Positions 1 to 64,000 of a stretch of 64,000 nt of DNA are shown here, piece by piece. Source of the DNA: Nocardia sp. NBC_00403. GTDB taxonomy: Bacteria; Actinomycetota; Actinomycetes; Mycobacteriales; Mycobacteriaceae. The stretch's first letter is position 1. Each line of letters starts with the position of its first letter. The notes beneath the pieces were generated by a model that made no database searches, had not been told where the DNA came from, and worked only from the letters and a program-made list of their open reading frames with translations. The stretch covers positions 7,936,001 through 8,000,000 of the forward strand of contig NZ_CP107939.1 in the NCBI RefSeq assembly GCF_036046055.1, given 5' to 3'. Both the position numbers and the translations under genes were made by a program.

Positions 1-761
1 TTGATGTCGGTGAACGAACCACCAGTGAAGGTCGGCTCCTTACGGCTGCTGGAGAGCAGTTCGTAGCGGTCGAACCAGTACGCGATGGCCTTGAGCAGCA
101 CGAAAAGCCCGGCAAGCACGGCAAGTTGGATGCGCGCGGGACGAGTCAGCGTGCCTTCCCGACCGGAAAGACGCAGCCCGCCGAAGAGGTAATGCGTCAC
201 CAGGCTTGCGAAGAACGCGATGACGACAGCGACGAACAACCAGTTCAGCACCATCCGGTAGAAGGGCAGATCGAACGCGTAGAACCCGACGTCCAGGTTG
301 AACTGCGGATCCTTCTGCCCGAACGAGCCACCGTTGAGGAACAACTGCACGGTGACCCAATTCGACTGCGCCACCAGACCGGACAGCAGACCGAGCAGCA
401 CCGGGATGCCGATGCCGAACAGCTTCAACCTGCTCATCACGGTGGTGCGGTAGCGCGCGATCGGGTCATTCGGGCCCGCGACCGGAATGAAGACCGGACG
501 AGTCCGATAGCCCAGCAGCAGCGCCAGCCAGGCGACGAGGCCGACGAACACCGCGACCACCAAGAACAACAGCAATCGGGTGCGCAGGACAGTGAGATAG
601 ACGTTCCGGAAGCCGACCTCGCCGAACCACAACCAGTTCGTGTACGTGTCGGTCAGTCGTGGTCCCAACAAAAGCAGCGCCGCCACAATAATGGCCGCCA
701 CCAGCAGCACTCGGCTGCGTCGGGACAACGAAGGTAAGCCGGTGGGGGGCCGCATGCCCAC
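1..761 (-). CDS. UPF0182 family integral membrane protein (C-terminus beyond left edge)
   Basis: About 253 codons are visible; the gene runs off the left edge, so only the N-terminal membrane part is present. UPF0182 proteins are about 900-1000 residues with several N-terminal helices and a large soluble region; their function is unknown. Visible are a basic start followed by a hydrophobic run ([17 protein letters not shown], about residues 15-31), the family-like segment [14 protein letters not shown], and further helices near residues 55-75 and 105-125. The GTG start at 761 is chosen because GGAGAG lies 7 nt upstream; an in-frame ATG follows two codons later. It matches Rv3193c by sequence character and gene order. 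It is transcribed away from the PPA1309-like gene, with about 215 bp between them that must hold both promoters. Confidence 0.9.
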
Positions 762-978
762 GATGCCACTCTCCAAGGTCCGGCGGCACTCGCACCGATA
801 TTTCGGCCGATGCGCCGCAGTCCGATGTTGCCGGTGGTCCTTGCGGACCTCTTCCGCGCCCACTCTACGGAATCGGACACCGTTCAGACGGCAGGGCCGG
901 AATTGCGCAGACCAGAAGGGCTGCCACTAACCCGGACCGGCGATCCGCGATCGACCGACCGTTTGATTGGATGTTTGT

Positions 979-1560
979 GTGACCGCTGACCTGCACGCCG
1001 AACTCGTCCTCGCCCGCTCCGTCCGGGAGGTGGCCGAATTCGTGGACGCCGAGGGCTGGGGGCACCCGCCGCAGATGTTCGCGCTGGTACGCACCGCCGA
1101 TCTGGTCGCGGCCGAGCCCGGCCTCATCGATGAGCTCGATGACGGCAACGAGCTGACTCCCGTTGCCCAGGAATCCTTTCCGGACGACGTGACCGGCGGG
1201 TCGATGGCACTCGACGAGTTCCTCGCGACCACAAGCTGGCCCGACGCTGTAGAGGGCTGTGTGCTGGTGCAGGAGATCGTGGTGCTCCCACCGGATGCCG
1301 AGAGCACCCTCGATGATGCGCTCGCACCACTGCTCGCCGATCACGACGCCGCCGACGCCGCCGCGCGCGCAGCTGCCGAGGCGCACCCGGAACGTCGTGA
1401 GGCGCGGCTGTTCGCGGCAGTGCTGCGCGAGGGCACATCGCTGGCGCTGCTGCAGGTGCGGCCGGAGGACGAAGCGGAAGACTTCGGCGACCTGGACCTG
1501 CGCACGTACCCGAACCTGGCACCCAACGTCATCGAAGCCCTTCTCCACACGTTCGAGTAA
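979..1560 (+). CDS. PPA1309-family conserved actinobacterial protein
   Basis: A 193-residue, acidic, cytoplasmic-looking protein without signal peptide or membrane segment. The pattern of an N-terminal helix (VREVAEFVDAEGW), then HPPQMFALVRTADL, and a C-terminal LDLRTYPNLAPNVIEALLHTFE-like tail is typical of the small PPA1309 family found almost only in Actinobacteria; no biochemical role is known to me. GTG 979 gives the usual short N-terminus; a TTG at 967 is a possible alternative. It sits alone between the divergent UPF0182 gene and the convergent PDZ protease gene. Confidence 0.8.
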   Translation: MTADLHAELVLARSVREVAEFVDAEGWGHPPQMFALVRTADLVAAEPGLIDELDDGNELTPVAQESFPDDVTGGSMALDEFLATTSWPDAVEGCVLVQEIVVLPPDAESTLDDALAPLLADHDAADAAARAAAEAHPERREARLFAAVLREGTSLALLQVRPEDEAEDFGDLDLRTYPNLAPNVIEALLHTFE

Positions 1561-1675
1561 CCGCCCATGGCTGTGCGGCCGACCGAGCGCAGGCGCCGCA
1601 GGAGCAGGAGCACCGGAGCGAACGCACGCAACTCCGCCGCAGCAGCGCCGGGGCGAGCGAAGGCGAGGCAGCCGC

Positions 1676-2710
1676 CTAATTGCAGGAGACTGTCGGCTTC
1701 CCCGCGTTGATGTCGTTGAGCGACGCGACGGCGCCGTCGAGGTTTTCGACCTTCACCAGGCGGAGGCCGTCCGGGATGCGCTGCTTGGCCTCGTTGCAGT
1801 TGGCGGCCGGGACGAGGAAGGTTTCCGCGCCCGCGTCACGGGCGGCCATCATCTTGTATTGGATGCCGCCGATCGGGCCGACCTTGCCGTCCTGGTCGAT
1901 GGTGCCGGTGCCCGCGACGAACTTGCCGCCGTCGAGTTCACCGGGTGAGAGCTTGTCGATCAGCGCGAGGCTGAACATCAGGCCTGCCGAGGGACCGCCG
2001 ATGTCGGCGAGGTTGAAGGTGACCTGCATCGGGGGACGCGCGCCTTCGGTCGGTGTCAGACCGAGATAGCCCTTGGCCGCGTCGTCCGGACGAGGAGCAA
2101 GGGTGATGCTCGCGCTCTGCTCGGCATTGCCGCGCCGGAACACCACGGTGATCTGGGCGCCGGGCGGTTGCGAGGACACCGCGGCAACCACGTCCTTCGG
2201 CGTGCTGACCAGTGCACCGTTGATGCTGATCAGCTCGTCGCCCGCGGCGAGCACGTCCTTCGCGGGGCCGTCGTCGCCGACCTTGCGCACCAGCACGACC
2301 GTCGGCAGGTGCAGATGATGCAGCGCGGCCATCTCCGCGTTGCCCTCGGAGTCCTTGAAGTCCTGCTGGTTGTTCTTGTCGATTTCCTCACGCGGCACTC
2401 CGGGCGGATAGACCTCGGCGCGCGGCACGAGGCCGTGTTCGCCGCTGACCCAGAAGCCGAACGCTTCGAAAACGTTCAGCCCGTCGCGCACCGAAACGGT
2501 GGTCATGTTCAGGTGCCCCGTGGTGGGGTCGAGCACCGCACCCTGCACATCGACGACCTGCTTGCCCTCGACCTCGCCGAGCGTATTGAACGTCGGCCCT
2601 GGTCCGAGTGCGACAAACGGCACAGTGAAGACGCTGCCCGCGACACCGAGCACGAGCACCGGGACGAAAGCGGCAACGAGGGTGAGGATCCGTCGATTCA
2701 CCTCGACCAC
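1676..2710 (-). CDS. PDZ domain Lon-like (S16) serine protease, YlbL family
   Basis: A 344-residue membrane-anchored protease resembling Rv3194c. One N-terminal hydrophobic segment (about residues 9-33) anchors it, with the rest probably outside the membrane. A PDZ domain covers about residues 135-205 (GPAKDVLAAGDELISINGA). The C-terminal part is a Lon/S16-like catalytic domain with the nucleophile Ser241 in GGPSAG and the general base Lys286 in GGIQYKM, so the Ser-Lys dyad is intact. The substrate is unknown. The gene is divergent from the metalloprotease gene, with 117 bp between. The GTG at 2710 has no clear ribosome-binding site; GTG 2701 is an alternative start. Confidence 0.9.
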   Translation of the reverse strand: MVEVNRRILTLVAAFVPVLVLGVAGSVFTVPFVALGPGPTFNTLGEVEGKQVVDVQGAVLDPTTGHLNMTTVSVRDGLNVFEAFGFWVSGEHGLVPRAEVYPPGVPREEIDKNNQQDFKDSEGNAEMAALHHLHLPTVVLVRKVGDDGPAKDVLAAGDELISINGALVSTPKDVVAAVSSQPPGAQITVVFRRGNAEQSASITLAPRPDDAAKGYLGLTPTEGARPPMQVTFNLADIGGPSAGLMFSLALIDKLSPGELDGGKFVAGTGTIDQDGKVGPIGGIQYKMMAARDAGAETFLVPAANCNEAKQRIPDGLRLVKVENLDGAVASLNDINAGKPTVSCN

Positions 2711-2814
2711 AGTAGTGATCGCCGCACCGATGGGCGGCGCAGGCGTGCGTTTACCACGTCCGGGTGTCCTCTGATTTCGCGCCGCGCGAACACAAGACCC
2801 CTATGCCGCACGCG

Positions 2815-2828
2815 TAACGTAAGGGGTA
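2815..2828 (+). promoter_or_regulatory. Putative -10 element for a leaderless metalloprotease mRNA
   Basis: TAACGT at 2815-2820 fits the actinobacterial -10 pattern TANNNT and ends exactly 7 nt before the ATG at 2828. That spacing would place transcription start on the ATG itself. No usable Shine-Dalgarno is present: the AAGGGG lies only one base from the ATG. No convincing -35 was seen. This is inference from spacing only. Confidence 0.4.
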
Positions 2829-4243
2829 TGAGTGACCTCCCCTTCGGATTCTCGAATCGCGATGACGACGACGCGCGCAAGCGTGGCGAGGAGCCGGGCG
2901 GTCCCGATGCGAACAACCCGCTCGGCTTCGGTGCGGGCGGCTTCGACCCGTCGCAACTCGGGCAGATGCTGACCTCGCTCGGGCAGATGCTCAGTGGTAT
3001 GGGGCAGCCAGGGTCGGCATCGGCCGGTCCGGTGAATTACGACGTCGCCAAGCGGCTGGCCCGGCAACAGCTCGGAGCCGACCTGACTCCGTTGACCTCG
3101 GGCGCGGCCAGCGCCGTGACCGATGCGGCGCACCTGGCCGAGGTGTGGCTCGATGGCGCGACCACCTTGCCCGCCGGTGCGGCCAAGACTGCGGCATGGA
3201 CGGCCAACGACTGGATCGAGGAGACGCTGCAGACCTGGAAGCGGCTGTGCGATCCGGTGGCCGAGCAGATCTCGGGCATGTGGACCTCGCAATTGCCCGA
3301 GGAGGCAAGGGAATTCGCGGGTCCGATGGTGGGCATGCTCAGCCAGATGGGTGGCCTCGCCTTCGGATCACAGCTCGGGCAGGCGCTCGGGCAGCTGGCC
3401 AAGGAAGTGCTGACCTCCACTGACATCGGTCTCCCGCTGGGACCGAGCGGCACCGCGGCGCTGCTGCCGGCGGCCATCTCGGAGTTCAGCGCCGGGCTGG
3501 AGCAGCCGGAGAGCGAGATTCTGGTGTTCCTGGCCGCCCGCGAGGCGGCCCATCAGCGACTGTTCGGTCATATCCCGTGGCTGCGCCAGCAGGTGCTCGG
3601 CGCGGTCGAGGACTATGCGCGCGGCATCAAAATGGACTTTTCCGCGCTGGAGCAGGCGGCGCAAGGTATCGACCCGATGGCACTGAGCGATCCCTCGAAG
3701 CTCGAGGAGATCCTGTCGCAGGGCACCTTCGAACCGCAGACCACCCCGGAGCAGAAGCAAGCCCTCGAACGGCTGGAGACGCTGCTCGCACTGATCGAAG
3801 GCTGGGTCGAGGTCGTCGTCACCGAGGCGGTCGGCGATCGCCTGCCCGGCGCGGGTGCACTCGCCGAGACGCTGCGCAGGCGCCGCGCCACCGGCGGCCC
3901 GGCCGAGCAGACCTTCGCGACCCTGGTCGGCCTGGAGTTGCGGCCGCGCAAACTGCGTGAGGCGGCGGCGCTGTGGCGGCGTTTGACCACCGACGCGGGT
4001 ATGGAGGCACGGGACGGCATCTGGGCGCACCCGGATCTGCTGCCGGATTCCGACGATCTCGACTCCCCTGCCGGCTTCATCGACTCGGTGATCGGCGGCG
4101 GCGCCACCGCGTTCGACGATCCGCTGGCCCAGCTGGCCGCGACCGAGGCCCGCGAACGCGACGAGGCCGAGCGCAAGCAGGCCGCGTCCGACGAGCCCGG
4201 CACCGGCGGTCCCGACCTCGGCAAGGACAGCGACAAGTCCTGA
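2828..4243 (+). CDS. Zincin-like metalloprotease, DUF2342 family
   Basis: A 471-residue protein matching the Rv3195 position and family (DUF2342, sometimes labelled zinc-dependent metalloprotease or F420-biosynthesis-associated protein). The N-terminal 65 residues are low-complexity and rich in Gly, Asp and Met. The core carries AAREAAHQRLFGHIPWL near residues 236-252, an active-site-like helix with E239, H242 and H248. The C-terminus is a disordered acidic/Lys tail. Proteolytic activity has not, to my knowledge, been shown, so the enzymatic name is family inference. The in-frame open region extends upstream to 2168, but ATG 2828 is chosen because the extension is only the antisense of the protease gene. 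Confidence 0.88.
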   Translation: MSDLPFGFSNRDDDDARKRGEEPGGPDANNPLGFGAGGFDPSQLGQMLTSLGQMLSGMGQPGSASAGPVNYDVAKRLARQQLGADLTPLTSGAASAVTDAAHLAEVWLDGATTLPAGAAKTAAWTANDWIEETLQTWKRLCDPVAEQISGMWTSQLPEEAREFAGPMVGMLSQMGGLAFGSQLGQALGQLAKEVLTSTDIGLPLGPSGTAALLPAAISEFSAGLEQPESEILVFLAAREAAHQRLFGHIPWLRQQVLGAVEDYARGIKMDFSALEQAAQGIDPMALSDPSKLEEILSQGTFEPQTTPEQKQALERLETLLALIEGWVEVVVTEAVGDRLPGAGALAETLRRRRATGGPAEQTFATLVGLELRPRKLREAAALWRRLTTDAGMEARDGIWAHPDLLPDSDDLDSPAGFIDSVIGGGATAFDDPLAQLAATEARERDEAERKQAASDEPGTGGPDLGKDSDKS

Positions 4244-4330
4244 GACTGTCCTGTAGATACCGCGGATCCCTGTGGATAACTGCAGGTTTCGCGGTGTCTG
4301 TGGCCTTGGCTGGTCCGCATACTGCTGGCC

Positions 4331-5197
4331 ATGACAACAACGATCCGCCCTCACGGTCCGATGCTGCATCCCCGGGTGACGATCCTGGTGCGCCCCTCCG
4401 GTGTGGTCCAACTCGGCTGGGACCCGGAGGGCGCACTGCTGCTGCACCCGGCCGAGCTGACCGTCGACACCGTGCTCGCCTTCCTGCGCCTCTTGGACGG
4501 ACTACAGACCAGACCGCAGCTCATCTGGCGAGCCGGAGAACACGGCATAGCACCGGAGCGTGCGCTTGCACTGCTGGCCGAGATCGACGATGCGGGCCTG
4601 CTCGTGCACCACGGCGACACCGCAGGACCCGTCCGTGCCGTGCGCGTGCACGGGCTCGGTCCGCTCGCGGACGCGGTATCGGCCGGACTGCGCGGGCTCG
4701 GGCTGCGGCCGAGCCGCTCCCGCGACTACCGCCCCGACGCCACGATCACCGGTTGGCGGGCCGATCTGGTACTGCTCACCGACTCGCTGGTGATAGATCC
4801 GCGTCTCGCCAATGACCTGGTGCTGCACCGGATTCCGCATCTGCACGTCCGCATCCGTGACAACAAGGGCGTCATCGGGCCGCTGGTGCTGCCCGGAATG
4901 ACCAGCTGTCTGCGCTGTGTCGACCTCATCCGCTGCCGGTACGACCCGGATTGGCCGTTGCTCGCCGCACAACTGCTCGGCCGGGTCGGGCACGCCTCGC
5001 CCGCAGGTATCGCGGCGACAACGGCGTTACTGCTCGGCGAATTCGAGGCGATCCGCAGTTGCTCGCCCCGGCACGAACTGGCCACTCTCAATTCCACCGT
5101 CGAGCTCGATCTTGCTTCGCATGTGATCGAGCGGCGCGAGTGGCCGCCGCACGCCGCCTGCGGATGTCGCGGAATCTTCGCTGGTCCGACTACATGA
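4331..5197 (+). CDS. TOMM leader-peptide-binding / cyclodehydratase-like (ThiF-related) protein
   Basis: A 288-residue protein at the Rv3196 position. The N-terminal third is a winged-helix-like region (LLHPAELTVDTVLAFLRLLDG). It is followed by a Rossmann-like segment (RAVRVHGLGPLADAVSAGL) and a family signature GPLVLPGMTSCLRCVDL with a CxxC, as in ocin-ThiF-like partner proteins of azoline biosynthesis. No precursor peptide or cyclodehydratase partner is nearby, so a natural-product role is doubtful and a conserved housekeeping role is more likely. CATACT at 4318-4323 ends 7 nt before the ATG, so the message may be leaderless. Two CxxC-type pairs (CLRC, CGCRG at the C-terminus) could bind zinc. 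Confidence 0.75.
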   Translation: MTTTIRPHGPMLHPRVTILVRPSGVVQLGWDPEGALLLHPAELTVDTVLAFLRLLDGLQTRPQLIWRAGEHGIAPERALALLAEIDDAGLLVHHGDTAGPVRAVRVHGLGPLADAVSAGLRGLGLRPSRSRDYRPDATITGWRADLVLLTDSLVIDPRLANDLVLHRIPHLHVRIRDNKGVIGPLVLPGMTSCLRCVDLIRCRYDPDWPLLAAQLLGRVGHASPAGIAATTALLLGEFEAIRSCSPRHELATLNSTVELDLASHVIERREWPPHAACGCRGIFAGPTT

Positions 5198-5279
5198 TTG
5201 TGGCGATTCTTACACTCTGCCAAGGAAAGGCCGCACATTGCGATGGCACAGTGACGGGTCTGTCCGCCATGATGGGTAC

Positions 5280-6623
5280 GTGTCTGAGATTGTGCGTCGT
5301 CGCTCATCCCGCAATGCCAAGTTAGCCAAGATTCCGCTGGGGATCGCAGGACGAGCCGCCGTAGGGTTCGGTAAGAAGCTGGCCGGTGGCGACAAGTCCG
5401 AGATCAACGCCCAATTGAACCAGAAGGCCGCCGAACAATTGTTCACCGTGCTCGGTGAGCTCAAGGGCGGCGCGATGAAGTTCGGGCAGGCGCTGAGCGT
5501 GATGGAGGCGGCGGTCCCCGAGGAGTTCGGCGAGCACTATCGCGAGGCGCTGACCAAGCTGCAGGCCGCCGCACCCCCGATGCCCGCCGGCACCGTGCAT
5601 CGGGTGCTCGACCAGCAGCTCGGCACCCAATGGCGGCAGCGGTTCCAGTCCTTCGACGACACTCCGGCCGCGTCGGCCAGCATCGGCCAGGTGCACAAGG
5701 CGGTCTGGTCCGATGGCCGGGTCGTCGCGGTGAAGGTGCAGTATCCCGGCGCCGACGAGGCCCTACGCGCGGATCTCAAGACACTGTCACGGATGACGGG
5801 GCTGTTCGCCTCGGTGATTCCTGGCGCCGACGTGAAACCACTGCTCGCTGAGATCACCGCGCGGACCGAAGAGGAACTGGACTACCGCAACGAGGCAACC
5901 AACCAGCGGGCGTTCGCTAAGGCGTTCGACGGGCATCCGGAGATCGTGGTGCCCAAGGTGGTGGCCAGCGCACCGAAGGTGATCGTCACCGAATGGCTCG
6001 ACGGCACCTCCGTCTCGGCGATCATCAAGCAGGGTGCGCAGGATCCCGAGGGCACCCGTGTGCTGCGCAATCGCGTCGCAGGTCTGATGGGCAAGTTCCA
6101 CTTCTCCTCACCCGAGACCGTCGGCCTGCTGCACGCCGACCCGCATCCCGGCAATTTCATGATGCTGCCCGACGGCAAGCTGGCGGTCATCGACTTCGGC
6201 GCCTGCGCACCCATGTCCGACGGCTTCCCCGAGGTGCTCGGCCGCATGCTGGCGCTGGAGGTGGAGGAGCGCTTCGACGAGCTGACGGAACTGATGTACG
6301 ACAACGGCTGGGTGATTCCCGGTCGCACCATCACCGATAAAGAGATCGCCGACTATCTACGGCCGTTCACCGACCCGGTGCAGACGGATTCGTTTCACTT
6401 CACCCGTAAGTGGATGCAGCGGGTGGCGGGCAAGGCGTCCGATCTCGCGAGTCCCGAGATGAAGACCGCACGCGCCCTGCAACTGCCCGCCGAATACGTG
6501 ATGATCTTCCGCGTCCTCGGCGGCTCGGTCGGCATCCTGGCCCAGCTCGACGCGGAACTGCCGTTCATGCAGTTGGTGAAAACCTGGATGCCGGGCTTCC
6601 GGGAAGAGCGCACGGCCAGCTGA
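5280..6623 (+). CDS. AarF/ABC1/UbiB-family atypical kinase
   Basis: A 447-residue protein of the UbiB/ADCK atypical kinase-like family, at the Rv3197 position. Family motifs are present in order: the KxGQ-type motif in GGAMKFGQALSVMEAAVP, the Ala-rich nucleotide loop ASASIGQVHKAV, the lysine in VAVKVQYPG, the catalytic-loop HADPHPGNF and the metal-binding IDFGA. Members act on quinone or lipid metabolism, or as ATPases; the target here is not indicated. GTG 5280 (protein starting MSEIVRRRSS) is preferred over the upstream ATG at 5238, whose extra 14 residues do not resemble the family. A strong convergent terminator follows. Confidence 0.9.
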   Translation: MSEIVRRRSSRNAKLAKIPLGIAGRAAVGFGKKLAGGDKSEINAQLNQKAAEQLFTVLGELKGGAMKFGQALSVMEAAVPEEFGEHYREALTKLQAAAPPMPAGTVHRVLDQQLGTQWRQRFQSFDDTPAASASIGQVHKAVWSDGRVVAVKVQYPGADEALRADLKTLSRMTGLFASVIPGADVKPLLAEITARTEEELDYRNEATNQRAFAKAFDGHPEIVVPKVVASAPKVIVTEWLDGTSVSAIIKQGAQDPEGTRVLRNRVAGLMGKFHFSSPETVGLLHADPHPGNFMMLPDGKLAVIDFGACAPMSDGFPEVLGRMLALEVEERFDELTELMYDNGWVIPGRTITDKEIADYLRPFTDPVQTDSFHFTRKWMQRVAGKASDLASPEMKTARALQLPAEYVMIFRVLGGSVGILAQLDAELPFMQLVKTWMPGFREERTAS

Positions 6624-6672
6624 CCTTCGAAAAACGCACGGGCCGTTCACCACTGGCCGATGTCGACGCAAA

Positions 6673-6707
6673 AGAGCCGCCCACCTGATCTCGAGGTGAG
6701 CGGCTCT
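6673..6707. terminator. Bidirectional hairpin terminator after the AarF gene
   Basis: AGAGCCGC (6673-6680) pairs with GCGGCTCT (6700-6707), with an inner ACCT/AGGT extension and a short loop. TGTGCTTTCT follows on the plus strand and a TTTTGCG run on the minus strand. It lies between the converging AarF and whiB7 genes. Confidence 0.75.
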
Positions 6708-6793
6708 TGTGCTTTCTCGTTCGTGGGCCCCGATCCGGAGTGAATCGACCGGATGGGCCTCAGCGACCGGAGGGAGGGAGGGCACGAGCCTCA

Positions 6794-6837
6794 GCGTCAT
6801 GCCTGCGCCTCGCTGACGCTCGGCTCAGGCATGACGC
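6794..6837 (-). terminator. Perfect 12-bp inverted repeat downstream of whiB7
   Basis: GCGTCATGCCTG at 6794-6805 is exactly complementary to CAGGCATGACGC at 6826-6837, with a 20-nt loop. It starts about 40 nt past the whiB7 stop codon. It lacks a T-run, so it may be a processing or Rho-linked 3-prime stem rather than a classic intrinsic terminator. Confidence 0.5.
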
Positions 6838-6873
6838 CGGGGCGCTGCGCCGATGTGAGCTCGCGACGCTCGC

Positions 6874-7197
6874 TCATGCCGAGATCGCGACCTTGCGCGG
6901 ACGTCCACGCGGGCGCTTCCGGGCGATCACGACACCCTGGTCGAAGATCTCACCGCCCCAGACACCCCACGGCTCGCGCCGATCCACGGCTGCGGCCAGG
7001 CAGCCCTTACGGATCGGGCAGGACTCGCACAGCGCCTTGGCCTGCTCCAACTGGGTAGGGCTCTCGGCGAACCAGAGATCGGGGTCTCCGGCTCGGCAAG
7101 GCAGGACCTTCGTAACCTCCCGAGTGCGGGTAGGCAGTGCCACGGTTCGGCATGTCACGCCAGCGGTGGCCTGCGGCCAGCTCTCTGCGGTGAACAC
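6874..7197 (-). CDS. whiB7: WhiB7-type iron-sulfur transcription factor (intrinsic antibiotic resistance)
   Basis: A 107-residue Wbl protein. The four cluster cysteines are C34, C57, C60 and C66 (CESCPIRKGC), followed by the Wbl turn GVWGG at residues 78-82. A C-terminal AT-hook RGRPRK (about 97-102) marks the WhiB7 subfamily. WhiB7 binds the main sigma factor, recognises AT-rich DNA upstream of -35 elements and induces resistance genes when translation is impaired. The GTG start is fixed by AAGGAG 6 nt upstream. The gene lies directly downstream of uvrD2 in the same direction, but the 587-nt gap carries its own promoter, an upstream ORF and an attenuator. The same neighbours occur in M. tuberculosis (Rv3197A/Rv3198c). 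Confidence 0.96.
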   Translation of the reverse strand: MFTAESWPQATAGVTCRTVALPTRTREVTKVLPCRAGDPDLWFAESPTQLEQAKALCESCPIRKGCLAAAVDRREPWGVWGGEIFDQGVVIARKRPRGRPRKVAISA

Positions 7198-7276
7198 GTC
7201 GTTCTCCTTCAGCTCGTTTGCAGCGGTTCGTTTCGTTTCTTCTGCGAAACCGGTGCCGTCCGGCTGAAGGGCCGGG

Positions 7277-7320
7277 AAAAAATACTGGCCACGGTTTCGC
7301 TTCGGGCGATCCGTGGCCAG
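7277..7320 (-). terminator. Intrinsic terminator/attenuator in the whiB7 leader
   Basis: On the minus strand CTGGCCACGG (7320-7311) pairs perfectly with CCGTGGCCAG (7294-7285) across a 16-nt loop, followed at once by TATTTTTT (7284-7277). This is a textbook intrinsic terminator. It stands about 80 nt upstream of the whiB7 start and 16 nt downstream of the stop codon of an upstream ORF. Transcription of whiB7 must read through it, so it is best explained as a conditional attenuator. Confidence 0.88.
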
Positions 7321-7336
7321 GAGGTCGGGGTGTTCC

Positions 7337-7669
7337 CTACCTAGGTCGACATCTCTGTCGATTCCTGATCACGGTCGCTGGGTGTGCGGTGCGGAGGCGT
7401 GCTGCCTGCAGGTCCGCCGGTGCATAGCCGGCTTCGAATGCGTCGGTGCCGACGGCTGCTTTCGCAGCTGCCGGGTGCCAACCCGCGCTTGGCTTGTCCT
7501 GCGTGAGGGTGCAAATGGGGGAATGCATGTGCGTAAATCGCGCCCGCTCCCCGAATACACCGACGCCGGACAGACCGATCCCCTGCAAAGCGAGGATCCC
7601 CCGGGAGGCCGACATGACGGGTGCATTCACCGCAACGTCGTTCGCGTCGAAGTTCATGTAGTCGTTCAT
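7337..7669 (-). CDS. whiB7 leader ORF (uORF), 110 codons
   Basis: The ORF begins ATG AAC GAC TAC with an excellent ribosome-binding site upstream (AAGGAGGGAGG, its 3-prime GGGAGG 7 nt from the ATG) and ends 16 nt before the attenuator stem. It encodes a 110-residue peptide, MNDYMNFDANDVAVNAPVMS at the N-terminus, Ala-rich in the middle and Arg-rich at the end (RNRQRCRPR). No known domain is recognised. Short translated uORFs that sense ribosome inhibition are described upstream of whiB7 in mycobacteria; this one is unusually long. The strong RBS and placement argue it is translated; whether the peptide has its own function is unknown. Confidence 0.6.
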   Translation of the reverse strand: MNDYMNFDANDVAVNAPVMSASRGILALQGIGLSGVGVFGERARFTHMHSPICTLTQDKPSAGWHPAAAKAAVGTDAFEAGYAPADLQAARLRTAHPATVIRNRQRCRPR

Positions 7670-7747
7670 TGGTCTGCCTCCCTCCTTAACTCGTTGTCTG
7701 TTAGCTGAACTCTGCGCGCCGAGATGACCTCCCGGTGCGTGATTCCC

Positions 7748-7785
7748 ACCATATGCAATGTCGGCAGAACCGACAACCTATTTTC
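7748..7785 (-). promoter_or_regulatory. Putative WhiB7-autoregulated whiB7 promoter
   Basis: On the minus strand the order is GAAAATA (7785-7779), TTGTCG (7776-7771, -35-like), a 17-nt spacer, and TATGGT (7753-7748, -10-like). WhiB7-dependent promoters are known for an AT-rich stretch a few bases upstream of the -35, which fits. The promoter overlaps the 3-prime end of uvrD2 and would give a leader of roughly 540 nt. Confidence 0.6.
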
Positions 7786-9938
7786 TACCTGCGGTTTTGT
7801 GGGCTTGACCGCAGCCGGGACGCCACGATAGCGAGCACATCCGCGCCGTACTGATCGAGCTTCTTCGACCCGATCCCGGGGATCGCCGCCAGCGCATTGT
7901 CGTCGCCGGGCAGTTGCTCGGCGATCGCGGTGAGTGTGGTGTCGGTGAATACCACGAACTCGCGAACCTCCAGTGCCAGCGCTTTCTCCTCCCGCCACGC
8001 CTGCAGCGCCGCAAGTAGCTCGGCGTCCAATTCCGCCGGGCAGCGCCGACAGCGACCGAGCATCGTGGCGTAGGTGCCGATCAGCGGCTTGGCACAGACC
8101 CGGCAGGACGGGCGAATCCCGTTCGAGGTGGCGCCGGAGGCGGGCGCGGCGATCCGCGACGCGGGGGAATCGTCGGGGACCAGGCCATTGAGGAACCGGG
8201 AGCGCCGACGCGTGCGCCTGCTGCCCTCGCCGCGCGACAGCGCCCAGGACAGCTGCAGGTATTCGCGGGCCCGGGTCACACCGACGTAGAGCAGGCGGCG
8301 TTCCTCTTCCAACGCCCCCTCGTCGGCGACCGAGCCCTTGTCACCGAGCACATGCGCGATCGGCAGCGTGCCGTCGGCGAGGCCGACCAGGAAAACCGCG
8401 TCCCACTCCAGGCCCTTCGCTGCATGCAGCGACGCCAGCGTCACGCCCTGGACGGTCGGTGGGTGCCGTGCCTCCGCGCGGGCGCGCAGTTCGTGCAGCA
8501 GAGCGGGCAGGTCGAGCTGGTCATCATGACCGACGAGTTCCTCGGTCAGCCGCACCAGTGCGACCAGTGACGACCAGCGCTCCCGCGCCTGCGCGCCCGC
8601 CGGTTCGGCAGCGGTGAGTCCGAGCGGGCCCAGCACCGCCTTGACCAGGGTGACCAGGGCGCTTCCGCTGCGCGCCTGGTCGGGCAGATCGTCGCGGGCT
8701 GCGGCCGTGCGCAACGCTTGCACGGCCTGCCTGACCTCGGCTCGCGCGAAGAAGCCCTCACCGCCGCGCAGCTGATACGGGATGCCGAGTTCGGTCAGCG
8801 CCTGTTCGTAGGCCTCCGACTGCGCGTTGATGCGATACAGCACCGCGATCTCCGCGGCGGGCATGCCCGCCTCGATCCGCCGTTTGATGAACCGCGCCAC
8901 GGCGGCGGCCTCGGCAGGGGCGTCGTCGTATTCGGCGAACACCGGTTCGGGCCCATCGGGCCGCTGACCGATCAGCTGCAGCCGAGTGCCCGCGATGCGG
9001 CCACGCGCGGCGCCGATCACTCGGTTGGCCAGCGACACCACCTGCGGGGTCGAGCGATAGTCGCGTTCCAGCCGGATCACCGTCGCCTCGGGGAAGCGCC
9101 GGGAAAAGTCGAGCAGGTAGGCGGGAGTGGCGCCGGTGAAGGAGTAGATCGTCTGGTTCGCGTCGCCGACCACTGTCAGATCATCACGTTCGCCGAGCCA
9201 GGCGTCGAGCACCCGCTGCTGCAGCGGGGTCACGTCCTGGTATTCATCGACAACGAAACTCCGGTAGCGGCCGCGGAATTCGTCGGCCACCGATGGATAG
9301 TCCTCCAGCGCGGCGGCGGTGTGCAGCAGCAGGTCGTCGAAGTCGAGCAGCAGGCCCTCCGGCGAGGTCTTGAGCGCTTCGTAGGCGAGGTAGACCTCGG
9401 CCACCCGCGCCGGGTCGTAGGGCGGCTCACGCCGATGCTTGGCCACCGCCGCGGGGTAGTCCTCCGGCGCGATCAGCGAGGCCTTCGACCATTCGATTTC
9501 GCTGAGCAGGTCGCGAACGCTATCGGTGGCCGAGGAGAGCCCGGCCTTGGTCGCGGCCTGCGCCACGATCGGGAACTTGCGATCGATCAGCTGCCACGGC
9601 ACCTCGCCGACGACCTGTGGCCAGAAATACTTCAGCTGGCGCAGTGCCGCGGCGTGGAACGTGCGCGCCTGCACCTGATTCGCTTCGCCGCCGAGCCCGA
9701 GTTCGCGCAGTCGGCCACGCATCTCCCCTGCTGCGCGCGCGGTGAACGTCACCGCGAGGACCTGGTCGGCCTTCACGTGCCCGGCCGACACCAGATGCGC
9801 GATCCGGTGGGTAATGGTCCTGGTCTTGCCGGTACCTGCGCCCGCGAGCACACACACCGGCCCTCGCGGCGCGCGCACGGCGGCGGCCTGCTCCGGGTCG
9901 AGGGCGGCGAGGTCGAGTGCTGGCACGGGCTCCATCAT
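7785..9938 (-). CDS. uvrD2: UvrD2-type superfamily 1 DNA helicase with HRDC domain
   Basis: A 717-residue SF1A helicase. It has an N-terminal Q-motif/Walker A ([15 protein letters not shown]), Walker B VVDEYQDV, and [10 protein letters not shown] and [10 protein letters not shown] further on. The C-terminal part has the four-cysteine module CRVC...CRRC and then an HRDC domain ([20 protein letters not shown]), the layout of mycobacterial UvrD2 (Rv3198c). It unwinds DNA 3-prime to 5-prime in repair or replication; the helicase is essential in mycobacteria. The ATG at 9938 ([10 protein letters not shown]) is chosen; an open extension to 10022 adds only an Ala/Pro-rich stretch. Confidence 0.93.
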
Positions 9939-10141
9939 GACAGCGCCGACCGACAAGACCGCGCCTGCCGACGGCGAGGCGAGGCCGGCAAGCCGAGCAG
10001 CCGCAGGCATCGGGCAACTCACTCAACTGCCGCTCGCGGCCTTCGCTCGGCGACTTTGCCCTATATATGGCGCTCTACCTGGCCTCATGGATGGACGGTG
10101 CGGTGCCGCGCATCGACGGACGGATACCGCCGCGGCCCGAG

Positions 10142-10618
10142 TCAGCGGGTCGCGCGGTCGCGCAGTTGCGTGAGCGCGCCCGCGAAGGCGCGCCCGTCGG
10201 CGCCGAGCGGAGCGAAGAATTCGCTGTCGCAGTCCTCGACCGCGGCCAGGGCCCGATTGACCAGCGTCGCGCCGGTCTCGGTCGGCATCAGCGCCTTGGC
10301 CCTGCGGTCGTGCGGATGGTCTCGGCGTTCGATGAGGCCCTTCTGTTCCAGCGCGCGCAGGACTTGCGAGGTCATCATCGGGTCGGTGGCGGCATGGTCG
10401 GCGAGGTCGCGCTGCATGACCGGCTCTTCCGTGCGGGCCGCCAGATAGGTCAGCGACGCAAGCAGGACGAACTGGACGTGGGTGAGGTCGAAGGGGGCCA
10501 GAGCCGCACGCTGGGCCGCCTGCCAGCGATTGGTCACTTGCCAGAGCAAGAGCCCTGGGCTTTCGTCGGCCTCCGCGAACCTGCTGCGCAGGCCCTTGTC
10601 GGATCGGTCCGCACTCAT
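10142..10618 (-). CDS. MarR-family transcriptional regulator
   Basis: A 158-residue winged-helix regulator. The dimerisation helices flank a core DLTHVQFVLLASL, recognition helix region ATDPMMTSQVLRALEQKGL, and the beta-wing IERRDHPHDRRAKAL typical of MarR. Its ATG overlaps the stop codon of the upstream EVE gene (ATGA), so the two are translationally coupled and probably form a self-regulated pair. The long inverted repeat just upstream of the EVE gene is the obvious candidate operator. No ligand can be inferred. The pair is inserted between uvrD2 and the mycoredoxin gene relative to M. tuberculosis. Confidence 0.92.
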   Translation of the reverse strand: MSADRSDKGLRSRFAEADESPGLLLWQVTNRWQAAQRAALAPFDLTHVQFVLLASLTYLAARTEEPVMQRDLADHAATDPMMTSQVLRALEQKGLIERRDHPHDRRAKALMPTETGATLVNRALAAVEDCDSEFFAPLGADGRAFAGALTQLRDRATR

Positions 10619-11097
10619 TTGCCTCCCTCGGCGCCGTCGAGCATGGCGTGTGCGATCAACGCGTAATCGTGTGCACTGAGTTCTATCAACCCACGACGCA
10701 GCACCATTCCCCAGTTCGGCACGCTGGTGAGCTCGAGTTCGGCGCGCAGGCTGTCGATGGGGACTTCCCGTGCCTCGGTCCGGTAGCTCACCGACCGGCG
10801 CCACGGCTGGAAGCAGCCGCCGCCGGGAACCTGCTGCGGGTCGGCCTGCCATACCGGCCGGTCGTCGATGGTGCCGAGGGCGGTGAACGCACGGATCGGC
10901 GCGCCTGCCCGCATCCCTTCGCGCGGCGAGTAATAGATGAACCCGTCGCCGGGGCCCAATCGCTCCACCGCGGACCGCTTGCCATGGTTGGCCTGCGCGA
11001 TGCCGAGCTCGACCCCGCGGCGGACATGTTCTCTGGAGACGACGCCGAGCCAGTACCTCGTCGCCGTGACGGACCGGGTCGTTTCGATGCTTGCCAT
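10615..11097 (-). CDS. EVE domain-containing protein (UPF0310 family)
   Basis: A 160-residue single-domain EVE protein: RYWLGVVSREHVRRGV and LGIAQANHGK, then RLGPGDGFIYYSPREGM, GCFQPWRRSVSYR and the C-terminal NWGMVLRRGLIELSAHDY. EVE domains belong to the PUA-like fold that binds modified bases in DNA or RNA and often occur in defence or restriction contexts; here it is coupled to a MarR regulator instead. The gene starts only 2 bp from the core of a large palindrome. Its first codons (MASIET) are mirrored by codons MASIDT on the other strand. Confidence 0.9.
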   Translation of the reverse strand: MASIETTRSVTATRYWLGVVSREHVRRGVELGIAQANHGKRSAVERLGPGDGFIYYSPREGMRAGAPIRAFTALGTIDDRPVWQADPQQVPGGGCFQPWRRSVSYRTEAREVPIDSLRAELELTSVPNWGMVLRRGLIELSAHDYALIAHAMLDGAEGGK

Positions 11098-11142
11098 GCA
11101 TTTAGTATGCGCGCATATTAAATACATGGCAAGCATCGACAC
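11081..11142. repeat. 62-bp inverted repeat, probable operator and bidirectional control region
   Basis: Two 31-bp arms, 11081-11111 and 11112-11142, meet without a spacer and differ at only three positions. The central 24 bp (ATTTAGTATGCG/CGCATATTAAAT, 11100-11123) is AT-rich with one mismatch and looks like a MarR operator. The outer parts contain the ATG of the EVE gene on one strand and an in-frame ATG (11126) upstream of the mycoredoxin gene on the other. Confidence 0.85.
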
Positions 11143-11185
11143 GCGGATATGGAACAGGAATGAATCACCGGGCGTTGCAAGATCC

Positions 11186-11443
11186 GTGACTGACGCGACG
11201 CCTGACCTGACGATGTACTCGACCACCTGGTGCGGCTATTGCCGCAGGCTGAAGACCCAGCTGGACGAGGCCGGAATCACCTATGTCGAGATCGACATCG
11301 AACAAGACCCGACATCGGCCGAATTTGTCGGCAGTGTCAACAACGGCAACCATGTGGTGCCGACGGTGAAGTTCGCCGACGGCACCACCGCGACCAACCC
11401 GTCGCTCGCCGCAGTCAAGTCGGCACTTGCCGCAATCGCCTGA
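11186..11443 (+). CDS. mrx1: Mycoredoxin-1 (glutaredoxin-like, mycothiol-dependent)
   Basis: An 85-residue thioredoxin-fold protein with the active site WCGYC (C16, C19), the cis-Pro region HVVPTVKFADG, and FVGSVNNGN. These are the signature features of mycoredoxin, which reduces mycothiol mixed disulfides in the cytoplasm. It matches Rv3198A in length and position. GTG 11186 is taken as the start; the frame is also open from ATG 11126, which lies in the inverted repeat and would add 20 residues. It is transcribed away from the EVE-MarR pair. Confidence 0.93.
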   Translation: MTDATPDLTMYSTTWCGYCRRLKTQLDEAGITYVEIDIEQDPTSAEFVGSVNNGNHVVPTVKFADGTTATNPSLAAVKSALAAIA

Positions 11444-11519
11444 CGGCCCATAGATCCGAATAGCACATCCGCGCGGACCGAATGCGGCCCGCGCGGATTC
11501 GCGTGCTCGGCGCGCAGAG

Positions 11520-12419
11520 TCAGTCGAGCGCTGCCCAGGATTCGACAATGGTGCGGGCAATAGAGATCGAGCCGGGCAGCAGCAGTCGCGTGTCCTCGGT
11601 CTTGGCCGACCAATCACCCGCCGACAGTGCCTCGCGCACCTCGGCGCGGGTGAACCAGTGCGCCTCGGCGATCTCACCGTCGGAAAAGACCAGTGGCTGT
11701 TCGGGATCGGCCACCGCGGCAAAGCCGAGCATCAGCGAGCGCGGGAACGGCCACGGCTGGCTGCCGAGATAGTGAATGTCGCGCACATCGAGGCCGACTT
11801 CCTCGAGCATCTCGCGCTCGACGCAGCGTTCCAGCGACTCGCCCGCCTCGACGAAACCGGCAAGCAGCGAGAACAACGACTGCGGCCAGCTGTGCTGACG
11901 CGCCAACAGCACCCGGTCGCCGCCATCGTGGATCAGGCAGATGACCGCGGGATCGATGCGCGGGAATTCCTCGTACCCGGACTCGGTGACCCGCGACCAG
12001 CCGCCCTTGGCCGAGACGGTGACGGTGCCGTCGGCGCTGTTGAAACCGGCTTTGTCATGCCAGTTCAGCAGGGCGACAGCGCTGGAAAGCAGGCCCGCGG
12101 TGAAATCGTCGACCCCGCCGGCCATGGCGCGCAGGTCGGTCAGCGACCCGGTCAGCTCGGGATCGCGCACCGCCCACAAGTGGATGCCTTTGTCGATACC
12201 GAGGAACACCGCCGCCGGGCTCGGCTCGGCGGCGAGTTCGATCGCCGACTCCAGCACCAGCGCGCCGTCCTCGAACCTGACCTGACCCCGCCGGTTCACC
12301 CGTAGCAGCTTGGCGTCGGCCCAGCCTTCCTTCAGCGCCTGCGCGTCGGCCCTGACCTCTTCGGCTCGATCGACGACGGAACGGGACAGCAACGGAACAC
12401 CATTGAGCTGAAATGCCAC
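11520..12419 (-). CDS. nudC: NAD(+)/NADH diphosphatase (NudC-type Nudix hydrolase)
   Basis: A 299-residue Nudix protein. The Nudix box is complete (GFVEAGESLERCVEREMLEEVG) and is followed by the NudC marker SQPWPFPRSLM. The enzyme cleaves NAD(H) to NMN(H) and AMP and can remove NAD caps from RNA. The central zinc ribbon of E. coli NudC (two Cys pairs) is not visible: the corresponding stretch reads KAGFNSADG. The GTG start is used. It is convergent with mrx1 and lies at the Rv3199c position. Confidence 0.9.
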   Translation of the reverse strand: MAFQLNGVPLLSRSVVDRAEEVRADAQALKEGWADAKLLRVNRRGQVRFEDGALVLESAIELAAEPSPAAVFLGIDKGIHLWAVRDPELTGSLTDLRAMAGGVDDFTAGLLSSAVALLNWHDKAGFNSADGTVTVSAKGGWSRVTESGYEEFPRIDPAVICLIHDGGDRVLLARQHSWPQSLFSLLAGFVEAGESLERCVEREMLEEVGLDVRDIHYLGSQPWPFPRSLMLGFAAVADPEQPLVFSDGEIAEAHWFTRAEVREALSAGDWSAKTEDTRLLLPGSISIARTIVESWAALD

Positions 12420-12480
12420 GCTTCGAGACTAGCTGTCGCTCGGAACGCCGGTTCTCGCGCAGGTGCCGGGCGCACCGATG

Positions 12481-13542
12481 TCACTTGGACACGCGACGAA
12501 TGTAGAGCAATTTGTCACCGGCCTCGATGGCGTCGACCTCGGGCTCGCCGACCCGGATCAGCTCACCGCCCCGCACAACACCGAGCACGATGTCGCTGAG
12601 ATGCCTCGGCGAGCCGCCGATCTCGGAGGCCTCGACCTCGCGTTCGGCGACCGCGAATCCCTGTTCGGGGGTGAGCAGGTCCTCCATCATTTCGACGACG
12701 GTCGGCGTCGTGGTGGAGATGCCGAGCAGCCTGCCCGCGGTCTCCGAGGACACCACCACCGAGTCCGCGCCGGATTGGCGCAGCAGATGGGTGTTTTCGG
12801 CCTCGCGGATGGCCACCGCGATCTTGGCCGCCTTATTGAGCTCGCGAGCGGTGAGCGTGACCAGGACAGCGGTGTCGTCCCGGTTGGTGGCGACCACGAC
12901 AGCCGCCGCATTCTGCGCACCGGCCAGCCGGAGCACATCTGATTGGGTGGCCGAGCCGTGCACCGTCACCAGCCCGGCACTGGCGGCGGCCTCCAGCGCG
13001 ACGACATCGGTGTCGACCACGACGATGTCGGCGGCCTGCACGCCGTCGCCGATCATGGCGTCGATCGCGGTGCGACCCTTCGTGCCGTATCCGACGACCA
13101 CGGTGTGATTACGCACGCTGCGCCTCCAACGCTGAATCTTGAATGCCTGCCGGGAGCGTTCGGTCAGCACCCCGAGTGTGGTTCCGACGAGCACGATGAG
13201 GAAGAGAATGCGCAGCGGCGTGATGATGACGATGTTGGCCAGCCGCGCCTCGGCTGTCACCGGAGCGATATCGCCGTATCCGGTGGTGGACAGCGACACC
13301 GTCGCGTAATAGAACGCGTCGAGGAACGACAGCTCGTCACCGGAATTGTCGTGGTATCCGTCGCGACCCAGGTAGACCACCAGTGCCGCGCTGAACAGCA
13401 GCGCGATCGCGAAGGCCACCCGGCGCGACAGCGAAATCCATGGGCTCGTCTGTATTTCCGGAATGCGCAGCACACCCACCAGCGCGAAATCCGGGCGGTC
13501 GGACACTCCTGGCCTGGCACGATCACCGAGCACCGGACTCAC
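12481..13542 (-). CDS. Potassium channel with TrkA-N (RCK) regulatory domains
   Basis: About 353 residues. An N-terminal membrane segment (FAIALLFSAALVVYL) is followed by a pore loop with filter TTGYGD and a second helix (ITPLRILFLIVLVGTTLGV). A Rossmann-type TrkA-N domain (VVVGYGTKGRTAIDAMI) and a TrkA-C-like C-terminus follow. The TxGYGD filter is intact, so potassium selectivity is expected, with nucleotide or ion gating by the RCK part. It matches Rv3200c. The start is uncertain: GTG 13542 is chosen; the frame is open to 13602. Confidence 0.88.
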   Translation of the reverse strand: MSPVLGDRARPGVSDRPDFALVGVLRIPEIQTSPWISLSRRVAFAIALLFSAALVVYLGRDGYHDNSGDELSFLDAFYYATVSLSTTGYGDIAPVTAEARLANIVIITPLRILFLIVLVGTTLGVLTERSRQAFKIQRWRRSVRNHTVVVGYGTKGRTAIDAMIGDGVQAADIVVVDTDVVALEAAASAGLVTVHGSATQSDVLRLAGAQNAAAVVVATNRDDTAVLVTLTARELNKAAKIAVAIREAENTHLLRQSGADSVVVSSETAGRLLGISTTTPTVVEMMEDLLTPEQGFAVAEREVEASEIGGSPRHLSDIVLGVVRGGELIRVGEPEVDAIEAGDKLLYIRRVSK

Positions 13543-13672
13543 CCACCCTGTTGCTCGCCGAGATCGCTGTCCCCGGCTCTGCTTGTCCCTCCGGCACAGC
13601 ACGGGAGCCTACCCGGTTAGCGTGGCGATGCCCGATCTCGACGCAAACAGTGGGCGAATGCAAGGGTGAGGC

Positions 13673-14083
13673 ATGGCAGACAACGCTCTCGTCCCCCGCG
13701 ACACCGGCCGACGGCCCGCACTGATGCTCGCAACACTGCTGTTCGGATCCGGCGTATTGCACTTCGTGTGGCCGAAGCCATTCGATTCGATCGTGCCGCG
13801 CGCGCTGCCGGGCCGGGCCCGTGATTACACCTACGCCTCCGGTGTCGCCGAACTCACCGTCGCGGCCGCGCTCGCTCTGCCGCGCACCCGCGGCTTCGGG
13901 GGTCGGCTCGCGGCGCTGCTGTTCATCGTCGTGTTCCCCGCGAATGTGCAGATGGCCGCCGACGTGCTCGGCAATCCCAAGTCGCCGCGAGCAATCAAGA
14001 TCGGGACGGTGCTGCGACTGCCGCTGCAGCTGCCGCTGATCACTCAGTCACTGAAGGTGAGCCGACAGGCGCGGCGCTCCTGA
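13673..14083 (+). CDS. DoxX-like small membrane protein
   Basis: A 136-residue protein with four hydrophobic segments (LMLATLLFGSGVLHFV, YASGVAELTVAAALAL, LAALLFIVVFPANVQM, and LRLPLQLPLITQSL). This is the DoxX/DoxX-like layout. AAGGGTGAGG just upstream of the ATG is a good ribosome-binding site. Its 3-prime end overlaps the convergent adnB gene by 44 bp. The role is unknown; DoxX-like proteins are linked to thiol and oxidative-stress membrane complexes in mycobacteria. Confidence 0.75.
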   Translation: MADNALVPRDTGRRPALMLATLLFGSGVLHFVWPKPFDSIVPRALPGRARDYTYASGVAELTVAAALALPRTRGFGGRLAALLFIVVFPANVQMAADVLGNPKSPRAIKIGTVLRLPLQLPLITQSLKVSRQARRS

Positions 14084-17000
14084 TCAGCTCGGCCAATTCG
14101 TCGGGGCCGGGCAGGGCGACCGGCGCGATGGTGCGTCCGGAACGCACGTAGTGGAAAGCGGCGCCGACGCGGTCGAGCATCTCCCGCTCGGTGCCGCCTT
14201 CGCGGGCCGCCATCAGCCGCGCCCAGGCCAGCCGGTACACCGCCAACTGCATTGCGACAGCGGGCTCCTCGGCGGCGCTCGGCTCGGCGCCGGTCTTCCA
14301 GTCCACCACGATCCAACCGCCGCCCGGCTCGGCGAACACCGCGTCCATCCGACCGCGGATGACGGTGCCCGCGAGGGAGGTTTCGAACGGGATCTCCACC
14401 TCGAGCGGGCTGCGGTGCGCCCATGGCGAGTTCAGGAATGCGTCCTGCATCCTGGTCAGTTCCGCGTCCACGCCTGCGTCGGCGGCACTGCTATCGGCGG
14501 CACCCGGCAGCTCGTCTAGACCGAGTAGCCGGTCGGCGCCGAACCACCGTTGCACCCAGGCGTGGAACGCGGTGCCCCGGCGCGCCAAGGGATTCGGCGG
14601 AAATGGGAGCGGACGGCGCAGGCGCGCAGCGAGTTTCGCGGGGTCGGCGCGCATCTCGACGAGCGCGGTCGCCGCGATCTGCCCCGGCAGTTCCACCACC
14701 TGCGCGATCGCTCGAGCCGCTTCGTGTTCGGCCAGGAGGGCGTCGACGTCGGCAGCCCAGCCGTCGGGGTCGTCGTCCGCACCGGTTGGGTCCGGGTTGC
14801 CGCGGTCGCCGTCCGCTCCAGCCTGGTCCGGGTCACCGTCGGCTACGACATGCTTCGGGTCGTCGAAGTCGCGGTCGACCCCGGACAGCTTCAGGTCGCC
14901 GGAGTCGCCATCGACCCCGGACAGCTTCGGGTCGCCGGAGTCGCCATCGACCCCGGACAGCTTCCGGTCGCCGGAGTCGCCTTCCACTCCGGCCTGTTTC
15001 GGGCCGCTGGCAGCGGCAGCGGCAGCGGCAGCGGCAGCGGGCAAGGCTCGCGTGTCGGTGGGTCCGCCTACTATCACTGCTATGTCGTCGGAAGCGTCGA
15101 TCTCCGCCATCAGCTGGAGCTGCACGGGATCGACTGCGGCAGTGGCAGATACCGACTCCCTTTGTGCGAGCAGCTCTTCCAGGGCGGCGCGGACCAGTGC
15201 CGCGCCTTGCTCGATGGGGTCGCGACGGTTGCCGAGTGGGTCGCGGGGCCACTCGGCGGTGGCCGGGTTGTCGGTGAAAGGGTTGACGGCGTCGACGGCG
15301 GGCGGGTCGTCCCAGCGGTCGATCTCGACGGCGCCGTTGGCCGGGCTGCCAGGGGACTCGCCGGCGTTTTTGAGTTCGAGGAGAAAATCGGACGGGCCCT
15401 TGGGGGTGGTGCCGGTCTCGGCCCAGTGGTGGGCCGAAACAAGTAGGACCCGTTCGGTTCTGGTGAGTGCGACGTAGAACAGGCGGCGGTCTTCATCGAG
15501 GCGACGGCGGTCGAGAGCTTCTTTGTGCGCTTTGATCGCGCGGTCCAGATCGGCGCGGTCGTAGAGGTCGGACAGGTCGAGGACCGGAACGCCTTCGGTG
15601 GCGTCGTCCTGTTGGCGATCGCCGCGCAAAGTGGTCGGCAGTTCGGCAAGCGCGCCGAGCCAGCTGCCCGAGGCCGCTCCGGACGGGAACACGCCGCGCG
15701 CCACGTGCGGGACGGCGACGATCTCCCATTCCAGCCCCTTCGCGGCATGCACCGTCAGCACCTGCACGCGATCGCGGGCCACCTCGATCTCACCCGGTTC
15801 CAAACCGTTCTCCACCGATTCGGCCGCGGCGACGAAGGCAAGCAAGCCGCTCAGCGACGCCCCCGAATCGCCGGCATACCCGGCCACCACTTCGGCGAAG
15901 GCATCGAGATGCTCGCGCCCGGCGCCTGCACCCGCCATGGCCCGCCTGGCCTGGGTCTCCACCCCGACCCCGATGGTGCGTTCGACGTCGGCGACCAGTT
16001 CCGCGAGCGGCTGGCCGCTGCGCTCGCGCAGTGCGGCGAGTTCGCGGCCGAGCGCGACGATCCGCGTGAACCCCGACTCCGAATACTGTTCCTGTGGACC
16101 GGGATCGGCGATCGCATCGGCCAACCCGGCCTGTTCGGACGGTTCCGGCGCCACCTCGCGCAGCGCCGCGGCGAGGGTTGTCGAATCGGTGATCTCGTTG
16201 GCGTCACCCGCGGTGAGTCGGCTGATCGATAGGTCGCGGGCGCGACGAGCGAGCGCCGCGATGTCCGCGACCCCGATCCGCCACCGCGCGCCGGTGAGCA
16301 CCCGCATCGCCGCACTGCCCGCGCCCGGTTCCGCGATCAACCGCAGCGTCGCAACGATATCGGCTACCTCCGGTGTCGCGAGCAACCCGCCGAGACCGAC
16401 AATCTCCACCGGAAGTCCCTGCTCGCGAAGAGCTTCCGCGAGTGGGGCGGCGTCGGCGTTGCGTCGAACGAGCACCGCAGAGGTGGGTGGCGGTTCGTCG
16501 GCGGCACGACGCACCGCCCACTCGTCGGCAATCCGCACTGCCACCCAGTCCCGTTCGTCGGCAACGGTTTCGGTCAATGCCAATGCCACGACGCCCGACT
16601 CCGCATCAGGTTTCGCGCGCAACGCATCGACAGTCACCCCGCCCGCATCGATCGCACTGCGCCGCAACGGTTCCGCAACCAGGTTCGCCAAGGCGAGCGC
16701 CTCCGGCGGATTCCGCCAGCTGGTCAACAGCGGCAGAGTCGGCGCGGGAACACCGGGGGCGGCGGGAAAGTCGGTCGCGAACCGCGGCAGGTTAGCTGCG
16801 GAAGCACCGCGCCAGCCATAGATCGACTGCATCGGATCTCCGACCGCCGTCACCGCCAACCGCCGCCCGACCTCTCCTGTGTGCACGGAATGTGATGAGC
16901 TGTCGGAAATTTCGGGAGCAGCGGACCGGAAATGGTCAACAGTGCCAGACCTCGGGTCGAAATCCCGTGGTGGCTCTAGATCCGGCGGGGGTTCGAAATC

Positions 17001-18074
17001 CGGCGGGGGCTCGAAGTCCGGGGGCGGGGCAAGGTCCGATGCGGGTTCGAAGTTCGTGGGCGGCTCGATCGCTGGGGACTGGGCACGGCGGGGTGGCTCG
17101 ACGGCGGTCGGACGTGCAGCGGTTGTCGAGGCTCGACCGGGTTGGCGCTGTTGCTCGGCAGGTGGTGTACCGCCGAACAATGCGGAAAGCAGGACGCGCT
17201 GGGCGTGGCCGGTGTCCTGGTATTCGTCGAGCAGGACCAGACGGAAGCGGGCCCGTTCGGCGGCCGCGACCTCGGGGTGCTCGGCGGCGAGGCGGGCGGC
17301 CAGGGACATCTGGGCGCCGAAGTCCAGGGCGCCGCGGCGGCGCAGCGCCTCGGCCAGTTGCTGTACCAGCGGCAGGAGTGCGACGCGTTCGCGTTGCACC
17401 TGAACGATATTGAGCAACGTCTGGCTCGGCCCCCCACGCTGGCGCGGGCCTGCGGGCAGCGTGAACACCAGTTTTTCGAGTTCGGTGTGCGCTTCGGCCA
17501 GCTGTTCGGGTTCCACCAGGTGTTCGGCGAGCTGTCCGGACAGCGCGAGCACCGCCTCGGTCACCGATACCGGGGTGCGCTCGGTATCCAGGTCACCGTC
17601 CCAATTGCGCACCACCTGGTGTGCGAGCTGCCAGAGCTGGGTTTCGGTGAGCAGCGTCGCCGAGGGTTCCACCGGAAGTAACAGTCCGTGTTCGGTGAGC
17701 AGCCTGCCCGCATACGAGTGATAGGTGCTGATCTCCGGCTCGGCACCAGCCAACTGCGCGCGCAATTCGCCACTGACATCGAGATCGCGCAACAGCGGCG
17801 CCCCGGCCAGCCTGGCCAACCGAGTACGAATGCGAGAGGTCAACTGCTGTGCGGCTTTTCGGGTAAAGGTCAACCCGAGCACCGCATCGGGCAGCACCAG
17901 TCGATTGGCCACCATCCAGACCACCCTGGCGGCCATGGTCTCGGTCTTTCCTGCGCCCGCACCGGCCACCACCAGCGTCGGCCCCGGCGGAGCCGCGATC
18001 ACCGCAGCCTGTTCATCGGTAGGCGGCGGCAAACCGAGTGCCTCCGCCAACCGATACGGCGTCACCCGACTCAC
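14040..18074 (-). CDS. adnB: AdnB: helicase-nuclease subunit of the AdnAB end-resection complex
   Basis: A 1344-residue UvrD-like motor fused to a RecB-type nuclease, at the Rv3201c position. Walker A (AGAGAGKTETMAAR) lies near residue 40, Walker B is LLDEYQDTGHA, and VGDPMQSIYGW follows. The nuclease motifs near the C-terminus are GRMDAVF, VVDWKTG and QLAVYR. With AdnA it resects double-strand breaks in mycobacteria. It is about 250 residues longer than the mycobacterial protein because of two low-complexity inserts: one between motif II and GDPMQ (DNA about 16870-17165) and one with 36-bp repeats before the nuclease (14849-15045). GTG 18074 has GAGG 7 nt upstream; the longer open frame to 18542 is Cys/Arg-rich repeat and rejected. 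Confidence 0.92.
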   Translation of the reverse strand: MSRVTPYRLAEALGLPPPTDEQAAVIAAPPGPTLVVAGAGAGKTETMAARVVWMVANRLVLPDAVLGLTFTRKAAQQLTSRIRTRLARLAGAPLLRDLDVSGELRAQLAGAEPEISTYHSYAGRLLTEHGLLLPVEPSATLLTETQLWQLAHQVVRNWDGDLDTERTPVSVTEAVLALSGQLAEHLVEPEQLAEAHTELEKLVFTLPAGPRQRGGPSQTLLNIVQVQRERVALLPLVQQLAEALRRRGALDFGAQMSLAARLAAEHPEVAAAERARFRLVLLDEYQDTGHAQRVLLSALFGGTPPAEQQRQPGRASTTAARPTAVEPPRRAQSPAIEPPTNFEPASDLAPPPDFEPPPDFEPPPDLEPPRDFDPRSGTVDHFRSAAPEISDSSSHSVHTGEVGRRLAVTAVGDPMQSIYGWRGASAANLPRFATDFPAAPGVPAPTLPLLTSWRNPPEALALANLVAEPLRRSAIDAGGVTVDALRAKPDAESGVVALALTETVADERDWVAVRIADEWAVRRAADEPPPTSAVLVRRNADAAPLAEALREQGLPVEIVGLGGLLATPEVADIVATLRLIAEPGAGSAAMRVLTGARWRIGVADIAALARRARDLSISRLTAGDANEITDSTTLAAALREVAPEPSEQAGLADAIADPGPQEQYSESGFTRIVALGRELAALRERSGQPLAELVADVERTIGVGVETQARRAMAGAGAGREHLDAFAEVVAGYAGDSGASLSGLLAFVAAAESVENGLEPGEIEVARDRVQVLTVHAAKGLEWEIVAVPHVARGVFPSGAASGSWLGALAELPTTLRGDRQQDDATEGVPVLDLSDLYDRADLDRAIKAHKEALDRRRLDEDRRLFYVALTRTERVLLVSAHHWAETGTTPKGPSDFLLELKNAGESPGSPANGAVEIDRWDDPPAVDAVNPFTDNPATAEWPRDPLGNRRDPIEQGAALVRAALEELLAQRESVSATAAVDPVQLQLMAEIDASDDIAVIVGGPTDTRALPAAAAAAAAAASGPKQAGVEGDSGDRKLSGVDGDSGDPKLSGVDGDSGDLKLSGVDRDFDDPKHVVADGDPDQAGADGDRGNPDPTGADDDPDGWAADVDALLAEHEAARAIAQVVELPGQIAATALVEMRADPAKLAARLRRPLPFPPNPLARRGTAFHAWVQRWFGADRLLGLDELPGAADSSAADAGVDAELTRMQDAFLNSPWAHRSPLEVEIPFETSLAGTVIRGRMDAVFAEPGGGWIVVDWKTGAEPSAAEEPAVAMQLAVYRLAWARLMAAREGGTEREMLDRVGAAFHYVRSGRTIAPVALPGPDELAELIRSAAPVGSPSVTE
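14849..15045. repeat. 36-bp tandem repeats and Ala-codon run inside adnB
   Basis: Three near-identical 36-bp units (14881-14916, 14917-14952, 14953-14988) are preceded by a degenerate copy. They encode 12-residue repeats of the GDSGDPKLSGVD type. A GCAGCG run at about 15010-15045 encodes polyalanine. All keep frame with the linker between the motor and nuclease domains. Confidence 0.9.
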
Positions 18075-18563
18075 GACGGTGCCTCGCGACCACGCGACAT
18101 CGCAGCCGCCGAAGCCCCCGCGCCGACGGCCCGATCGTCGCGCTCGCTCACATTCACACCCCGACCAACACCCGACACCACAGTCAGACCGGCTCGCTCC
18201 CCCACACTCACACCCCAACCACCACTCGACACCACAGCCGGACCGGCTCGCTCCCCCACACTCACACTCCGACCAACACCGGGCGCCGCAGCTCTCATAG
18301 TCACAGCACCGATGCCCCTGCCTGAGAGCTGTCTCACGATTTCGCCTCGCCGAAACCCGGCATCGCCAGCGTCGAAGCCGCCGCGCAGGTCTGGTCGCTA
18401 CGCACCCTCGCTGTTCCACCTCGTCGACGGCTGACACCGCAGGTCCCGTGAGCCCCGAGCCCGTGGTCCATTCGCTGCGGGTCGGTCGACCACTGCGCCG
18501 CGCCGGCACACGACACCACAGCTCCAGACGGACCCGCGCCAACGGCCCGCTCGAGGTACTCCC
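18075..18563 (-). other. adnA-adnB intergenic stretch with tandem repeats
   Basis: A 489-bp gap, unusual because these partner genes are normally close. Positions 18142-18289 hold 2.7 copies of a unit of 50-54 bp (starts at 18142, 18192 and 18246). A minus-strand ORF 18071-18337 (88 codons) reads through the repeats as VSVGERAG-type units, and its TGA overlaps the adnB GTG (GTGA). It could be a small coupled gene, but low complexity makes real protein uncertain. Nothing else recognisable was seen. Confidence 0.6.
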
Positions 18564-21500
18564 TCACTCGTCGGTCACCTGCCTCCCGGTGTCTTGGACC
18601 GGGCAACTGCCCGCGACCGCGCAGTGCCTGCAGCCATCGTTGCGCATGGCGAGGTAGCTCGGCCCCTGGGTCGCGGCCGCCGCGTCGTGAATGGTGCCGC
18701 GCCATTTCTCCAGGGCTTCGGCATCCAGCGGCAACTGCATCCGCTGGGTCGCGCCTTCCTTGCTGCTCGGCTTGGCGACGTAGACCAAGCGTGCCCCACC
18801 GGGCTCTCCCATCGGAGCATTGGTTTCACCGATGGCCGGGCCGGGAGCCTTACCGAATTCACCTACGCCACCACCGGACACACCCACAGCACCACCGGAC
18901 ACACCCACAGCACCACCGGATTCGCTCACAAACTCACCATGCGAACCTGCGGCGCTGCCTGGTTCAGCTGTTGTGCTCGATGTTCCATTGGTCGCGACTT
19001 CGGATGTTCCCGATGCCCCAGCGGCCTCGATCCGAGGTCCATCGGCTGTGCCCGCAACCGCGCCGGACTCCCCCCGCACGCCACCACGCACACCGGGGCC
19101 ACCCGAGTCAGCAGGTGACATCGGAACTCCAGCTACGACGCCGACCATACCGACTGGTCCTCCCCGTTCGCTCGCTCCGAGTTCGGCGGCCTCCGGCAAG
19201 CTCCAGGACTCAGTGGTGGCGCGCCTCGATTCGATTGCGGGAGAACGGGATTCCCGGGTGACACCTCGGGTTTCGGTGTCGAAGCCATCCGATTCGTGCG
19301 GGTTGTCATCCGACTTGCCCATCGTCGGGTCGAGCGCACCCATCGCCGCGGCTACCTGGTAGGTCGCGAGTTGGGCATGGTCGGCGGCGGCTTGTTTGGT
19401 GACCGGGGACTTGCCGGTCTTTACGTCAACGATCACGAAGCGGCCGAGGGCGTCGCGTTCCAATCGGTCGACTCGACCACGGATGCGGACGGGGCGTTCG
19501 TCTTCCGCGCGTGCGGGTAGCACGCAGTCGACCGGGACCTCGACGCCGGCCTGGGTGAGTTCGCCTCGGGTGTTGCGGACCCAGGCCATGAATGTCTCCA
19601 GCATGGCCTCGGTGCGGCGCAACTCCTGGCGGGAGTGCCAGCCGGTGCCGGGATCGATGGCCTGCCATGCCTTGTCGAGGGCAGCCCTGACCTGTGCCTC
19701 CGGCACCTTTCCGGCCAGCGCTTGGACCAGCGTGTGCACCAGGTTGCCTTTGACCGCGTGCGGGTTGTCGCCATCGGTGCCGCCGTGGCGTTCCAATGCC
19801 CAGCGCAGCGGGCAGGTACGCAGGAGCTCCACCGTGGACGGCGACAGCGCAACGGCGGTGTCGTCCTCGTCCCACAGGGACCGCGACGAGCTGAGATCGG
19901 CTGTGCCGTACCAGTCTTCGGGGTGGGTGCCGCGAATGCCCGCACTCGCGAGCCGGGCCAGTTGGTGGGCCGCGCGGCGCCTACGTTCCGGATCTGCCTC
20001 GGAATCGCAGACCACGCCGCGCATTTCGGCGACCAGGGAATGCATCACCAGGGCCCGGCCGGGATCGGCGACCGGAAGCGCACCGGGTTCACCGTCGTCG
20101 TCGTGTCCGAGCAGCTCGGCCAGGAAACGGGACGGCACGAGATCGCGGTCGCCCGATACCGATTCCACCGCGGTGACCAGCAGCGACTGCCGAGCCCTGC
20201 TGCACGCCACCAGCAGGAGCCGGCGTTCCTCGGCCAGGATCGGCGCCGCGCGGCTCACGCGCTCCCCGGCATCGGCGATCCCCGCTGTCACATCGACCAG
20301 ATCCTCGTTGCCGAGCAGCGTGCCGCGCGGACGCGGATTCGGCCAGATGCCTTCCTGCACCGCGGCAACGGCGACCACATCCCACTCCCGCCCCGCGGAC
20401 GCGTGCGCGCTGAGCAGCGCGACCGCTTCCCCCGGCGCGGTCAGCGAGGTCGTGTCGTGCGGGATCTCCTGTTGCAGTAGGTATTCGACGAATCCCTCGA
20501 CGCTGGCACGCGGCAGCCGGTCGACATAGGCTGCGGCAGCGTCGAAGAGACCGACCACGGCATCGAGGTCCCGATCGGCCTGCATCCCGATCGCGCCACC
20601 GCGTTCGGACTGCGCGACCCAGCGCCGCTCCAGTCGCGACCCGGTCCACAGCGCCCACATCACGTCTTCGAGTCCGGCGCCTTTGCGCCGGGCCGTCCGA
20701 GCCCGATCCACCGCGTCGAGCACCCGGCGCAGCGGTGCGGCCTCCACATCGGTCAGCCGCTCGATGAGCTCGCGGTCGGCAATACCGACGAGCAGATCCC
20801 GCAGCACCTCCGCCGATGACCGATCCAGCAGGCCGCCACCGTCGTCATCCCCCGTGAACCCGGCGCCGGACTTCGATCCGTTCCGTTGCGACTCCAGCAC
20901 GCTGCGTCGAATTCCACGCCGCAGCCTGCGCAGACTGATCTGATCGGCGCCACCGAGTGGCCCGCCGACCAGGTCGAGCGCATCCTCGTCGGAAAACATC
21001 GGCTCGGTTGTCGGCGGCGCACGACGCTTGGCCGGCTCGCTCGCGAGTACCGCTCGCAATGCGAGCAGCATCCAGGCCGCGCCGCGCCGTCGGGCCAGCG
21101 GCGCATCGAGCGCGGGCTGCTGCACCGGCACCCCGGCCGCCAGCAGCGCGCGCCGCAGCGGTGCCAGCGACAGCGGCACCGATCGCACGATCACCGCCAT
21201 GCGCGACCACGGCACGCCCGCGGTGAGATGGGCGCGCCGCAAATAGTCGGCGATCAGCCCGGCTTCCTTCGCCGGAGTGGCCAGCACCCGGACCCGCACC
21301 GCGGTAGGGTCGTCTTCCGGTTCGGTCTTGTGTCTCGGCAGCGAAAACCGTTGTGGCGCACTGCCTGGCAACCTGGCCGCGATCCTGGCCACCGCCAACT
21401 CCACCTGACCGCCCGAGCGGTGGTTGTCCCGCAGGATGATTCGTTGCCCCTCCGGTGCGGCGAGGTCGGCGACGAACCGGGTGTCCGCGCCGCGGAAGGT

Positions 21501-22484
21501 GAAGATGCCCTGATCCGGGTCGCCCGCGACCACCGCGGTCTGCGCGGCGTTGCCGATCACCCGAATCAGCAGCGCGGCCTGCGGATCCAGATGCTGGGCG
21601 TCGTCGACAAGGAGGTATCGGATCCGAGAGCGTTCCGCGGCAAGCAGATTCGCGTCGCCGGCCAAGGCGTCGAGGGCGGCGCCGACGAGTTCGGCGGCAT
21701 CCAGTGCGGGCGCGGTCGCCTCGGGCGCCTCCACCCCCACCGACCAGCGCAGCAGCATCGTCTGCTCGTACCGCACCGCGAACTTGCCCGCCGCCACCCA
21801 CTCCGGCCGAGCATGCTCACGGCCGAGACGAACCAGGTCCTCCGGCCCGAACCCGCGCTCGGTGGCCCGCAGCATCAGGTCGCGCAACTGTTCGGCGAAC
21901 CCACCGAGACTCAATGCGGGCTGCAACCGTTCGGGCCACAATCCGGTCGCCCCCGCCGCGATATCGATGAGGTCACCGCGCAGCATCTCGCGCAGCACGG
22001 CATCCTGCTCGGCACCGGTCAGCAAACGCGGCGGCGGGTTGCCGTGTGCGGTGGCGTGTCTGCGTAGCACCGAGAAAGCGTAGGAGTGCAGTGTGCGCAC
22101 CAGCGGCTCGCGCGTCGCGCCGGGCACGCCCGGTTCGACGTCGGGCTCCGGACCGGTCAGCCGGGTCGTGATGGCATCGCGCAGTGCGCTCGCCGCTTGC
22201 TTCGAATGGGTCAGCACCAGCACCGATTCCGGATCGGCTCCCGCGGCGATCCGGTCGGCGGCCAGATCGATCAGCAGGGTGGTCTTGCCGGTGCCCGGCC
22301 CGCCGAGCACCTGCCACGGCCGCCATCCCGGGCGGATCGGGCCGAGCGCGGCCTGGGCGTCGAACAGCGCGCGAACATCGGCACCCCAGACCCGAGGCCG
22401 GGGTGCCGCCACGTTTCGGCGAACAAGTCGCACCGCGCTATCCGATCGCACCACGCGGGCTATTGCAACAGACGCGACTGACAC
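18564..22484 (-). CDS. adnA: AdnA: helicase-nuclease subunit of the AdnAB complex
   Basis: A 1306-residue partner of AdnB, at the Rv3202c position. Walker A is VLGGPGTGKTTLL near residue 62 and Walker B is YLLVDDAQHLDP. The C-terminal nuclease has GRVDRLERD, VIVDVKTGKSP and QLATYQVA. An iron-sulfur staple as in AddB-type nucleases is suggested by TCPLRWALERHGG upstream and CRHCAVAGSC at the very end. A low-complexity insert rich in Gly, Ser and Thr (DNA about 18800-19310) separates the nuclease core from the last cysteines, including 21-bp repeats giving SGGAVGV. GTG 22484 has GGAGC 8 nt upstream; the frame is open to an ATG at 22538. It is divergent from the hydrolase gene with only 55 bp between. 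Confidence 0.92.
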   Translation of the reverse strand: MSVASVAIARVVRSDSAVRLVRRNVAAPRPRVWGADVRALFDAQAALGPIRPGWRPWQVLGGPGTGKTTLLIDLAADRIAAGADPESVLVLTHSKQAASALRDAITTRLTGPEPDVEPGVPGATREPLVRTLHSYAFSVLRRHATAHGNPPPRLLTGAEQDAVLREMLRGDLIDIAAGATGLWPERLQPALSLGGFAEQLRDLMLRATERGFGPEDLVRLGREHARPEWVAAGKFAVRYEQTMLLRWSVGVEAPEATAPALDAAELVGAALDALAGDANLLAAERSRIRYLLVDDAQHLDPQAALLIRVIGNAAQTAVVAGDPDQGIFTFRGADTRFVADLAAPEGQRIILRDNHRSGGQVELAVARIAARLPGSAPQRFSLPRHKTEPEDDPTAVRVRVLATPAKEAGLIADYLRRAHLTAGVPWSRMAVIVRSVPLSLAPLRRALLAAGVPVQQPALDAPLARRRGAAWMLLALRAVLASEPAKRRAPPTTEPMFSDEDALDLVGGPLGGADQISLRRLRRGIRRSVLESQRNGSKSGAGFTGDDDGGGLLDRSSAEVLRDLLVGIADRELIERLTDVEAAPLRRVLDAVDRARTARRKGAGLEDVMWALWTGSRLERRWVAQSERGGAIGMQADRDLDAVVGLFDAAAAYVDRLPRASVEGFVEYLLQQEIPHDTTSLTAPGEAVALLSAHASAGREWDVVAVAAVQEGIWPNPRPRGTLLGNEDLVDVTAGIADAGERVSRAAPILAEERRLLLVACSRARQSLLVTAVESVSGDRDLVPSRFLAELLGHDDDGEPGALPVADPGRALVMHSLVAEMRGVVCDSEADPERRRRAAHQLARLASAGIRGTHPEDWYGTADLSSSRSLWDEDDTAVALSPSTVELLRTCPLRWALERHGGTDGDNPHAVKGNLVHTLVQALAGKVPEAQVRAALDKAWQAIDPGTGWHSRQELRRTEAMLETFMAWVRNTRGELTQAGVEVPVDCVLPARAEDERPVRIRGRVDRLERDALGRFVIVDVKTGKSPVTKQAAADHAQLATYQVAAAMGALDPTMGKSDDNPHESDGFDTETRGVTRESRSPAIESRRATTESWSLPEAAELGASERGGPVGMVGVVAGVPMSPADSGGPGVRGGVRGESGAVAGTADGPRIEAAGASGTSEVATNGTSSTTAEPGSAAGSHGEFVSESGGAVGVSGGAVGVSGGGVGEFGKAPGPAIGETNAPMGEPGGARLVYVAKPSSKEGATQRMQLPLDAEALEKWRGTIHDAAAATQGPSYLAMRNDGCRHCAVAGSCPVQDTGRQVTDE
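18868..18922. repeat. 21-bp tandem repeat inside adnA
   Basis: The unit CACCGGACACACCCACAGCAC is repeated about 2.5 times and encodes SGGAVGV repeats in the linker between the nuclease motifs and the terminal cysteines. Confidence 0.8.
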
Positions 22485-22539
22485 ACCACGAGGCGCTCCG
22501 GGTCGGCTCGGGCTGCGACGGGTTTCGATACACGTCAAA

Positions 22540-23325
22540 ATGGATGCCGTGTCTGCTCTTCATGTCCACCGATTCGGGCCCGCCGACGGGCCGGTCGTCC
22601 TGGCCCTGCACGGCGTCGTCGGCCACGGCAAACGCTGGGAAGCCATCGCAACCGAGCACCTGCCCGATGTCCGAATAATCGCTCCTGACCTGCGTGGACA
22701 CGGCCGCTCAACCGGGCTGCCGCCGTGGAATTTCGAGACCATCGTCGCCGATCTCGCCGGGGTCCTCGCCGCGGAAACCGACGAACCCGTTGTGGTGGTC
22801 GCGCACTCGTTCGGTGGCGCATGTGCGCTGCACCTCGCCGATAGCCATCCGGAATTGGTGCGCAAGTTGGTGTTGCTCGACTCGGCTATCGCCTTGGAAC
22901 CGGAACTGCTCATGGACGTCGCGCTGTCGAGTCTGGCCTCGCCGGACTACGTGGACGTCGAGCATGCGCGGCGAGACAAGATGGCGACCGGCTGGAGCGA
23001 GGTCGACCCGCGCCTGCTGGATGCGGAACTGGCCGAGCATCTGATGCCGACCGCCGACGGCCGCGTCGGCTGGCGGATCAGCCTGCCCGCCGTCAACTCC
23101 TACTGGGGTCAGCTGGCCCGCCACTACGTTCTGCCGCCGCGCGATCTGCCGACGGTGCTCGTGCAGGCCATGAAGGTGGTGCCGCCGTTCGTGACACCGG
23201 AGTTCCGTGCCGCCCTGATCGAGCGGCTCGGCGACAATCTGACGCTGCTCGAATGGGACTGCGATCACATGGTGGCCCAGATCCGTCCCGCCGAGACGGC
23301 GGCGCTGATCCGATCGGCGCTCTGA
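22540..23325 (+). CDS. Alpha/beta-hydrolase, LipV-like
   Basis: A 261-residue alpha/beta-hydrolase at the Rv3203 (lipV) position. The oxyanion-hole region is LALHGVVGHGKRW, the nucleophile elbow AHSFGG (Ser90), and the probable catalytic histidine sits in DCDHMVAQ near the C-terminus. There is no signal peptide, so it acts in the cytoplasm. The substrate is unknown; LipV of M. tuberculosis is a lipase/esterase. It is followed 5 bp later by the ATL gene in the same direction, so the two probably share a message. Confidence 0.88.
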   Translation: MDAVSALHVHRFGPADGPVVLALHGVVGHGKRWEAIATEHLPDVRIIAPDLRGHGRSTGLPPWNFETIVADLAGVLAAETDEPVVVVAHSFGGACALHLADSHPELVRKLVLLDSAIALEPELLMDVALSSLASPDYVDVEHARRDKMATGWSEVDPRLLDAELAEHLMPTADGRVGWRISLPAVNSYWGQLARHYVLPPRDLPTVLVQAMKVVPPFVTPEFRAALIERLGDNLTLLEWDCDHMVAQIRPAETAALIRSAL

Positions 23326-23330
23326 TCGCG

Positions 23331-23642
23331 ATGGCCACCTCGGATGCCCAGGTCGAGCTGGTCCGCGCGCTGGTCGCGACGATCCCGCTCGGCCGGGTGG
23401 CCACCTACGGTGACATCGCCGCGGCGGCGGGGCTTTCCACGCCGCGCACGGTCGGCTGGATCATGCGCACCGATGCCGCTGATCTGCCATGGCATCGAGT
23501 CATCGGGGCGGGCGGCAAGCCGGCCGCGCATCTGGCCGAGCGGCAACTACAGCTGCTCGCCGAGGAAGGTGTCGCGATCCGTGACGGGCGAGTCGACCTG
23601 CGCGCAGCGCGTTTCTCCTTCCCCGGCGCACCGAACGGGTAG
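23331..23642 (+). CDS. Alkyltransferase-like protein (ATL), DNA-damage recognition
   Basis: A 103-residue protein of the O6-alkylguanine-DNA alkyltransferase fold, at the Rv3204 position. It retains the DNA-binding helix (GRVATYGDIAAAAGL, TVGWIMRT) but the acceptor motif PCHRV reads PWHRVIG, with Trp replacing the reactive Cys. This substitution defines ATL proteins, which bind O6-alkylguanine and hand it to nucleotide excision repair instead of repairing it directly. ATG 23331 follows the hydrolase stop by 5 bp. Confidence 0.88.
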   Translation: MATSDAQVELVRALVATIPLGRVATYGDIAAAAGLSTPRTVGWIMRTDAADLPWHRVIGAGGKPAAHLAERQLQLLAEEGVAIRDGRVDLRAARFSFPGAPNG

Positions 23643-23680
23643 TGCCGCGCAATCCCGTCACGCCGCCCACGTTCGACGGT

Positions 23681-23694
23681 TACCGTGGAAGTCA
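23681..23694 (+). promoter_or_regulatory. Putative -10 element for a leaderless VOC mRNA
   Basis: TACCGT (23681-23686) fits TANNNT and ends 7 nt before the ATG at 23694, the same spacing as before the metalloprotease gene. No clear -35 or Shine-Dalgarno is seen. Confidence 0.35.
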
Positions 23695-24443
23695 TGTCCA
23701 CCCGCCTGGCGTCGGTCGTGTTCGACGCAGACCGGCCGCGGTTCGTCGCGAACTTCTGGGCCGAATTGCTCGGCTGGGGGGTGACCGTGGACCGCGTCGA
23801 CGAAGTCGACGTCGCCGCGCCCGACCCCGACGGCCTCGAGCTGGCCCTGACCTTCCTCCCAGCGGCGTGTGCGAAGCGCGCGAAGAACCGCATCCACCTC
23901 GACCTCGCCAGTCGCTCTATCGACCACCAGCGCGTGCAGGTCGATCGGGCGCTTTCGCTCGGTGCGCGCCGCATCGACATCGGCCAGGGAGCCGCGCCGT
24001 GGATGGTGCTCGCCGATCCGGAGGGCAATGAATTCTGCGTGTTGGAGCCGAGGGAGGAGTACGTGGACACCGGTGCGGTCGCGGCGATTGTCATCGACAC
24101 GCACGAACCGGTCCGGCTTGCCGAGTTCTGGTCCGCCGCGTCCGGCTGGCCGATGGAACATGCCGGTGCGCAGGTAGCCGGCCTGCGCTCGGCGACGGGG
24201 CTCGGTTCCTGGCTGGAGTTCGTGTGGACGCCCGACGTGAAGTGCGGACGCAATCGACTGCACCTGGATCTGTCCTCCTTCCCCACCGACGACCAGGCCG
24301 AGGAGGTGGCCAGGCTCCGGGCGGCGGGCGCGACCCAGATCTCGACCGGAGATATCGGTGGCGCGCCGGGGCAGGTACTCGCCGATCCGGAGACAAATGA
24401 GTTCTGCCTGCTCCGACCGGCCTCGAGCTACACGACGGTCTGA
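23694..24443 (+). CDS. Tandem VOC (glyoxalase/bleomycin-resistance fold) protein
   Basis: A 249-residue protein made of two similar VOC halves. The first has VVFDADRPRFVANFWAELLG and ends with VLADPEGNEFCVLEP; the second has IVIDTHEPVRLAEFWSAASG and ends with VLADPETNEFCLLRP. Each half carries the terminal Glu typical of the VOC metal site, and HLDL motifs lie in each half. Members include dioxygenases, lyases and drug-binding proteins; the specific reaction cannot be told. ATG 23694 is used rather than 23685. Confidence 0.8.
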   Translation: MSTRLASVVFDADRPRFVANFWAELLGWGVTVDRVDEVDVAAPDPDGLELALTFLPAACAKRAKNRIHLDLASRSIDHQRVQVDRALSLGARRIDIGQGAAPWMVLADPEGNEFCVLEPREEYVDTGAVAAIVIDTHEPVRLAEFWSAASGWPMEHAGAQVAGLRSATGLGSWLEFVWTPDVKCGRNRLHLDLSSFPTDDQAEEVARLRAAGATQISTGDIGGAPGQVLADPETNEFCLLRPASSYTTV

Positions 24444-24526
24444 TCCACCGCGCCCGCTTGGGCGGTTGTGCAGCGCCGACGAATTAGCATGTCGGCCATG
24501 TTGTTCCTCGCCCAAGGTTTCGGCTT

Positions 24527-26383
24527 GTGACGGCCGCCGACGCGATCATCCTCGCGGGCGGACGTGCCAGCCGCATGGGCGGCGTGGACAAACCCGCCAT
24601 CATTATCGGCGGACGATCGATGCTCGATGCGGCGCTTGCCGCCGTCGCAGGCTGTGTGCGCACCGTCGTCGTCGGGCCGCAACGGCCGGAGTTGACTTCA
24701 GCGATCCGGCAAGTTCGGGAAGTCCCGCCGGGGTCGGGACCGGTGGCCGCGGTCGACGCGGGCTTGCGGGCGCTCGGCGCCGCCGCGTCGCCGCTGGTGG
24801 TGGTGCTCGCCGCGGACATGCCGTTCCTGACCGGGGCGGTAGTCGTCGAATTGATCAGGCACGCCACCGAATCCGGCGCCGACGCGGTGTTCGCCGCCGA
24901 CGAGTCCGGGCGGCCGCAGTACCTCACCGGAGTGTGGCGGCGCTCGGCGCTCGCCGCAGCCCTCGCGAAGCTGGATTCGCTGGTCAATCAGCCGATGAAG
25001 GCGCTGGTTCCGACAGATACAGTGACCGTGGCGATGCCGGGGATCGCCGATTGCGACACCGACGAGCAGGTGCGGCGCGCGCGAGCGGCGGCACGGACGG
25101 TGGACGACGCGGCCGATACGAGCGCTGCGCCGCAGGCGAACCCGCCCGCTCCCGCCCGGGCGGCAGGGGCCGGACCGGTGGGGCCGACCTCGAGCTTCGC
25201 GGCGTCACGGCGGGAGCGCCCCGCACTGACTCTCGACGAGGCGCGAAACACGTTGCGCACCGATATCTCTCGACTGACCGCGTATCGGGCCGACCTGCGT
25301 TCGGTCCGCGGCGCGGCACTGGCCGCGCCGTTGTCGGCCGTCGGCCCGCTGCCACGCTTCGATGTGTCGGCGATGGACGGATACGCGGTCGCAGGTGACG
25401 GCCCCTGGCGCCTGCGCCGCGATATCGGTTTCGCGGGTGGACAGCGCCCTGTCGGATTGCTGACCGGAGAGGCGGTCCGCATCGCCACCGGCGCGCACGT
25501 GCCCGACGGCACCACCCACGTCGTGCGGGACGAGTTCGCGACGGTCGACGCGAACAACACCCTGCACCGGCTCCCCGACACTCCCTTGCGCGAGGACATC
25601 CGCCGCAGTGGCGAGGACCGCAGCCGCGGCGATCTGATCGCACCCGAAGGCACCCCGGTCAGCGCGACTCTGATCTCGGCGGCCGCCAGCGTGGAGGCGA
25701 CCGAAGCACTGGTCCGCGGCCCGGTCCGGGCCCGCATCGTCATGACCGGTGACGAAATCCGCAGCCGGGGCCCGCTGCGCGTCGGCCAGACCCGCGACTC
25801 CATCGGTCCGGTGCTGCCGGACATGTTGTCCTGGTACGGCATTCACACCATCGCCCGCGTCCATCTGCGCGACACGCCCAATGGATTCGACGAAGTCCTC
25901 ACCGCCGCAACCGATTGCGATGTCCTGGTGATCGTCGGCGCGACCGGAGGCGGCGCCGCCGACCAGCTGCGCGGCGCCCTGACCCGTGCGGGCGCCAGGA
26001 TCCTGGTGCACCGCCTGCGCCTACGCCCCGGCGGCTCCACCGTCGTCGCGGAACTTCCCTCGGGCACCGCCGTCCTCGGTCTGCCCGGCAATCCCTTCGC
26101 CGCCGTCGCCATCTTGATGGCGCTGGCCCCCGCCCTCGTCGACGGCCGCATCGGCAGCCCACCGCGGCGCGCACTGACCGGCCCCCTGCACAACGCCTCC
26201 GAGATCGCGGGCCCGGTCCCCCGCATCGTCCCGGCCCGGCTCGACCAGGACGGCGGCTGGCGCGGCGACGCCCACATCCGAACCACCCATCTCGGCGGCC
26301 TCATCGACCGCGACGGCTTGGTCATCGTCCCCACCGAAGCAACCGACGGCGTTCAGGTCGAATTCTTGCCCCTGCTCAGCTGA
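24527..26383 (+). CDS. MobA-MoeA fusion: molybdenum cofactor guanylyltransferase plus molybdopterin molybdenumtransferase
   Basis: A 618-residue two-domain protein. Residues 1-190 are MobA-like: IILAGGRASRMGG with Lys in VDKP, VLAADMPFL, and SLVNQPMKAL. A Pro/Ala linker leads to a MoeA-like domain from about residue 230: PRFDVSAMDGYAV, GEAVRIATGAHVPDG, GDEIRSRGP, and GLPGNPFAAVAI. The MoeA half inserts molybdate into adenylylated molybdopterin and the MobA half attaches GMP, giving the bis-MGD form. That is the cofactor type needed by NarG, encoded 8 kb downstream. The usual TGGxSxGxxD of MoeA reads GATGGGAAD here. The start is GTG. Confidence 0.9.
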   Translation: MTAADAIILAGGRASRMGGVDKPAIIIGGRSMLDAALAAVAGCVRTVVVGPQRPELTSAIRQVREVPPGSGPVAAVDAGLRALGAAASPLVVVLAADMPFLTGAVVVELIRHATESGADAVFAADESGRPQYLTGVWRRSALAAALAKLDSLVNQPMKALVPTDTVTVAMPGIADCDTDEQVRRARAAARTVDDAADTSAAPQANPPAPARAAGAGPVGPTSSFAASRRERPALTLDEARNTLRTDISRLTAYRADLRSVRGAALAAPLSAVGPLPRFDVSAMDGYAVAGDGPWRLRRDIGFAGGQRPVGLLTGEAVRIATGAHVPDGTTHVVRDEFATVDANNTLHRLPDTPLREDIRRSGEDRSRGDLIAPEGTPVSATLISAAASVEATEALVRGPVRARIVMTGDEIRSRGPLRVGQTRDSIGPVLPDMLSWYGIHTIARVHLRDTPNGFDEVLTAATDCDVLVIVGATGGGAADQLRGALTRAGARILVHRLRLRPGGSTVVAELPSGTAVLGLPGNPFAAVAILMALAPALVDGRIGSPPRRALTGPLHNASEIAGPVPRIVPARLDQDGGWRGDAHIRTTHLGGLIDRDGLVIVPTEATDGVQVEFLPLLS

Positions 26384-26527
26384 TTTCAGTCGCCCATTTC
26401 CGCCCATTTCCACCGAAATGGCCATGAATCGTCCGACACATCGACATTTTCCTTCCGCGATTGATGCCTGCTCGCTATTGTGTGGTTGTTAGGCGAACAT
26501 TAATCCCCCGGAAAGGACCGAGTGGAG

Positions 26528-26722
26528 ATGGCTGAAAAGTCCAAGAAGACGCCTAAGAAAATGCCCAAGCAGATGCCTCGGCAGCAGCAACAGCAGCGCC
26601 AGGAGCAGGGCATGCCGCGAGCAGGCGGGGGCGCTGAAGGCCAGAAGATGATGCCGGACCAGCAGCGACGCCAGGGCGAGAACGACCCCAACCGCATCGA
26701 TCGGCGACCGGGGCAGCACTGA
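26528..26722 (+). CDS. Small basic Lys/Gln/Pro-rich protein of unknown function
   Basis: A 64-residue, strongly hydrophilic protein: a Lys-rich head (MAEKSKKTPKKMPKQMP), a Gln tract, and a mixed charged tail ending RRPGQH. It has no domain, signal or membrane segment and is likely disordered. GGAAAGGA lies upstream; ATG 26528 or GTG 26522 could both be used. A very strong terminator starts 14 bp after the stop, which supports a real short transcription unit. I do not recognise it. Confidence 0.55.
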   Translation: MAEKSKKTPKKMPKQMPRQQQQQRQEQGMPRAGGGAEGQKMMPDQQRRQGENDPNRIDRRPGQH

Positions 26723-26736
26723 TCCAAGTCCTGTAG

Positions 26737-26780
26737 AACGGGCCGCTGGTTCCTGCATTGCAGGGTCCAGCGGCCCGTTT
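26737..26780 (+). terminator. Strong intrinsic terminator after the small basic protein gene
   Basis: AACGGGCCGCTGG (26737-26749) pairs perfectly with CCAGCGGCCCGTT (26767-26779) around a 17-nt loop, followed by TTCAATTGTG. Confidence 0.85.
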
Positions 26781-26810
26781 CAATTGTGTGGATAAATTCG
26801 AGCTTTCTCC

Positions 26811-27235
26811 TCACGCACCGATACGCAGCAGCGATTCGGAATCGACATCCACCGACCTTCTGGCGACCGTCGGATCAGGAGTCGGCACCGCATCGAGCAG
26901 TCGCCGCGTGTAATCCTCGCGCGGGCGAGCGAAAACATCTGTCACCGGTCCGGTTTCGACAACGGATCCCGCGCGCAGCACCACGACCCGGTCGGCCACC
27001 TGATGCACGACGGCGAGATCGTGACTGATGAACAGGCAGGCGAAGCCGTACTCGGCACGGAGGTCCGCGAACAGGTCGAGGACCTGAGCCTGGACCGAGA
27101 CGTCGAGCGCGCTGGTCGGCTCGTCGGCCACCAGCAGCCGTGGCGCGAGGGCGAAGCACGCGCGAGGGCGACCCGTTGCCGCTGGCCGCCGGAGAGCTCA
27201 CCCGGCCGATGAGTGGCGTAATCCCGTGGCAGACA
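26811..27235 (-). pseudogene. Oligopeptide/dipeptide ABC transporter ATPase, truncated and frameshifted
   Basis: The minus strand encodes the C-terminal half of a DppD/F-type ATPase. Upstream is [19 protein letters not shown] (signature motif), then RVALARA. After a one-base deletion near 27165 the frame shifts to [20 protein letters not shown] (Walker B) and [20 protein letters not shown]. The Walker A half is absent: similarity stops near 27235. With no N-terminal half, a frameshift and no permease neighbours, it is a dead remnant. The ORF from 27131 to 26811 alone (106 codons) should not be taken as a gene. Confidence 0.82.
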
Positions 27236-27378
27236 GCGGATTCAACAGATCGCCGACCTTCGCACGCCCCCGCTACACCGGCAACCTGCGTTCGGTGATC
27301 TATATGCCGGTCCCGATCCGTGTCCCCGACGCCACTATCGAGGCGGTGGAACGCGAGGCGGAGTTCGTTGCGGAATAG
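27226..27378 (+). pseudogene. C-terminal remnant of an unidentified gene
   Basis: An open plus-strand frame ends at TAG 27376-27378 and reads RPRYTGNLRSVIYMPVPIRV, followed by PDATIEAVEREAEFVAE. The composition looks like real protein rather than random frame, but only about 45 codons remain and the upstream end abuts the truncated ABC ATPase. It is probably a gene end left by a deletion or recombination; the family was not recognised. A GTG at 27226 could in principle start a 50-residue product. Confidence 0.35.
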
Positions 27379-27495
27379 GCGCAGCGTGCACCACGGCCAC
27401 CCGCGCACAGCCGAGGCGAATTTCGGACATCGGGCCCGGTCGGATACCGTTTACCAGGCACAACGGCCCTCTTCACGACGAGAAGGACGCACCTG

Positions 27496-29154
27496 ATGGA
27501 CGACAGTTCCCTCATCTGGGACGACGGTGCGCTGGTCACCATCGACCAGCGCGGGCTGCCGCACGAGGTGCGGGAGTTGCGGCTCACGACGGTCGAGGAC
27601 ATCGTCGACGCCATCCGGGGGCTCGCCATCCGCGGCGCACCGGCCATCGGCATCGCGGGGGCGTTCGGGGTGGTCATCGCCACCGCCGCGAACACCGCGG
27701 ACGGTGTCGTCGATGTGGCGCGGGTCGAAGCGGAGGCCGAGCGCATCGTGGCCACCAGGCCCACCGCGGTGAACCTGGCATGGGCGGTGCGGCGAGTCAC
27801 GGCTCAGGTGCCGCTCGGTGTGGACGCGGTGCTCGCGGAGACGCTGGCGATCCTGGCCGAGGACGGGCGCGTCAACCGCGCCGCCGCGACGAATGCCGCC
27901 GATCTCGTGCAGGAGCTCTGCCCTGGTCGCCCGCTGCGCGTGCTGACCCACTGCAACACCGGCAGGCTCGCGACGAGCGCCTTCGGCACTGCAATCGGCG
28001 CGATTCGGGTGCTGTCGGAGCGCGGCGCGATCGAGAACGTCCTGGTCGACGAGACCCGCCCGCTGCTGCAGGGTGCACGGCTGACGACCTGGGAGCTCGC
28101 CGCGGCGGGCATCCCGCACCGACTCACCATCGACTCCGCGGCTGCCTGGGCGATGGCCACCGGTCAAGTCGACTGTGTACTGGTCGGCGCCGACCGCGTC
28201 ACCCTCAACGGGGACGTCGCGAACAAGATCGGGACCTATGCCCTGGCGCTGGCGGCCCGCCATCACGGCATCCCGTTCATCGTCGTCGCCCCCGAGTCCA
28301 CCCGTGACCCGAATATGGCGACCGGGCGCGACATCGTCGTGGAACAGCGCGCCCCTGCCGAGGTCACCGGATTCGGCGGTGTCTCAACAGCTCCCACGGG
28401 CACCGAGGTCTTCAACCCGGCCTTCGATGTCACGCCGGCCGACCTCGTGACCGCCGTGGTCACCGAGCTGGGCGTCGTCCATCGTGCGGGATCTGCTGTC
28501 CCCGAACACCATCCGGGCCGCGAGATCGCCGACATCGCGCGCGAGCTCTACCACCGCGGCTGGATGCCGGGCACGGCGGGCAATATCTCGGTACGCACCG
28601 CGGAGACCGCGGTGATCACCGGCAGCGGCCTCGCCAAAGGTGAACTGTCCGAGCGCGACATGGTGATCGTCCGCGTGCTGGATTCGACTCCGGTAGCTCC
28701 GCAGCAGCGGAAACCGTCGGCGGAGACCACCATTCACACCGCGGTGTATCGGACGACCGACGCGGCCGCGGTCGTGCACATCCATCCGCCGTACGCGACG
28801 ACCCTCTCGACGCAGACCGGTTCTCCCGATGACCCGACCATCCTGCGCATCACCGACTTCGAACTCATCAAGGGACTCGGCAGCGCCGACCCGGCGGCCG
28901 TCGACATCCCGGTGTTCCCCAACTGGCGCGATGTCGCGCGCATCGGCGCCGACATCGAGCGGTACCTGTCCGAGAACCCGACCGCACCGCCGGTATTGGG
29001 CATCGCCGGCCACGGCATCACCACCTGGGGGGACAATCTGTCCCAGGCACGCGATCGCGCCGAATGCCTCGAGGCGCTGTGCGAACTGGTGCTGCGGACC
29101 GGGCGGCGGCAGGTCGGCTTACGTGACGAGATCCTCGAGATAGGACTGAGATGA
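27496..29154 (+). CDS. MtnA-MtnB fusion: methylthioribose-1-phosphate isomerase / methylthioribulose-1-phosphate dehydratase
   Basis: A 552-residue bifunctional enzyme of methionine salvage. Residues 1-335 are MtnA: AIRGAPAIGIAGA, the catalytic cysteine in LTHCNTG, and the catalytic Asp in VLVGADRVTLNGD followed by ANKIGTY. Residues from about 345 are MtnB, a class II aldolase fold with GTAGNISVR, zinc ligands in VVHIHPPYATTLS, and GIAGHGITTWG. Together they convert methylthioribose-1-P to the diketo phosphate used by MtnC. AAGGA precedes the ATG by 9 nt. The stop codon overlaps the start of mtnD (ATGA), so three genes form one operon. No MTA phosphorylase gene is in the window. Confidence 0.93.
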   Translation: MDDSSLIWDDGALVTIDQRGLPHEVRELRLTTVEDIVDAIRGLAIRGAPAIGIAGAFGVVIATAANTADGVVDVARVEAEAERIVATRPTAVNLAWAVRRVTAQVPLGVDAVLAETLAILAEDGRVNRAAATNAADLVQELCPGRPLRVLTHCNTGRLATSAFGTAIGAIRVLSERGAIENVLVDETRPLLQGARLTTWELAAAGIPHRLTIDSAAAWAMATGQVDCVLVGADRVTLNGDVANKIGTYALALAARHHGIPFIVVAPESTRDPNMATGRDIVVEQRAPAEVTGFGGVSTAPTGTEVFNPAFDVTPADLVTAVVTELGVVHRAGSAVPEHHPGREIADIARELYHRGWMPGTAGNISVRTAETAVITGSGLAKGELSERDMVIVRVLDSTPVAPQQRKPSAETTIHTAVYRTTDAAAVVHIHPPYATTLSTQTGSPDDPTILRITDFELIKGLGSADPAAVDIPVFPNWRDVARIGADIERYLSENPTAPPVLGIAGHGITTWGDNLSQARDRAECLEALCELVLRTGRRQVGLRDEILEIGLR

Positions 29155-29726
29155 CGCTTTTGCAGGTGATGGCCGCCGACGATGCCGACAAGGTGCTGCT
29201 GCGGACCACCGACGACGCGGTGATCGCTGCGCAATTGGCCGACCGCGGAATCACTTTCGACCGCTGGCCGGTGGTGGACAACGCCGCCGACACCACCTCG
29301 GACGCGCTGCTGGCCGAGTACGCCGACCGGGTCGCCGAGCTCAATGCCGCCGGCCGCTACCGCCACATCGACATCGCGCGCATCCACCCCGACGACGCGA
29401 ACCCCGAATGGCCGCAGATCGCGAAGGGCGCCCGCGAGAAGTTCCTCAACGAACACCGGCACGCCGAGGACGAGGTGCGCTTCTTCGCAGGCGGACGCGG
29501 GTGCTTCTACCTGCACCTCGATAATGCGGTGCTGGCCGTCGTCTGCGAGGGCGGCGACCTGCTCTCGGTCCCGGCCGCAACCCTGCACTGGTTCGATATG
29601 GGCACCCGCCCCGATTTCATCGCTATCCGTTTCTTCGAGGAAGAAGACGGCTGGGTCGGCGATTTCACCGGTGACCGCATCAGCGAAGGTTTCCCGACCC
29701 TCGACCAGCTGCTCGCCGCGCCGTGA
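29151..29726 (+). CDS. mtnD: Acireductone dioxygenase
   Basis: A 191-residue cupin-fold dioxygenase. The metal ligands lie in EHRHAEDEVRFF (HxHxxxxE) and TLHWFDMGTRPD. It oxidises the acireductone made by MtnC to ketomethylthiobutyrate plus formate with iron; the nickel form gives a different off-pathway product. The ATG overlaps the mtnAB stop and its own stop overlaps the mtnC start (GTGA), which points to tight translational coupling. Confidence 0.94.
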   Translation: MTLLQVMAADDADKVLLRTTDDAVIAAQLADRGITFDRWPVVDNAADTTSDALLAEYADRVAELNAAGRYRHIDIARIHPDDANPEWPQIAKGAREKFLNEHRHAEDEVRFFAGGRGCFYLHLDNAVLAVVCEGGDLLSVPAATLHWFDMGTRPDFIAIRFFEEEDGWVGDFTGDRISEGFPTLDQLLAAP

Positions 29727-30406
29727 TCGCCGCAGTCGTCGTCGATATCGAAGGCACCACCAGCCCGACCAGCTCGGTGCGCGAGGATCTGTACGGCTAC
29801 ACCAGGGCCAGGCTCCCCGAGTGGCTTGCCGAAAACCGGATGGATGCTGCCGTCCCCATCGTCGCGGCGACCAGGGCACTTGCCGAACGCCCCGACGCCG
29901 ACGAGGCCGAGGTGGCCGCGATCCTGCGCGACTGGCTCGGCTCGGATGTCAAGGCCGAGCCGCTCAAGGCCGCCCAGGGGCTGATCTGTCACGAAGGCTT
30001 CCGCTCCGGCGCTCTGCACGGCGAGTTCTTTCCCGACGTCGCGCCAGCGCTCGCCGCATGGCGGGCCGCCGGGCTCGACCTCTATGTGTATTCGTCGGGA
30101 TCGGTACGCAACCAGCAGGATTGGTTCGCCTTCGCCCGCGGTGGCGAACTCGCCTCGCTGATCGGCGGCTATTTCGATCTGTCCACCGCGGGGCCGAAGC
30201 GGGAATCCTCGTCTTACGAGAAGATCGCGGGCGCCATCGGCACGCCCGCCGAGCGGGTCCTGTTCCTATCCGACCACCCGGATGAACTCGATGCCGCCGT
30301 CGCGGCGGGTTGGTCGGCGATCGGCGTCCACCGCCCCGGCGAACCGAATCCGCCGCGACCACCGCACCGCTGGATCGACTCGTTCGCCGAAGTCCAGCTG
30401 CGCTGA
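29723..30406 (+). CDS. mtnC: Enolase-phosphatase E1
   Basis: A 227-residue HAD-superfamily enzyme. Motif I is VVVDIEGTTSPTSS, motif II is LYVYSSGSVRNQQ, and motif III/IV is KRESSSY...VLFLSDHPDELDAA. It enolises and dephosphorylates the diketo phosphate in methionine salvage. GTG start overlapping the mtnD stop. It ends the operon; about 70 bp of repetitive CTGCGCCGAGTC-like sequence follow without an obvious terminator. Confidence 0.93.
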   Translation: MIAAVVVDIEGTTSPTSSVREDLYGYTRARLPEWLAENRMDAAVPIVAATRALAERPDADEAEVAAILRDWLGSDVKAEPLKAAQGLICHEGFRSGALHGEFFPDVAPALAAWRAAGLDLYVYSSGSVRNQQDWFAFARGGELASLIGGYFDLSTAGPKRESSSYEKIAGAIGTPAERVLFLSDHPDELDAAVAAGWSAIGVHRPGEPNPPRPPHRWIDSFAEVQLR

Positions 30407-30476
30407 ATCAGCTCCAGCTGCGCCGAGTCACCCCAACCCTGCGCCGAGTCGTTCTCAGCTGTGGCCGGTCCGCGGC

Positions 30477-31424
30477 TCAAGCTCCGGAGATACCGATCCG
30501 GTTGCGCACCGCGCCCAGGTGGCTGTGCTGGACGGAAGCGAAGATACGGCGTGCATGGACCGCGACGGGACTGGTCGACCAGGGCGCCAGTGCGGTGGTG
30601 AACATGAGTTCACACCAGGACATGGCGGGTACATCGCCCGCGGCCAGCGTTGCGATGAGCGACATCTCGGTGTCGTGGCCCGCCCATGCGGCGAGCAGCC
30701 AGGCCGTGTCGAGCCTGCCGAGGAATTCCTCGGCATCCTCCGGTGGACCGTGCGGGGTATCGACGGCGAGATGGACGACCGCCGCAATCGCGTGCCGCAT
30801 CCTGGCATCCAATCCGACGGCGTCGTGCAGCAGCAGCGCTTCCAGCGCGGAGCGCAGCTCTACACCGGGGTCGATCACCGAGTTGTCGGCCATCGAGGTG
30901 ATAGCGCGCGAACTGCGAATCATAGGAACTGTCTCCTTCGAGTCGGTATCGAGTGGTGGGTTCGCGATGACCGAACGCAGAGCGCACAGCTCGAGCACAC
31001 CCGGGCGGGCGTCCTCGACCAGGCTGACCAGCGCACCCGGGTTCCAGTCCAGCCTGCCGAAGGCCAGGCACCAGTCCAGCGCCGGATTGTCCTCGGCTAC
31101 CACCACATCCAGCGCCAGTCCCGACATCGACGCGGTGCACGCCAGGGTGATGGCATCCACGTCGGGTTCGGTGATGGTCAGATGCAGGGTCGCTTCGTCG
31201 TGGCCCGCGTCGGCGCGGGCCCGGCCCGCCAACCAGACCGCGCGGGCGGCGGCGGCCATTGCGCCGGCACGGCGGTCACCGTGCGGATGATCGAGATCAG
31301 TATCGAGAAAGGGGCCGTACCAGAGCGCTCGGCCCTCGTCACCGCATACCGCGAAGGTGCCGTTCGAGCAGTCCGCGGCCGCGGCCAGCGTGATGTGGGG
31401 CACCAGTTGGATGTCATTCACCAT
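30477..31424 (-). CDS. Uncharacterised actinobacterial protein
   Basis: A 315-residue soluble protein that I do not recognise. The N-terminal half is mixed alpha/beta (TLHLTITEPDVDAITLACTA, LDVVVAEDNPALDWCLAFGR); the C-terminal half is mostly helical (GVELRSALEALLLHDAVGL, LDTAWLLAAWAGHDTEMSLI). Layout loosely recalls the DUF4192 group, but key features were not clear enough to name it. ATG 31424 is preferred over 31454, since GGGAG lies 10 nt before it. It is convergent with mtnC and lies next to decayed DNA. Confidence 0.65.
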   Translation of the reverse strand: MVNDIQLVPHITLAAAADCSNGTFAVCGDEGRALWYGPFLDTDLDHPHGDRRAGAMAAAARAVWLAGRARADAGHDEATLHLTITEPDVDAITLACTASMSGLALDVVVAEDNPALDWCLAFGRLDWNPGALVSLVEDARPGVLELCALRSVIANPPLDTDSKETVPMIRSSRAITSMADNSVIDPGVELRSALEALLLHDAVGLDARMRHAIAAVVHLAVDTPHGPPEDAEEFLGRLDTAWLLAAWAGHDTEMSLIATLAAGDVPAMSWCELMFTTALAPWSTSPVAVHARRIFASVQHSHLGAVRNRIGISGA

Positions 31425-31711
31425 GAAACACTCACTCCCGCAATGTGCGCGCAACCTGTCCTCATCGGCCGGATACTCGTGAGGTCGTCACCAACTTCGC
31501 GAATTTCCCGATAAGCGGATCAAATACGCTCCGACACGGCTTGTCCTGAAAATCGATAACATCGAGCAAACCCTGTGATGTACTTACACTGGCCAGTGAA
31601 ACTCCGACCGGACGCAACACACCACTGTGTAGCGCATCCGGTGGGCATTACCGTGGTCGGTGGCCTTTGGGCGGTAACGCCGCCGCCATGCTCTGCGTTC
31701 AATCTGGCTCG
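31425..31711. other. Gene-free stretch with a palindromic operator-like site
   Basis: No ORF here looks real. It holds the palindrome described at 31585-31600 and two moderately AT-rich patches. It is probably the former promoter region of the hydrolase pseudogene to its right. Confidence 0.5.
31585..31600. promoter_or_regulatory. TetR-type palindrome CACTGGCCAGTG
   Basis: A perfect 12-bp palindrome at 31587-31598, flanked by TTA and AAA (TTACACTGGCCAGTGAAA), about 110 bp upstream of the hydrolase pseudogene start. The form suits a TetR-family operator, but no TetR gene is adjacent. Confidence 0.4.
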
Positions 31712-32240
31712 GTGACAGTTCATTTCCAGTCGAATTGGACCCACGGACCTGTCCTGCTGCTCGCCCACGGATTTCCCATAGACGAATCCATGTTCGATCC
31801 TTACTGAAAAACTTGACCGCCGTGGGAATCAATGTGGTGACGTGGATGCGTGCGGCCACGGCGGAACAAGAGCACCGCGCGACGAGCCGGTCACTTATTG
31901 GGATCCAGCAGCCGACGCACTTTCGGTATCGAATGCGCTCGGTGCCGAAAAGGCCGTTATCGGTGGGATGAGTCAGGGTGGTTAGGCGGCGCTGCGCACC
32001 GCCCTGCTCGCACCCGATCGCGTACTCGGACTCGCTCTGCTCGACACCGAGGCAGGCGCGTGCAGCCTGCCCGAATGGACGCGTTGCCGCGCTTTCTTCG
32101 ACGCCTGGTGCGGTCAGGACCCCTTGCGCCGATCGCCGAGACCCTGGCGCCGCAGCTGATCGACGGCCCGGACCCGGCCGCGGAGACGCGGTGGATCACC
32201 CGTCGGCGAGCGGGTGATCGCCTTGCTCATGCGCCGTGCT
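31712..32240 (+). pseudogene. Alpha/beta-hydrolase pseudogene
   Basis: Similarity to an alpha/beta-hydrolase runs through three frames. GTG 31712 opens with GPVLLLAHGFPIDESMFDPY, then TGA at 31805. The next part, from a shifted frame, gives DEPVTYWDPAADALSVSNAL and AVIGGMSQGG, immediately followed by TAG at 31983. AALRTALLAPDRVLGLALLD continues in that frame, and a further shift near 32120 gives AETLAPQLIDGP. At least two stops and two frameshifts remove any function. The order HGF, then the nucleophile elbow GMSQGG, fits the family. Confidence 0.85.
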
Positions 32241-32242
32241 CG

Positions 32243-33064
32243 CTACGAACCGAACGATTCCGTGGTGGGCACGGTCGCGGGGCACGATGTGCGGATGCCG
32301 AGAAAGAATTGGACCCTGCCCGGATAACTACCGGAGTCCACCCGGAACATCTGGACATCGAGGCTGTAGCACTCGTCGGTGTCGAGGTCACGGATATGCA
32401 TCGGCTGGTCTCTGCCATAGATGGTGCGGCCCGCGGCCCACATGGTTCGGAATTCCGGATACTCGCCGAGTTCGTCGAGCAGTTCGGCAGACCATGCGGT
32501 GTCGCCCGATTGGCCGATGAGGCCGCGCAGCCAGTCCACCGTGAGCGCGGCCTCGCGCCGCCAATCGACCATGACCCGCTTGGACAACTCGTTGCCGAAA
32601 AACCAGCGCAAGATATTGGCGTCCTCGACCAACCCGGGAAAAGTGGCGTTGTAGGCCTCATTACAGGACAGAATGTTCCACCGGGTATCCAGGTAGCCGG
32701 CGGCATTCGGCTCATGCAGTCGCAGTCCGTTGCGCATGTCGTCACTGATCTCGGCGCGCAACTGTGGTACGCCGGGAAACGTTTCTTCGGCCAGCCCCGC
32801 CAGGTCGAAAAGATGTCTACGCTCGGCATCTGCCAACGGGCTTATCCGATCCAGATAGGCGATCAGTGAGGTCACTACCGCCTTGGTCGGGTGATCGCGA
32901 TCGCCGCCCTCGAGATGGGTGACATAGCTGGAGCTGACCCCCGCGGCGAATGCCAGCTTTTCCCGGGATATGCGCCGATCGTCACGCAGTCGGCGCAGCA
33001 GCCCCCCGAAGGTTGGGGGCCGCACTTGATTCCCTTCGCCGGCATCGGTCGACTTGCTTGGCAC
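32243..33064 (-). CDS. XRE-family regulator with MmyB-like ligand-binding domain
   Basis: A 273-residue regulator. An N-terminal helix-turn-helix (GGLLRRLRDDRRISREKLAF, then GVSSSYVTHLEGG) occupies about residues 18-75. From about residue 105 follows the MmyB-like domain typical of actinobacterial XRE proteins (NAAGYLDTRWNILSCNEAYN, ANILRWFFGNEL, MHIRDLDTDECYSL). Members often control a neighbouring oxidoreductase and may bind fatty acids. Here the neighbour is a dead hydrolase, so its target is unclear. It starts 1 kb from narG in the opposite direction. Confidence 0.88.
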   Translation of the reverse strand: MPSKSTDAGEGNQVRPPTFGGLLRRLRDDRRISREKLAFAAGVSSSYVTHLEGGDRDHPTKAVVTSLIAYLDRISPLADAERRHLFDLAGLAEETFPGVPQLRAEISDDMRNGLRLHEPNAAGYLDTRWNILSCNEAYNATFPGLVEDANILRWFFGNELSKRVMVDWRREAALTVDWLRGLIGQSGDTAWSAELLDELGEYPEFRTMWAAGRTIYGRDQPMHIRDLDTDECYSLDVQMFRVDSGSYPGRVQFFLGIRTSCPATVPTTESFGS

Positions 33065-34085
33065 AGCAATCCACTCCTACGAAGCTGTAGTCGTATCAAC
33101 GAGTTGGGTACATCTACACGAGAGGCAAGCTGAACAGTTCGCGGCGCGCACACGATGGGCTGGTCATGACCCCATCGTCGACGATGTGAGCCCGCGCCCA
33201 TGGGAGTCGATATTAAACGACATTCGTTCTTTATATTCGAAGCACACGCCGCCGAATAGCAACGTTGCAGAAATCTATTCGGGGTCGAATCCGGCTCGCG
33301 GCCACCAATATTCGAGATCAAGGCCCACATCGGCAGCCCAGCGGAGCCAAGACACCTACGATCACCCGGCAGGCCGGAATCGCCGAATGGTTGCAGGACA
33401 CGAAATCCGCGCCACGCGACGGCCGTGCCGATCCGGCCGCCGCGGTGTTCCAGACGTTCGACTGTCGTGATCGCGGCGACCGAATCCCGACGCGCTTCGA
33501 GACAGCCCATCGAAGCCAGGCCACACTCGGCCGCCGCCGGCGCGGTGGCCGGATCCTCCGACATCTCGACGGTGCCGATCGGTGACAGCACGCACCGCCA
33601 CGCAGGCACCGCCACCCGCGGCCGATTCGATCGCAGCCTCGAACCTCTATACGTACGAAGGATAATCCGCCGGCATGTCGGCCGCCGAAATTGTCGGCAA
33701 ATGCACAGCGACACCGCGCGGCGCTTGCAATAATCGCTCGGCACGTCATATCCGCAGGACCGCAGGGCACGACAAATCACCCACGGCACCCAGCGAGAAC
33801 GTGTTAACAAATGTAAAGCAAACAATAACCAGCGGTTTCCAAAGCTTCACCGGCAAGCCCCCGAAACACTTGCCGGTAGCGGCATTTCAGCCGGTCAGAC
33901 CGCATCGACGCTGGTCGAACGCAGGCCAGCAGCGATTCGCCGCTACCGCACGGTGACCGTCATATTGCCGCGACCTCACAGCTCACCGAGCATACGCGCG
34001 CGTTGTGAGAGAACCATTTTGACGCGCCACCCGACCTCCTTACAGTCGGAGCATCAGCCCGATTTCACAGCTCGAAGGGGGCGTC
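33065..34085. other. About 1 kb without a convincing gene, upstream of narG
   Basis: The DNA is visibly AT-richer than its surroundings (for example around 33210-33280 and 33790-33850). Open frames here have random composition. One minus-strand patch, 33433-33564, reads MSEDPATAPAAAECGLASMG and later AAITTVERLEHRGG, faintly recalling the glutamate-synthase amidotransferase N-terminus; it may be a relic. The last 100 bp must hold the narG promoter, and GAAGGGGG lies before the narG GTG. Confidence 0.5.
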
Positions 34086-37000
34086 GTGGTTAATTCACGC
34101 ACTCGGGGCTCCGCGCCCTCCGATTCGGCCGATCGGCCATCGCCCGATGCCGGCGATGCGCTCCTTCGATTGGGCAAATACTTTCGGCGCGGTGAGGCCT
34201 CCGCCGATCAACGCAGCTTGCATCAGGTCGGCGGGCGCAGCGCCGACGAGTTCTACCGAGATCGGTGGTCACACGACAAGGTCGTGCGCTCCACGCACGG
34301 AGTCAACTGCACCGGGTCGTGCTCATGGAAGATCTACGTCAAGGACGGCGTGATCGCCTGGGAGTCCCAGCAGACCGACTATCCCTCGGTCGGTTCGGAC
34401 AAGCCCGAGTACGAGCCACGCGGCTGTCCGCGCGGCGCCTCGTTCTCCTGGTACACCTACTCCCCGGCGCGAGTGCGCTACCCGTATGTGCGCGGCGTGC
34501 TGTTGGAGATGTACCGGGAAGCCAAGGAACGCTGTAAAGATCCGGTGCTGGCCTGGGCCGATATCGTCGAGAACCCGGTCAAGGCCGAGCGCTACAAGTC
34601 CGCTCGCGGCAAGGGCGGTTTCGTGCGGGCCGAGTGGTGGGAGGCCGCGGAGATCGCCGCTGCCGCGCACGTACACACCATCAAACGCTACGGTCCGGAC
34701 CGCGTGGCGGGCTTCTCACCCATCCCCGCCATGTCCATGGTCAGCCATGCTGTCGGCGCCCGGTTCATCTCCCTACTCGGCGGCTCGATGCTGTCGTTCT
34801 ACGACTGGTACGCCGACCTTCCGGTGGCCTCGCCGCAGGTGTTCGGCGACCAGACCGATGTTCCGGAATCAGCCGACTGGTTCGATGCGGGCTACCTGAT
34901 CATGTGGGGCTCGAATGTGCCGGTCACCCGAACGCCGGACGCGCATTACATGACCGAAGCCCGCTATCGCGGGCAGAAGGTCGTTGTGGTGTCCCCCGAC
35001 TATGCCGACAACACCAAGTTCGCCGACGAATGGGTGCCCGCGCGGCCGGGGACCGACGCGGCCCTCGCCATGTCGATGGGGCACGTCATCCTGAAGGAGT
35101 TCTTTGTCGATCGCGGCACGCCGCGGTTCCTGGACTACATCAAGCGCTACACCGACTTGCCGTTCTTGGTGTGCGTGGACGACCCGGAGGGCTGGGACGC
35201 CGACGGCGTCTATCACCACGACGGCGCGGTACCCGGCAAGTTCCTCACCGCCGCCGACCTCGGCCGGACCGGCGAGGGTGTGGAGCACAAGCCGGTTCTG
35301 CTGGATGAGGCGGGAAAACCCGTGGTGCCCAATGGTTCTCTGGGCCACCGCTTCAGCGCCAGCGATGCGGGCAAGTGGAACCTCGACCTCGAAGGTGTCG
35401 ATCCGCTGTTGACGCTGCACGGCAGACCGGACCAGAAGTCGGTCACGGTGCGGCTGCCGCGCTTCGATTCCGACACCCCGGGCGTGCTGGTGCGTGGCGT
35501 GCCGACCACGATGATCGGTGGCAGGCGCGTCACCACCGTCTTCGATCTGCTGTTGGCGCAGTACGGCGTCGGCCGGGACGGACTGCCCGGTGAGTGGCCG
35601 ACCGGCTACGACGACGCCTCCCAGCCCTATACCCCGGCCTGGCAGGAGACGATCACCGGCGTTCCCGCCGCACAGGCCGAGCGGATCGCCCGCGAATTCG
35701 CCGACAACGCCGACAAATCCGGCGGCCGCTCAATGATCCTGATGGGGGCTGGCACCAACCACTGGTTCCACTCCGATCAGATCTACCGTGCCTTCTTCAC
35801 GCTGACCCTGCTCACCGGATGTCAGGGCGTCAACGGCGGCGGCTGGGCGCATTATGTGGGTCAGGAGAAGTGCCGCCCGGTAACCGGGTGGGCGACTTTG
35901 GCTTTCGGCCTGGACTGGCAGCGCCCGCCACGGCAGATGCAGGGCACGGTGTTCTGGTACCTGAGCAACGACCAATGGCGCTACGACCCGTTCACCGCAC
36001 AGGCCTTCGCCTCCCCGTTGGGCAGCGGTGCCTTCGCGGGACGGACCGCCGCCGACAATATCGCGCTGGCAAGCCGACTCGGTTGGATGCCGAGTTACCC
36101 GACCTTCGACCGTAATCCGCTCGACCTTGCCGACGAGGCCGACGCGGCGGGCAAGAGCGCCCCCGACCACGTGGTGGACAGCCTCAAATCGGGCGCGCTG
36201 CGTTTCGCCTGCGAAGATCCCGATGCGCCGGAGAACTTCCCGCGCTGCCTGACCGTATGGCGCGCCAACCTGCTCGGATCCTCGGGTAAGGGCAACGAAT
36301 ACTTCCACCGGCATCTGCTCGGCGCGGACTCCAACCTGCAAACCACCGACGACACCGGCGTGCGGCCGCAAGAGCTGGTCTGGCGGGAGAACGCACCGAC
36401 CGGAAAGCTCGATCTCCTACTCTCCCTCGACTTCCGGATGACAAGCACCACCCTGTTCTCCGATATCGTGTTGCCCGCCGCGACCTGGTACGAGAAGCAC
36501 GATCTGTCCTCGACCGACATGCACCCCTTCGTGCACGCGTTCTCCCCCGCTATCTCCCCGCCGTGGGAGGCCAAGACCGATTTCGATGCCTTCCACCGGA
36601 TCGCACGCGGCTTCTCCTGGATGGCCGAAAAGCATCTCGGCACGCGCAAGGACATCGTCGCGGTGCCGCTGCAGCACGATTCACCCGATGCGCTCGCGCA
36701 GGTCGGCGGCCGGGTGCTGGACTGGAAAGCCGGTGAGTGTGAGCCGATTCCGGGCAAGACCATGCCGAAGATCGTGGTGGTGGAGCGGGACTACTCGAAG
36801 ATCGCGGAGAAAATGGCCGCGCTCGGACCGCTCGTCGAAACACTCGGTCTCACGACCAAGGGCGTCACCACCCACCCTGACGAAGAGGTCGCCTACCTCG
36901 CCGGTGTGAACGGCACCGCGGTTTCCGGTGTGGCGCAGGGTCGCCCGTCGCTGGCGAAGGACACGCACGCCGCTGAGACGATCCTCGCGTTGTCCGGCAC

Positions 37001-37841
37001 CACCAACGGCAGGCTCGCGGTCGAAGGGTTCCAGGCGCTGGAGCGGCGCACCGGAACCGAGCTGGCCGATCTGGCCGCCGAGCATGAGGGCAAGCGAATC
37101 ACCTTCGCCGACACCCAGGCCCGGCCGGTCCCGGTCATCACCTCGCCGGAGTGGTCGGGCAGCGAAACCGGCGGCCGGCGGTACTCGCCGTTCACCATCA
37201 ACACTGAGCGGCTCAAGCCATGGCACACCCTCACCGGACGCCAACACTTCTATCTCGACCACGACTGGATGGTCGAACTCGGTGAGCAACTCCCGATCTT
37301 CCGACCGCCCTTGGACATGACGGCCTTGTTCAGCGAGCCGGATGTGGGCGAGGTCGGCGCGGGCGGTGTGACGGTCCGGTATCTCACGCCGCACTCGAAG
37401 TGGTCGATCCACTCGGCATACCAGGACAACCTGCACATGCTGACGCTGTCCCGGGGCGGCCAATCGATCTGGATGTCGGAGAAGGACGCCGCGAAAATCG
37501 GTGTGGCCGACAATGATTGGATCGAAGCGGTCAATCGCAACGGTATCGTCGTCGCCCGCGCGATCGTCAGCCATCGGATGCCGGAAGGCACCGTGTTCAT
37601 GTATCACGCCCAGGACCGGGCGGTGGGTGTGCCACGCATCGAAACGAGCTCCGAGGTCAACGATGCGCGCGGCAAGCGCGGCGGCATCCACAACGCGCTC
37701 ACCCGCATCATGATCAAGCCCTCACACCTCATCGGCGGCTACGCGCAGCAGTCCTTCGCGCTGAACTACCACGGCCCCACCGGAAATCAGCGCGACGAAG
37801 TGACGACGATCCGTCGCCGCTCGCAGGAAGTGGAGTACTGA
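34086..37841 (+). CDS. narG: Respiratory nitrate reductase alpha subunit
   Basis: A 1251-residue molybdopterin enzyme, full length for NarG. The N-terminal FS0 cluster ligands are in HGVNCTGSCSWK (His plus Cys residues), followed by WESQQTDYP. Molybdopterin-binding stretches include IMWGSNVPVTRTPDAHY, GTNHWFHSD and GANGGGWAHY-like CQGVNGGGWAHY. The C-terminal MopB domain ends in NRNGIVVARAIVSHRMPEG and QRDEVTTIRRR. It reduces nitrate to nitrite with electrons from NarH. No twin-arginine signal is visible, as for cytoplasm-facing NarG. The GTG at 34086 is preceded by GAAGGGGG. First gene of narGHJI. Confidence 0.97.
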   Translation: MVNSRTRGSAPSDSADRPSPDAGDALLRLGKYFRRGEASADQRSLHQVGGRSADEFYRDRWSHDKVVRSTHGVNCTGSCSWKIYVKDGVIAWESQQTDYPSVGSDKPEYEPRGCPRGASFSWYTYSPARVRYPYVRGVLLEMYREAKERCKDPVLAWADIVENPVKAERYKSARGKGGFVRAEWWEAAEIAAAAHVHTIKRYGPDRVAGFSPIPAMSMVSHAVGARFISLLGGSMLSFYDWYADLPVASPQVFGDQTDVPESADWFDAGYLIMWGSNVPVTRTPDAHYMTEARYRGQKVVVVSPDYADNTKFADEWVPARPGTDAALAMSMGHVILKEFFVDRGTPRFLDYIKRYTDLPFLVCVDDPEGWDADGVYHHDGAVPGKFLTAADLGRTGEGVEHKPVLLDEAGKPVVPNGSLGHRFSASDAGKWNLDLEGVDPLLTLHGRPDQKSVTVRLPRFDSDTPGVLVRGVPTTMIGGRRVTTVFDLLLAQYGVGRDGLPGEWPTGYDDASQPYTPAWQETITGVPAAQAERIAREFADNADKSGGRSMILMGAGTNHWFHSDQIYRAFFTLTLLTGCQGVNGGGWAHYVGQEKCRPVTGWATLAFGLDWQRPPRQMQGTVFWYLSNDQWRYDPFTAQAFASPLGSGAFAGRTAADNIALASRLGWMPSYPTFDRNPLDLADEADAAGKSAPDHVVDSLKSGALRFACEDPDAPENFPRCLTVWRANLLGSSGKGNEYFHRHLLGADSNLQTTDDTGVRPQELVWRENAPTGKLDLLLSLDFRMTSTTLFSDIVLPAATWYEKHDLSSTDMHPFVHAFSPAISPPWEAKTDFDAFHRIARGFSWMAEKHLGTRKDIVAVPLQHDSPDALAQVGGRVLDWKAGECEPIPGKTMPKIVVVERDYSKIAEKMAALGPLVETLGLTTKGVTTHPDEEVAYLAGVNGTAVSGVAQGRPSLAKDTHAAETILALSGTTNGRLAVEGFQALERRTGTELADLAAEHEGKRITFADTQARPVPVITSPEWSGSETGGRRYSPFTINTERLKPWHTLTGRQHFYLDHDWMVELGEQLPIFRPPLDMTALFSEPDVGEVGAGGVTVRYLTPHSKWSIHSAYQDNLHMLTLSRGGQSIWMSEKDAAKIGVADNDWIEAVNRNGIVVARAIVSHRMPEGTVFMYHAQDRAVGVPRIETSSEVNDARGKRGGIHNALTRIMIKPSHLIGGYAQQSFALNYHGPTGNQRDEVTTIRRRSQEVEY

Positions 37842-37842
37842 T

Positions 37843-39537
37843 ATGCGCGTGATGGCACAGATGGCCATGGTGATGAACCTCGACAAGTGCATCGGCTGCC
37901 ACACCTGCAGCGTCACCTGTAAGCAGGCATGGACCAATCGCGGTGGCACCGAATACATGTGGTTCAACAATGTGGAAACCCGACCAGGACAGGGCTATCC
38001 ACGGCAGTACCAGGACCAGGAGAAGTGGAAGGGCGGCTGGGAACTCAGCAGGCGCGGCAAGCTGACCCTGAAATCCGGCTCCCGGATGAAGCGGCTGCTG
38101 AACATCTTCGCCAATCCGGACTTGCCGACGGTGACCGATTACTACGAGCCGTGGAGCTACGACTACGACAACCTGCTGTCGGCTCCGGCCATGGACACCA
38201 CGCCGGTTGCCCAGCCGAAATCACTGATCACCGGGAAGAACACCGACATCACCTGGGGCGCGAACTGGGATGACGACCTCGGCGGCGGCCCGGAGCAGGT
38301 CGGCAAGGATCCACTGCTCGCGCGGCTGTCGGATCAGGTGAAGCTGGAGTTCGAGCAGACCTTCATGTTCTATCTGCCGCGGATCTGCGAGCACTGCCTC
38401 AACCCGTCGTGCGTCGCCTCGTGTCCCTCTGGCGCGATCTACAAGCGCTCCGAAGACGGCATTGTGCTGGTCGATCAGGACAAGTGTCGAGGGTGGCGAC
38501 AGTGCGTCACCGGCTGCCCGTACAAGAAGATCTACTTCAACCACAAGACCGGCAAAGCCGAGAAGTGCACCTTCTGCTACCCGCGCGTGGAAGTCGGCAT
38601 GCCGACGGTGTGTTCGGAAACTTGCGTCGGGCGGCTGCGCTACATCGGCGTGATGTTGTACGACGCCGACGCCGTGCTCGCGGCCGCGTCCGTCACCGAC
38701 ACCAAGGATCTCTATCCTTCGCAGCTGGGTGTTTTCCTCAATCCGCACGATCCCCGAGTGGTCGCCGAGGCCGAACGCGCCGGGATCTCACCGGAATGGA
38801 TCGATGCAGCACAGAACTCGCCGGTGTACAAGCTGATCGTCGATTACCAGATCGCGCTTCCGCTGCACCCGGAATACCGGACCATGCCGATGGTTTGGTA
38901 CGTGCCACCGCTGTCGCCGGTGGTAGATGTGCTGTCGGAGACCGGTCACGACGGCGAGAATGCCTCGAACCTGTTCGGCGCCATCGACGCACTGCGCATC
39001 CCGATCGAATACCTCGCCGAGCTTTTCACCGCCGGTGAGGTCGGGCCGGTGCGCGCCGCGCTCCAGCGGCTCGCGGCGATGCGGTCTTTTATGCGCTCGG
39101 TGAATCTCGGGGTGGAACCGGATCCTTCGATCGCACCGTCGGTGCGGCTGGAGCCGGAGGAGATCGAGGCGATGTACCGGCTGCTCGCCATCGCGAAATA
39201 CGAACACCGCTATGTGATTCCGACCGGTGCGGGGACCCAGGCGCACGAGTTGGACTCTCTCGCCACCGGCTGCAGCCTGGACACCGACGGCGGGCCCGGT
39301 ATGACGGCATTCGACACGATGGTCGAGAAGTTCCATCTCACCGACACCAATGGCGCGGCGCCGGAGGAGAAGTCGAATCGCATCAACCTCCTGAACTGGG
39401 ACGGGCGCAACACCGAGGGATTGCTTCCCGCCGCGAACGCCGCCAATGGCAACGGCACCCACAGCACCAACGGCCATGGCACGAACGGCGCGGCACGTGA
39501 TGCTTCGGCCACCACGCCGACCGGAGCACAGCGATGA
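37843..39537 (+). CDS. narH: Respiratory nitrate reductase beta subunit (iron-sulfur)
   Basis: A 564-residue four-cluster ferredoxin-like protein. Cysteine groups appear as CIGCHTCSVTCKQAW near the start, CEHCLNPSCVASCPSG, CRGWRQCVTGCPYKK (the cluster with a Trp in place of one Cys, as in NarH), and CTFCYPRVE...CSETC. It carries electrons from NarI to NarG. It begins 1 nt after the narG stop with AGGAAG upstream. The last 40 residues are an Asn/Gly/Thr-rich tail not typical of the core family. Confidence 0.97.
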   Translation: MRVMAQMAMVMNLDKCIGCHTCSVTCKQAWTNRGGTEYMWFNNVETRPGQGYPRQYQDQEKWKGGWELSRRGKLTLKSGSRMKRLLNIFANPDLPTVTDYYEPWSYDYDNLLSAPAMDTTPVAQPKSLITGKNTDITWGANWDDDLGGGPEQVGKDPLLARLSDQVKLEFEQTFMFYLPRICEHCLNPSCVASCPSGAIYKRSEDGIVLVDQDKCRGWRQCVTGCPYKKIYFNHKTGKAEKCTFCYPRVEVGMPTVCSETCVGRLRYIGVMLYDADAVLAAASVTDTKDLYPSQLGVFLNPHDPRVVAEAERAGISPEWIDAAQNSPVYKLIVDYQIALPLHPEYRTMPMVWYVPPLSPVVDVLSETGHDGENASNLFGAIDALRIPIEYLAELFTAGEVGPVRAALQRLAAMRSFMRSVNLGVEPDPSIAPSVRLEPEEIEAMYRLLAIAKYEHRYVIPTGAGTQAHELDSLATGCSLDTDGGPGMTAFDTMVEKFHLTDTNGAAPEEKSNRINLLNWDGRNTEGLLPAANAANGNGTHSTNGHGTNGAARDASATTPTGAQR

Positions 39538-40214
39538 GTCTGCTGAAGGTACGCCGGCGACCCGAACCGGTCGTCCCGATGCCCGAGCGGGATCGCCACC
39601 TGGTGTGGCGGATCGCCGCACTGCTGCTCGACTACCCCGGCGAGCAGTTGCTGGCCGAGATCGACCAGATATCCGACGCCGCAGCACAATTGCCCGTCGA
39701 GGTGCGCCCGCACCTGCTGGACTTCCTCGCCCATCTGCGCAGCGTCGCGCAGCTCGAGCTGGCGAAGAAGTACGTCGAGACCTTCGATATGCGCCGCAGG
39801 TCAAGCATGCACCTGACGTTCTACGCCTATGGCGACACCCGCAAGCGCGGGATGGCGCTGCTGCGGTTCAAGCACGCCTACCGGCATGCGGGCGTGGAGC
39901 TCGGCGACGAGGAATTGCCCGACCATCTGCCGGTGCTGCTGGAGTTCGCGGCGACCGTCGACCCGATCGGCGGCGAACGCCTGCTCGGCGAGCACGTGCC
40001 GGTCATCGAACTACTACGACTGTCGCTGGCCGACAACGGGTCCCCGTATGCCGGGGTGCTGGCCGCCGTGGTGGCCACCCTGCCGCCGCTGACCACCGCG
40101 GACCGGCGGCGCATTGCCGAACTGGCCGCGCAGGGCCCACCAGAGGAAGAAGTCGGGCTCGACACCTTCGCCATGGACCCCGCGCTGTTGGACGGATCAG
40201 GAGGCCGCCGATGA
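39534..40214 (+). CDS. narJ: Nitrate reductase molybdenum cofactor assembly chaperone
   Basis: A 226-residue helical TorD/NarJ-family chaperone. Family signs are WRIAALLLDYPGEQLLAEID, KKYVETFDMRRRSSMHLTFY and DTRKRGMALLRFKHAYR. It binds NarG and assists cofactor insertion and membrane docking; it is not part of the final enzyme. ATG overlaps the narH stop (ATGA), and its stop overlaps the narI start. Confidence 0.95.
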   Translation: MSLLKVRRRPEPVVPMPERDRHLVWRIAALLLDYPGEQLLAEIDQISDAAAQLPVEVRPHLLDFLAHLRSVAQLELAKKYVETFDMRRRSSMHLTFYAYGDTRKRGMALLRFKHAYRHAGVELGDEELPDHLPVLLEFAATVDPIGGERLLGEHVPVIELLRLSLADNGSPYAGVLAAVVATLPPLTTADRRRIAELAAQGPPEEEVGLDTFAMDPALLDGSGGRR

Positions 40215-40951
40215 CGACCACCTTCTGGATGACGCTGCCCTATGTGGCGTTCACCTCGTTCCTGCTCGGGCATCTGTGGCGCTATCGAAACGACCAATTC
40301 GGCTGGACCACAAGGTCATCGCAGATCTATGAGAGTCGTCTGCTGCGCCTCGGCAGCCCGCTGTTCCACTTCGGCATGCTCGGCGTGATCGGCGGGCATG
40401 TGCTCGGTGTGCTGATACCGGAGTCCTGGACCGCGGCCGTCGGCATCTCCGAGCACACCTACCACGTGGTCGCGGTATCGGCGGGATCTGTCGCCGGACT
40501 CGCGGTGCTACTCGGCGTCGGTATCCTGCTCTACCGCCGCGTCACCGTGCCCGCCGTCCGCAAGGCAACCACCCGCAACGACCAGCTCATGTACGTGCTG
40601 CTGGCCGCAGCTCTCGTCACCGGCCTGCTCAACACCTGGGGCAGCAACCTGCTGTGGGGCACCTACAACTACCGCGAAACCGTCTCCCCCTGGTTCCGTA
40701 GCCTTTTCACGCTCCACCCTCGGCCCGAGCTGATGGTCGACACCCCGTGGACCTTCCAAGTCCATGGCCTGGTCGTGCTGACACTAATCGGGATCTGGCC
40801 CTACACCCGCCTGGTCCACATGTTCAGCGCCCCCTTCGGCTACCTCACCCGTCCCTACATCGTCTACCGCAGTAAAGAATCCAATGCCCCCGACAAGCGC
40901 CGCTATGCCCGCGCCTGGGATGCCCCCGTCACGCCGGAACACTGGCGCTGA
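40211..40951 (+). CDS. narI: Respiratory nitrate reductase gamma subunit (cytochrome b)
   Basis: A 246-residue membrane protein with five hydrophobic helices. It carries heme-ligand candidates in SPLFHFGMLGVIGGHVLG and in the C-terminal FQVHGLVVLTLIGIWPYTRL and VHMFSAP. It oxidises menaquinol and passes electrons to NarH. ATG 40211 overlaps the narJ stop (ATGA). The frame is open upstream to 39446, but that part is only a shadow of narJ. Confidence 0.96.
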   Translation: MTTTFWMTLPYVAFTSFLLGHLWRYRNDQFGWTTRSSQIYESRLLRLGSPLFHFGMLGVIGGHVLGVLIPESWTAAVGISEHTYHVVAVSAGSVAGLAVLLGVGILLYRRVTVPAVRKATTRNDQLMYVLLAAALVTGLLNTWGSNLLWGTYNYRETVSPWFRSLFTLHPRPELMVDTPWTFQVHGLVVLTLIGIWPYTRLVHMFSAPFGYLTRPYIVYRSKESNAPDKRRYARAWDAPVTPEHWR

Positions 40952-40985
40952 CCCCGAGTTCGGGTCCTCTCACCCGATGCCCGAT

Positions 40986-41018
40986 AGCCCCGTCCTTCCA
41001 CCTCGGAGGGGCGGGGCT
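40986..41018. terminator. Hairpin after narI
   Basis: AGCCCCGTCCTT (40986-40997) pairs with AGGGGCGGGGCT (41007-41018) with two G-T pairs and a 9-nt loop. The T-run is weak (GTCCCTGTCC). It lies between the converging narI and VOC genes. Confidence 0.55.
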
Positions 41019-41048
41019 GTCCCTGTCCTGGACAGGCCCTATCCGGGC

Positions 41049-41498
41049 TCAGGCCTGGTCGTAGGCGTCCTGAAGTATCTGCAGGTCGATCTTGGACATG
41101 CTGCGCAGTGCGGTGGCGACGGCTGTGGTCTTGGCGGGGTCGGCGCCCATCATCTTGGCGAGCGCGGAGGGGGCCACCTGCCAGGACAGGCCGTAGCGAT
41201 CGGTGAGCCAACCGCACGGCCCCGGCTCGCCGCCCTCGACCAACGCGTCCCACAGACGATCGACCTCGGCCTGGGTGTCGACGATGAGCTGCACCGACGC
41301 GGCGTCGGTGAGCGGGTGCCCCGGACCGCCGTTCATCAGGGTGTAGGACTGGCCGTCGAGTTCGATGGCGACGATGAAAGCCGAACCGTCCGGGTGGCGG
41401 GTCACCTCGACGACGTGGGAGTTCGGCACGATTTCGGTGTAACGGGTGGCGGCTTCCTCGGCCTGGCTGTCGAACCAGAAGAAGGTGGTGACGGTCAT
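41049..41498 (-). CDS. PhnB-like VOC protein
   Basis: A 149-residue VOC-fold protein of the PhnB/3-demethylubiquinone-methyltransferase-like group: TTFFWFDSQAEEAATRYTEI at the N-terminus, GQSYTLMNGGPGHPLTDAAS in the middle, and GWLTDRYGLSWQVAPSAL near the end. The C-terminus MMGADPAKTTAVATALRSMS is typical. Its substrate is unknown. AAGGAG stands 6 nt before the ATG. Confidence 0.88.
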   Translation of the reverse strand: MTVTTFFWFDSQAEEAATRYTEIVPNSHVVEVTRHPDGSAFIVAIELDGQSYTLMNGGPGHPLTDAASVQLIVDTQAEVDRLWDALVEGGEPGPCGWLTDRYGLSWQVAPSALAKMMGADPAKTTAVATALRSMSKIDLQILQDAYDQA

Positions 41499-41616
41499 GG
41501 TGGGCTCCTTACTCGATGGCTGACTTGCTGTCACCCTTCGGTCGGAGCCGCCTGCCGCGCTTCGACGTATGTCGGGGAGATTTCTCGAGATTCTTTCCGC
41601 GGGCACTCGGTGCGAG

Positions 41617-42063
41617 TCAGGCGCAGGGCGGGGCGTCCGCGTCCTGGAAGAGAGGTTTGCCGGTGGGTGGGGCATAGACCACATCGAGGACAAGCGGTTC
41701 GGTGCCCAGGTTCCGCCCGATATGGACATTCCATGAGCCGGCAGGTTCGTAGATGAACTCGCCCATGCGGTACACGGGCGCGACACAATCCGGGCCGGGG
41801 TGGGTCAAAGTGCCGGAGCGAACGAAGGCGAAGACCGGGCCGTCATGGTAATGCCACCCGGTGGAACCGCCTGGGCCGATGGTGATTTCGCGGACGACGA
41901 GGTCTGTTCCGGTGACGAAAGGCAGCAGCCCGGCCGGTATCTGGGTTTGAGCCAAGGTGACCGCCGTGATGTCCGACCCCGGAGTGGCGTGCGCGGTGGC
42001 CGCGCCCAAGGATGAACCGCCCAGCATCAGCACCGCAATGCCCGCACGTATGAATGGCGTCAT
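41617..42063 (-). CDS. Secreted cupin-domain protein
   Basis: A 148-residue protein with a signal peptide (IRAGIAVLMLGGSSLGAATAHA, about the first 26 residues). A single cupin barrel follows: GGSTGWHYHDGPVFAFVRSG holds the first cupin motif (HxH and a later segment), and FIYEPAGSWNVHIGRNLG holds the second. It may bind a metal outside the membrane. Two cysteines (in PDCVAPVYR and at the C-terminus) could form a disulfide. Function unknown. Confidence 0.82.
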   Translation of the reverse strand: MTPFIRAGIAVLMLGGSSLGAATAHATPGSDITAVTLAQTQIPAGLLPFVTGTDLVVREITIGPGGSTGWHYHDGPVFAFVRSGTLTHPGPDCVAPVYRMGEFIYEPAGSWNVHIGRNLGTEPLVLDVVYAPPTGKPLFQDADAPPCA

Positions 42064-42269
42064 CGAGGCAGCCTAATCATCCGCACCCGCCCTGGGAAAG
42101 GGCCGACCGCCGAGAGTTCCTCGGCCACTGAAACATTCGGCCAATTTGCACCGATTGTCCGATATGTCGTAACCGGCTAGCTCACGGTGTGCGAGTTCAC
42201 CCACTATTCGCGTACGGCTTACTGGTGTCGAGTTGCTGGACGCGCCACAGACGTACAACATCGGATGCC

Positions 42270-43973
42270 ATGCCGTCGAATTCCTTGAACCCCGCGGGTG
42301 ATGTTCCGGACACCGGAATACCAGCCGGCTCGGCCGCCCATATGACGATGGCCGAGCAGTACGAGTGGCATCGGGCGTTCCTACGCCGCCACGCGGTTTC
42401 CCGGCGCAATGTCCTGCGCGGTGCGGCCGCCGCCGCAGCGGTCGCGGCGGTCGGCCCCTCCCCGTTCGGTAAACGGGCCTATGCCGAAGGGGCACAGCTC
42501 GCGGTCGGCGGGCGGCACATCGGATACGGGGCAGATGCGGCGAGTCAACTCCGGTTTTCCGGCCAACTGTCCCGTTCGCCCGCGGGCGCGAAGGTCTTTC
42601 TGGACCACGGGCCGACGCCTGCGCTCGGCGGGACTGTCGAGGCGGAGGTCCGCAATCTGCTCACCCAGGTGCCCTCGAGCGACGGCGGGGTGCTCGCTGC
42701 GGAACAGTTCTATGTGCACGCGCCGGTGGACGGGCTGCCGGGGCGACTGCCGCACTTCTACCGGTGGCGGACCTCGGAGGGGTTCCTCGGCGACATCCAG
42801 GCCGCGGCCCCCGCGATGCCCACCGCGCGCGCCGCGATCGTGCCGTTCCGCTTCACCATGATGGGCGACCAGGGCACCGACGAGACTCCGGGACAGCCAC
42901 TCGGTGTTACTGCGGGCGATTACGACGACAAGTACTACAAGCCGGACAACGACCCGACAGCGCCGCACGCGTCCAATGTGCTGCGCCAAATCGCCGCCGC
43001 CGCACCCGATTTCCATATCCTCGCCGGAGACATCGCCTACGCGGATCCCTCGGGCGCCGGCAAACAGAATCAGTTCGTAGCCCACGGCGCACAACTACCG
43101 AGCGGGTTCGACAAGTTCAATCCATATGTGTGGGATGTCTACTTCGGCGCCATCGAGCTCAGCGCCGCTCGGACGCCGTGGCTGTTCGCCACCGGCAACC
43201 ACGACATGGAAGCGACCTACGGAAACCACGGCTACGCCGGACATCTTGCGCGCCTGGATTTCCCCGGCAACGGACCGGCCGGGTGCCCGTCGGCGTACTC
43301 GTTCACCTACGGCAATGTCGCCGTGCTCTCGCTCGACGCCAACGACGTTTCCTATGAGATTCGAGCGAACACCGGGTATTCCGGTGGGGCGCAGACGAGC
43401 TGGGTCGAACGCACCCTCGCGGGCTACCGCGCGAACCCGGAGATCGACTTCATCGTCTGCTTCTTCCACCACTGTGCCTACTCGACCACCGAAGCGCACG
43501 CCAGCGACGGCGGCGTCCGCGACGCCTGGACCGGGCTGTTCGACCGGTATCAGGTGGATCTGGTGCTGCAGGGCCACAACCATGTCTACGAACGGACCGA
43601 CCCGATTCGCGCAGGCGCGGCGACAAAGGTCGCGGGCGACAACTCCCTTGTCTATCCGGAGACCGACGGCACCGTCTACTACACCGTCGGCGGTGGTGGA
43701 CGGCCCCGCTACGATTTCCAGCCCGGCTCCCGAGAATCGTTCCGCGGCAACGAATTGCCGGATACCACCGTGCCCAACAGCTACGTGTGGACGCCCGGCG
43801 GCGACAAGCAGGACGAATCGGCTCCGTGGTCGCGGGTCCGCTTCCGCAACTACTCGTTCCTGCGCGTCGACGTCCGGCCCGGCGTCTTCGCCAGCGAAAT
43901 GGAGGTGGTCGCCGTGGACGAATACGGTCGCGAGTTCGACCGGGTCACCTTCCGGCGGCTGGCCAGGCCGTAG
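42270..43973 (+). CDS. Tat-exported purple acid phosphatase-like metallophosphoesterase
   Basis: A 567-residue exported enzyme. A twin-arginine signal SRRNVLRGAAAAAAVAAVGP lies at residues 44-63 behind a longish leader. A fibronectin-like domain precedes the catalytic domain, as in purple acid phosphatases. Metal-site motifs are MGDQGTDE, ILAGDIAYADPSG, ATGNHDMEATYGNH, CFFHHCAYS and LQGHNHVYER. The reaction is phosphomonoester hydrolysis with a bimetal centre. ATG 42270 is used; an internal ATG at 42342 would still leave the RR motif. It may help phosphate supply outside the cell. Confidence 0.9.
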   Translation: MPSNSLNPAGDVPDTGIPAGSAAHMTMAEQYEWHRAFLRRHAVSRRNVLRGAAAAAAVAAVGPSPFGKRAYAEGAQLAVGGRHIGYGADAASQLRFSGQLSRSPAGAKVFLDHGPTPALGGTVEAEVRNLLTQVPSSDGGVLAAEQFYVHAPVDGLPGRLPHFYRWRTSEGFLGDIQAAAPAMPTARAAIVPFRFTMMGDQGTDETPGQPLGVTAGDYDDKYYKPDNDPTAPHASNVLRQIAAAAPDFHILAGDIAYADPSGAGKQNQFVAHGAQLPSGFDKFNPYVWDVYFGAIELSAARTPWLFATGNHDMEATYGNHGYAGHLARLDFPGNGPAGCPSAYSFTYGNVAVLSLDANDVSYEIRANTGYSGGAQTSWVERTLAGYRANPEIDFIVCFFHHCAYSTTEAHASDGGVRDAWTGLFDRYQVDLVLQGHNHVYERTDPIRAGAATKVAGDNSLVYPETDGTVYYTVGGGGRPRYDFQPGSRESFRGNELPDTTVPNSYVWTPGGDKQDESAPWSRVRFRNYSFLRVDVRPGVFASEMEVVAVDEYGREFDRVTFRRLARP

Positions 43974-43982
43974 CTCGACGCA

Positions 43983-44318
43983 TCACTTCTTCGCTGGCAA
44001 CGAGCGGGCGTAGTCGACACTGCGTTCCACCCACTCGTGCAGCGCCTCGTCGCTCGCCAGCGCTTCGTCGGCGACCCGCAGCCAGCCGCGCATCGACCGG
44101 CCGCCCATCACCATCGTCTCGACGAAGTCGTTGGCGAGCAGTTCGTCGGATCGCTCGGGATCAACCCTGGCCAGCAGGCCGCCCTGCCGGCTCGCCGCCA
44201 CTGCCATATTGCCGCCGATCAGGAATGCCAGACCGCCGAACATCTTCTTTTCGGTCAGATCGGGTCCGGGTTCGATGAGCTCCCGGATCCGATCGGCCAG
44301 TTCCACGTCGTATGCCAT
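43983..44318 (-). CDS. TfoX N-terminal domain protein
   Basis: A 111-residue single-domain TfoX-N protein: ELADRIRELIEPGPDLTEKK, MFGGLAFLIGGNMAVAAS, and MVMGGRSMRGWLRVADEAL. TfoX-N proteins are common in Actinobacteria without the competence role of full TfoX. ATG 44318 (MAYDVELADR) fits the family; an upstream in-frame ATG at 44348 adds ten residues. It converges with the phosphatase gene. Confidence 0.88.
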   Translation of the reverse strand: MAYDVELADRIRELIEPGPDLTEKKMFGGLAFLIGGNMAVAASRQGGLLARVDPERSDELLANDFVETMVMGGRSMRGWLRVADEALASDEALHEWVERSVDYARSLPAKK

Positions 44319-44392
44319 GGGCCACATTGTCGCCCCGGGCACCGACATGTTCGCTGCATCGCTTCCGGCGCGGCGACCCCGCTCGCCTGCGG

Positions 44393-45370
44393 TTATGCGC
44401 CGATAGCTGCGGCGAACATCGGCCAGGACTCGTGCAGGTCGTCCTGCCAGTAGGCCCAGGCGTGCGTGCCGCGGCGCAAATTCACGATAGCGGGGATGCC
44501 GAGTGCGGCGAGGCGGTCGACGAAGGGGCGGGTGCAGCCGCCGATGATGGTTTCCATGACCCCACCGACGAGCGTGCGGTCCAGCAGCCGCGCCGGATTG
44601 CCGTCGATGCCGGAGTCACCGAGGTTCTCGTGCGCGCCGGGTGCGCCGTCGCCGGACGAAACGTAGAGGGCGACGCCGCGCAGGCGCTCGGTCTGCACCA
44701 TCGGGTCGTGCTCGGCCCACGCCGGGTTGTCGGGTGCGCCCCACATGTTGTCGGCATCCGCGCCGAACGGTGCGAGCGAGGCGTGGACATAGGCATTCGC
44801 CGCCGGGTCACTGGTGCGCGGACAGCCGCTGTAGGCGCCGACGGCCTGATAGAAGCCGGGTGCGCCGATCGCGAGGTTCAGTGCGGACGTCGCGGACATC
44901 GACAGTCCCGCAACGGCATTGCGCCCGGTCATCCCGAAGCGCGACTCGAGCAGCGGGGGCAGCTCCCTGGTCAGGAAGGTGGTCCACTGATTGCGGCCGA
45001 GCGCGGGATCGTCGCGCAGCCAGTCGGTGTAGTAGCTGGCCCGCCCGCTCATCGGGAGGATCACGTTGACGTTCTTGTCCGCGAAGAAGTCCGCGACATC
45101 GGTGCGGCGCGTCCACGGGCCGCCCTCTTCGCCACCGTCCACGGCATTGAGCAAATACAGAGCAGGCGCGCCAGGACCCGGATGCGACATCCACAGCGTG
45201 ATCGGACGATCCATCGCCGCCGAGTGGACCACCACCTCGAGTTGCCGTCCACCGAGCGGGCGCACATCGAGGATGCTGGAGTTGTCCGGGTCGGCAGCAG
45301 CCACCGTAGCTGGGGCTATCGCAGCCGAAAGAGCAAGGAGGGAAACCAGGCATCGCAGCAGCCGGTACAT
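44393..45370 (-). CDS. Secreted antigen-85-like esterase (mycolyltransferase family)
   Basis: A 325-residue exported alpha/beta-hydrolase. A signal peptide MYRLLRCLVSLLALSAAIAP is followed by the mature part, with LGGRQLEVVVHSAAMDRPIT as in the Ag85/esterase family. YLLNAVDGG, the nucleophile elbow AVAGLSMSATSAL, and RRGTHAWAYWQDDLHESWP with the likely catalytic His complete it. Family members move mycolates between trehalose and arabinogalactan, so this gene points to a mycolic-acid-containing host. The acyl acceptor for this member is not known. The start MYRLL fits the signal peptide; the frame is open to 45487. Confidence 0.87.
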   Translation of the reverse strand: MYRLLRCLVSLLALSAAIAPATVAAADPDNSSILDVRPLGGRQLEVVVHSAAMDRPITLWMSHPGPGAPALYLLNAVDGGEEGGPWTRRTDVADFFADKNVNVILPMSGRASYYTDWLRDDPALGRNQWTTFLTRELPPLLESRFGMTGRNAVAGLSMSATSALNLAIGAPGFYQAVGAYSGCPRTSDPAANAYVHASLAPFGADADNMWGAPDNPAWAEHDPMVQTERLRGVALYVSSGDGAPGAHENLGDSGIDGNPARLLDRTLVGGVMETIIGGCTRPFVDRLAALGIPAIVNLRRGTHAWAYWQDDLHESWPMFAAAIGA

Positions 45371-45775
45371 GTCTTGGATTCTTGCGCATCGGAACACTGG
45401 AGGCTCGGACATTCGGCGCGCGTGTTCTCCTGTCGAATGCACCCGCATGTCGGCGCTGCAGGCGGGGACTGGTTCCGCGTGCAGCATCCACTCAGCAATC
45501 AGCCAGCGCGGCTTGCGCGGCAGATCGGGGGCGACGTGCGACAGGTAGGTATACAGCCACTTCCGGCGACGAGGAACGGGAAGTCGGTGTTCATCATCTC
45601 GTCGAAGCAGAATCGGGTGCTGTCACGGTCCGCTGCTGATGGCGCCGGCAGGTTCGCCGACACGCTCGAGGTGCCGGGCGCAGGATCGGACCGATCATGG
45701 TGCTTGCCCTCCCGCTCCACTCCCGGCCGACACTCTGGATGGACCATGGACGGGGTCCGAAACCGCCACACACCA
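45371..45775. other. Gene-free gap
   Basis: Both strands have open frames, but composition is unconvincing and none has a good ribosome-binding site. The truncated adenylation domain ends at its right border, so this is probably the site of the deletion that removed the rest of that gene. Confidence 0.45.
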
Positions 45776-46603
45776 TCAGGTGAACCCCGATATCGGGAAG
45801 ACAGCGGACTCCTGGTGCACGCCATAGTGATCGATGATGTAGTCGGTCAGCGTTCCGAGGTCGCGATGTGTGACGACAACACCTTTCGGCGTTCCAGTGG
45901 TGCCAGAGGTGTAGATCAGACAGGCGGGATGACACGGCCGGAGCGCACGCGCCCGATCAGCATTGCCCACTGGGGAGTTCGCCCGCCTTGCGGCCCGCCC
46001 GACCGCGCGGGGATCGTCGAGCGACAGCCAATCGATGCGGTGCCGACCGCTGTGGTCTGCTCCGTCATAACGTGCCACGGCGGCTTCACACTGTGCCGCA
46101 TCATCAGCACGGCGCCGTGGTGCATCGCCCGAGCCATATCGGGCCGCGTCACCGGCAGCGAAGTCAACGCCGTCGCGATGTGTGAACTCACCGGAACAGG
46201 GCAGGCTCGGCCTTACCGCGTCGATCGTGAGTCCTTGGCGTGCCCCGGAATCCGCGATCACCGCGGCGATGCGGCAGGCAGGCTCGGTCGGGTCGACCGG
46301 CACGAAGCAGGCACCTGTCTTGGCCACGGCCCACAGTGCCAGCACGGATTCCGGGGAGCGCGGCACCGCGACCACGACGAACTCCCCGGGCCCCGCACCC
46401 TCTGCCATCAGTTCCCGCGCCCAGCGCGAGGATGCCTCGTCCAACTCCCGGCAGGTCATGCTGCGCTCGCCAGCACGTCCGGCGACCGCGCCGGAAACGG
46501 TCCCCGCCCGCAGCAACTCCGATACCAACCCGGTGTGCGCGAGGTCGGCGCGCACGCCGCTTCGCCGCGCCTCCGGCACGGTGTCATCGCCGACTCCCGT
46601 CAC
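45776..46603 (-). pseudogene. Truncated NRPS/AMP-binding adenylation domain
   Basis: The reading frame encodes the N-terminal half of an adenylation domain: SMTCRELDEASSRWARELMA, GPGEFVVVAVPRSPESVLAL, KTGACFVPVDPTEPACRIAA, and the A3 core YTSGTTGTPKGVVVTHRDL. After DYIIDHYGVHQ it reads SAVFPISGFT and stops. Motifs A4-A10, any carrier protein and other NRPS genes are missing. A 35-residue Arg/Asp-rich stretch in the middle is unlike the family. It is probably a dead fragment of a natural-product gene; it could still be expressed. Confidence 0.78.
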
Positions 46604-46753
46604 AACGCCTCCCCGCTATTTCGGAAAGTATGCTGCTGAAGAATGTCCGGGCAAACCTACGGCATCCGCCAGGGAGGCGCTGGTATTCCACGCCGTCCGG
46701 ATGTCGCGCTGGATGGGGCTACGCCGGAACCGTCGGACGGGGCCGGATGCGGG

Positions 46754-47659
46754 TTATGGAACCACCTCCGCGAGTACGTCATCGAGATCGCCGGCGGTGA
46801 CGCCGAAGGTGTTCCGGATCGCCGAATCGTCGACGGTGAACTTTCGGTGCGACATGTGGTAGGTCTCGAACAACTCGCTCCAGAACGGGTCGGTATTGCC
46901 GAGCAGCGTCAACTCCCGATCCGTCATCACCGACAGGTGCGGCGCAGGCGCGCCTGCCGCAGCGGCGAACCGCTCGGCGACCTGACGCACAGTGGATGTG
47001 ATGGTCGGCGCCAGCCAGGCCCTGCCCCACGACCGATCGTCACGGGCCACCGCGACCAGCGCGGCCGCGGCGTCGCCGATCGCGGTGTAGGCATGTGGTA
47101 GGTCGAGTTCCTGAGGCACCAGTGCAAGCTGTCCGGCAAGGACTTTCGGCTGCACCACGATCGAGAACAGCGACACCGCGCCCGCGCCGAGGAACTGCCC
47201 GGCCCGCACCTCGGTCGCGCGCAGCCTGCCCGCATCGTGTGCGGCCTTCGCTTCCCGCCACATCTGCGCGCGCACCCGACCCTTGGGCCCGGTCGCCGCG
47301 AGCGGTGCGTCGTCGGTGACGACGCTGTCCGACGGGCCGTAGCCGTACATGTTGCCGAGCATCACATAGTTCGCTCCGGACTGCTCCGCGGCCGACTGGA
47401 TGGACCCGAACAAGGGCGGCACCGCCTGCGGCCACGTGTGATACGCGGGCATGGCCAGGTTGAACACGGTGTCGGCGCCCTTCGCCAGTGCGGCGAGGGC
47501 GGCTGTGTCACCCGCGTCGAGCGCGATCCGTTCGATATTCGGATGCTCCGGGCCCGTCCCGCTGCGGCTGACCACCCGTACCAGGTCACCGGACTCGGCC
47601 AGCCGAACCGCGGTTGCCGATGCGGTGCCGCCACGGCCGACAATGACATGAGTTGACAT
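46754..47659 (-). CDS. NAD(P)-binding epimerase/reductase-like protein
   Basis: A 301-residue extended short-chain dehydrogenase-like protein. The nucleotide motif reads VIVGRGGTASATAVRLAESG (GxxGxxG-like with variant spacing). VRVVSRSGTGPEHPNIERIA and NYVMLGNMYGYGPSD with a Tyr follow, then MWREAKAAHDAG with a Lys. It resembles NAD-dependent epimerase/dehydratase proteins used in many pathways; the substrate is unknown. ATG 47659 has GAAGGGAAC upstream. It is divergent from the GlxA-type regulator, which likely controls it. Confidence 0.83.
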   Translation of the reverse strand: MSTHVIVGRGGTASATAVRLAESGDLVRVVSRSGTGPEHPNIERIALDAGDTAALAALAKGADTVFNLAMPAYHTWPQAVPPLFGSIQSAAEQSGANYVMLGNMYGYGPSDSVVTDDAPLAATGPKGRVRAQMWREAKAAHDAGRLRATEVRAGQFLGAGAVSLFSIVVQPKVLAGQLALVPQELDLPHAYTAIGDAAAALVAVARDDRSWGRAWLAPTITSTVRQVAERFAAAAGAPAPHLSVMTDRELTLLGNTDPFWSELFETYHMSHRKFTVDDSAIRNTFGVTAGDLDDVLAEVVP

Positions 47660-47800
47660 GCGAGTTCCCTTCTTGGACAAGTTGATTCACGCGATCGCCG
47701 GAGGTGCGGACGCCGGTTGCCGAACGCGTGGGATCAACTGTGCCCGCAGCGCGGGAGGTAGGCTAGTGGCCCAATAGCCAGCTATCCCAAGGATCAGGCC

Positions 47801-48760
47801 ATGAAGACTGTGGCAGTTGTCGCCGTAGCGCCGGTGAAAGCCTTCGACCTCGCTATGCCCGAAACACTGCTCGGTGCGGTGACCGCGGACGGCGAACCCG
47901 GGTACCGGATAGTGGTGTGCACCGCCGAGCCCGGCGTGGTGCGGGCCACCCTCGGTGGTTTCGATGTCGTGGTGACGCGCGGCTTGGATGCCATCGAGGA
48001 GGCGGACACGGTCATCGTGCCGAGCACAGGTAGTCGCGGCACGGCCGACGAAGCTACTGTGGCGGCGTTGCGGCGCGCTGCGGAACAGGGTAAACGCGTC
48101 ACTTCCATCTGCAGCGGCGCCTTCGTGCTCGCCCAGGCGGGCCTGCTCGCGGGCCGCACCGCAACCACCCATTGGGGACTCGCCGACGAGCTGGCCACGA
48201 TGTTCCCCGACGTGACCGTCCGCAGCGACGCCCTGTTCATCGAGGATGGACCGCTCACCACCGCAGCGGGCGCTGCCGCCGGAATCGACCTGTGCCTACA
48301 CCTGATTCGCTGCGACTACGGCGCGACCATCGCCAACGCGGCCGCCCGCGCCGCCGTCGTGACACCGGTTCGCCCCGGTGGCCAGGCCCAATTCGTCGAC
48401 GCCCCACTGCCGCCCGAGAACGGCCTTTCCCTGGCCGCCACCCGCAGCTGGGCCATGGAACGCCTCGACACTCCCCTGTCCCTCGACGAACTGGCCGGCC
48501 ACGCCCGCACCAGCGTGCGCACCCTCACCCGCCGCTTCCACGAGGAGACCGGACTCAGCCCACAGAAATGGCTGCTGCACCAACGCATCCAGCGGGCCCG
48601 GGAACTGCTCGAATCCACCACACTGCCGATGGATCAGGTGGCGCGGCACAGCGGCATCGGCTCCGCGGAATCGCTGCGTCAGCACATGATCCGCCACGTC
48701 GGTGTCCCGCCGACCGCCTACCGGGCCTCGTTCACCAGGACCCCGCGCCGGTCCGCATGA
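47801..48760 (+). CDS. GlxA-type AraC regulator with DJ-1/PfpI domain
   Basis: A 319-residue regulator. The N-terminal half is a DJ-1/PfpI-like sensor domain with VTSICSGAFVLAQAGLLAGR (the conserved Cys in the nucleophile-elbow position) and TTHWGLADELATMFP. The C-terminal half is an AraC helix-turn-helix pair (LSLDELAGHARTSVRTLTRR, MDQVARHSGIGSAESLRQHM). AAGGA lies 8 nt before the ATG. It is divergent from the epimerase-like gene with 141 bp between, which should contain its operator. Confidence 0.9.
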   Translation: MKTVAVVAVAPVKAFDLAMPETLLGAVTADGEPGYRIVVCTAEPGVVRATLGGFDVVVTRGLDAIEEADTVIVPSTGSRGTADEATVAALRRAAEQGKRVTSICSGAFVLAQAGLLAGRTATTHWGLADELATMFPDVTVRSDALFIEDGPLTTAAGAAAGIDLCLHLIRCDYGATIANAAARAAVVTPVRPGGQAQFVDAPLPPENGLSLAATRSWAMERLDTPLSLDELAGHARTSVRTLTRRFHEETGLSPQKWLLHQRIQRARELLESTTLPMDQVARHSGIGSAESLRQHMIRHVGVPPTAYRASFTRTPRRSA

Positions 48761-48988
48761 AGATGGCCGGCCCTCGTCCGGAGAATTCCGAGGACCGACG
48801 ATCGCACGGAAGACCACCGGGCAGGACGTTGTCATCCATTCCCGAGGTCGTGCCCGCGCTGACTCGCAGAGTTCCGATAGGCGGATTCCGGACAGTCCGA
48901 CCTTCTGGTTGGACGGGAGTCGGGGCGCGCTGATACCGCCGTCGGTAGGCAATCGCGCCGAGGTGACGACAGCGACCGAACCGCGGTT

Positions 48989-49759
48989 TCAGCGCGCGCG
49001 GACGCGGACCAATTCGTGTGCGGCAGTGCGATAGCGGTTGGCGATGAGGCGGACGACAGCCGGATGGACGCCGATCGGCTCGGCGACGCCGTCGGCTCCC
49101 GCGTCGTGCAGCCGCTGCTGGAACAGACCGTGCGCCAGCAGGTAGGAGGCAATGAAGACTCGTTGAGCACCCGAGTCACGCAGTGCAGCAACCACTTCCG
49201 GAACGCGCGGTGCTCCGGTCGCGACGTAGCCGATACGGACCGGTGCGCCGAGGTGCTCGGCGAGCATCGCCGCGGCACGCCGGACATCCTGGCGCGCCCT
49301 GGCATCGGAGGATCCCGCGGCGGCAAAGGCCACCGCATCACCGGGACGCCAACCTGCTGCGCGCAGGCGCATGGCCATGATCCGGGCCAGCGCCGGGTCC
49401 GGGCCCATGGCCGGAGTGACTGCGACGGCGGGGTGGCCGCTCTCCGATACTTCCCGCGGCACATCTTGATACACGTGGTACCCGGAGGCCAGGAAGGCCG
49501 GAACCACTACGGCCGCAACGGCTTCGCCTGCGGCATCGGTCAGGTCACGCAGGACCTCCGACGGCGAAGGGCCGAGCACGTCGACGAATGCGGTACGCAC
49601 CCGGGGCCGCTCGGAATCCGAAGCGGGAGAACCGGCGTCGCGCCCCGAAACCGCGGCGCCGAGTTCCCGCGTCACCGCCTCGGCCAGCGCGGCGATCATC
49701 TGCACGCCCTTGGTGCTCCTGGTGCCGTGCGCCACCAGAACCAGGGCCGGAGCCGTCAC
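48989..49759 (-). CDS. Sirohydrochlorin chelatase (CbiX family)
   Basis: A 256-residue chelatase-fold protein: LVLVAHGTRSTKGVQMIAAL with the conserved His near the start, VVVPAFLASGYHVYQDVPRE with a second His, VAVTPAMGPDPALARIMAMR, and RVFIASYLLAHGLFQQRL. It most likely inserts iron into sirohydrochlorin to make siroheme, the cofactor of NirB in the same operon; cobalt use cannot be excluded from sequence. The GTG start overlaps the nnaR stop (GTGA). It is the last gene of narK-nirB-nirD-nnaR-cbiX. Confidence 0.87.
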   Translation of the reverse strand: MTAPALVLVAHGTRSTKGVQMIAALAEAVTRELGAAVSGRDAGSPASDSERPRVRTAFVDVLGPSPSEVLRDLTDAAGEAVAAVVVPAFLASGYHVYQDVPREVSESGHPAVAVTPAMGPDPALARIMAMRLRAAGWRPGDAVAFAAAGSSDARARQDVRRAAAMLAEHLGAPVRIGYVATGAPRVPEVVAALRDSGAQRVFIASYLLAHGLFQQRLHDAGADGVAEPIGVHPAVVRLIANRYRTAAHELVRVRAR

Positions 49760-50979
49760 CAGCTCCCCGCGATCTGTGCGTATCGCGGCGCCCGCGCCGG
49801 TGTTGCGATCCCGGACGGCTCCGGGCGCGGATAGTTGTCGGTGCAGTCAACGGCGTCCAGCGCCAGCCGATAGCCCCGTTTGACCACGGTCTGGATCGCT
49901 TTCGGCGTGCCGAGCCCGGCACGCAGCCTGGCGATCGCGGTTTCCACGGCATGCGTGTCGTCACCGCCGCCGGGCAACGCCGCGAGCAGGTCCTCGCGGG
50001 ACACGACCCGACCGGGCTGCCGAGCAAGCGACCGCATCAACGCCATCGGCGCGGGCGCCAGCTGCCGTACCGATCCGTCGACGACGACACAGGCGCCGCG
50101 CACACTGATCGTGTGCCCCGCCGCGTAGATTCGATTCGCGCGCCGCGGCAGCTCCTCGGCGACATGCCTGGCCAGCGCACCCAGCCGGGCCCGGCCCGGC
50201 ATCGTGGTCGGCACGCCGAGTTCCTCGAGCGGCGCCGCCGTGATCGGCCCGACACAGGCAGGCAGCACCCGACCGCGAAACGCGTGCAGCACCCCCTCGA
50301 TCAGCCCGGTTTCCTTGGCGCGCATCAATAGCGACGCCACGGCCGGCGCACTGGTGAAGGTCACGCAGTCCAGGCTTCCGGTAACGATGGCCTCGATCAG
50401 GTTGTCCATCGGACCCTGATCCTCCGGCGGGATCCAGCGATACACCGGGACCGGAACGACATCCGCTCCCGCACATCGCAATACCTCACAGAAGTCGGGA
50501 ACCGGCTCCCATTCGGTGGTGGCGCCGTGCAATTGGACCGCGATCCGCACGCCTTCGACGCCCTCGGCGAGCAGATGGTCGAGCACCTCGGCGGAGGACT
50601 CCGAGGCAGGCGACCATTCCTCGCGCAGTTCCGCGGCACGGATGGCCCCCTTGGCCTTCGGTCCGCGCGCGAGCATCCGGACCGAAGCCAATGTGGTGCG
50701 CAGATCTTCGGCGATCCCCCAGCCCTCGGCCGCCTCCATCCAGCCGCGGAATCCGATTCCGGTGGTGGCCACCGCGATCTGTGGCGGATCCTCGACGAGC
50801 AAGCGGGTCACCCGCTCCAATTCGGTGTCGTCGGCGAGTGGAATGATCCGAATGGCCGGGGCAGAGACGACACCGGCGCCTCGTCGAACCAGCAGCGTGG
50901 CGAACTCGTCTGCTCGCCTGGCCGCCGTGATGCCGACCGTGAATCCGGCCAGGCAGGCGCCCGCATCGATTGTTGTCAT
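49756..50979 (-). CDS. nnaR: NnaR-type nitrate regulator: HemD-like domain plus winged helix
   Basis: A 407-residue protein. Residues 1-260 resemble uroporphyrinogen-III synthase (GFTVGITAARRADEFATLL, VATTGIGFRGWMEAAEGW, DCVTFTSAPAVASLLMRAKE, LPACVGPITAAPLEELGVPT). The C-terminal 100 residues are an OmpR-type winged helix (LAPAPMALMRSLARQPGRVV, THAVETAIARLRAGLG, IQTVVKRGYRLAL). This architecture is that of NnaR, which acts with GlnR on nitrate/nitrite genes in Streptomyces and mycobacteria (Rv0260c). It probably binds DNA rather than making heme. ATG overlaps the nirD stop, so it is co-expressed with its targets. Confidence 0.88.
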   Translation of the reverse strand: MTTIDAGACLAGFTVGITAARRADEFATLLVRRGAGVVSAPAIRIIPLADDTELERVTRLLVEDPPQIAVATTGIGFRGWMEAAEGWGIAEDLRTTLASVRMLARGPKAKGAIRAAELREEWSPASESSAEVLDHLLAEGVEGVRIAVQLHGATTEWEPVPDFCEVLRCAGADVVPVPVYRWIPPEDQGPMDNLIEAIVTGSLDCVTFTSAPAVASLLMRAKETGLIEGVLHAFRGRVLPACVGPITAAPLEELGVPTTMPGRARLGALARHVAEELPRRANRIYAAGHTISVRGACVVVDGSVRQLAPAPMALMRSLARQPGRVVSREDLLAALPGGGDDTHAVETAIARLRAGLGTPKAIQTVVKRGYRLALDAVDCTDNYPRPEPSGIATPARAPRYAQIAGSW

Positions 50980-51389
50980 GCCGATCCACCGTCCGCGGAG
51001 GAGTCGAGCTCGGTGGCAACCGGCTCGTTGGAAATCGAAACGATGCCGTCGTAGACCCGCACCGCGTACACCGGCAGCGCTGCCGAATCGTCGTCGAGGC
51101 AATGCCCGTCGAGCAACGAGAACGCCTGCTTGAGCAGCGGTGAGGCCACAACGGGGATACCGCCGCGATCACCGACGATCCCGCGCGACATCACAGCCGC
51201 TCGACCGATCGGATCGATATTGCCGACGGCATAAAGCGTGCCGTCCGACAGCAGGAACAGGGCGGCCTGCCGGCCACCTTTCAGCAACACCGCAACGCCG
51301 CGGCCGGGAATCAGGTAGTCGAGCCGGCAGGCCTGCGTCCAGCCGGTGATGGCTGCTGAGGTAATGCCGGGGGTATCGATCACGGTCAT
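50976..51389 (-). CDS. nirD: Assimilatory nitrite reductase small subunit
   Basis: A 137-residue NirD with a Rieske-like fold: ACRLDYLIPGRGVAVLLKGG, LYAVGNIDPIGRAAVMSRGI, and VVASPLLKQAFSLLDGHCLD. As usual for NirD, it lacks the full Rieske cluster ligands. Two in-frame ATGs exist; 51389 is chosen because GGAGG is 9 nt upstream of it but directly abuts the first ATG at 51398. It lies 64 bp after nirB and overlaps nnaR by ATGA. Confidence 0.93.
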   Translation of the reverse strand: MTVIDTPGITSAAITGWTQACRLDYLIPGRGVAVLLKGGRQAALFLLSDGTLYAVGNIDPIGRAAVMSRGIVGDRGGIPVVASPLLKQAFSLLDGHCLDDDSAALPVYAVRVYDGIVSISNEPVATELDSSADGGSA

Positions 51390-51453
51390 CGGTGTCATCC
51401 TCCAAACGCCTTACCCATTGGTACCGGCGTCCTGTTTCTAGGGGGTTACGCGG

Positions 51454-54003
51454 TTATTGCCCACTCGAGGCAACCGGGATTTCCGGCATCCCGAGCAATA
51501 CCGGCACCTTGCGTTCCCCGCTGTCGTCGAACGAAATGGTCGGATCCGACTCTTCGGGGGCGTTGACGAAGGAGACGAAGCGCGACAGCTTCTCTTCGTC
51601 GTCGAGCACCGCGGCCCATTCGTCGCGGTAGCCGGCGATATGCTGCGCCATCGCGGCCTCGAGATCGTCGGCGATGCCCAGGCTGTCCTCGCAGACGACC
51701 TGCACGAGGTAGTCCATACCGCCCTCGAGGGCCTCTTGCCACGGCGCGGTGCGCTGCAGGCGGTCGGCGGTGCGAATGTAGAACATCAGGTACCGGTCGA
51801 TGTACTTGATCAGTGTCTCGTCGTCGAGCTCACCGGCGAGCAGCACCGCGTGCTTGGGCGTGAGACCACCGTTGCCGCCGACGTAGAGGTTCCAGCCCTT
51901 TTCGGTGGCGATGACACCGACGTCCTTGCCACGAGCCTCCGCGCATTCACGAGCGCAACCGGACACCGCCAGCTTCAGCTTGTGTGGCGAACGCAGGCCG
52001 CGGTACCGCTTCTCCAGCAGCACGGCCATGCCGACCGAGTCCTGCTGACCGTAGCGGCACCAGGTGGAGCCGACACAGCTCTTCACGGTGCGCAGCGACT
52101 TGCCGTAGGCGTGGCCGGACTCCATGCCGACATCCACCAGACGCTTCCAGATCAGCGGCAGCTGTTCGACCCGCGCGCCGAACAGGTCGATGCGCTGACC
52201 GCCGGTGACCTTGACATAGAGACCGAACTCCTTGGCCACCTCGCCGATGGTGATCAACTGGTCGGCGGTGACCTCGCCACCGGGCATCCGCGGCACCACC
52301 GAGTAGGTGCCGTTCTTCTGCAGATTGGCGAGGAAGTGGTCGTTGGTGTCCTGCAATGCCGCTTGCTCGCCGTCGAGGATGTGCTCGCTCGAGGTGGAGG
52401 CCAGGATGGAGGCGACCGTCGGCTTGCAGATATCGCAGCCGGTGCCCTTGCCGTGCTTGGCGATCAGGGCGGAGAAGGTGCGGATGCCGGTGACCTGGAC
52501 GATCTGGAACAGCTCGGCACGAGACTGGCCGAAGTGCTCGCACAGCGCCTTGGACATCTCGACGCCGGACTGCTCCAGCAGCTTCTTGAGCATGGGAACG
52601 CAACCGCCGCAGGAAGTTCCAGCGGAGGTGCAGCTCTTGATCGCGGGCACATCGCAGGCGCCGTCGGCGATTGCACCACAGATCGCGCCCTTGGAAACGT
52701 TATTGCAGGAGCAGATCTGGGCGTCATCGGGCAATGCGTCCGCGCCGAGTTCGGCACCGGCCGGGGAAATCAGCGCGGCGGGCTCGGCAGGCAGCGGGCG
52801 ACCGACCAGCGGGCGCAGTGCCGCGTAGGCGGTGGCATCACCGACCAGGATGCCGCCGAGCAGGATTTTGGCATCGTCGGAGACAACGAGTTTCGCGTAG
52901 GTGCCCTTGGCGGCGTCGTGCAGAACCACCGACAGCGCGCCCTCGGTGATGCCGTGCGCATCACCGAAGCTGGCCACATCGACACCGAGCAGCTTGAGCT
53001 TGGTCGACATATCCGCGCCGGGGAATTCGCCTGCGCCACCGAGCAATCGGTCCGCGACGATCTCCGCGGTGGTGTAGCCGGGGGCGACCAACCCGTAGCA
53101 GGTGCCCTCGACAGCAGCGCATTCGCCGATCGCGTAAACGTTCGGGTCCGAGGTCTGCAGGGCGAGGTCGGTGATGATGCCGCCGCGCGGGCCGACCTCC
53201 AGACCGGCGTCACGGGCGATCTGATCGCGCGGGCGGACACCGGCGGAGAACACCACCAGCGCGGCGTCGATCACCGTCTCGTCGGAGAGGGTGACCTTCA
53301 ATCGGCCGGCCGGCGTGCTGTCGGTATCGGCCTCGATCGAGGAGGTGCCGACGCCGGTGTGCACTTCCAGGCCGAGGTCGGATACCAGGCGCTCCAGGAT
53401 GGCGCCACCACCCTCGTCGATCTGGGCGGGCATCAGCCTGGCGTTGTACTCCACCACGTGCGGAGTCATCCCGAGCAACCGCAGCGCGTTGGCCGCCTCG
53501 AGGCCGAGCAGACCGCCGCCGACGACCACACCGACCGCGCCGGGGCCGGCCGCGGTCGCGGTCGCCCGGATGCCGTCCAGGTCGTCGAGGGTGCGGTAGA
53601 CGAAGCACTCCGGCAGGTCGTGGCCCGGCACCGGCGGCACGAACGGATACGACCCGGTGGCGAGCACCAGCGCGTCGTAAGCGATGGTGTCGCCCGCGGA
53701 GGTGGTGACCTTGCGGGCCGCCCGGTCGATGGCGTCGGCACGCTGACCGAGTCGCAGCTCGACCAGGTCGTCGCCCGCGTACTCGTTACCGGGCAATGCG
53801 AGCGCGGTCGCGTCCCACACGCCGACGTAGGAGGACAGACCGACGCGGTCGTAGGCGGGCAGCCGCTCCTCGCTGAGGATGACGACCTGCCATTGGCCTG
53901 CTTCGTCCCTGGACCGCAGTGCCTCCACGAAGCGGTGCCCGACCATGCCGTGGCCGACGACCACGGCGATCTTGCGCTGAGCGGGTTCGACTGTCGAGTT
54001 CAT
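51454..54003 (-). CDS. nirB: Assimilatory NAD(P)H nitrite reductase large subunit
   Basis: An 849-residue flavo-siroheme enzyme that reduces nitrite to ammonium. The FAD domain starts with VVVGHGMVGHRFVEAL, the NAD domain has VVVGGGLLGLEAANAL, and the BFD-like [2Fe-2S] region has ICSCNNVSKGAICG and TSCGGCVPMLKKLL. The siroheme/[4Fe-4S] site has VKSCVGSTWCRYGQQDS and VSGCARECAEARGKD. GGAGG precedes ATG 54003; the frame extends upstream to 54360 only as an antisense shadow of narK. It follows narK by 26 bp in one operon. Confidence 0.96.
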   Translation of the reverse strand: MNSTVEPAQRKIAVVVGHGMVGHRFVEALRSRDEAGQWQVVILSEERLPAYDRVGLSSYVGVWDATALALPGNEYAGDDLVELRLGQRADAIDRAARKVTTSAGDTIAYDALVLATGSYPFVPPVPGHDLPECFVYRTLDDLDGIRATATAAGPGAVGVVVGGGLLGLEAANALRLLGMTPHVVEYNARLMPAQIDEGGGAILERLVSDLGLEVHTGVGTSSIEADTDSTPAGRLKVTLSDETVIDAALVVFSAGVRPRDQIARDAGLEVGPRGGIITDLALQTSDPNVYAIGECAAVEGTCYGLVAPGYTTAEIVADRLLGGAGEFPGADMSTKLKLLGVDVASFGDAHGITEGALSVVLHDAAKGTYAKLVVSDDAKILLGGILVGDATAYAALRPLVGRPLPAEPAALISPAGAELGADALPDDAQICSCNNVSKGAICGAIADGACDVPAIKSCTSAGTSCGGCVPMLKKLLEQSGVEMSKALCEHFGQSRAELFQIVQVTGIRTFSALIAKHGKGTGCDICKPTVASILASTSSEHILDGEQAALQDTNDHFLANLQKNGTYSVVPRMPGGEVTADQLITIGEVAKEFGLYVKVTGGQRIDLFGARVEQLPLIWKRLVDVGMESGHAYGKSLRTVKSCVGSTWCRYGQQDSVGMAVLLEKRYRGLRSPHKLKLAVSGCARECAEARGKDVGVIATEKGWNLYVGGNGGLTPKHAVLLAGELDDETLIKYIDRYLMFYIRTADRLQRTAPWQEALEGGMDYLVQVVCEDSLGIADDLEAAMAQHIAGYRDEWAAVLDDEEKLSRFVSFVNAPEESDPTISFDDSGERKVPVLLGMPEIPVASSGQ

Positions 54004-54029
54004 GACTGTCCTCCGTTGGTATTTCGGCG

Positions 54030-55523
54030 TCAGGCTCGGGCCGACGGGCTGGCGGACGTGGAGTTGGTGCCGGTCGAGTCGACGGCCTCGGCCTCGAGGA
54101 CGAGTGCCTCCGCCTCGACGACGACGTCGGAATCGAGGCTCGCGGCGGCAAACGTCGACCGCATGCTCGGGCGACGCAGGAAGACCACCCAGGTCAGCGC
54201 GGCGCACGCCACATAGAAGGCCATGAAGACCCAGAACGCGGTGGTAGCCGACGCGGTCGAGGCGTAGGAAGACCGCAGCACCAGGTTGATGGCGACCCCG
54301 CCGAGCGCGCCGATGGCGCCGACGAAACCGATGAGGGCGCCGGAGGTGTTCTGCGACCACGCGGCCTGGGAGGCCTGGCTCACGTCCAGGCTCTTGGACT
54401 TGGCGTCGAAAACCGACGGGATGATCTTGGTGACCGATCCGTTGCCGATGCCGGAGAGCACGAACAGCGCGATGAACCCGCCGATCAACGTGATCATCAC
54501 CGCACCGCTCGGCACACCGCCGTTGCGATCACCGACGGTGCTGACCGCCGCGACGATGACGGCCGCGACCATCATCGCCCCGAAGACGTACATGGTGACC
54601 TTGCTGCCGCCGATCTTGTCGGCCCATTTGCCGCCGTAGGGACGCGCCAGCGACCCGAGCAACGGTCCGATGAACGCGATCTGCGCGGCATGCAGCGCCG
54701 CCTGCGCCGCGGTATCGCCACCGGCCTTGAAGCTGATCTGCAGCACCTGACCGAAGGCGAAGCTGTAGCCGATGAAGGAACCGAAGGTACCGATGTAGAG
54801 GAACGCGATCGCCCACGACTGCGGCACCCGCAGCGCCGTGATCATGTACGACAGGTCGGCCTTCTGGTTCTTCAGATTGTCCATGTACAGCGCGGCGCCG
54901 ACACCGGCCAGCGCGACCAGCACCAGGTAGGCAGCGCAGATCAGCGAGGCGTAGCCGTTGCCGAGGGTGGCAATGACCAGCAGGCCGAGCAGCTGGATGA
55001 CCGGAACACCGATATTTCCGCCGCCCGCGTTCAGGCCGAGCGCCCAGCCCTTGAGCCGCTGCGGATAAAAGGCATTGATATTGGTCATCGAGGAGGCGAA
55101 ATTGCCGCCACCGAAACCGGCAAAGCCCGCGACGACGAGGAAGGTCGTGTACGAAGTGCCGGGCTGGTTGATGAAATACAGCGTGAGCAGCGTCGGAATG
55201 AGCAGCAACACAGCGCTGAAGATCGTCCAGTTGCGGCCGCCGAACCGTGCCGTCGCAACGGTGTAGGGAATCCGCAGGATCGCGCCGACGAGGGTTGGCA
55301 CAGCGACGAGAAAGAATTTGCCCGCCGGATCGATGCCGAATTTGTCGGTGGGCATGAACAGCACCATGACCGACCAGATCGACCAGACCGAGAAACCGAC
55401 GTGCTCGGCGAAGACCGACCAGATCAGGTTTCGTTTGGCAACGTCTTTGCCGCCTGCCTCCCAGGCCGCGACATCTTCGGCATCCCAGCGCTCGATGTTG
55501 TGGTTACGCGTCAGCGTGCTCAA
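54030..55523 (-). CDS. narK: Nitrate/nitrite transporter (NarK family)
   Basis: A 497-residue MFS transporter with about 12 membrane segments. The nitrate signatures are present: FAGFGGGNFASSMTNINAFY in the first half and FALFVLSGIGNGSVTKIIPS-like IALFVLSGIGNGSVTKIIPS in the second. The C-terminal tail is acidic, Ser/Ala-rich and without helices. GGGAGG stands 6 nt before the TTG at 55523, which is chosen over the adjacent TTG at 55526. It is the first gene of the nitrite-assimilation operon; its control region is 55524-55795. Confidence 0.93.
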   Translation of the reverse strand: MSTLTRNHNIERWDAEDVAAWEAGGKDVAKRNLIWSVFAEHVGFSVWSIWSVMVLFMPTDKFGIDPAGKFFLVAVPTLVGAILRIPYTVATARFGGRNWTIFSAVLLLIPTLLTLYFINQPGTSYTTFLVVAGFAGFGGGNFASSMTNINAFYPQRLKGWALGLNAGGGNIGVPVIQLLGLLVIATLGNGYASLICAAYLVLVALAGVGAALYMDNLKNQKADLSYMITALRVPQSWAIAFLYIGTFGSFIGYSFAFGQVLQISFKAGGDTAAQAALHAAQIAFIGPLLGSLARPYGGKWADKIGGSKVTMYVFGAMMVAAVIVAAVSTVGDRNGGVPSGAVMITLIGGFIALFVLSGIGNGSVTKIIPSVFDAKSKSLDVSQASQAAWSQNTSGALIGFVGAIGALGGVAINLVLRSSYASTASATTAFWVFMAFYVACAALTWVVFLRRPSMRSTFAAASLDSDVVVEAEALVLEAEAVDSTGTNSTSASPSARA

Positions 55524-55591
55524 CAAGGGCCTCCCAAAATCGGTTAGCCCAACCGTAGGAAACGGGTATTGCCGAAATGCTGCGCGAAATG

Positions 55592-55608
55592 ACCGTCAAA
55601 TCAACGGT
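55592..55608. promoter_or_regulatory. ACCGT-N7-ACGGT inverted repeat upstream of narK
   Basis: A perfect 5-bp-arm palindrome about 70-85 nt upstream of the narK start. It is a candidate site for the operon regulator NnaR; no GlnR-type box was recognised with confidence. Confidence 0.3.
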
Positions 55609-55660
55609 TGCTCACGATTACCCGGCCACACAGGTGAGAACCCACCGAATGTTTCGGGCA

Positions 55661-55731
55661 TGTGACGCAACGGTTTCCACGCGTCACAAACAGCCGACCT
55701 CGATATCGGCGGCCAGTGCGGGGTGTGACGC
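55661..55731. promoter_or_regulatory. Repeated TGTGACGC elements between narK and the MFS gene
   Basis: TGTGACGC at 55661-55668 faces GCGTCACA at 55681-55688, and a third copy lies at 55724-55731. The first two form an 8-bp-arm inverted repeat with 12-nt spacing. Repetition within 70 bp upstream of a regulated operon suggests a regulator binding cluster. Confidence 0.5.
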
Positions 55732-55795
55732 ACAGCATCCTCGCCCTGTCACGACCTCGCAACTCGACGTGAGATTTCGGTAGTCGCGATGAACG

Positions 55796-57055
55796 CTATT
55801 GATTCCAGGTGTCTTCGAGCATCCGCGGCTTGCAGGCCTGCCACGCGCCGATGAGCAGCACCAGCACCGCGACGCTGAGCATTGCGAACGGCGCGAGCCA
55901 ACCGCCGGTTGCGGTGTGCAGCATGCCGAACAGCAGCGGCCCGACACAGGCCACGGCGTAGCCGACACCCTGGGTGAAGCCCGACAGCGAGGCCGAGCCC
56001 TGCGGGGTTCTGGTGCGCAGGTTGATCAGCGTGAGCGCCATCGGGAAAGTGCTCGGGCCGAGGCCGAGCAGCACCACCCACAGCACCGGTGCGCCCATCG
56101 GTGCGATCAGCAGTCCGGCGAAGGCGATGAAGAAGAACAGCGCGCAGCCGACCACAAAGGGGAAGGGATTGCCGAAGCGCGCAACGATAGTCGGCGCTGT
56201 GAACGCGGAAACCAGCCCGACCAGCGCGAAGAGCCCGACCATTGCGCCGCCGAACGCGGCGCTCGCGCCCGCCTCGCCGAGGATCTTGGGCAACCAGGTG
56301 AAGATCGAGTACGTGGTCAGCGAGGTCATGCCGAACATGCCCGCCATGCCCCAGGCCACCGGCGAACGCCACGCCTTGCCCTTGGGCTCCTGCCTGGCGG
56401 GCAAGCCGGTCGAGTCGAGGACGTCACGGCCGCGGCGATCGCGCATTACGCCGATCCACGGCAGCGCCGCGGCGAATCCGAGCACTGCCCACAGGCCGAG
56501 CGAGATCCGCCAGCCGTGCGCCTCGGCGACGGGGACGGCAATAAGTGCGGGCACGACGGTGCCGAGCTGCACCATGGTGATGTAGAGCGAGCTCACCATC
56601 GCGAGCCGATCCGGGAAGTACCGCTTCACCAACGGCGGGATCACCACATTGCCGATACCCATGCCACCGAGGGCGAGGGCGGAGAAGACGAACATGGCCG
56701 CGGTGCTGCCGATGGTAGCCCTGATCAACATGCCGAGCCCGGCCATCAGCATGGCGACCATGGCGGTGCGTTCCAGCCCGAGCCTGCGCACGAAGATCGG
56801 CGTCAGCAGACCGGACACCGCGAACATCGCGGTCGGGATCATGCCGAAGACACCGATCACGGCGGTCGAATAGCCGATGTCGGCGCCGATTCGCTCGGCC
56901 AGCGGACTGAATGCGGTGACGGCAACGCGGAGGGTGAGCGCGGACACGACAATGGCGGCGAGGACCAGTAGGCGGCCCTCGGTCAGTGCACGTCGGCGGT
57001 GCTCGACCTGGTCGGCTGCCAGGCGAGTTGTCGTCTGCTCGAGGGTTGCGGTCAC
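55796..57055 (-). CDS. CynX/NimT-type MFS transporter
   Basis: A 419-residue MFS protein with 12 hydrophobic segments. It resembles the cyanate/2-nitroimidazole (CynX) branch: AFSPLAERIGADIGYSTAVI, GLLTPIFVRRLGLERTAMVA, and GFTQGVGYAVACVGPLLFGM. The cargo is unknown. GTG 57055 gives a protein starting MTATLEQTT; the frame is open to 57091. It is divergent from a GntR regulator 65 bp away, which most likely represses it. Confidence 0.86.
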   Translation of the reverse strand: MTATLEQTTTRLAADQVEHRRRALTEGRLLVLAAIVVSALTLRVAVTAFSPLAERIGADIGYSTAVIGVFGMIPTAMFAVSGLLTPIFVRRLGLERTAMVAMLMAGLGMLIRATIGSTAAMFVFSALALGGMGIGNVVIPPLVKRYFPDRLAMVSSLYITMVQLGTVVPALIAVPVAEAHGWRISLGLWAVLGFAAALPWIGVMRDRRGRDVLDSTGLPARQEPKGKAWRSPVAWGMAGMFGMTSLTTYSIFTWLPKILGEAGASAAFGGAMVGLFALVGLVSAFTAPTIVARFGNPFPFVVGCALFFFIAFAGLLIAPMGAPVLWVVLLGLGPSTFPMALTLINLRTRTPQGSASLSGFTQGVGYAVACVGPLLFGMLHTATGGWLAPFAMLSVAVLVLLIGAWQACKPRMLEDTWNQ

Positions 57056-57061
57056 CGAGAA

Positions 57062-57082
57062 ATCATAGGATGACCCGATGAT
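57062..57082. promoter_or_regulatory. ATCAT-N11-ATGAT operator-like repeat between MFS and GntR genes
   Basis: ATCAT (57062-57066) and ATGAT (57078-57082) form an inverted repeat. On the minus strand the same stretch reads as three related 8-mers (CCTATCAT, CGGGTCAT, CCTATGAT). It lies just before both starts and is the likely GntR target. Confidence 0.4.
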
Positions 57083-57120
57083 AGGAGGCAACCATTTGTG
57101 ATGGGCGGTACTCTGTTCCG

Positions 57121-57807
57121 GTGCAACCAGTCCGGCGCACCAGCCTCATAGCCCAGGTCACCGAACAGCTGCGTGCCGAAATCCGTTCCGGCCGTTGGCC
57201 TATCGGCTCTCGCATCCCTACCGAACCAGAGCTCACCGAGCTAACGGGCACCGGTAGAAACACCGTGCGCGAGGCGGTGCAGGCGCTCGTCCACGCAGGC
57301 ATGCTGGAGCGCCGACAAGGCTCCGGCACCTATGTGATCGCCGCCTCGGAGGTAGGCGGCACGCTCGCGAAGTACTTCGCCGACGCGGAGGAGCGCGACG
57401 TCCTGGAACTACGCCAGGCCCTCGACTCCACCGCCGCCGCGCTCGCCGCGCGCCGCCGCGACGACTCCGACATCGCGAATTTGCGACGCCTGCTGGAGGA
57501 ACGCAACCAGGAGCGTTGGAACGCGGAGAACGTGGCGGCCATCGAAGCCGACGTCGAACTGCATCGCGCGATCGTGGTCGCCAGCCACAATGCGGTATAC
57601 CTCGAGTTCTACGACTCGCTGTTGCCGACCATCGAACAGGTGATCCGCGCGCGGACCAGGAAATCCGACGACGCGTTCGACGCGGAGCACAACGAGTTGG
57701 TACAGGCCGTGATCGATGGCGACCCCGATCGGGCCGCTCAGGCGGCGACCTGTTTCCTCGCCACACTCATCGCCGAATACCCCGCACGTGACGAACCTGT
57801 GCGATAG
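57121..57807 (+). CDS. GntR/FadR-family regulator
   Basis: A 228-residue regulator. The winged helix covers residues 5-75 (LIAQVTEQLRAEIRSGRWPI, RNTVREAVQALVHAGMLERR, QGSGTYVI). The FCD ligand domain follows (LELRQALDSTAAALAARR, ADVELHRAIVVASHN, and EHNELVQAVIDGDPDRAAQA) with the acid/histidine metal-site pattern of the FadR group. GTG start. It is divergent from the CynX-like transporter. A GGTAACC...GGTCACC repeat overlaps its stop codon, upstream of the second narK, and could be another site. Confidence 0.9.
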   Translation: MQPVRRTSLIAQVTEQLRAEIRSGRWPIGSRIPTEPELTELTGTGRNTVREAVQALVHAGMLERRQGSGTYVIAASEVGGTLAKYFADAEERDVLELRQALDSTAAALAARRRDDSDIANLRRLLEERNQERWNAENVAAIEADVELHRAIVVASHNAVYLEFYDSLLPTIEQVIRARTRKSDDAFDAEHNELVQAVIDGDPDRAAQAATCFLATLIAEYPARDEPVR

Positions 57808-57955
57808 GTAACCGAGTGGTCACCGGGCGACTTCCCACCATGTGAGTCGGAATTGCCGGGAACGTCACCGACGGCCACTCGCGCGCAACAACCGGCTTCT
57901 ACCTTTGTCTCGACCGTAGCTGGGCAACAAGCCGAGCCCAATCGAGAGGAAGCCG

Positions 57956-59440
57956 ATGACCGCCACAGTAGCTGCCACCGGCCAGCAGTCGGACACAACA
58001 ACTTTCGAGCACCAGAAGCGTGGTCGCTGGCTGGATACCTGGGAGCCGGACAACGCAAAATTCTGGGAATCGGGCGGCAAACTCACCGCCCGTAAGAACC
58101 TGATCTTCTCCGTGTTCGCCGAGAATCTCGGCTTCAGCGTCTGGGTCATCTGGGGCACCGTGGTGACCAGCATGGGCCTGGCGGGCTTCGACTTCCTGGC
58201 CGGCCTCGGCAAGGGCAACCCGACCGCGGTGAGCAATGCCCTGCTGCTGACCTCCACCCCGACCCTGGTCGGCGCGGCGCTGCGCATTCCCTACACCTTC
58301 GCCATCCCCAAGTTCGGCGGGCGAGCCTTCACCGCCTTCAGTGCGGCGATGCTGTTGATCCCGACCTTGGGCCTGGCCTATTTTATCAATCACCCCGGCA
58401 CACCGATGTGGGTGTTCATGATCCTGGCCGCGCTCGCCGGTGTCGGCGGCGGCAACTTCTCGTCCTCGATGGCCAACATCAACTTCTTCTTCCCCGAAGG
58501 CAAGAAGGGTGCAGCCCTCGGCATCAATGCCGCGGGCGGCAACCTCGGCGTCGCCCAAACCCAGTTGGTGCTGCCACTGCTGATCACGCTCGGCACGCAC
58601 ATCATGGCCAAGGACGCAGCGGGCTACCGGTTCGGCATTACCCTCTCGGTCCTGGTGTGGGTGCCGTTCATCCTGATCGCGGCCTTCGGTGCGCTCCGGT
58701 ACATGGACAGCATCAGCACCGCCAAATCCGATGGCAAGTCCTACAAGCTGGCGCTGACCAACCGGCACACCTGGGTGATGTCGTTTCTCTACATCGGTAC
58801 ATTCGGCTCGTTCATCGGGTTCTCCTTCGCCTTCCCGACCCTGATCAAGGCCAACTTCCCCGACCTCGCCAAGATCGGCTGGATCACCACGCTCGGCAAC
58901 CTCGCGTTCCTCGGCGCACTGGTCGGCTCCTTCAGCCGCCCGTTCGGCGGCTGGGTGTCCGACAAAGCCGGCGGCGCCAAGATCACCGTGTACGTCTTCG
59001 GTGGCATGTCGGTGGCGTGCGCGCTCATCCTGGCCGCGCTGGAGCTGAAAAGCTTCCCGCTGTACTTGATTTCGTTCCTGCTGCTGTTCGTTCTCACCGG
59101 CATCGGCAACGGCTCGACCTACCGGATGATCCCGTCCATCTTCAGCGCCGAGGCCAAGAAGTACGCCTCGGAACACGGCCTGGATGCCACCGACGCCGTC
59201 GCATCGGCACGGCGGCAGGCAGGCGCCGCCATCGGTGTCATCGGCGCGGTCGGCGCGGCGGGCGGATACCTGCTGCAGCAGGCACTTCGCTTGTCCAACA
59301 TCAACTTCCACAGCATGACCCCCGCGTTCTGGACCTACGCGGCCGCGTTCCTCGTGATGGCAACCGTCACCTGGTTCTTCTACCTGCGCTCCTCGCTCGG
59401 CGTCCAGCGGATCTCCTCGCTGGCCTACGCCAACGTGTAA
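57956..59440 (+). CDS. Second nitrate/nitrite transporter (NarK family)
   Basis: A 494-residue MFS transporter of the NarK group, clearly paralogous to the operon-borne narK. It has AALAGVGGGNFSSSMANINF in the first nitrate signature and LLFVLTGIGNGSTYRMIPSI in the second. Both share LGFSVW and TLVGAALRIPYT. GAGAGGAAG precedes the ATG by 4 nt. It is a monocistronic unit ended by a strong terminator, so it is likely regulated separately from narK-nirBD; it may serve narGHJI or nitrite export. Confidence 0.93.
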   Translation: MTATVAATGQQSDTTTFEHQKRGRWLDTWEPDNAKFWESGGKLTARKNLIFSVFAENLGFSVWVIWGTVVTSMGLAGFDFLAGLGKGNPTAVSNALLLTSTPTLVGAALRIPYTFAIPKFGGRAFTAFSAAMLLIPTLGLAYFINHPGTPMWVFMILAALAGVGGGNFSSSMANINFFFPEGKKGAALGINAAGGNLGVAQTQLVLPLLITLGTHIMAKDAAGYRFGITLSVLVWVPFILIAAFGALRYMDSISTAKSDGKSYKLALTNRHTWVMSFLYIGTFGSFIGFSFAFPTLIKANFPDLAKIGWITTLGNLAFLGALVGSFSRPFGGWVSDKAGGAKITVYVFGGMSVACALILAALELKSFPLYLISFLLLFVLTGIGNGSTYRMIPSIFSAEAKKYASEHGLDATDAVASARRQAGAAIGVIGAVGAAGGYLLQQALRLSNINFHSMTPAFWTYAAAFLVMATVTWFFYLRSSLGVQRISSLAYANV

Positions 59441-59458
59441 CCGCCAGCGCCGCAGTAC

Positions 59459-59521
59459 AAGCCGAACGCCACACCGCTCGTTCCGACTCAGGTCGGGACC
59501 CGAGGTGTGGCGTTCGGCTTT
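59459..59521 (+). terminator. Strong terminator after the second narK
   Basis: AAGCCGAACGCCACACC (59459-59475) pairs perfectly with GGTGTGGCGTTCGGCTT (59504-59520), with a 28-nt loop that itself can fold (TCCGACTCAGGTCGGGA). TTTC follows. Confidence 0.85.
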
Positions 59522-59599
59522 CACCCGTCTCGACCCCCGCACGGCGCCAACGCTTTACGCTGGAAAGCGGACTCACATCGGGGTGACAGAGGTGAGCAT

Positions 59600-60169
59600 T
59601 TGGATATCAGCAAGAAGTCGCAGACACCGTTGTATCGGACTGCGACGCGGGAGGACCTTGCCGACATCGCCGCGTTGGAGAAGGAACAGCTCGGGGACCT
59701 GGCTTGCTCCTATGTGATCCTGCGTCAATTGTTCGATCTGCACGGATCGCACTGGGTGGTGGCCGAAATCGGTGGGCACGTCTGCGGATACGCGATCGTC
59801 GGCATCAACGCGGCGCAGCTGGCGTGGGTGCTCGGGCTGGCCGTGGCCGAGGCCCACCAGCGTCGTGGACTCGGCACCGCGCTGCTCGAGCGGGCCGTCT
59901 CGGGTTGCCGCGCCGCCCGGGTCGAGCGGATCTTCATCACCGTGCGACCGACCAATCAGGGCGCCGCCTCGTTGTACAAGAACGCGGGATTCCAGTGGGT
60001 CGGACACGATCGGCGGTATTTCGGCGACGACGAGCCGCGCGACGTGCTGATGCACCTGATCCAACGCAGTCCCCTCGGCCCACCGATCGCCGGGCCGAAC
60101 GACAAGCGATGGCTCAAGCCGTCGCCGGAGCCAACCAATAGCCGAATTCCATTGCTATGGTGGAAATAA
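59600..60169 (+). CDS. GNAT-family N-acetyltransferase
   Basis: A 189-residue GNAT enzyme. YRTATREDLADIAALEKEQL opens the fold, AWVLGLAVAEAHQRRGLGTA carries the acetyl-CoA-binding V/A site with QRRGLG, and RVERIFITVRPTNQGAASLY then YKNAGFQWVGHDRRYF completes it. It resembles RimI-like acetyltransferases; the acceptor is unknown. TTG 59600 is chosen because GAGGTGA lies 5 nt upstream; the frame is open to 59507, inside the terminator. Confidence 0.82.
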   Translation: MDISKKSQTPLYRTATREDLADIAALEKEQLGDLACSYVILRQLFDLHGSHWVVAEIGGHVCGYAIVGINAAQLAWVLGLAVAEAHQRRGLGTALLERAVSGCRAARVERIFITVRPTNQGAASLYKNAGFQWVGHDRRYFGDDEPRDVLMHLIQRSPLGPPIAGPNDKRWLKPSPEPTNSRIPLLWWK

Positions 60170-60205
60170 CGTCTTGCCGACGTGTCACTCCCGGGGGAGA
60201 TTTAC

Positions 60206-61066
60206 ATGACCGATCAACCGGATCTGTCATCCACTTTCGTCGTGTCGATGACAACCCGGATCCATCGGCACGCCGCTGTGTACGCAGAAGAGATCATCGA
60301 CCACCTCGCCGGTCTCGACGGCCGACACCGGCAGCCGCGTGAGGAGCGGCTGCTGGACTCCTTCAACACGCATGTCGAAACCGTCGTCGCCCGTTACGAA
60401 CCACCCGGTATCCGGCGGCGCGGCGACAGCCTGGTATTCGCGGATCTCTATGCTACCACCCGCGAACCACATACCGACGACGACGAACATGGCACCATTC
60501 CGCTCGAATTCCTGGCCGCCCTGCTGGCCGCCGAAGTCGAGTTCCGCGGCCCGCTGCGGCTCAGCGGGACCCAGAGCACCATGCTCGCCGAGGTATACGA
60601 ACGCCTCGGCGACTGCCTGCGCTCGGCCGGATTACCCGGCCACGCGGCACTCGCGTTCCGGCGCGCAGGCAGTCTGCATCGCCAGAACGAGGACGACGAC
60701 GATGCCGACCGCTGTGGCCTCGCCCAGGCTCGCGCACGGTTCGAGGCCCTCCCACCCAGCTGGCGCCGGACCGGCGGCCATATCTCGGACCTGTTGTGCG
60801 GCTACGGATATCAGCCATTCCGGCTGCTGGCCTGGATGGCGCTGCTGCTGGTCGGGTTCACACTCATGATCAGCTTCATCACCGGCGTGGAGGTTCCTGC
60901 GACGTTCTATCTGTGCCTGATGAACTTCCTCAATCCGGTCGGCGTCGGCGACACCACAGACATCGGCGGTGTCGGCCAGACCCTGTTGGTGATCGAAGCG
61001 TACGTCGGCACGGTCTCGACCTCGGTGTTCTTCGCGCTGCTCGTCCGCAGGTGGTTCCGATTGTGA
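60206..61066 (+). CDS. Membrane protein with potassium-channel-like C-terminal pore
   Basis: A 286-residue protein. The first 210 residues are soluble and helical (AAVYAEEIIDHLAGLDG, AEVYERLGDCLRSAGLPGHA) and may be a sensor or TPR-like part. Then come a hydrophobic segment (LLAWMALLLVGFTLMISFIT), a re-entrant-like loop with NFLNPVGVGDTTD, and a last helix (LLVIEAYVGTVSTSVFFALL). This is the two-helix channel layout, with GVGD in place of the canonical GYGD filter. GGGGGAG precedes ATG 60206. It ends 5 bp from the convergent SCO2521-family gene. Function unknown; channel activity is inferred. Confidence 0.7.
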   Translation: MTDQPDLSSTFVVSMTTRIHRHAAVYAEEIIDHLAGLDGRHRQPREERLLDSFNTHVETVVARYEPPGIRRRGDSLVFADLYATTREPHTDDDEHGTIPLEFLAALLAAEVEFRGPLRLSGTQSTMLAEVYERLGDCLRSAGLPGHAALAFRRAGSLHRQNEDDDDADRCGLAQARARFEALPPSWRRTGGHISDLLCGYGYQPFRLLAWMALLLVGFTLMISFITGVEVPATFYLCLMNFLNPVGVGDTTDIGGVGQTLLVIEAYVGTVSTSVFFALLVRRWFRL

Positions 61067-61071
61067 AACGG

Positions 61072-62058
61072 CTACCAATTCGTCGTGGACACCTTGGCTT
61101 CACGCAGTGCGGCCAGCGTCGCCACCGAAAGACGGTTACGCAACTGACCTACCCGACTGTCCCAATCACGAGTGAACCCCGGCCTGAGCTCCAACTGCTG
61201 CCACAGTCCGAGGAACGGCGGCGGAGTGTGCGCACCTGGCATCCACAGATGCGCGAGGTGTTCGAGAACCGCGGCGAGGACGCGCGCGGAATCCGGGCTC
61301 GCCGTGTCGTACCGATCCGCCTCCTCGACCGCGTTGACGACCGCGGTCAGCAGCCAGTCGTGCATCGCGAGGTCGGCGCAGAACTGTTGGGCCACAGCCA
61401 GATCCTCGATATCCCGCACGGTGATCTGCACGGTGCGGACCTCGTCGTCCTCCAGCCTGAACTCGACGTGCGGAACCTCCACGGCACCGAGCCGGGCAGT
61501 CCACTGCAACCGAGTCGAACCGGTCAGCAGCGGCGACCGCTGATCCAGTCCGCGATCCAGCCGCACCCTGGCCAGCAGCCGCTCGCTGATCGAACCGAGG
61601 TCCAGGGTGTCCGGCCCCATCGGCCGGTGCAGGAAACCGTGCACGAGGTCTATCCCGATGTCGCTTCTGATCTTGTTGATCACCTCGGTCACCCCGCCCC
61701 TGCGCAGATAGTGCTCCCACTTCTCGCGCTGCGGCCTGGCGGCACGCACGACTGCCGTGCGCACCGAACTCTGCAGCACCCGACCGCCGACCACCACGGC
61801 ATCGGTGGCCACCGTACCCCTGGCCTCCGCCCTGGCGCCGGTGCCTGTCGCCAGCAGACAATCCACGCCGACCAGCATGGTGGGCGAGATCGCCATCGGA
61901 ATGGGCCGCTCCCACGACCGCACCGGACGACCTGGCTTCAACGCCAGCAGATTACGAACCTCGACACGGCTCAATGCCCCCGAGGCCGGCACCAAGCAGG
62001 TGCGGACTTCTCCGAGGACGATGAGCGTGCGCTCCGGAAGGACCATCGCATCGGCCAT
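61072..62058 (-). CDS. SCO2521-family protein
   Basis: A 328-residue protein of unknown function. It opens LPERTLIVLGEVRTCLVPAS and contains LAISPTMLVGVDC-like PMAISPTMLVGVDCLLATG, GGVTEVINKIRSDIGIDLVH, and ADLAMHDWLLTAVVNAVEEA. No signal, membrane segment or catalytic motif is recognised. It is named by similarity to the conserved actinobacterial family called after S. coelicolor SCO2521. ATG 62058 starts 1 nt after the SCO2522-family stop, so the two are translationally coupled. I cannot assign a biochemical role. Confidence 0.72.
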   Translation of the reverse strand: MADAMVLPERTLIVLGEVRTCLVPASGALSRVEVRNLLALKPGRPVRSWERPIPMAISPTMLVGVDCLLATGTGARAEARGTVATDAVVVGGRVLQSSVRTAVVRAARPQREKWEHYLRRGGVTEVINKIRSDIGIDLVHGFLHRPMGPDTLDLGSISERLLARVRLDRGLDQRSPLLTGSTRLQWTARLGAVEVPHVEFRLEDDEVRTVQITVRDIEDLAVAQQFCADLAMHDWLLTAVVNAVEEADRYDTASPDSARVLAAVLEHLAHLWMPGAHTPPPFLGLWQQLELRPGFTRDWDSRVGQLRNRLSVATLAALREAKVSTTNW

Positions 62059-62059
62059 C

Positions 62060-63115
62060 TCAGGCGATCGTCGCCCGGCCGGCCCAGGTTTCTGGGACGA
62101 ACAGGTGCTCGAGTCGATGGCTGACCGGGCGCGGCACCGTGACACCGTCTTTGACACCGCTGCGCACAGCGAGGTCGATCACCTCGTCGTCGATCTCGAG
62201 GTGTCCGAGGATGACCTCGACCGCGTGCTCGATGCTGACGTAGGTGCGCGGCAGAATCGACACCGCCCGATAGGCGGCGAACGGGTGCGCGTCGGGATTC
62301 AATTGCACGACGGCGGGCATATCACGCCACGCCTTCGGCCAGGTGAATTCGCCGGAGTCGTCGGAAACGGGCCACAGTTGTGGTTGCGCCACCGGGGCGC
62401 CTTGGTATCGCAGGAGATCCAAGCGCATCAACTGCCACACCGACGCCAGGAAGGGGCAGGCCCACACCCGGTCCGCGTCCGCGCGAACCCGCGACTTCTT
62501 GGTCGGCACCGCCCACAGCTGGGTGTCGAGAAAGATCGAATGCTCACGGCGACCGTACTCCTCGGCGGGCCGGTATTCACCGCTGCGCATCGCCTGCACC
62601 GTGTCGTAGTCGGAGGATCGGCGACCGTTACACAGCCAGCCCGACACGTCGGTAGGCGGCCTGCGCCCTGTCGTCCGCAGAATCGGCTCCGGCACGATCC
62701 AGGAGGCGACCATCTCGGCAAGCGGAATGTGCGCACCGGTCGCGACGCCGTCCACGTACACCGGGGACTCGAAGCAACCTTCCTCACGGGCCAGATAGTC
62801 GATCGTCATACCACATTCATCGGCGGCTTTGAGCAGCTTTCCGATGATCTGTCCCGGGTCGGTGTCCGGGCCGAAGTAGTCATCGATCAGAAAGCACGTA
62901 CTCACCTTGGCCTTCGGACCGAATTCGTCCTTCGCATAACCGATATTCGAGTCGAGGCGCCTTTTGACCTCTTTGAACTGCGCCCTGATCCGATCCTCGC
63001 CATTGGTGAGGTCGTTCATATAGAAATGCCCGACCTCGATAGACAGATGCGAAAGCGGCGCCGACGTGATCGTCGCGCTTGCCGTCGCCTCGCTGTAGCC
63101 CGCAGCGGTCTCCAC
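62060..63115 (-). CDS. SCO2522-family protein
   Basis: A 351-residue soluble protein of unknown function. Conserved-looking segments are LSHLSIEVGHFYMNDLTNGE, CFLIDDYFGPDTDPGQIIGK, GCFESPVYVDG, MVASWIVPEPILRTTGR and QLWAVPTKKSRVRADADRVW. Acidic residues in FLIDDYF and the regular alpha/beta pattern hint at an enzyme, but no known motif is complete. GGAAGGA precedes the GTG by 12 nt. It lies 33 bp after the SCO2523-family gene, in one operon with it. Confidence 0.72.
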   Translation of the reverse strand: METAAGYSEATASATITSAPLSHLSIEVGHFYMNDLTNGEDRIRAQFKEVKRRLDSNIGYAKDEFGPKAKVSTCFLIDDYFGPDTDPGQIIGKLLKAADECGMTIDYLAREEGCFESPVYVDGVATGAHIPLAEMVASWIVPEPILRTTGRRPPTDVSGWLCNGRRSSDYDTVQAMRSGEYRPAEEYGRREHSIFLDTQLWAVPTKKSRVRADADRVWACPFLASVWQLMRLDLLRYQGAPVAQPQLWPVSDDSGEFTWPKAWRDMPAVVQLNPDAHPFAAYRAVSILPRTYVSIEHAVEVILGHLEIDDEVIDLAVRSGVKDGVTVPRPVSHRLEHLFVPETWAGRATIA

Positions 63116-63148
63116 TGGCGATCGAAATCCTTCCTGGAAGGGGGTGGG

Positions 63149-64000
63149 TCAGAACGTTTCCCACACAGCGTCATCGGTGAGCTGACGGGCAAGTTCACCG
63201 AAAGCAGTGGTGGTCTCGACATTGGCGATCTTCGCGTCGACATCGGCGTCGAGGATCACTTGTTCGCGCCACTGCAGCATCGGCTCCATCGGTGTTTCCC
63301 CGAGCAGCGTGCTCTGGCCCAGTTTCTTGGTGGACGCCAGCTTTTTGAGCGCCGCATTCTGTTTCAGCAGCCATCGGGCCTGCGCGGATTCGTCGTTGCC
63401 CGGTTGCGTGAACGGGTTGGGGACCGCCGTTCGAATGAACCGAATCGACTCGCGCAGCTTCTTCTCGTCGTGCCCGTACCCGACGCCGGACTCCAGCAGG
63501 CCACTCGGACCGTGCACCAGCGCGCTGGCCGCCATGATGTGCTGTCGCGTCCAGCGGTGGAAAATCAACCAGCGGATGGTCTCTTCGGCGAGCTGCGGAT
63601 GTGCTGTCGCCTCGAGCACGAGCTGTGCCGCCGCCGAACGCCCCGCGCTGAGATCCACGATGACGACATGGAATTCACCCATCACCTTCGAAAGCAACTT
63701 CACGCATTGCTCGACCATGGCGGTTCCGGTGGTCGGGAATTCCGCGCCGCCCTCATCGCCTGGGAATAATACGAGCTTTCCGGAACGCATCGGCATGCGA
63801 CACAGTTCGACACGATCGGATTTGGCGCGCACATCGATTCTGGTCGTCGTCTCTTTCTCGTTCAGCAGATAGGAGTGCAGCCCGGTGCCGTCGGAAATGC
63901 CACGTTCCACGGCTCCGATCTCGAACAGCGCTCCCGCGGTCGGCGAGCCGAAATCGAAATCCAGATACGCGACGTTCTTGCCGCTCATACACAGCCGAAA
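63149..64000 (-). CDS. SCO2523-family variant P-loop (ParA/MinD-like) protein, 5-prime end beyond right edge
   Basis: About 283 codons are visible; the frame is open through 64000, so the ATG at 63988 is internal and the true start is outside. The visible part begins with VAYLDFDFGSPTAGALFEIG, the segment after the P-loop in ParA/MinD-type ATPases. Later comes a Walker-B-like VVIVDLSAGRSAAAQLV, then FHRWTRQHIMAASALVHGPS. The nucleotide loop itself would lie past the edge. The family is known as a variant P-loop protein whose partners are SCO2521, SCO2522, SCO2524 and a methyltransferase (SCO2525). The role is unknown. Confidence 0.75.
   Translation of the reverse strand, partial: FRLCMSGKNVAYLDFDFGSPTAGALFEIGAVERGISDGTGLHSYLLNEKETTTRIDVRAKSDRVELCRMPMRSGKLVLFPGDEGGAEFPTTGTAMVEQCVKLLSKVMGEFHVVIVDLSAGRSAAAQLVLEATAHPQLAEETIRWLIFHRWTRQHIMAASALVHGPSGLLESGVGYGHDEKKLRESIRFIRTAVPNPFTQPGNDESAQARWLLKQNAALKKLASTKKLGQSTLLGETPMEPMLQWREQVILDADVDAKIANVETTTAFGELARQLTDDAVWETF

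Follow-up and report, generated by a model that had tools for sequence, protein, structure and literature searches.

The closest described relatives of the genes analysed here are found in Streptomyces coelicolor, where sco2521-sco2526 form an operon and after which the NCBIfam families SCO2521 to SCO2525 are named. According to the relevant passages of PMC11472566, this operon is among the genes that seem to be controlled solely by HupS, and SCO2525 is necessary for normal growth; a passage of PMC6344877, crediting Gehring 2004, ascribes a morphogenetic role to SCO2525, and PMC3017869 is, in its pertinent part, a third paper cited on these S. coelicolor genes. Literature searches by gene name yielded no function for SCO2521-2524, and searches by family name yielded no paper. 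Two other groups of systems are comparable in one component. In those sections of Kaur et al. (2020; PMC7159879) that deal with NTP-dependent conflict systems, among them the VMAP ternary and EACC1-caspase systems, an inactive MinD/ParA-like domain is described and the EACC1-caspase pair is called common in actinobacteria. The other group comprises the FxSxx-COOH systems, whose TPR proteins contain a MinD/ParA-like domain (NF047398, KGGVGR-motif variant AAA ATPase).

The locus lies at the right end of a 64,000-nucleotide stretch from Nocardia sp. NBC_00403 that was analysed as a whole (the window; positions 7936001-8000000 of the 8.7 Mb genome, a single contig). An earlier note made from this sequence had assigned three coupled minus-strand genes to the SCO2521, SCO2522 and SCO2523 families, and all three exceed the NCBIfam cut-offs (Table 1); SCO2523, which is truncated by the window edge, reaches 447.9 bits (cut-off 200) as the full-length protein of 305 aa. 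SCO2524 was found just past the right edge, where the note had expected it, and all four genes pass the curated cut-offs on whole-protein scores. They are transcribed from outside the window inwards in the order SCO2524, SCO2523, SCO2522 and SCO2521, which agrees with the numbering of the family names, with gaps of 33 nt between SCO2523 and SCO2522 and of 1 nt between SCO2522 and SCO2521, and the nearest named proteins to the window genes are from Nocardia. The methyltransferase SCO2525 had been expected at the same edge as well, but upstream of SCO2524 a TIGR02569 gene is followed by moeZ, and a profile search with the SCO2525 family (NF040568) found no match in the genome, by which the Nocardia locus differs from the operon of S. 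coelicolor. While the presence of a conserved multi-gene system was thus recognised correctly, two genes next to it, coding for a GNAT N-acetyltransferase (c2) and a channel-like membrane protein (c30), had been overlooked (59600-61066). The probable start codon of c2 is a TTG with GAGG upstream, the open reading frame extending to 59507.

Table 1. Coordinates of the cassette genes in the window.
Feature	Position	Strand	Evidence
GNAT N-acetyltransferase c2	59600-60169	plus	Pfam Acetyltransf_1, 67.3 bits
Channel-like membrane protein c30	60206-61066	plus, convergent with SCO2521	alignment, hydropathy
SCO2521 family protein (NF040565), 328 aa	61072-62058	minus	346.7 bits, cut-off 150
SCO2522 family protein (NF040566), 351 aa	62060-63115	minus	375 bits, cut-off 200
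SCO2523 family variant P-loop protein (NF040564)	63149-64066, cut by the window edge at 64000	minus	388.1 bits as cut, cut-off 200
SCO2524 (NF040567)	64071-65927 (window-equivalent, just past the right edge)	minus	800.8 bits, cut-off 300

The distribution of the four core families was determined in a sample of 196 genomes of the class. SCO2524, SCO2522 and SCO2521 were each matched in 21 genomes, as was SCO2523 above its cut-off (47 genomes at E 0.001, the other 26 being weak partial matches), and a comparison of the lists showed that the four sets are identical. In all 21 genomes the genes are clustered in the order 2524-2523-2522-2521, with an extra gene between them in one genome, and this identical distribution together with the clustering speaks for a single cassette. 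The core-bearing genomes have sizes of 5.3-9.7 Mb and include Nocardia and a Frankia. The core is patchy and accessory: it was detected above the cut-offs in 55 of 78 Nocardia genomes, leaving 23, and in 13 of 81 genomes of genus g20, which to judge by its size and gene content is probably Streptomyces, leaving 68. An alignment scan for SCO2524 in a species-level genome collection recognised 416 relatives among 441 candidate stretches; the best 80 of these 416 were kept and gave 78 loci, mostly from Nocardia, which were combined with the 21 whole-genome loci into a likewise mostly nocardial set of 99 compared loci (one Frankia record entered it twice). All 99 loci have SCO2523 and SCO2522, and 98 have SCO2521. 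Relatives of SCO2524, the one protein used as query there, were not found among the plasmids of PLSDB, nor were relatives of SCO2523 or SCO2524 in IMG/VR.

The earlier note had suggested examining the co-occurrence of five families, which holds for the four core families; SCO2525 accompanies them in 12 of the 21 genomes. The SCO2525 model gave no match in 14 control genomes, yet exceeded its cut-off in 12 of the 196 class genomes, all of which carry the core; four further class genomes without the core had matches below the cut-off. The family occurs at 15 of the 99 compared loci, and SCO2525 scores 45.8 bits against NNMT/PNMT/TEMT, a family of small-molecule methyltransferases. Given these counts and the lack of a match in the Nocardia sp. 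NBC_00403 genome, the methyltransferase is an optional member.

A more frequent companion is the GNAT gene c2, which adjoins the core at 81 of the 99 loci and was not found at 18; its product resembles RimI with a score below the cut-off. Together with c30 it is usually placed convergently behind SCO2521, and in five loci upstream and co-directional. In c30, an N-terminal part of about 200 residues precedes two transmembrane (TM) segments, which have an LNPxGxGD stretch resembling a pore loop; hydropathy analysis predicted two TM segments in 56, one in 18 and three in one of 75 members. Potassium-channel-like proteins (Ion_trans_2) have two TM segments and a pore loop with the filter T-x-G-[YF]-G-D. 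In the c30 family, Ion_trans_2 was the commonest weak Pfam match, hit by 3 of 17 members with a best E of 0.047, whereas the c30 of the window had no such match (best hit Bestrophin-like, E 0.0075, below the cut-off); the filter-like stretch varies across the aligned members, and the pore filter is not conserved.

The membrane gene is closely tied to the core in presence and absence. In Nocardia, c30 was found in 51 of the 55 core-bearing and in none of the 23 core-free genomes; 50 of the 51 matches are full-length or nearly so and one is a fragment, and by visual inspection of the coordinates none is more than about 5 kb from a copy of the core. In three of the four core-bearing Nocardia genomes without c30, SCO2521 is directly followed by a small gene and a gene with a caspase domain; these three genomes are close relatives, and two of them coincide with the records L105 and L103. 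In the fourth (G256) the core is cut by a contig end, and a search of the whole genome found no c30. A second protein, c5, with two TM segments and a DUF6879-like C-terminus (DUF6879 matched with 33 bits in one c5 and with 21.6 bits, below the cut-off, in a second) takes this place in genus g20, where c5 and the core each occur in 13 of 81 genomes and share 12; c5 is thus present in 12 of 13 core-bearing and one of 68 core-free genomes. The two exceptions look like decaying cassettes: in G287, c5 is present without the core and next to a 19-bit trace of SCO2521 that may be due to chance, whereas the core of G300 lacks c5, its SCO2523 and SCO2522 genes are separated by an insertion, and its P-loop has the sequence KGGACRS. 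At the 99 compared loci the membrane partner is c30 in 74 cases, c5 in 16 (at L027 between SCO2523 and SCO2522), neither in nine and never both. The tie of c30 and c5 to the core and their mutual exclusion at single loci count for a system of core and membrane partner.

When three core proteins from each of 37 loci were concatenated and the resulting tree was rooted at its midpoint, the c5-type loci were fully separated from the c30-type loci, and four partnerless loci fell on both sides. That whole cassettes are replaced in place was recognised from comparisons of loci with closely related flanks. The chromosomal loci L032 and L034, which belong to one genus, are mostly 91-100% identical in their flanking proteins and only 40-55% in the core proteins (GNAT 62%; 73% for the protein that adjoins the block on the right), and their partners differ, being c5 plus a methyltransferase in one and c30 in the other. 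Among 38 locus pairs with flanks more than 88% identical, three of which were unmeasurable, this pair, L027/L040 and L053/L061 (Nocardia salmonicida and N. alba) showed a drop of 21-27 points in the core, whereas in the other 32 of 35 measured pairs the core was as conserved as the flanks (+0.9 to -4.2). In all three divergent pairs low identity extends across the core together with the GNAT and membrane genes (about 20 kb compared), between flanks above 91% identical. The cassette of these genes is therefore replaced as a unit between relatives, and the three sharp pairs define its limits independently of annotation; differential loss of old duplicates would be a less simple explanation of the divergent blocks. 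The L027 and L040 regions also differ further out from the block. When all 316 measured pairs are taken together, the similarity of the core trails that of the alignable flanks by 6.4 points in the median (by more than 12 points in 59 pairs), which indicates either more frequent exchange at larger distances or faster evolution of the core than of its flanks. Neither the channel-like partner nor the exchange as a unit is contained in the NCBIfam descriptions of the SCO2521-2525 families.

SCO2523 had been described from the sequence as a ParA/MinD-like variant P-loop protein, and the alignment bears this out. ParA/MinD ATPases carry the deviant Walker A motif KGGxGK[ST]. SCO2523, which is matched by MinD/Mrp-type profiles, reads KGG[TA]GRS in 18 of 18 aligned members with K9 and R14 invariant (KGGACRS in one member outside the alignment), and since arginine replaces the Walker A lysine in all 18, it is not a canonical ParA/MinD ATPase. 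The same exchange with retention of the first lysine is the hallmark of the NF047398 domain, which has KGGxGR[ST] in place of KGGxGK[ST] and, in common with SCO2523, a D-x-D-x-x-S-P sequence after the motif. The score against NF047398 (43.7 bits, E 3.7e-11) is below the cut-off of 90 and does not make SCO2523 a member of that family. Unlike the domain in FxSxx systems, SCO2523 is a free-standing protein of 305 aa, and no FxSxx, radical SAM or TPR genes were recognised in the cassette.

The note had regarded two of the proteins as lacking recognised chemistry, a view that the predicted structure modifies for SCO2522: the model matches class I aminoacyl-tRNA synthetases (CysRS, MetRS, ArgRS) and MshC at 6-11% identity and suggests a class I aminoacyl-tRNA-synthetase-like fold. 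The signatures of class I synthetases are the HIGH and KMSKS motifs. Neither H[ILVMA]G[HN] nor K[MFLI]S[KSA][SR] occurs in any of the 21 or 115 SCO2522 sequences of two alignments (A5 and A7), whereas all 21 sequences of A5 and 114 of the 115 of A7 contain ExGH among their first 60 residues, and no link to the synthetases was found at the sequence level. In contrast to these enzymes, SCO2522 is probably not long enough to include a separate tRNA-binding domain.

Caspase-domain proteins were found near the core at five of the 99 loci (L077, L093, L099, L103 and L105), all in one clade, behind SCO2521 or, in L099, behind c30; a caspase-EccC protein was also present in three further core regions, two of which coincide with the already counted L105 and L103. 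The L105 protein (1448 aa) scored 140.8 bits against NF047832 ('caspase, EACC1-associated type'; cut-off 140) and has a strong EccC match. In four of the five loci a small gene precedes it, whose product had no NCBIfam match, weak Pfam matches and a borderline, doubtful TM segment by hydropathy, and may by its position be EACC1-like. At the window locus no caspase-like match was obtained, and hence no EACC1-caspase two-gene system was recognised there. With the NTP-dependent conflict systems of Kaur et al. (2020) the cassette has in common an inactive MinD/ParA-like component, a constant core with alternative partners, actinobacterial hosts and, in one clade, the adjoining caspase-EccC gene. 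The core proteins had no match to vWA-MoxR, STAND or caspase, and the pertinent sections of that publication contain no evident counterpart of SCO2521, SCO2522 or SCO2524. PADLOC found no system among the eight proteins scanned, SCO2523 alone weakly hitting the candidate family PDC-M28B (22.8 and 16.9 bits).

The earlier suggestion of signalling, localisation or conflict rather than metabolism agrees with these data insofar as signalling or conflict fits better than metabolism. We see about an even chance that the cassette is an accessory conflict or stress system coupled to the membrane and switched by a nucleotide, for which we infer nucleotide switching, a ligand, gating and an output as follows. 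The chromosomal accessory cassette would combine the constant four-protein core with its own membrane partner. SCO2523 would be a non-canonical MinD/ParA-type nucleotide switch, SCO2522 may bind a nucleotide or aminoacyl-type ligand, and SCO2524 and SCO2521 could be scaffold or sensor partners. The switch would determine which state the membrane partner adopts, this partner being c30 in one lineage and the 2-TM/DUF6879 protein c5 in the other, while the GNAT and often the NNMT-like methyltransferase might either modify the ligand or keep the system in check. A growth-arresting or membrane-perturbing response would be the probable output. A conflict function is favoured by the likeness of SCO2523 to the KGGVGR domain of FxSxx TPR proteins, by the caspase-EccC neighbour in one Nocardia clade, and by the patchiness in Nocardia and g20 and the median gap between core and flanks. 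Against it count the housekeeping neighbours at the window locus, the lack of PLSDB and IMG/VR copies and of a PADLOC system match, the core being as conserved as the flanks in most close pairs, the unconserved c30 filter, the loci where no GNAT was found, and the restriction of the caspase to one clade, where the EACC1-caspase pair, being common in actinobacteria, may be a chance neighbour. The reported need for SCO2525 in growth and development could equally mean a developmental role.

An alternative is a small-molecule pathway, in which SCO2522 would be a synthetase-derived ligase (as MshC in mycothiol synthesis), the GNAT and the methyltransferase would cap the amine, and the membrane protein would export or sense a product acting in development or antibiotic regulation. 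The MshC match of the SCO2522 model, the affinities of SCO2525 and of the RimI-like GNAT, and the fact that whole-cassette exchange also fits biosynthetic clusters are in accordance with this pathway, but the missing HIGH- and KMSKS-like motifs and sequence-level link, the failure to recognise a carrier protein, export pump or regulator among the block genes, and the lack of a clear job for the MinD/ParA-like protein make it unlikely. The MinD/Mrp-type matches, the genome sizes and identities of the core-bearing organisms (including Nocardia and Frankia) and the morphogenetic role given to SCO2525 in the cited passage of PMC6344877 would instead suit a cell-polarity or septation complex in which SCO2523 would direct the core to hyphal tips or septa in the manner of MinD/ParA and the membrane protein would be its anchor. 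This is decidedly doubtful: most g20 and many Nocardia genomes do without the core, which growth and septation hence do not need, the P-loop lysine is replaced by arginine, and no MinE, ParB or DNA-binding partner was recognised in the block. Very improbable is a conserved accessory operon that serves ordinary metabolism or stress physiology and to which GNAT and membrane protein are merely syntenic; the housekeeping surroundings at the window locus (moeZ, TIGR02569) and the HupS control reported in part of PMC11472566 are compatible with it, but the membrane gene follows the core in its occurrence and stays linked to it in different positions and orientations, and the exchange boundaries enclose both genes.

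A more specific form of the conflict or stress system, which we regard as a rather long shot, would have SCO2522 make or handle an aminoacyl-nucleotide-type signal under the control of SCO2523, the signal opening or activating c30 or c5 as a dedicated membrane effector and being ended when the GNAT and the NNMT-like methyltransferase cap its amine. If true, a synthetase fold would here underlie a system of signal and membrane effector that is swapped between species as a cassette, and the SCO2525 mutant phenotype would reflect a lost off-switch. As 68 of the 81 g20 genomes do without a core above the cut-offs, the growth defect upon loss of SCO2525 is explained most easily if the remaining cassette turns harmful, and we hypothesise that it is harmful without SCO2525. 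SCO2521-2524, hitherto orphan families named by NCBI, can now be addressed as one testable, exchangeable system, a block that joins a tied membrane partner with a protein of predicted synthetase-like fold and a non-canonical MinD-like switch. The cassette thereby raises the question why SCO2525 matters for the growth of S. coelicolor although most of the genus apparently lacks the core.

The genome of the window carries a second, orphan gene for the variant P-loop protein SCO2523 (61% identical, with D38 replaced by T), which comes after a remnant of the SCO2524 C-terminus (20.9 bits) and before a P450 gene. The orphan gene and the SCO2524 remnant are a decayed second copy, and a short SCO2521-like remnant in the same genome is perhaps another lost copy.

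Coordinates of remnant, orphan and inserted features
Feature	Locus position	Genome position	Strand	Remarks
Orphan second SCO2523 gene	L006 8308-9219	1573307-1574215	+	same genome as window
Short SCO2521-like remnant		4854164-4854283	-	25.8 bits, profile 259-301
Insertion between SCO2523 and SCO2522	L131 (G300) 4762-7108			holds FAD-oxidoreductase-like gene (reading of ORF)

At the interrupted locus of genome G300 (L131), the SCO2523 motif reads KGGACRS, which points to decay. Extra DNA, at about 11.8-13.1 kb of locus L045, also separates SCO2523 from SCO2522 in Nocardia rhizosphaerihabitans and contains a weak GNAT-like match (51 bits). Three loci each comprise two full core sets. In L087 and L101 these form a tandem; in L102 they are inverted, and a second GNAT acetyltransferase gene is also present. 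SCO2521 was not found with the rest of the core in L085, a locus from a Nocardia wallacei record, although the contig runs on.

A caspase-domain protein is encoded behind SCO2521 or behind the channel-like membrane protein c30 in L103, L105, L077, L093, L099, and L133-L135, and its gene is mostly preceded by a small gene. The protein of L105 has a length of 1448 amino acids and contains NACHT-like and EccC/FtsK domains.

Residues 144-190 of SCO2522 (window gene 62060-63115), which include GWLCNGxRS, are highly conserved. This stretch ranks among the lowest-confidence parts of the predicted model, as if it would fold only together with a partner.
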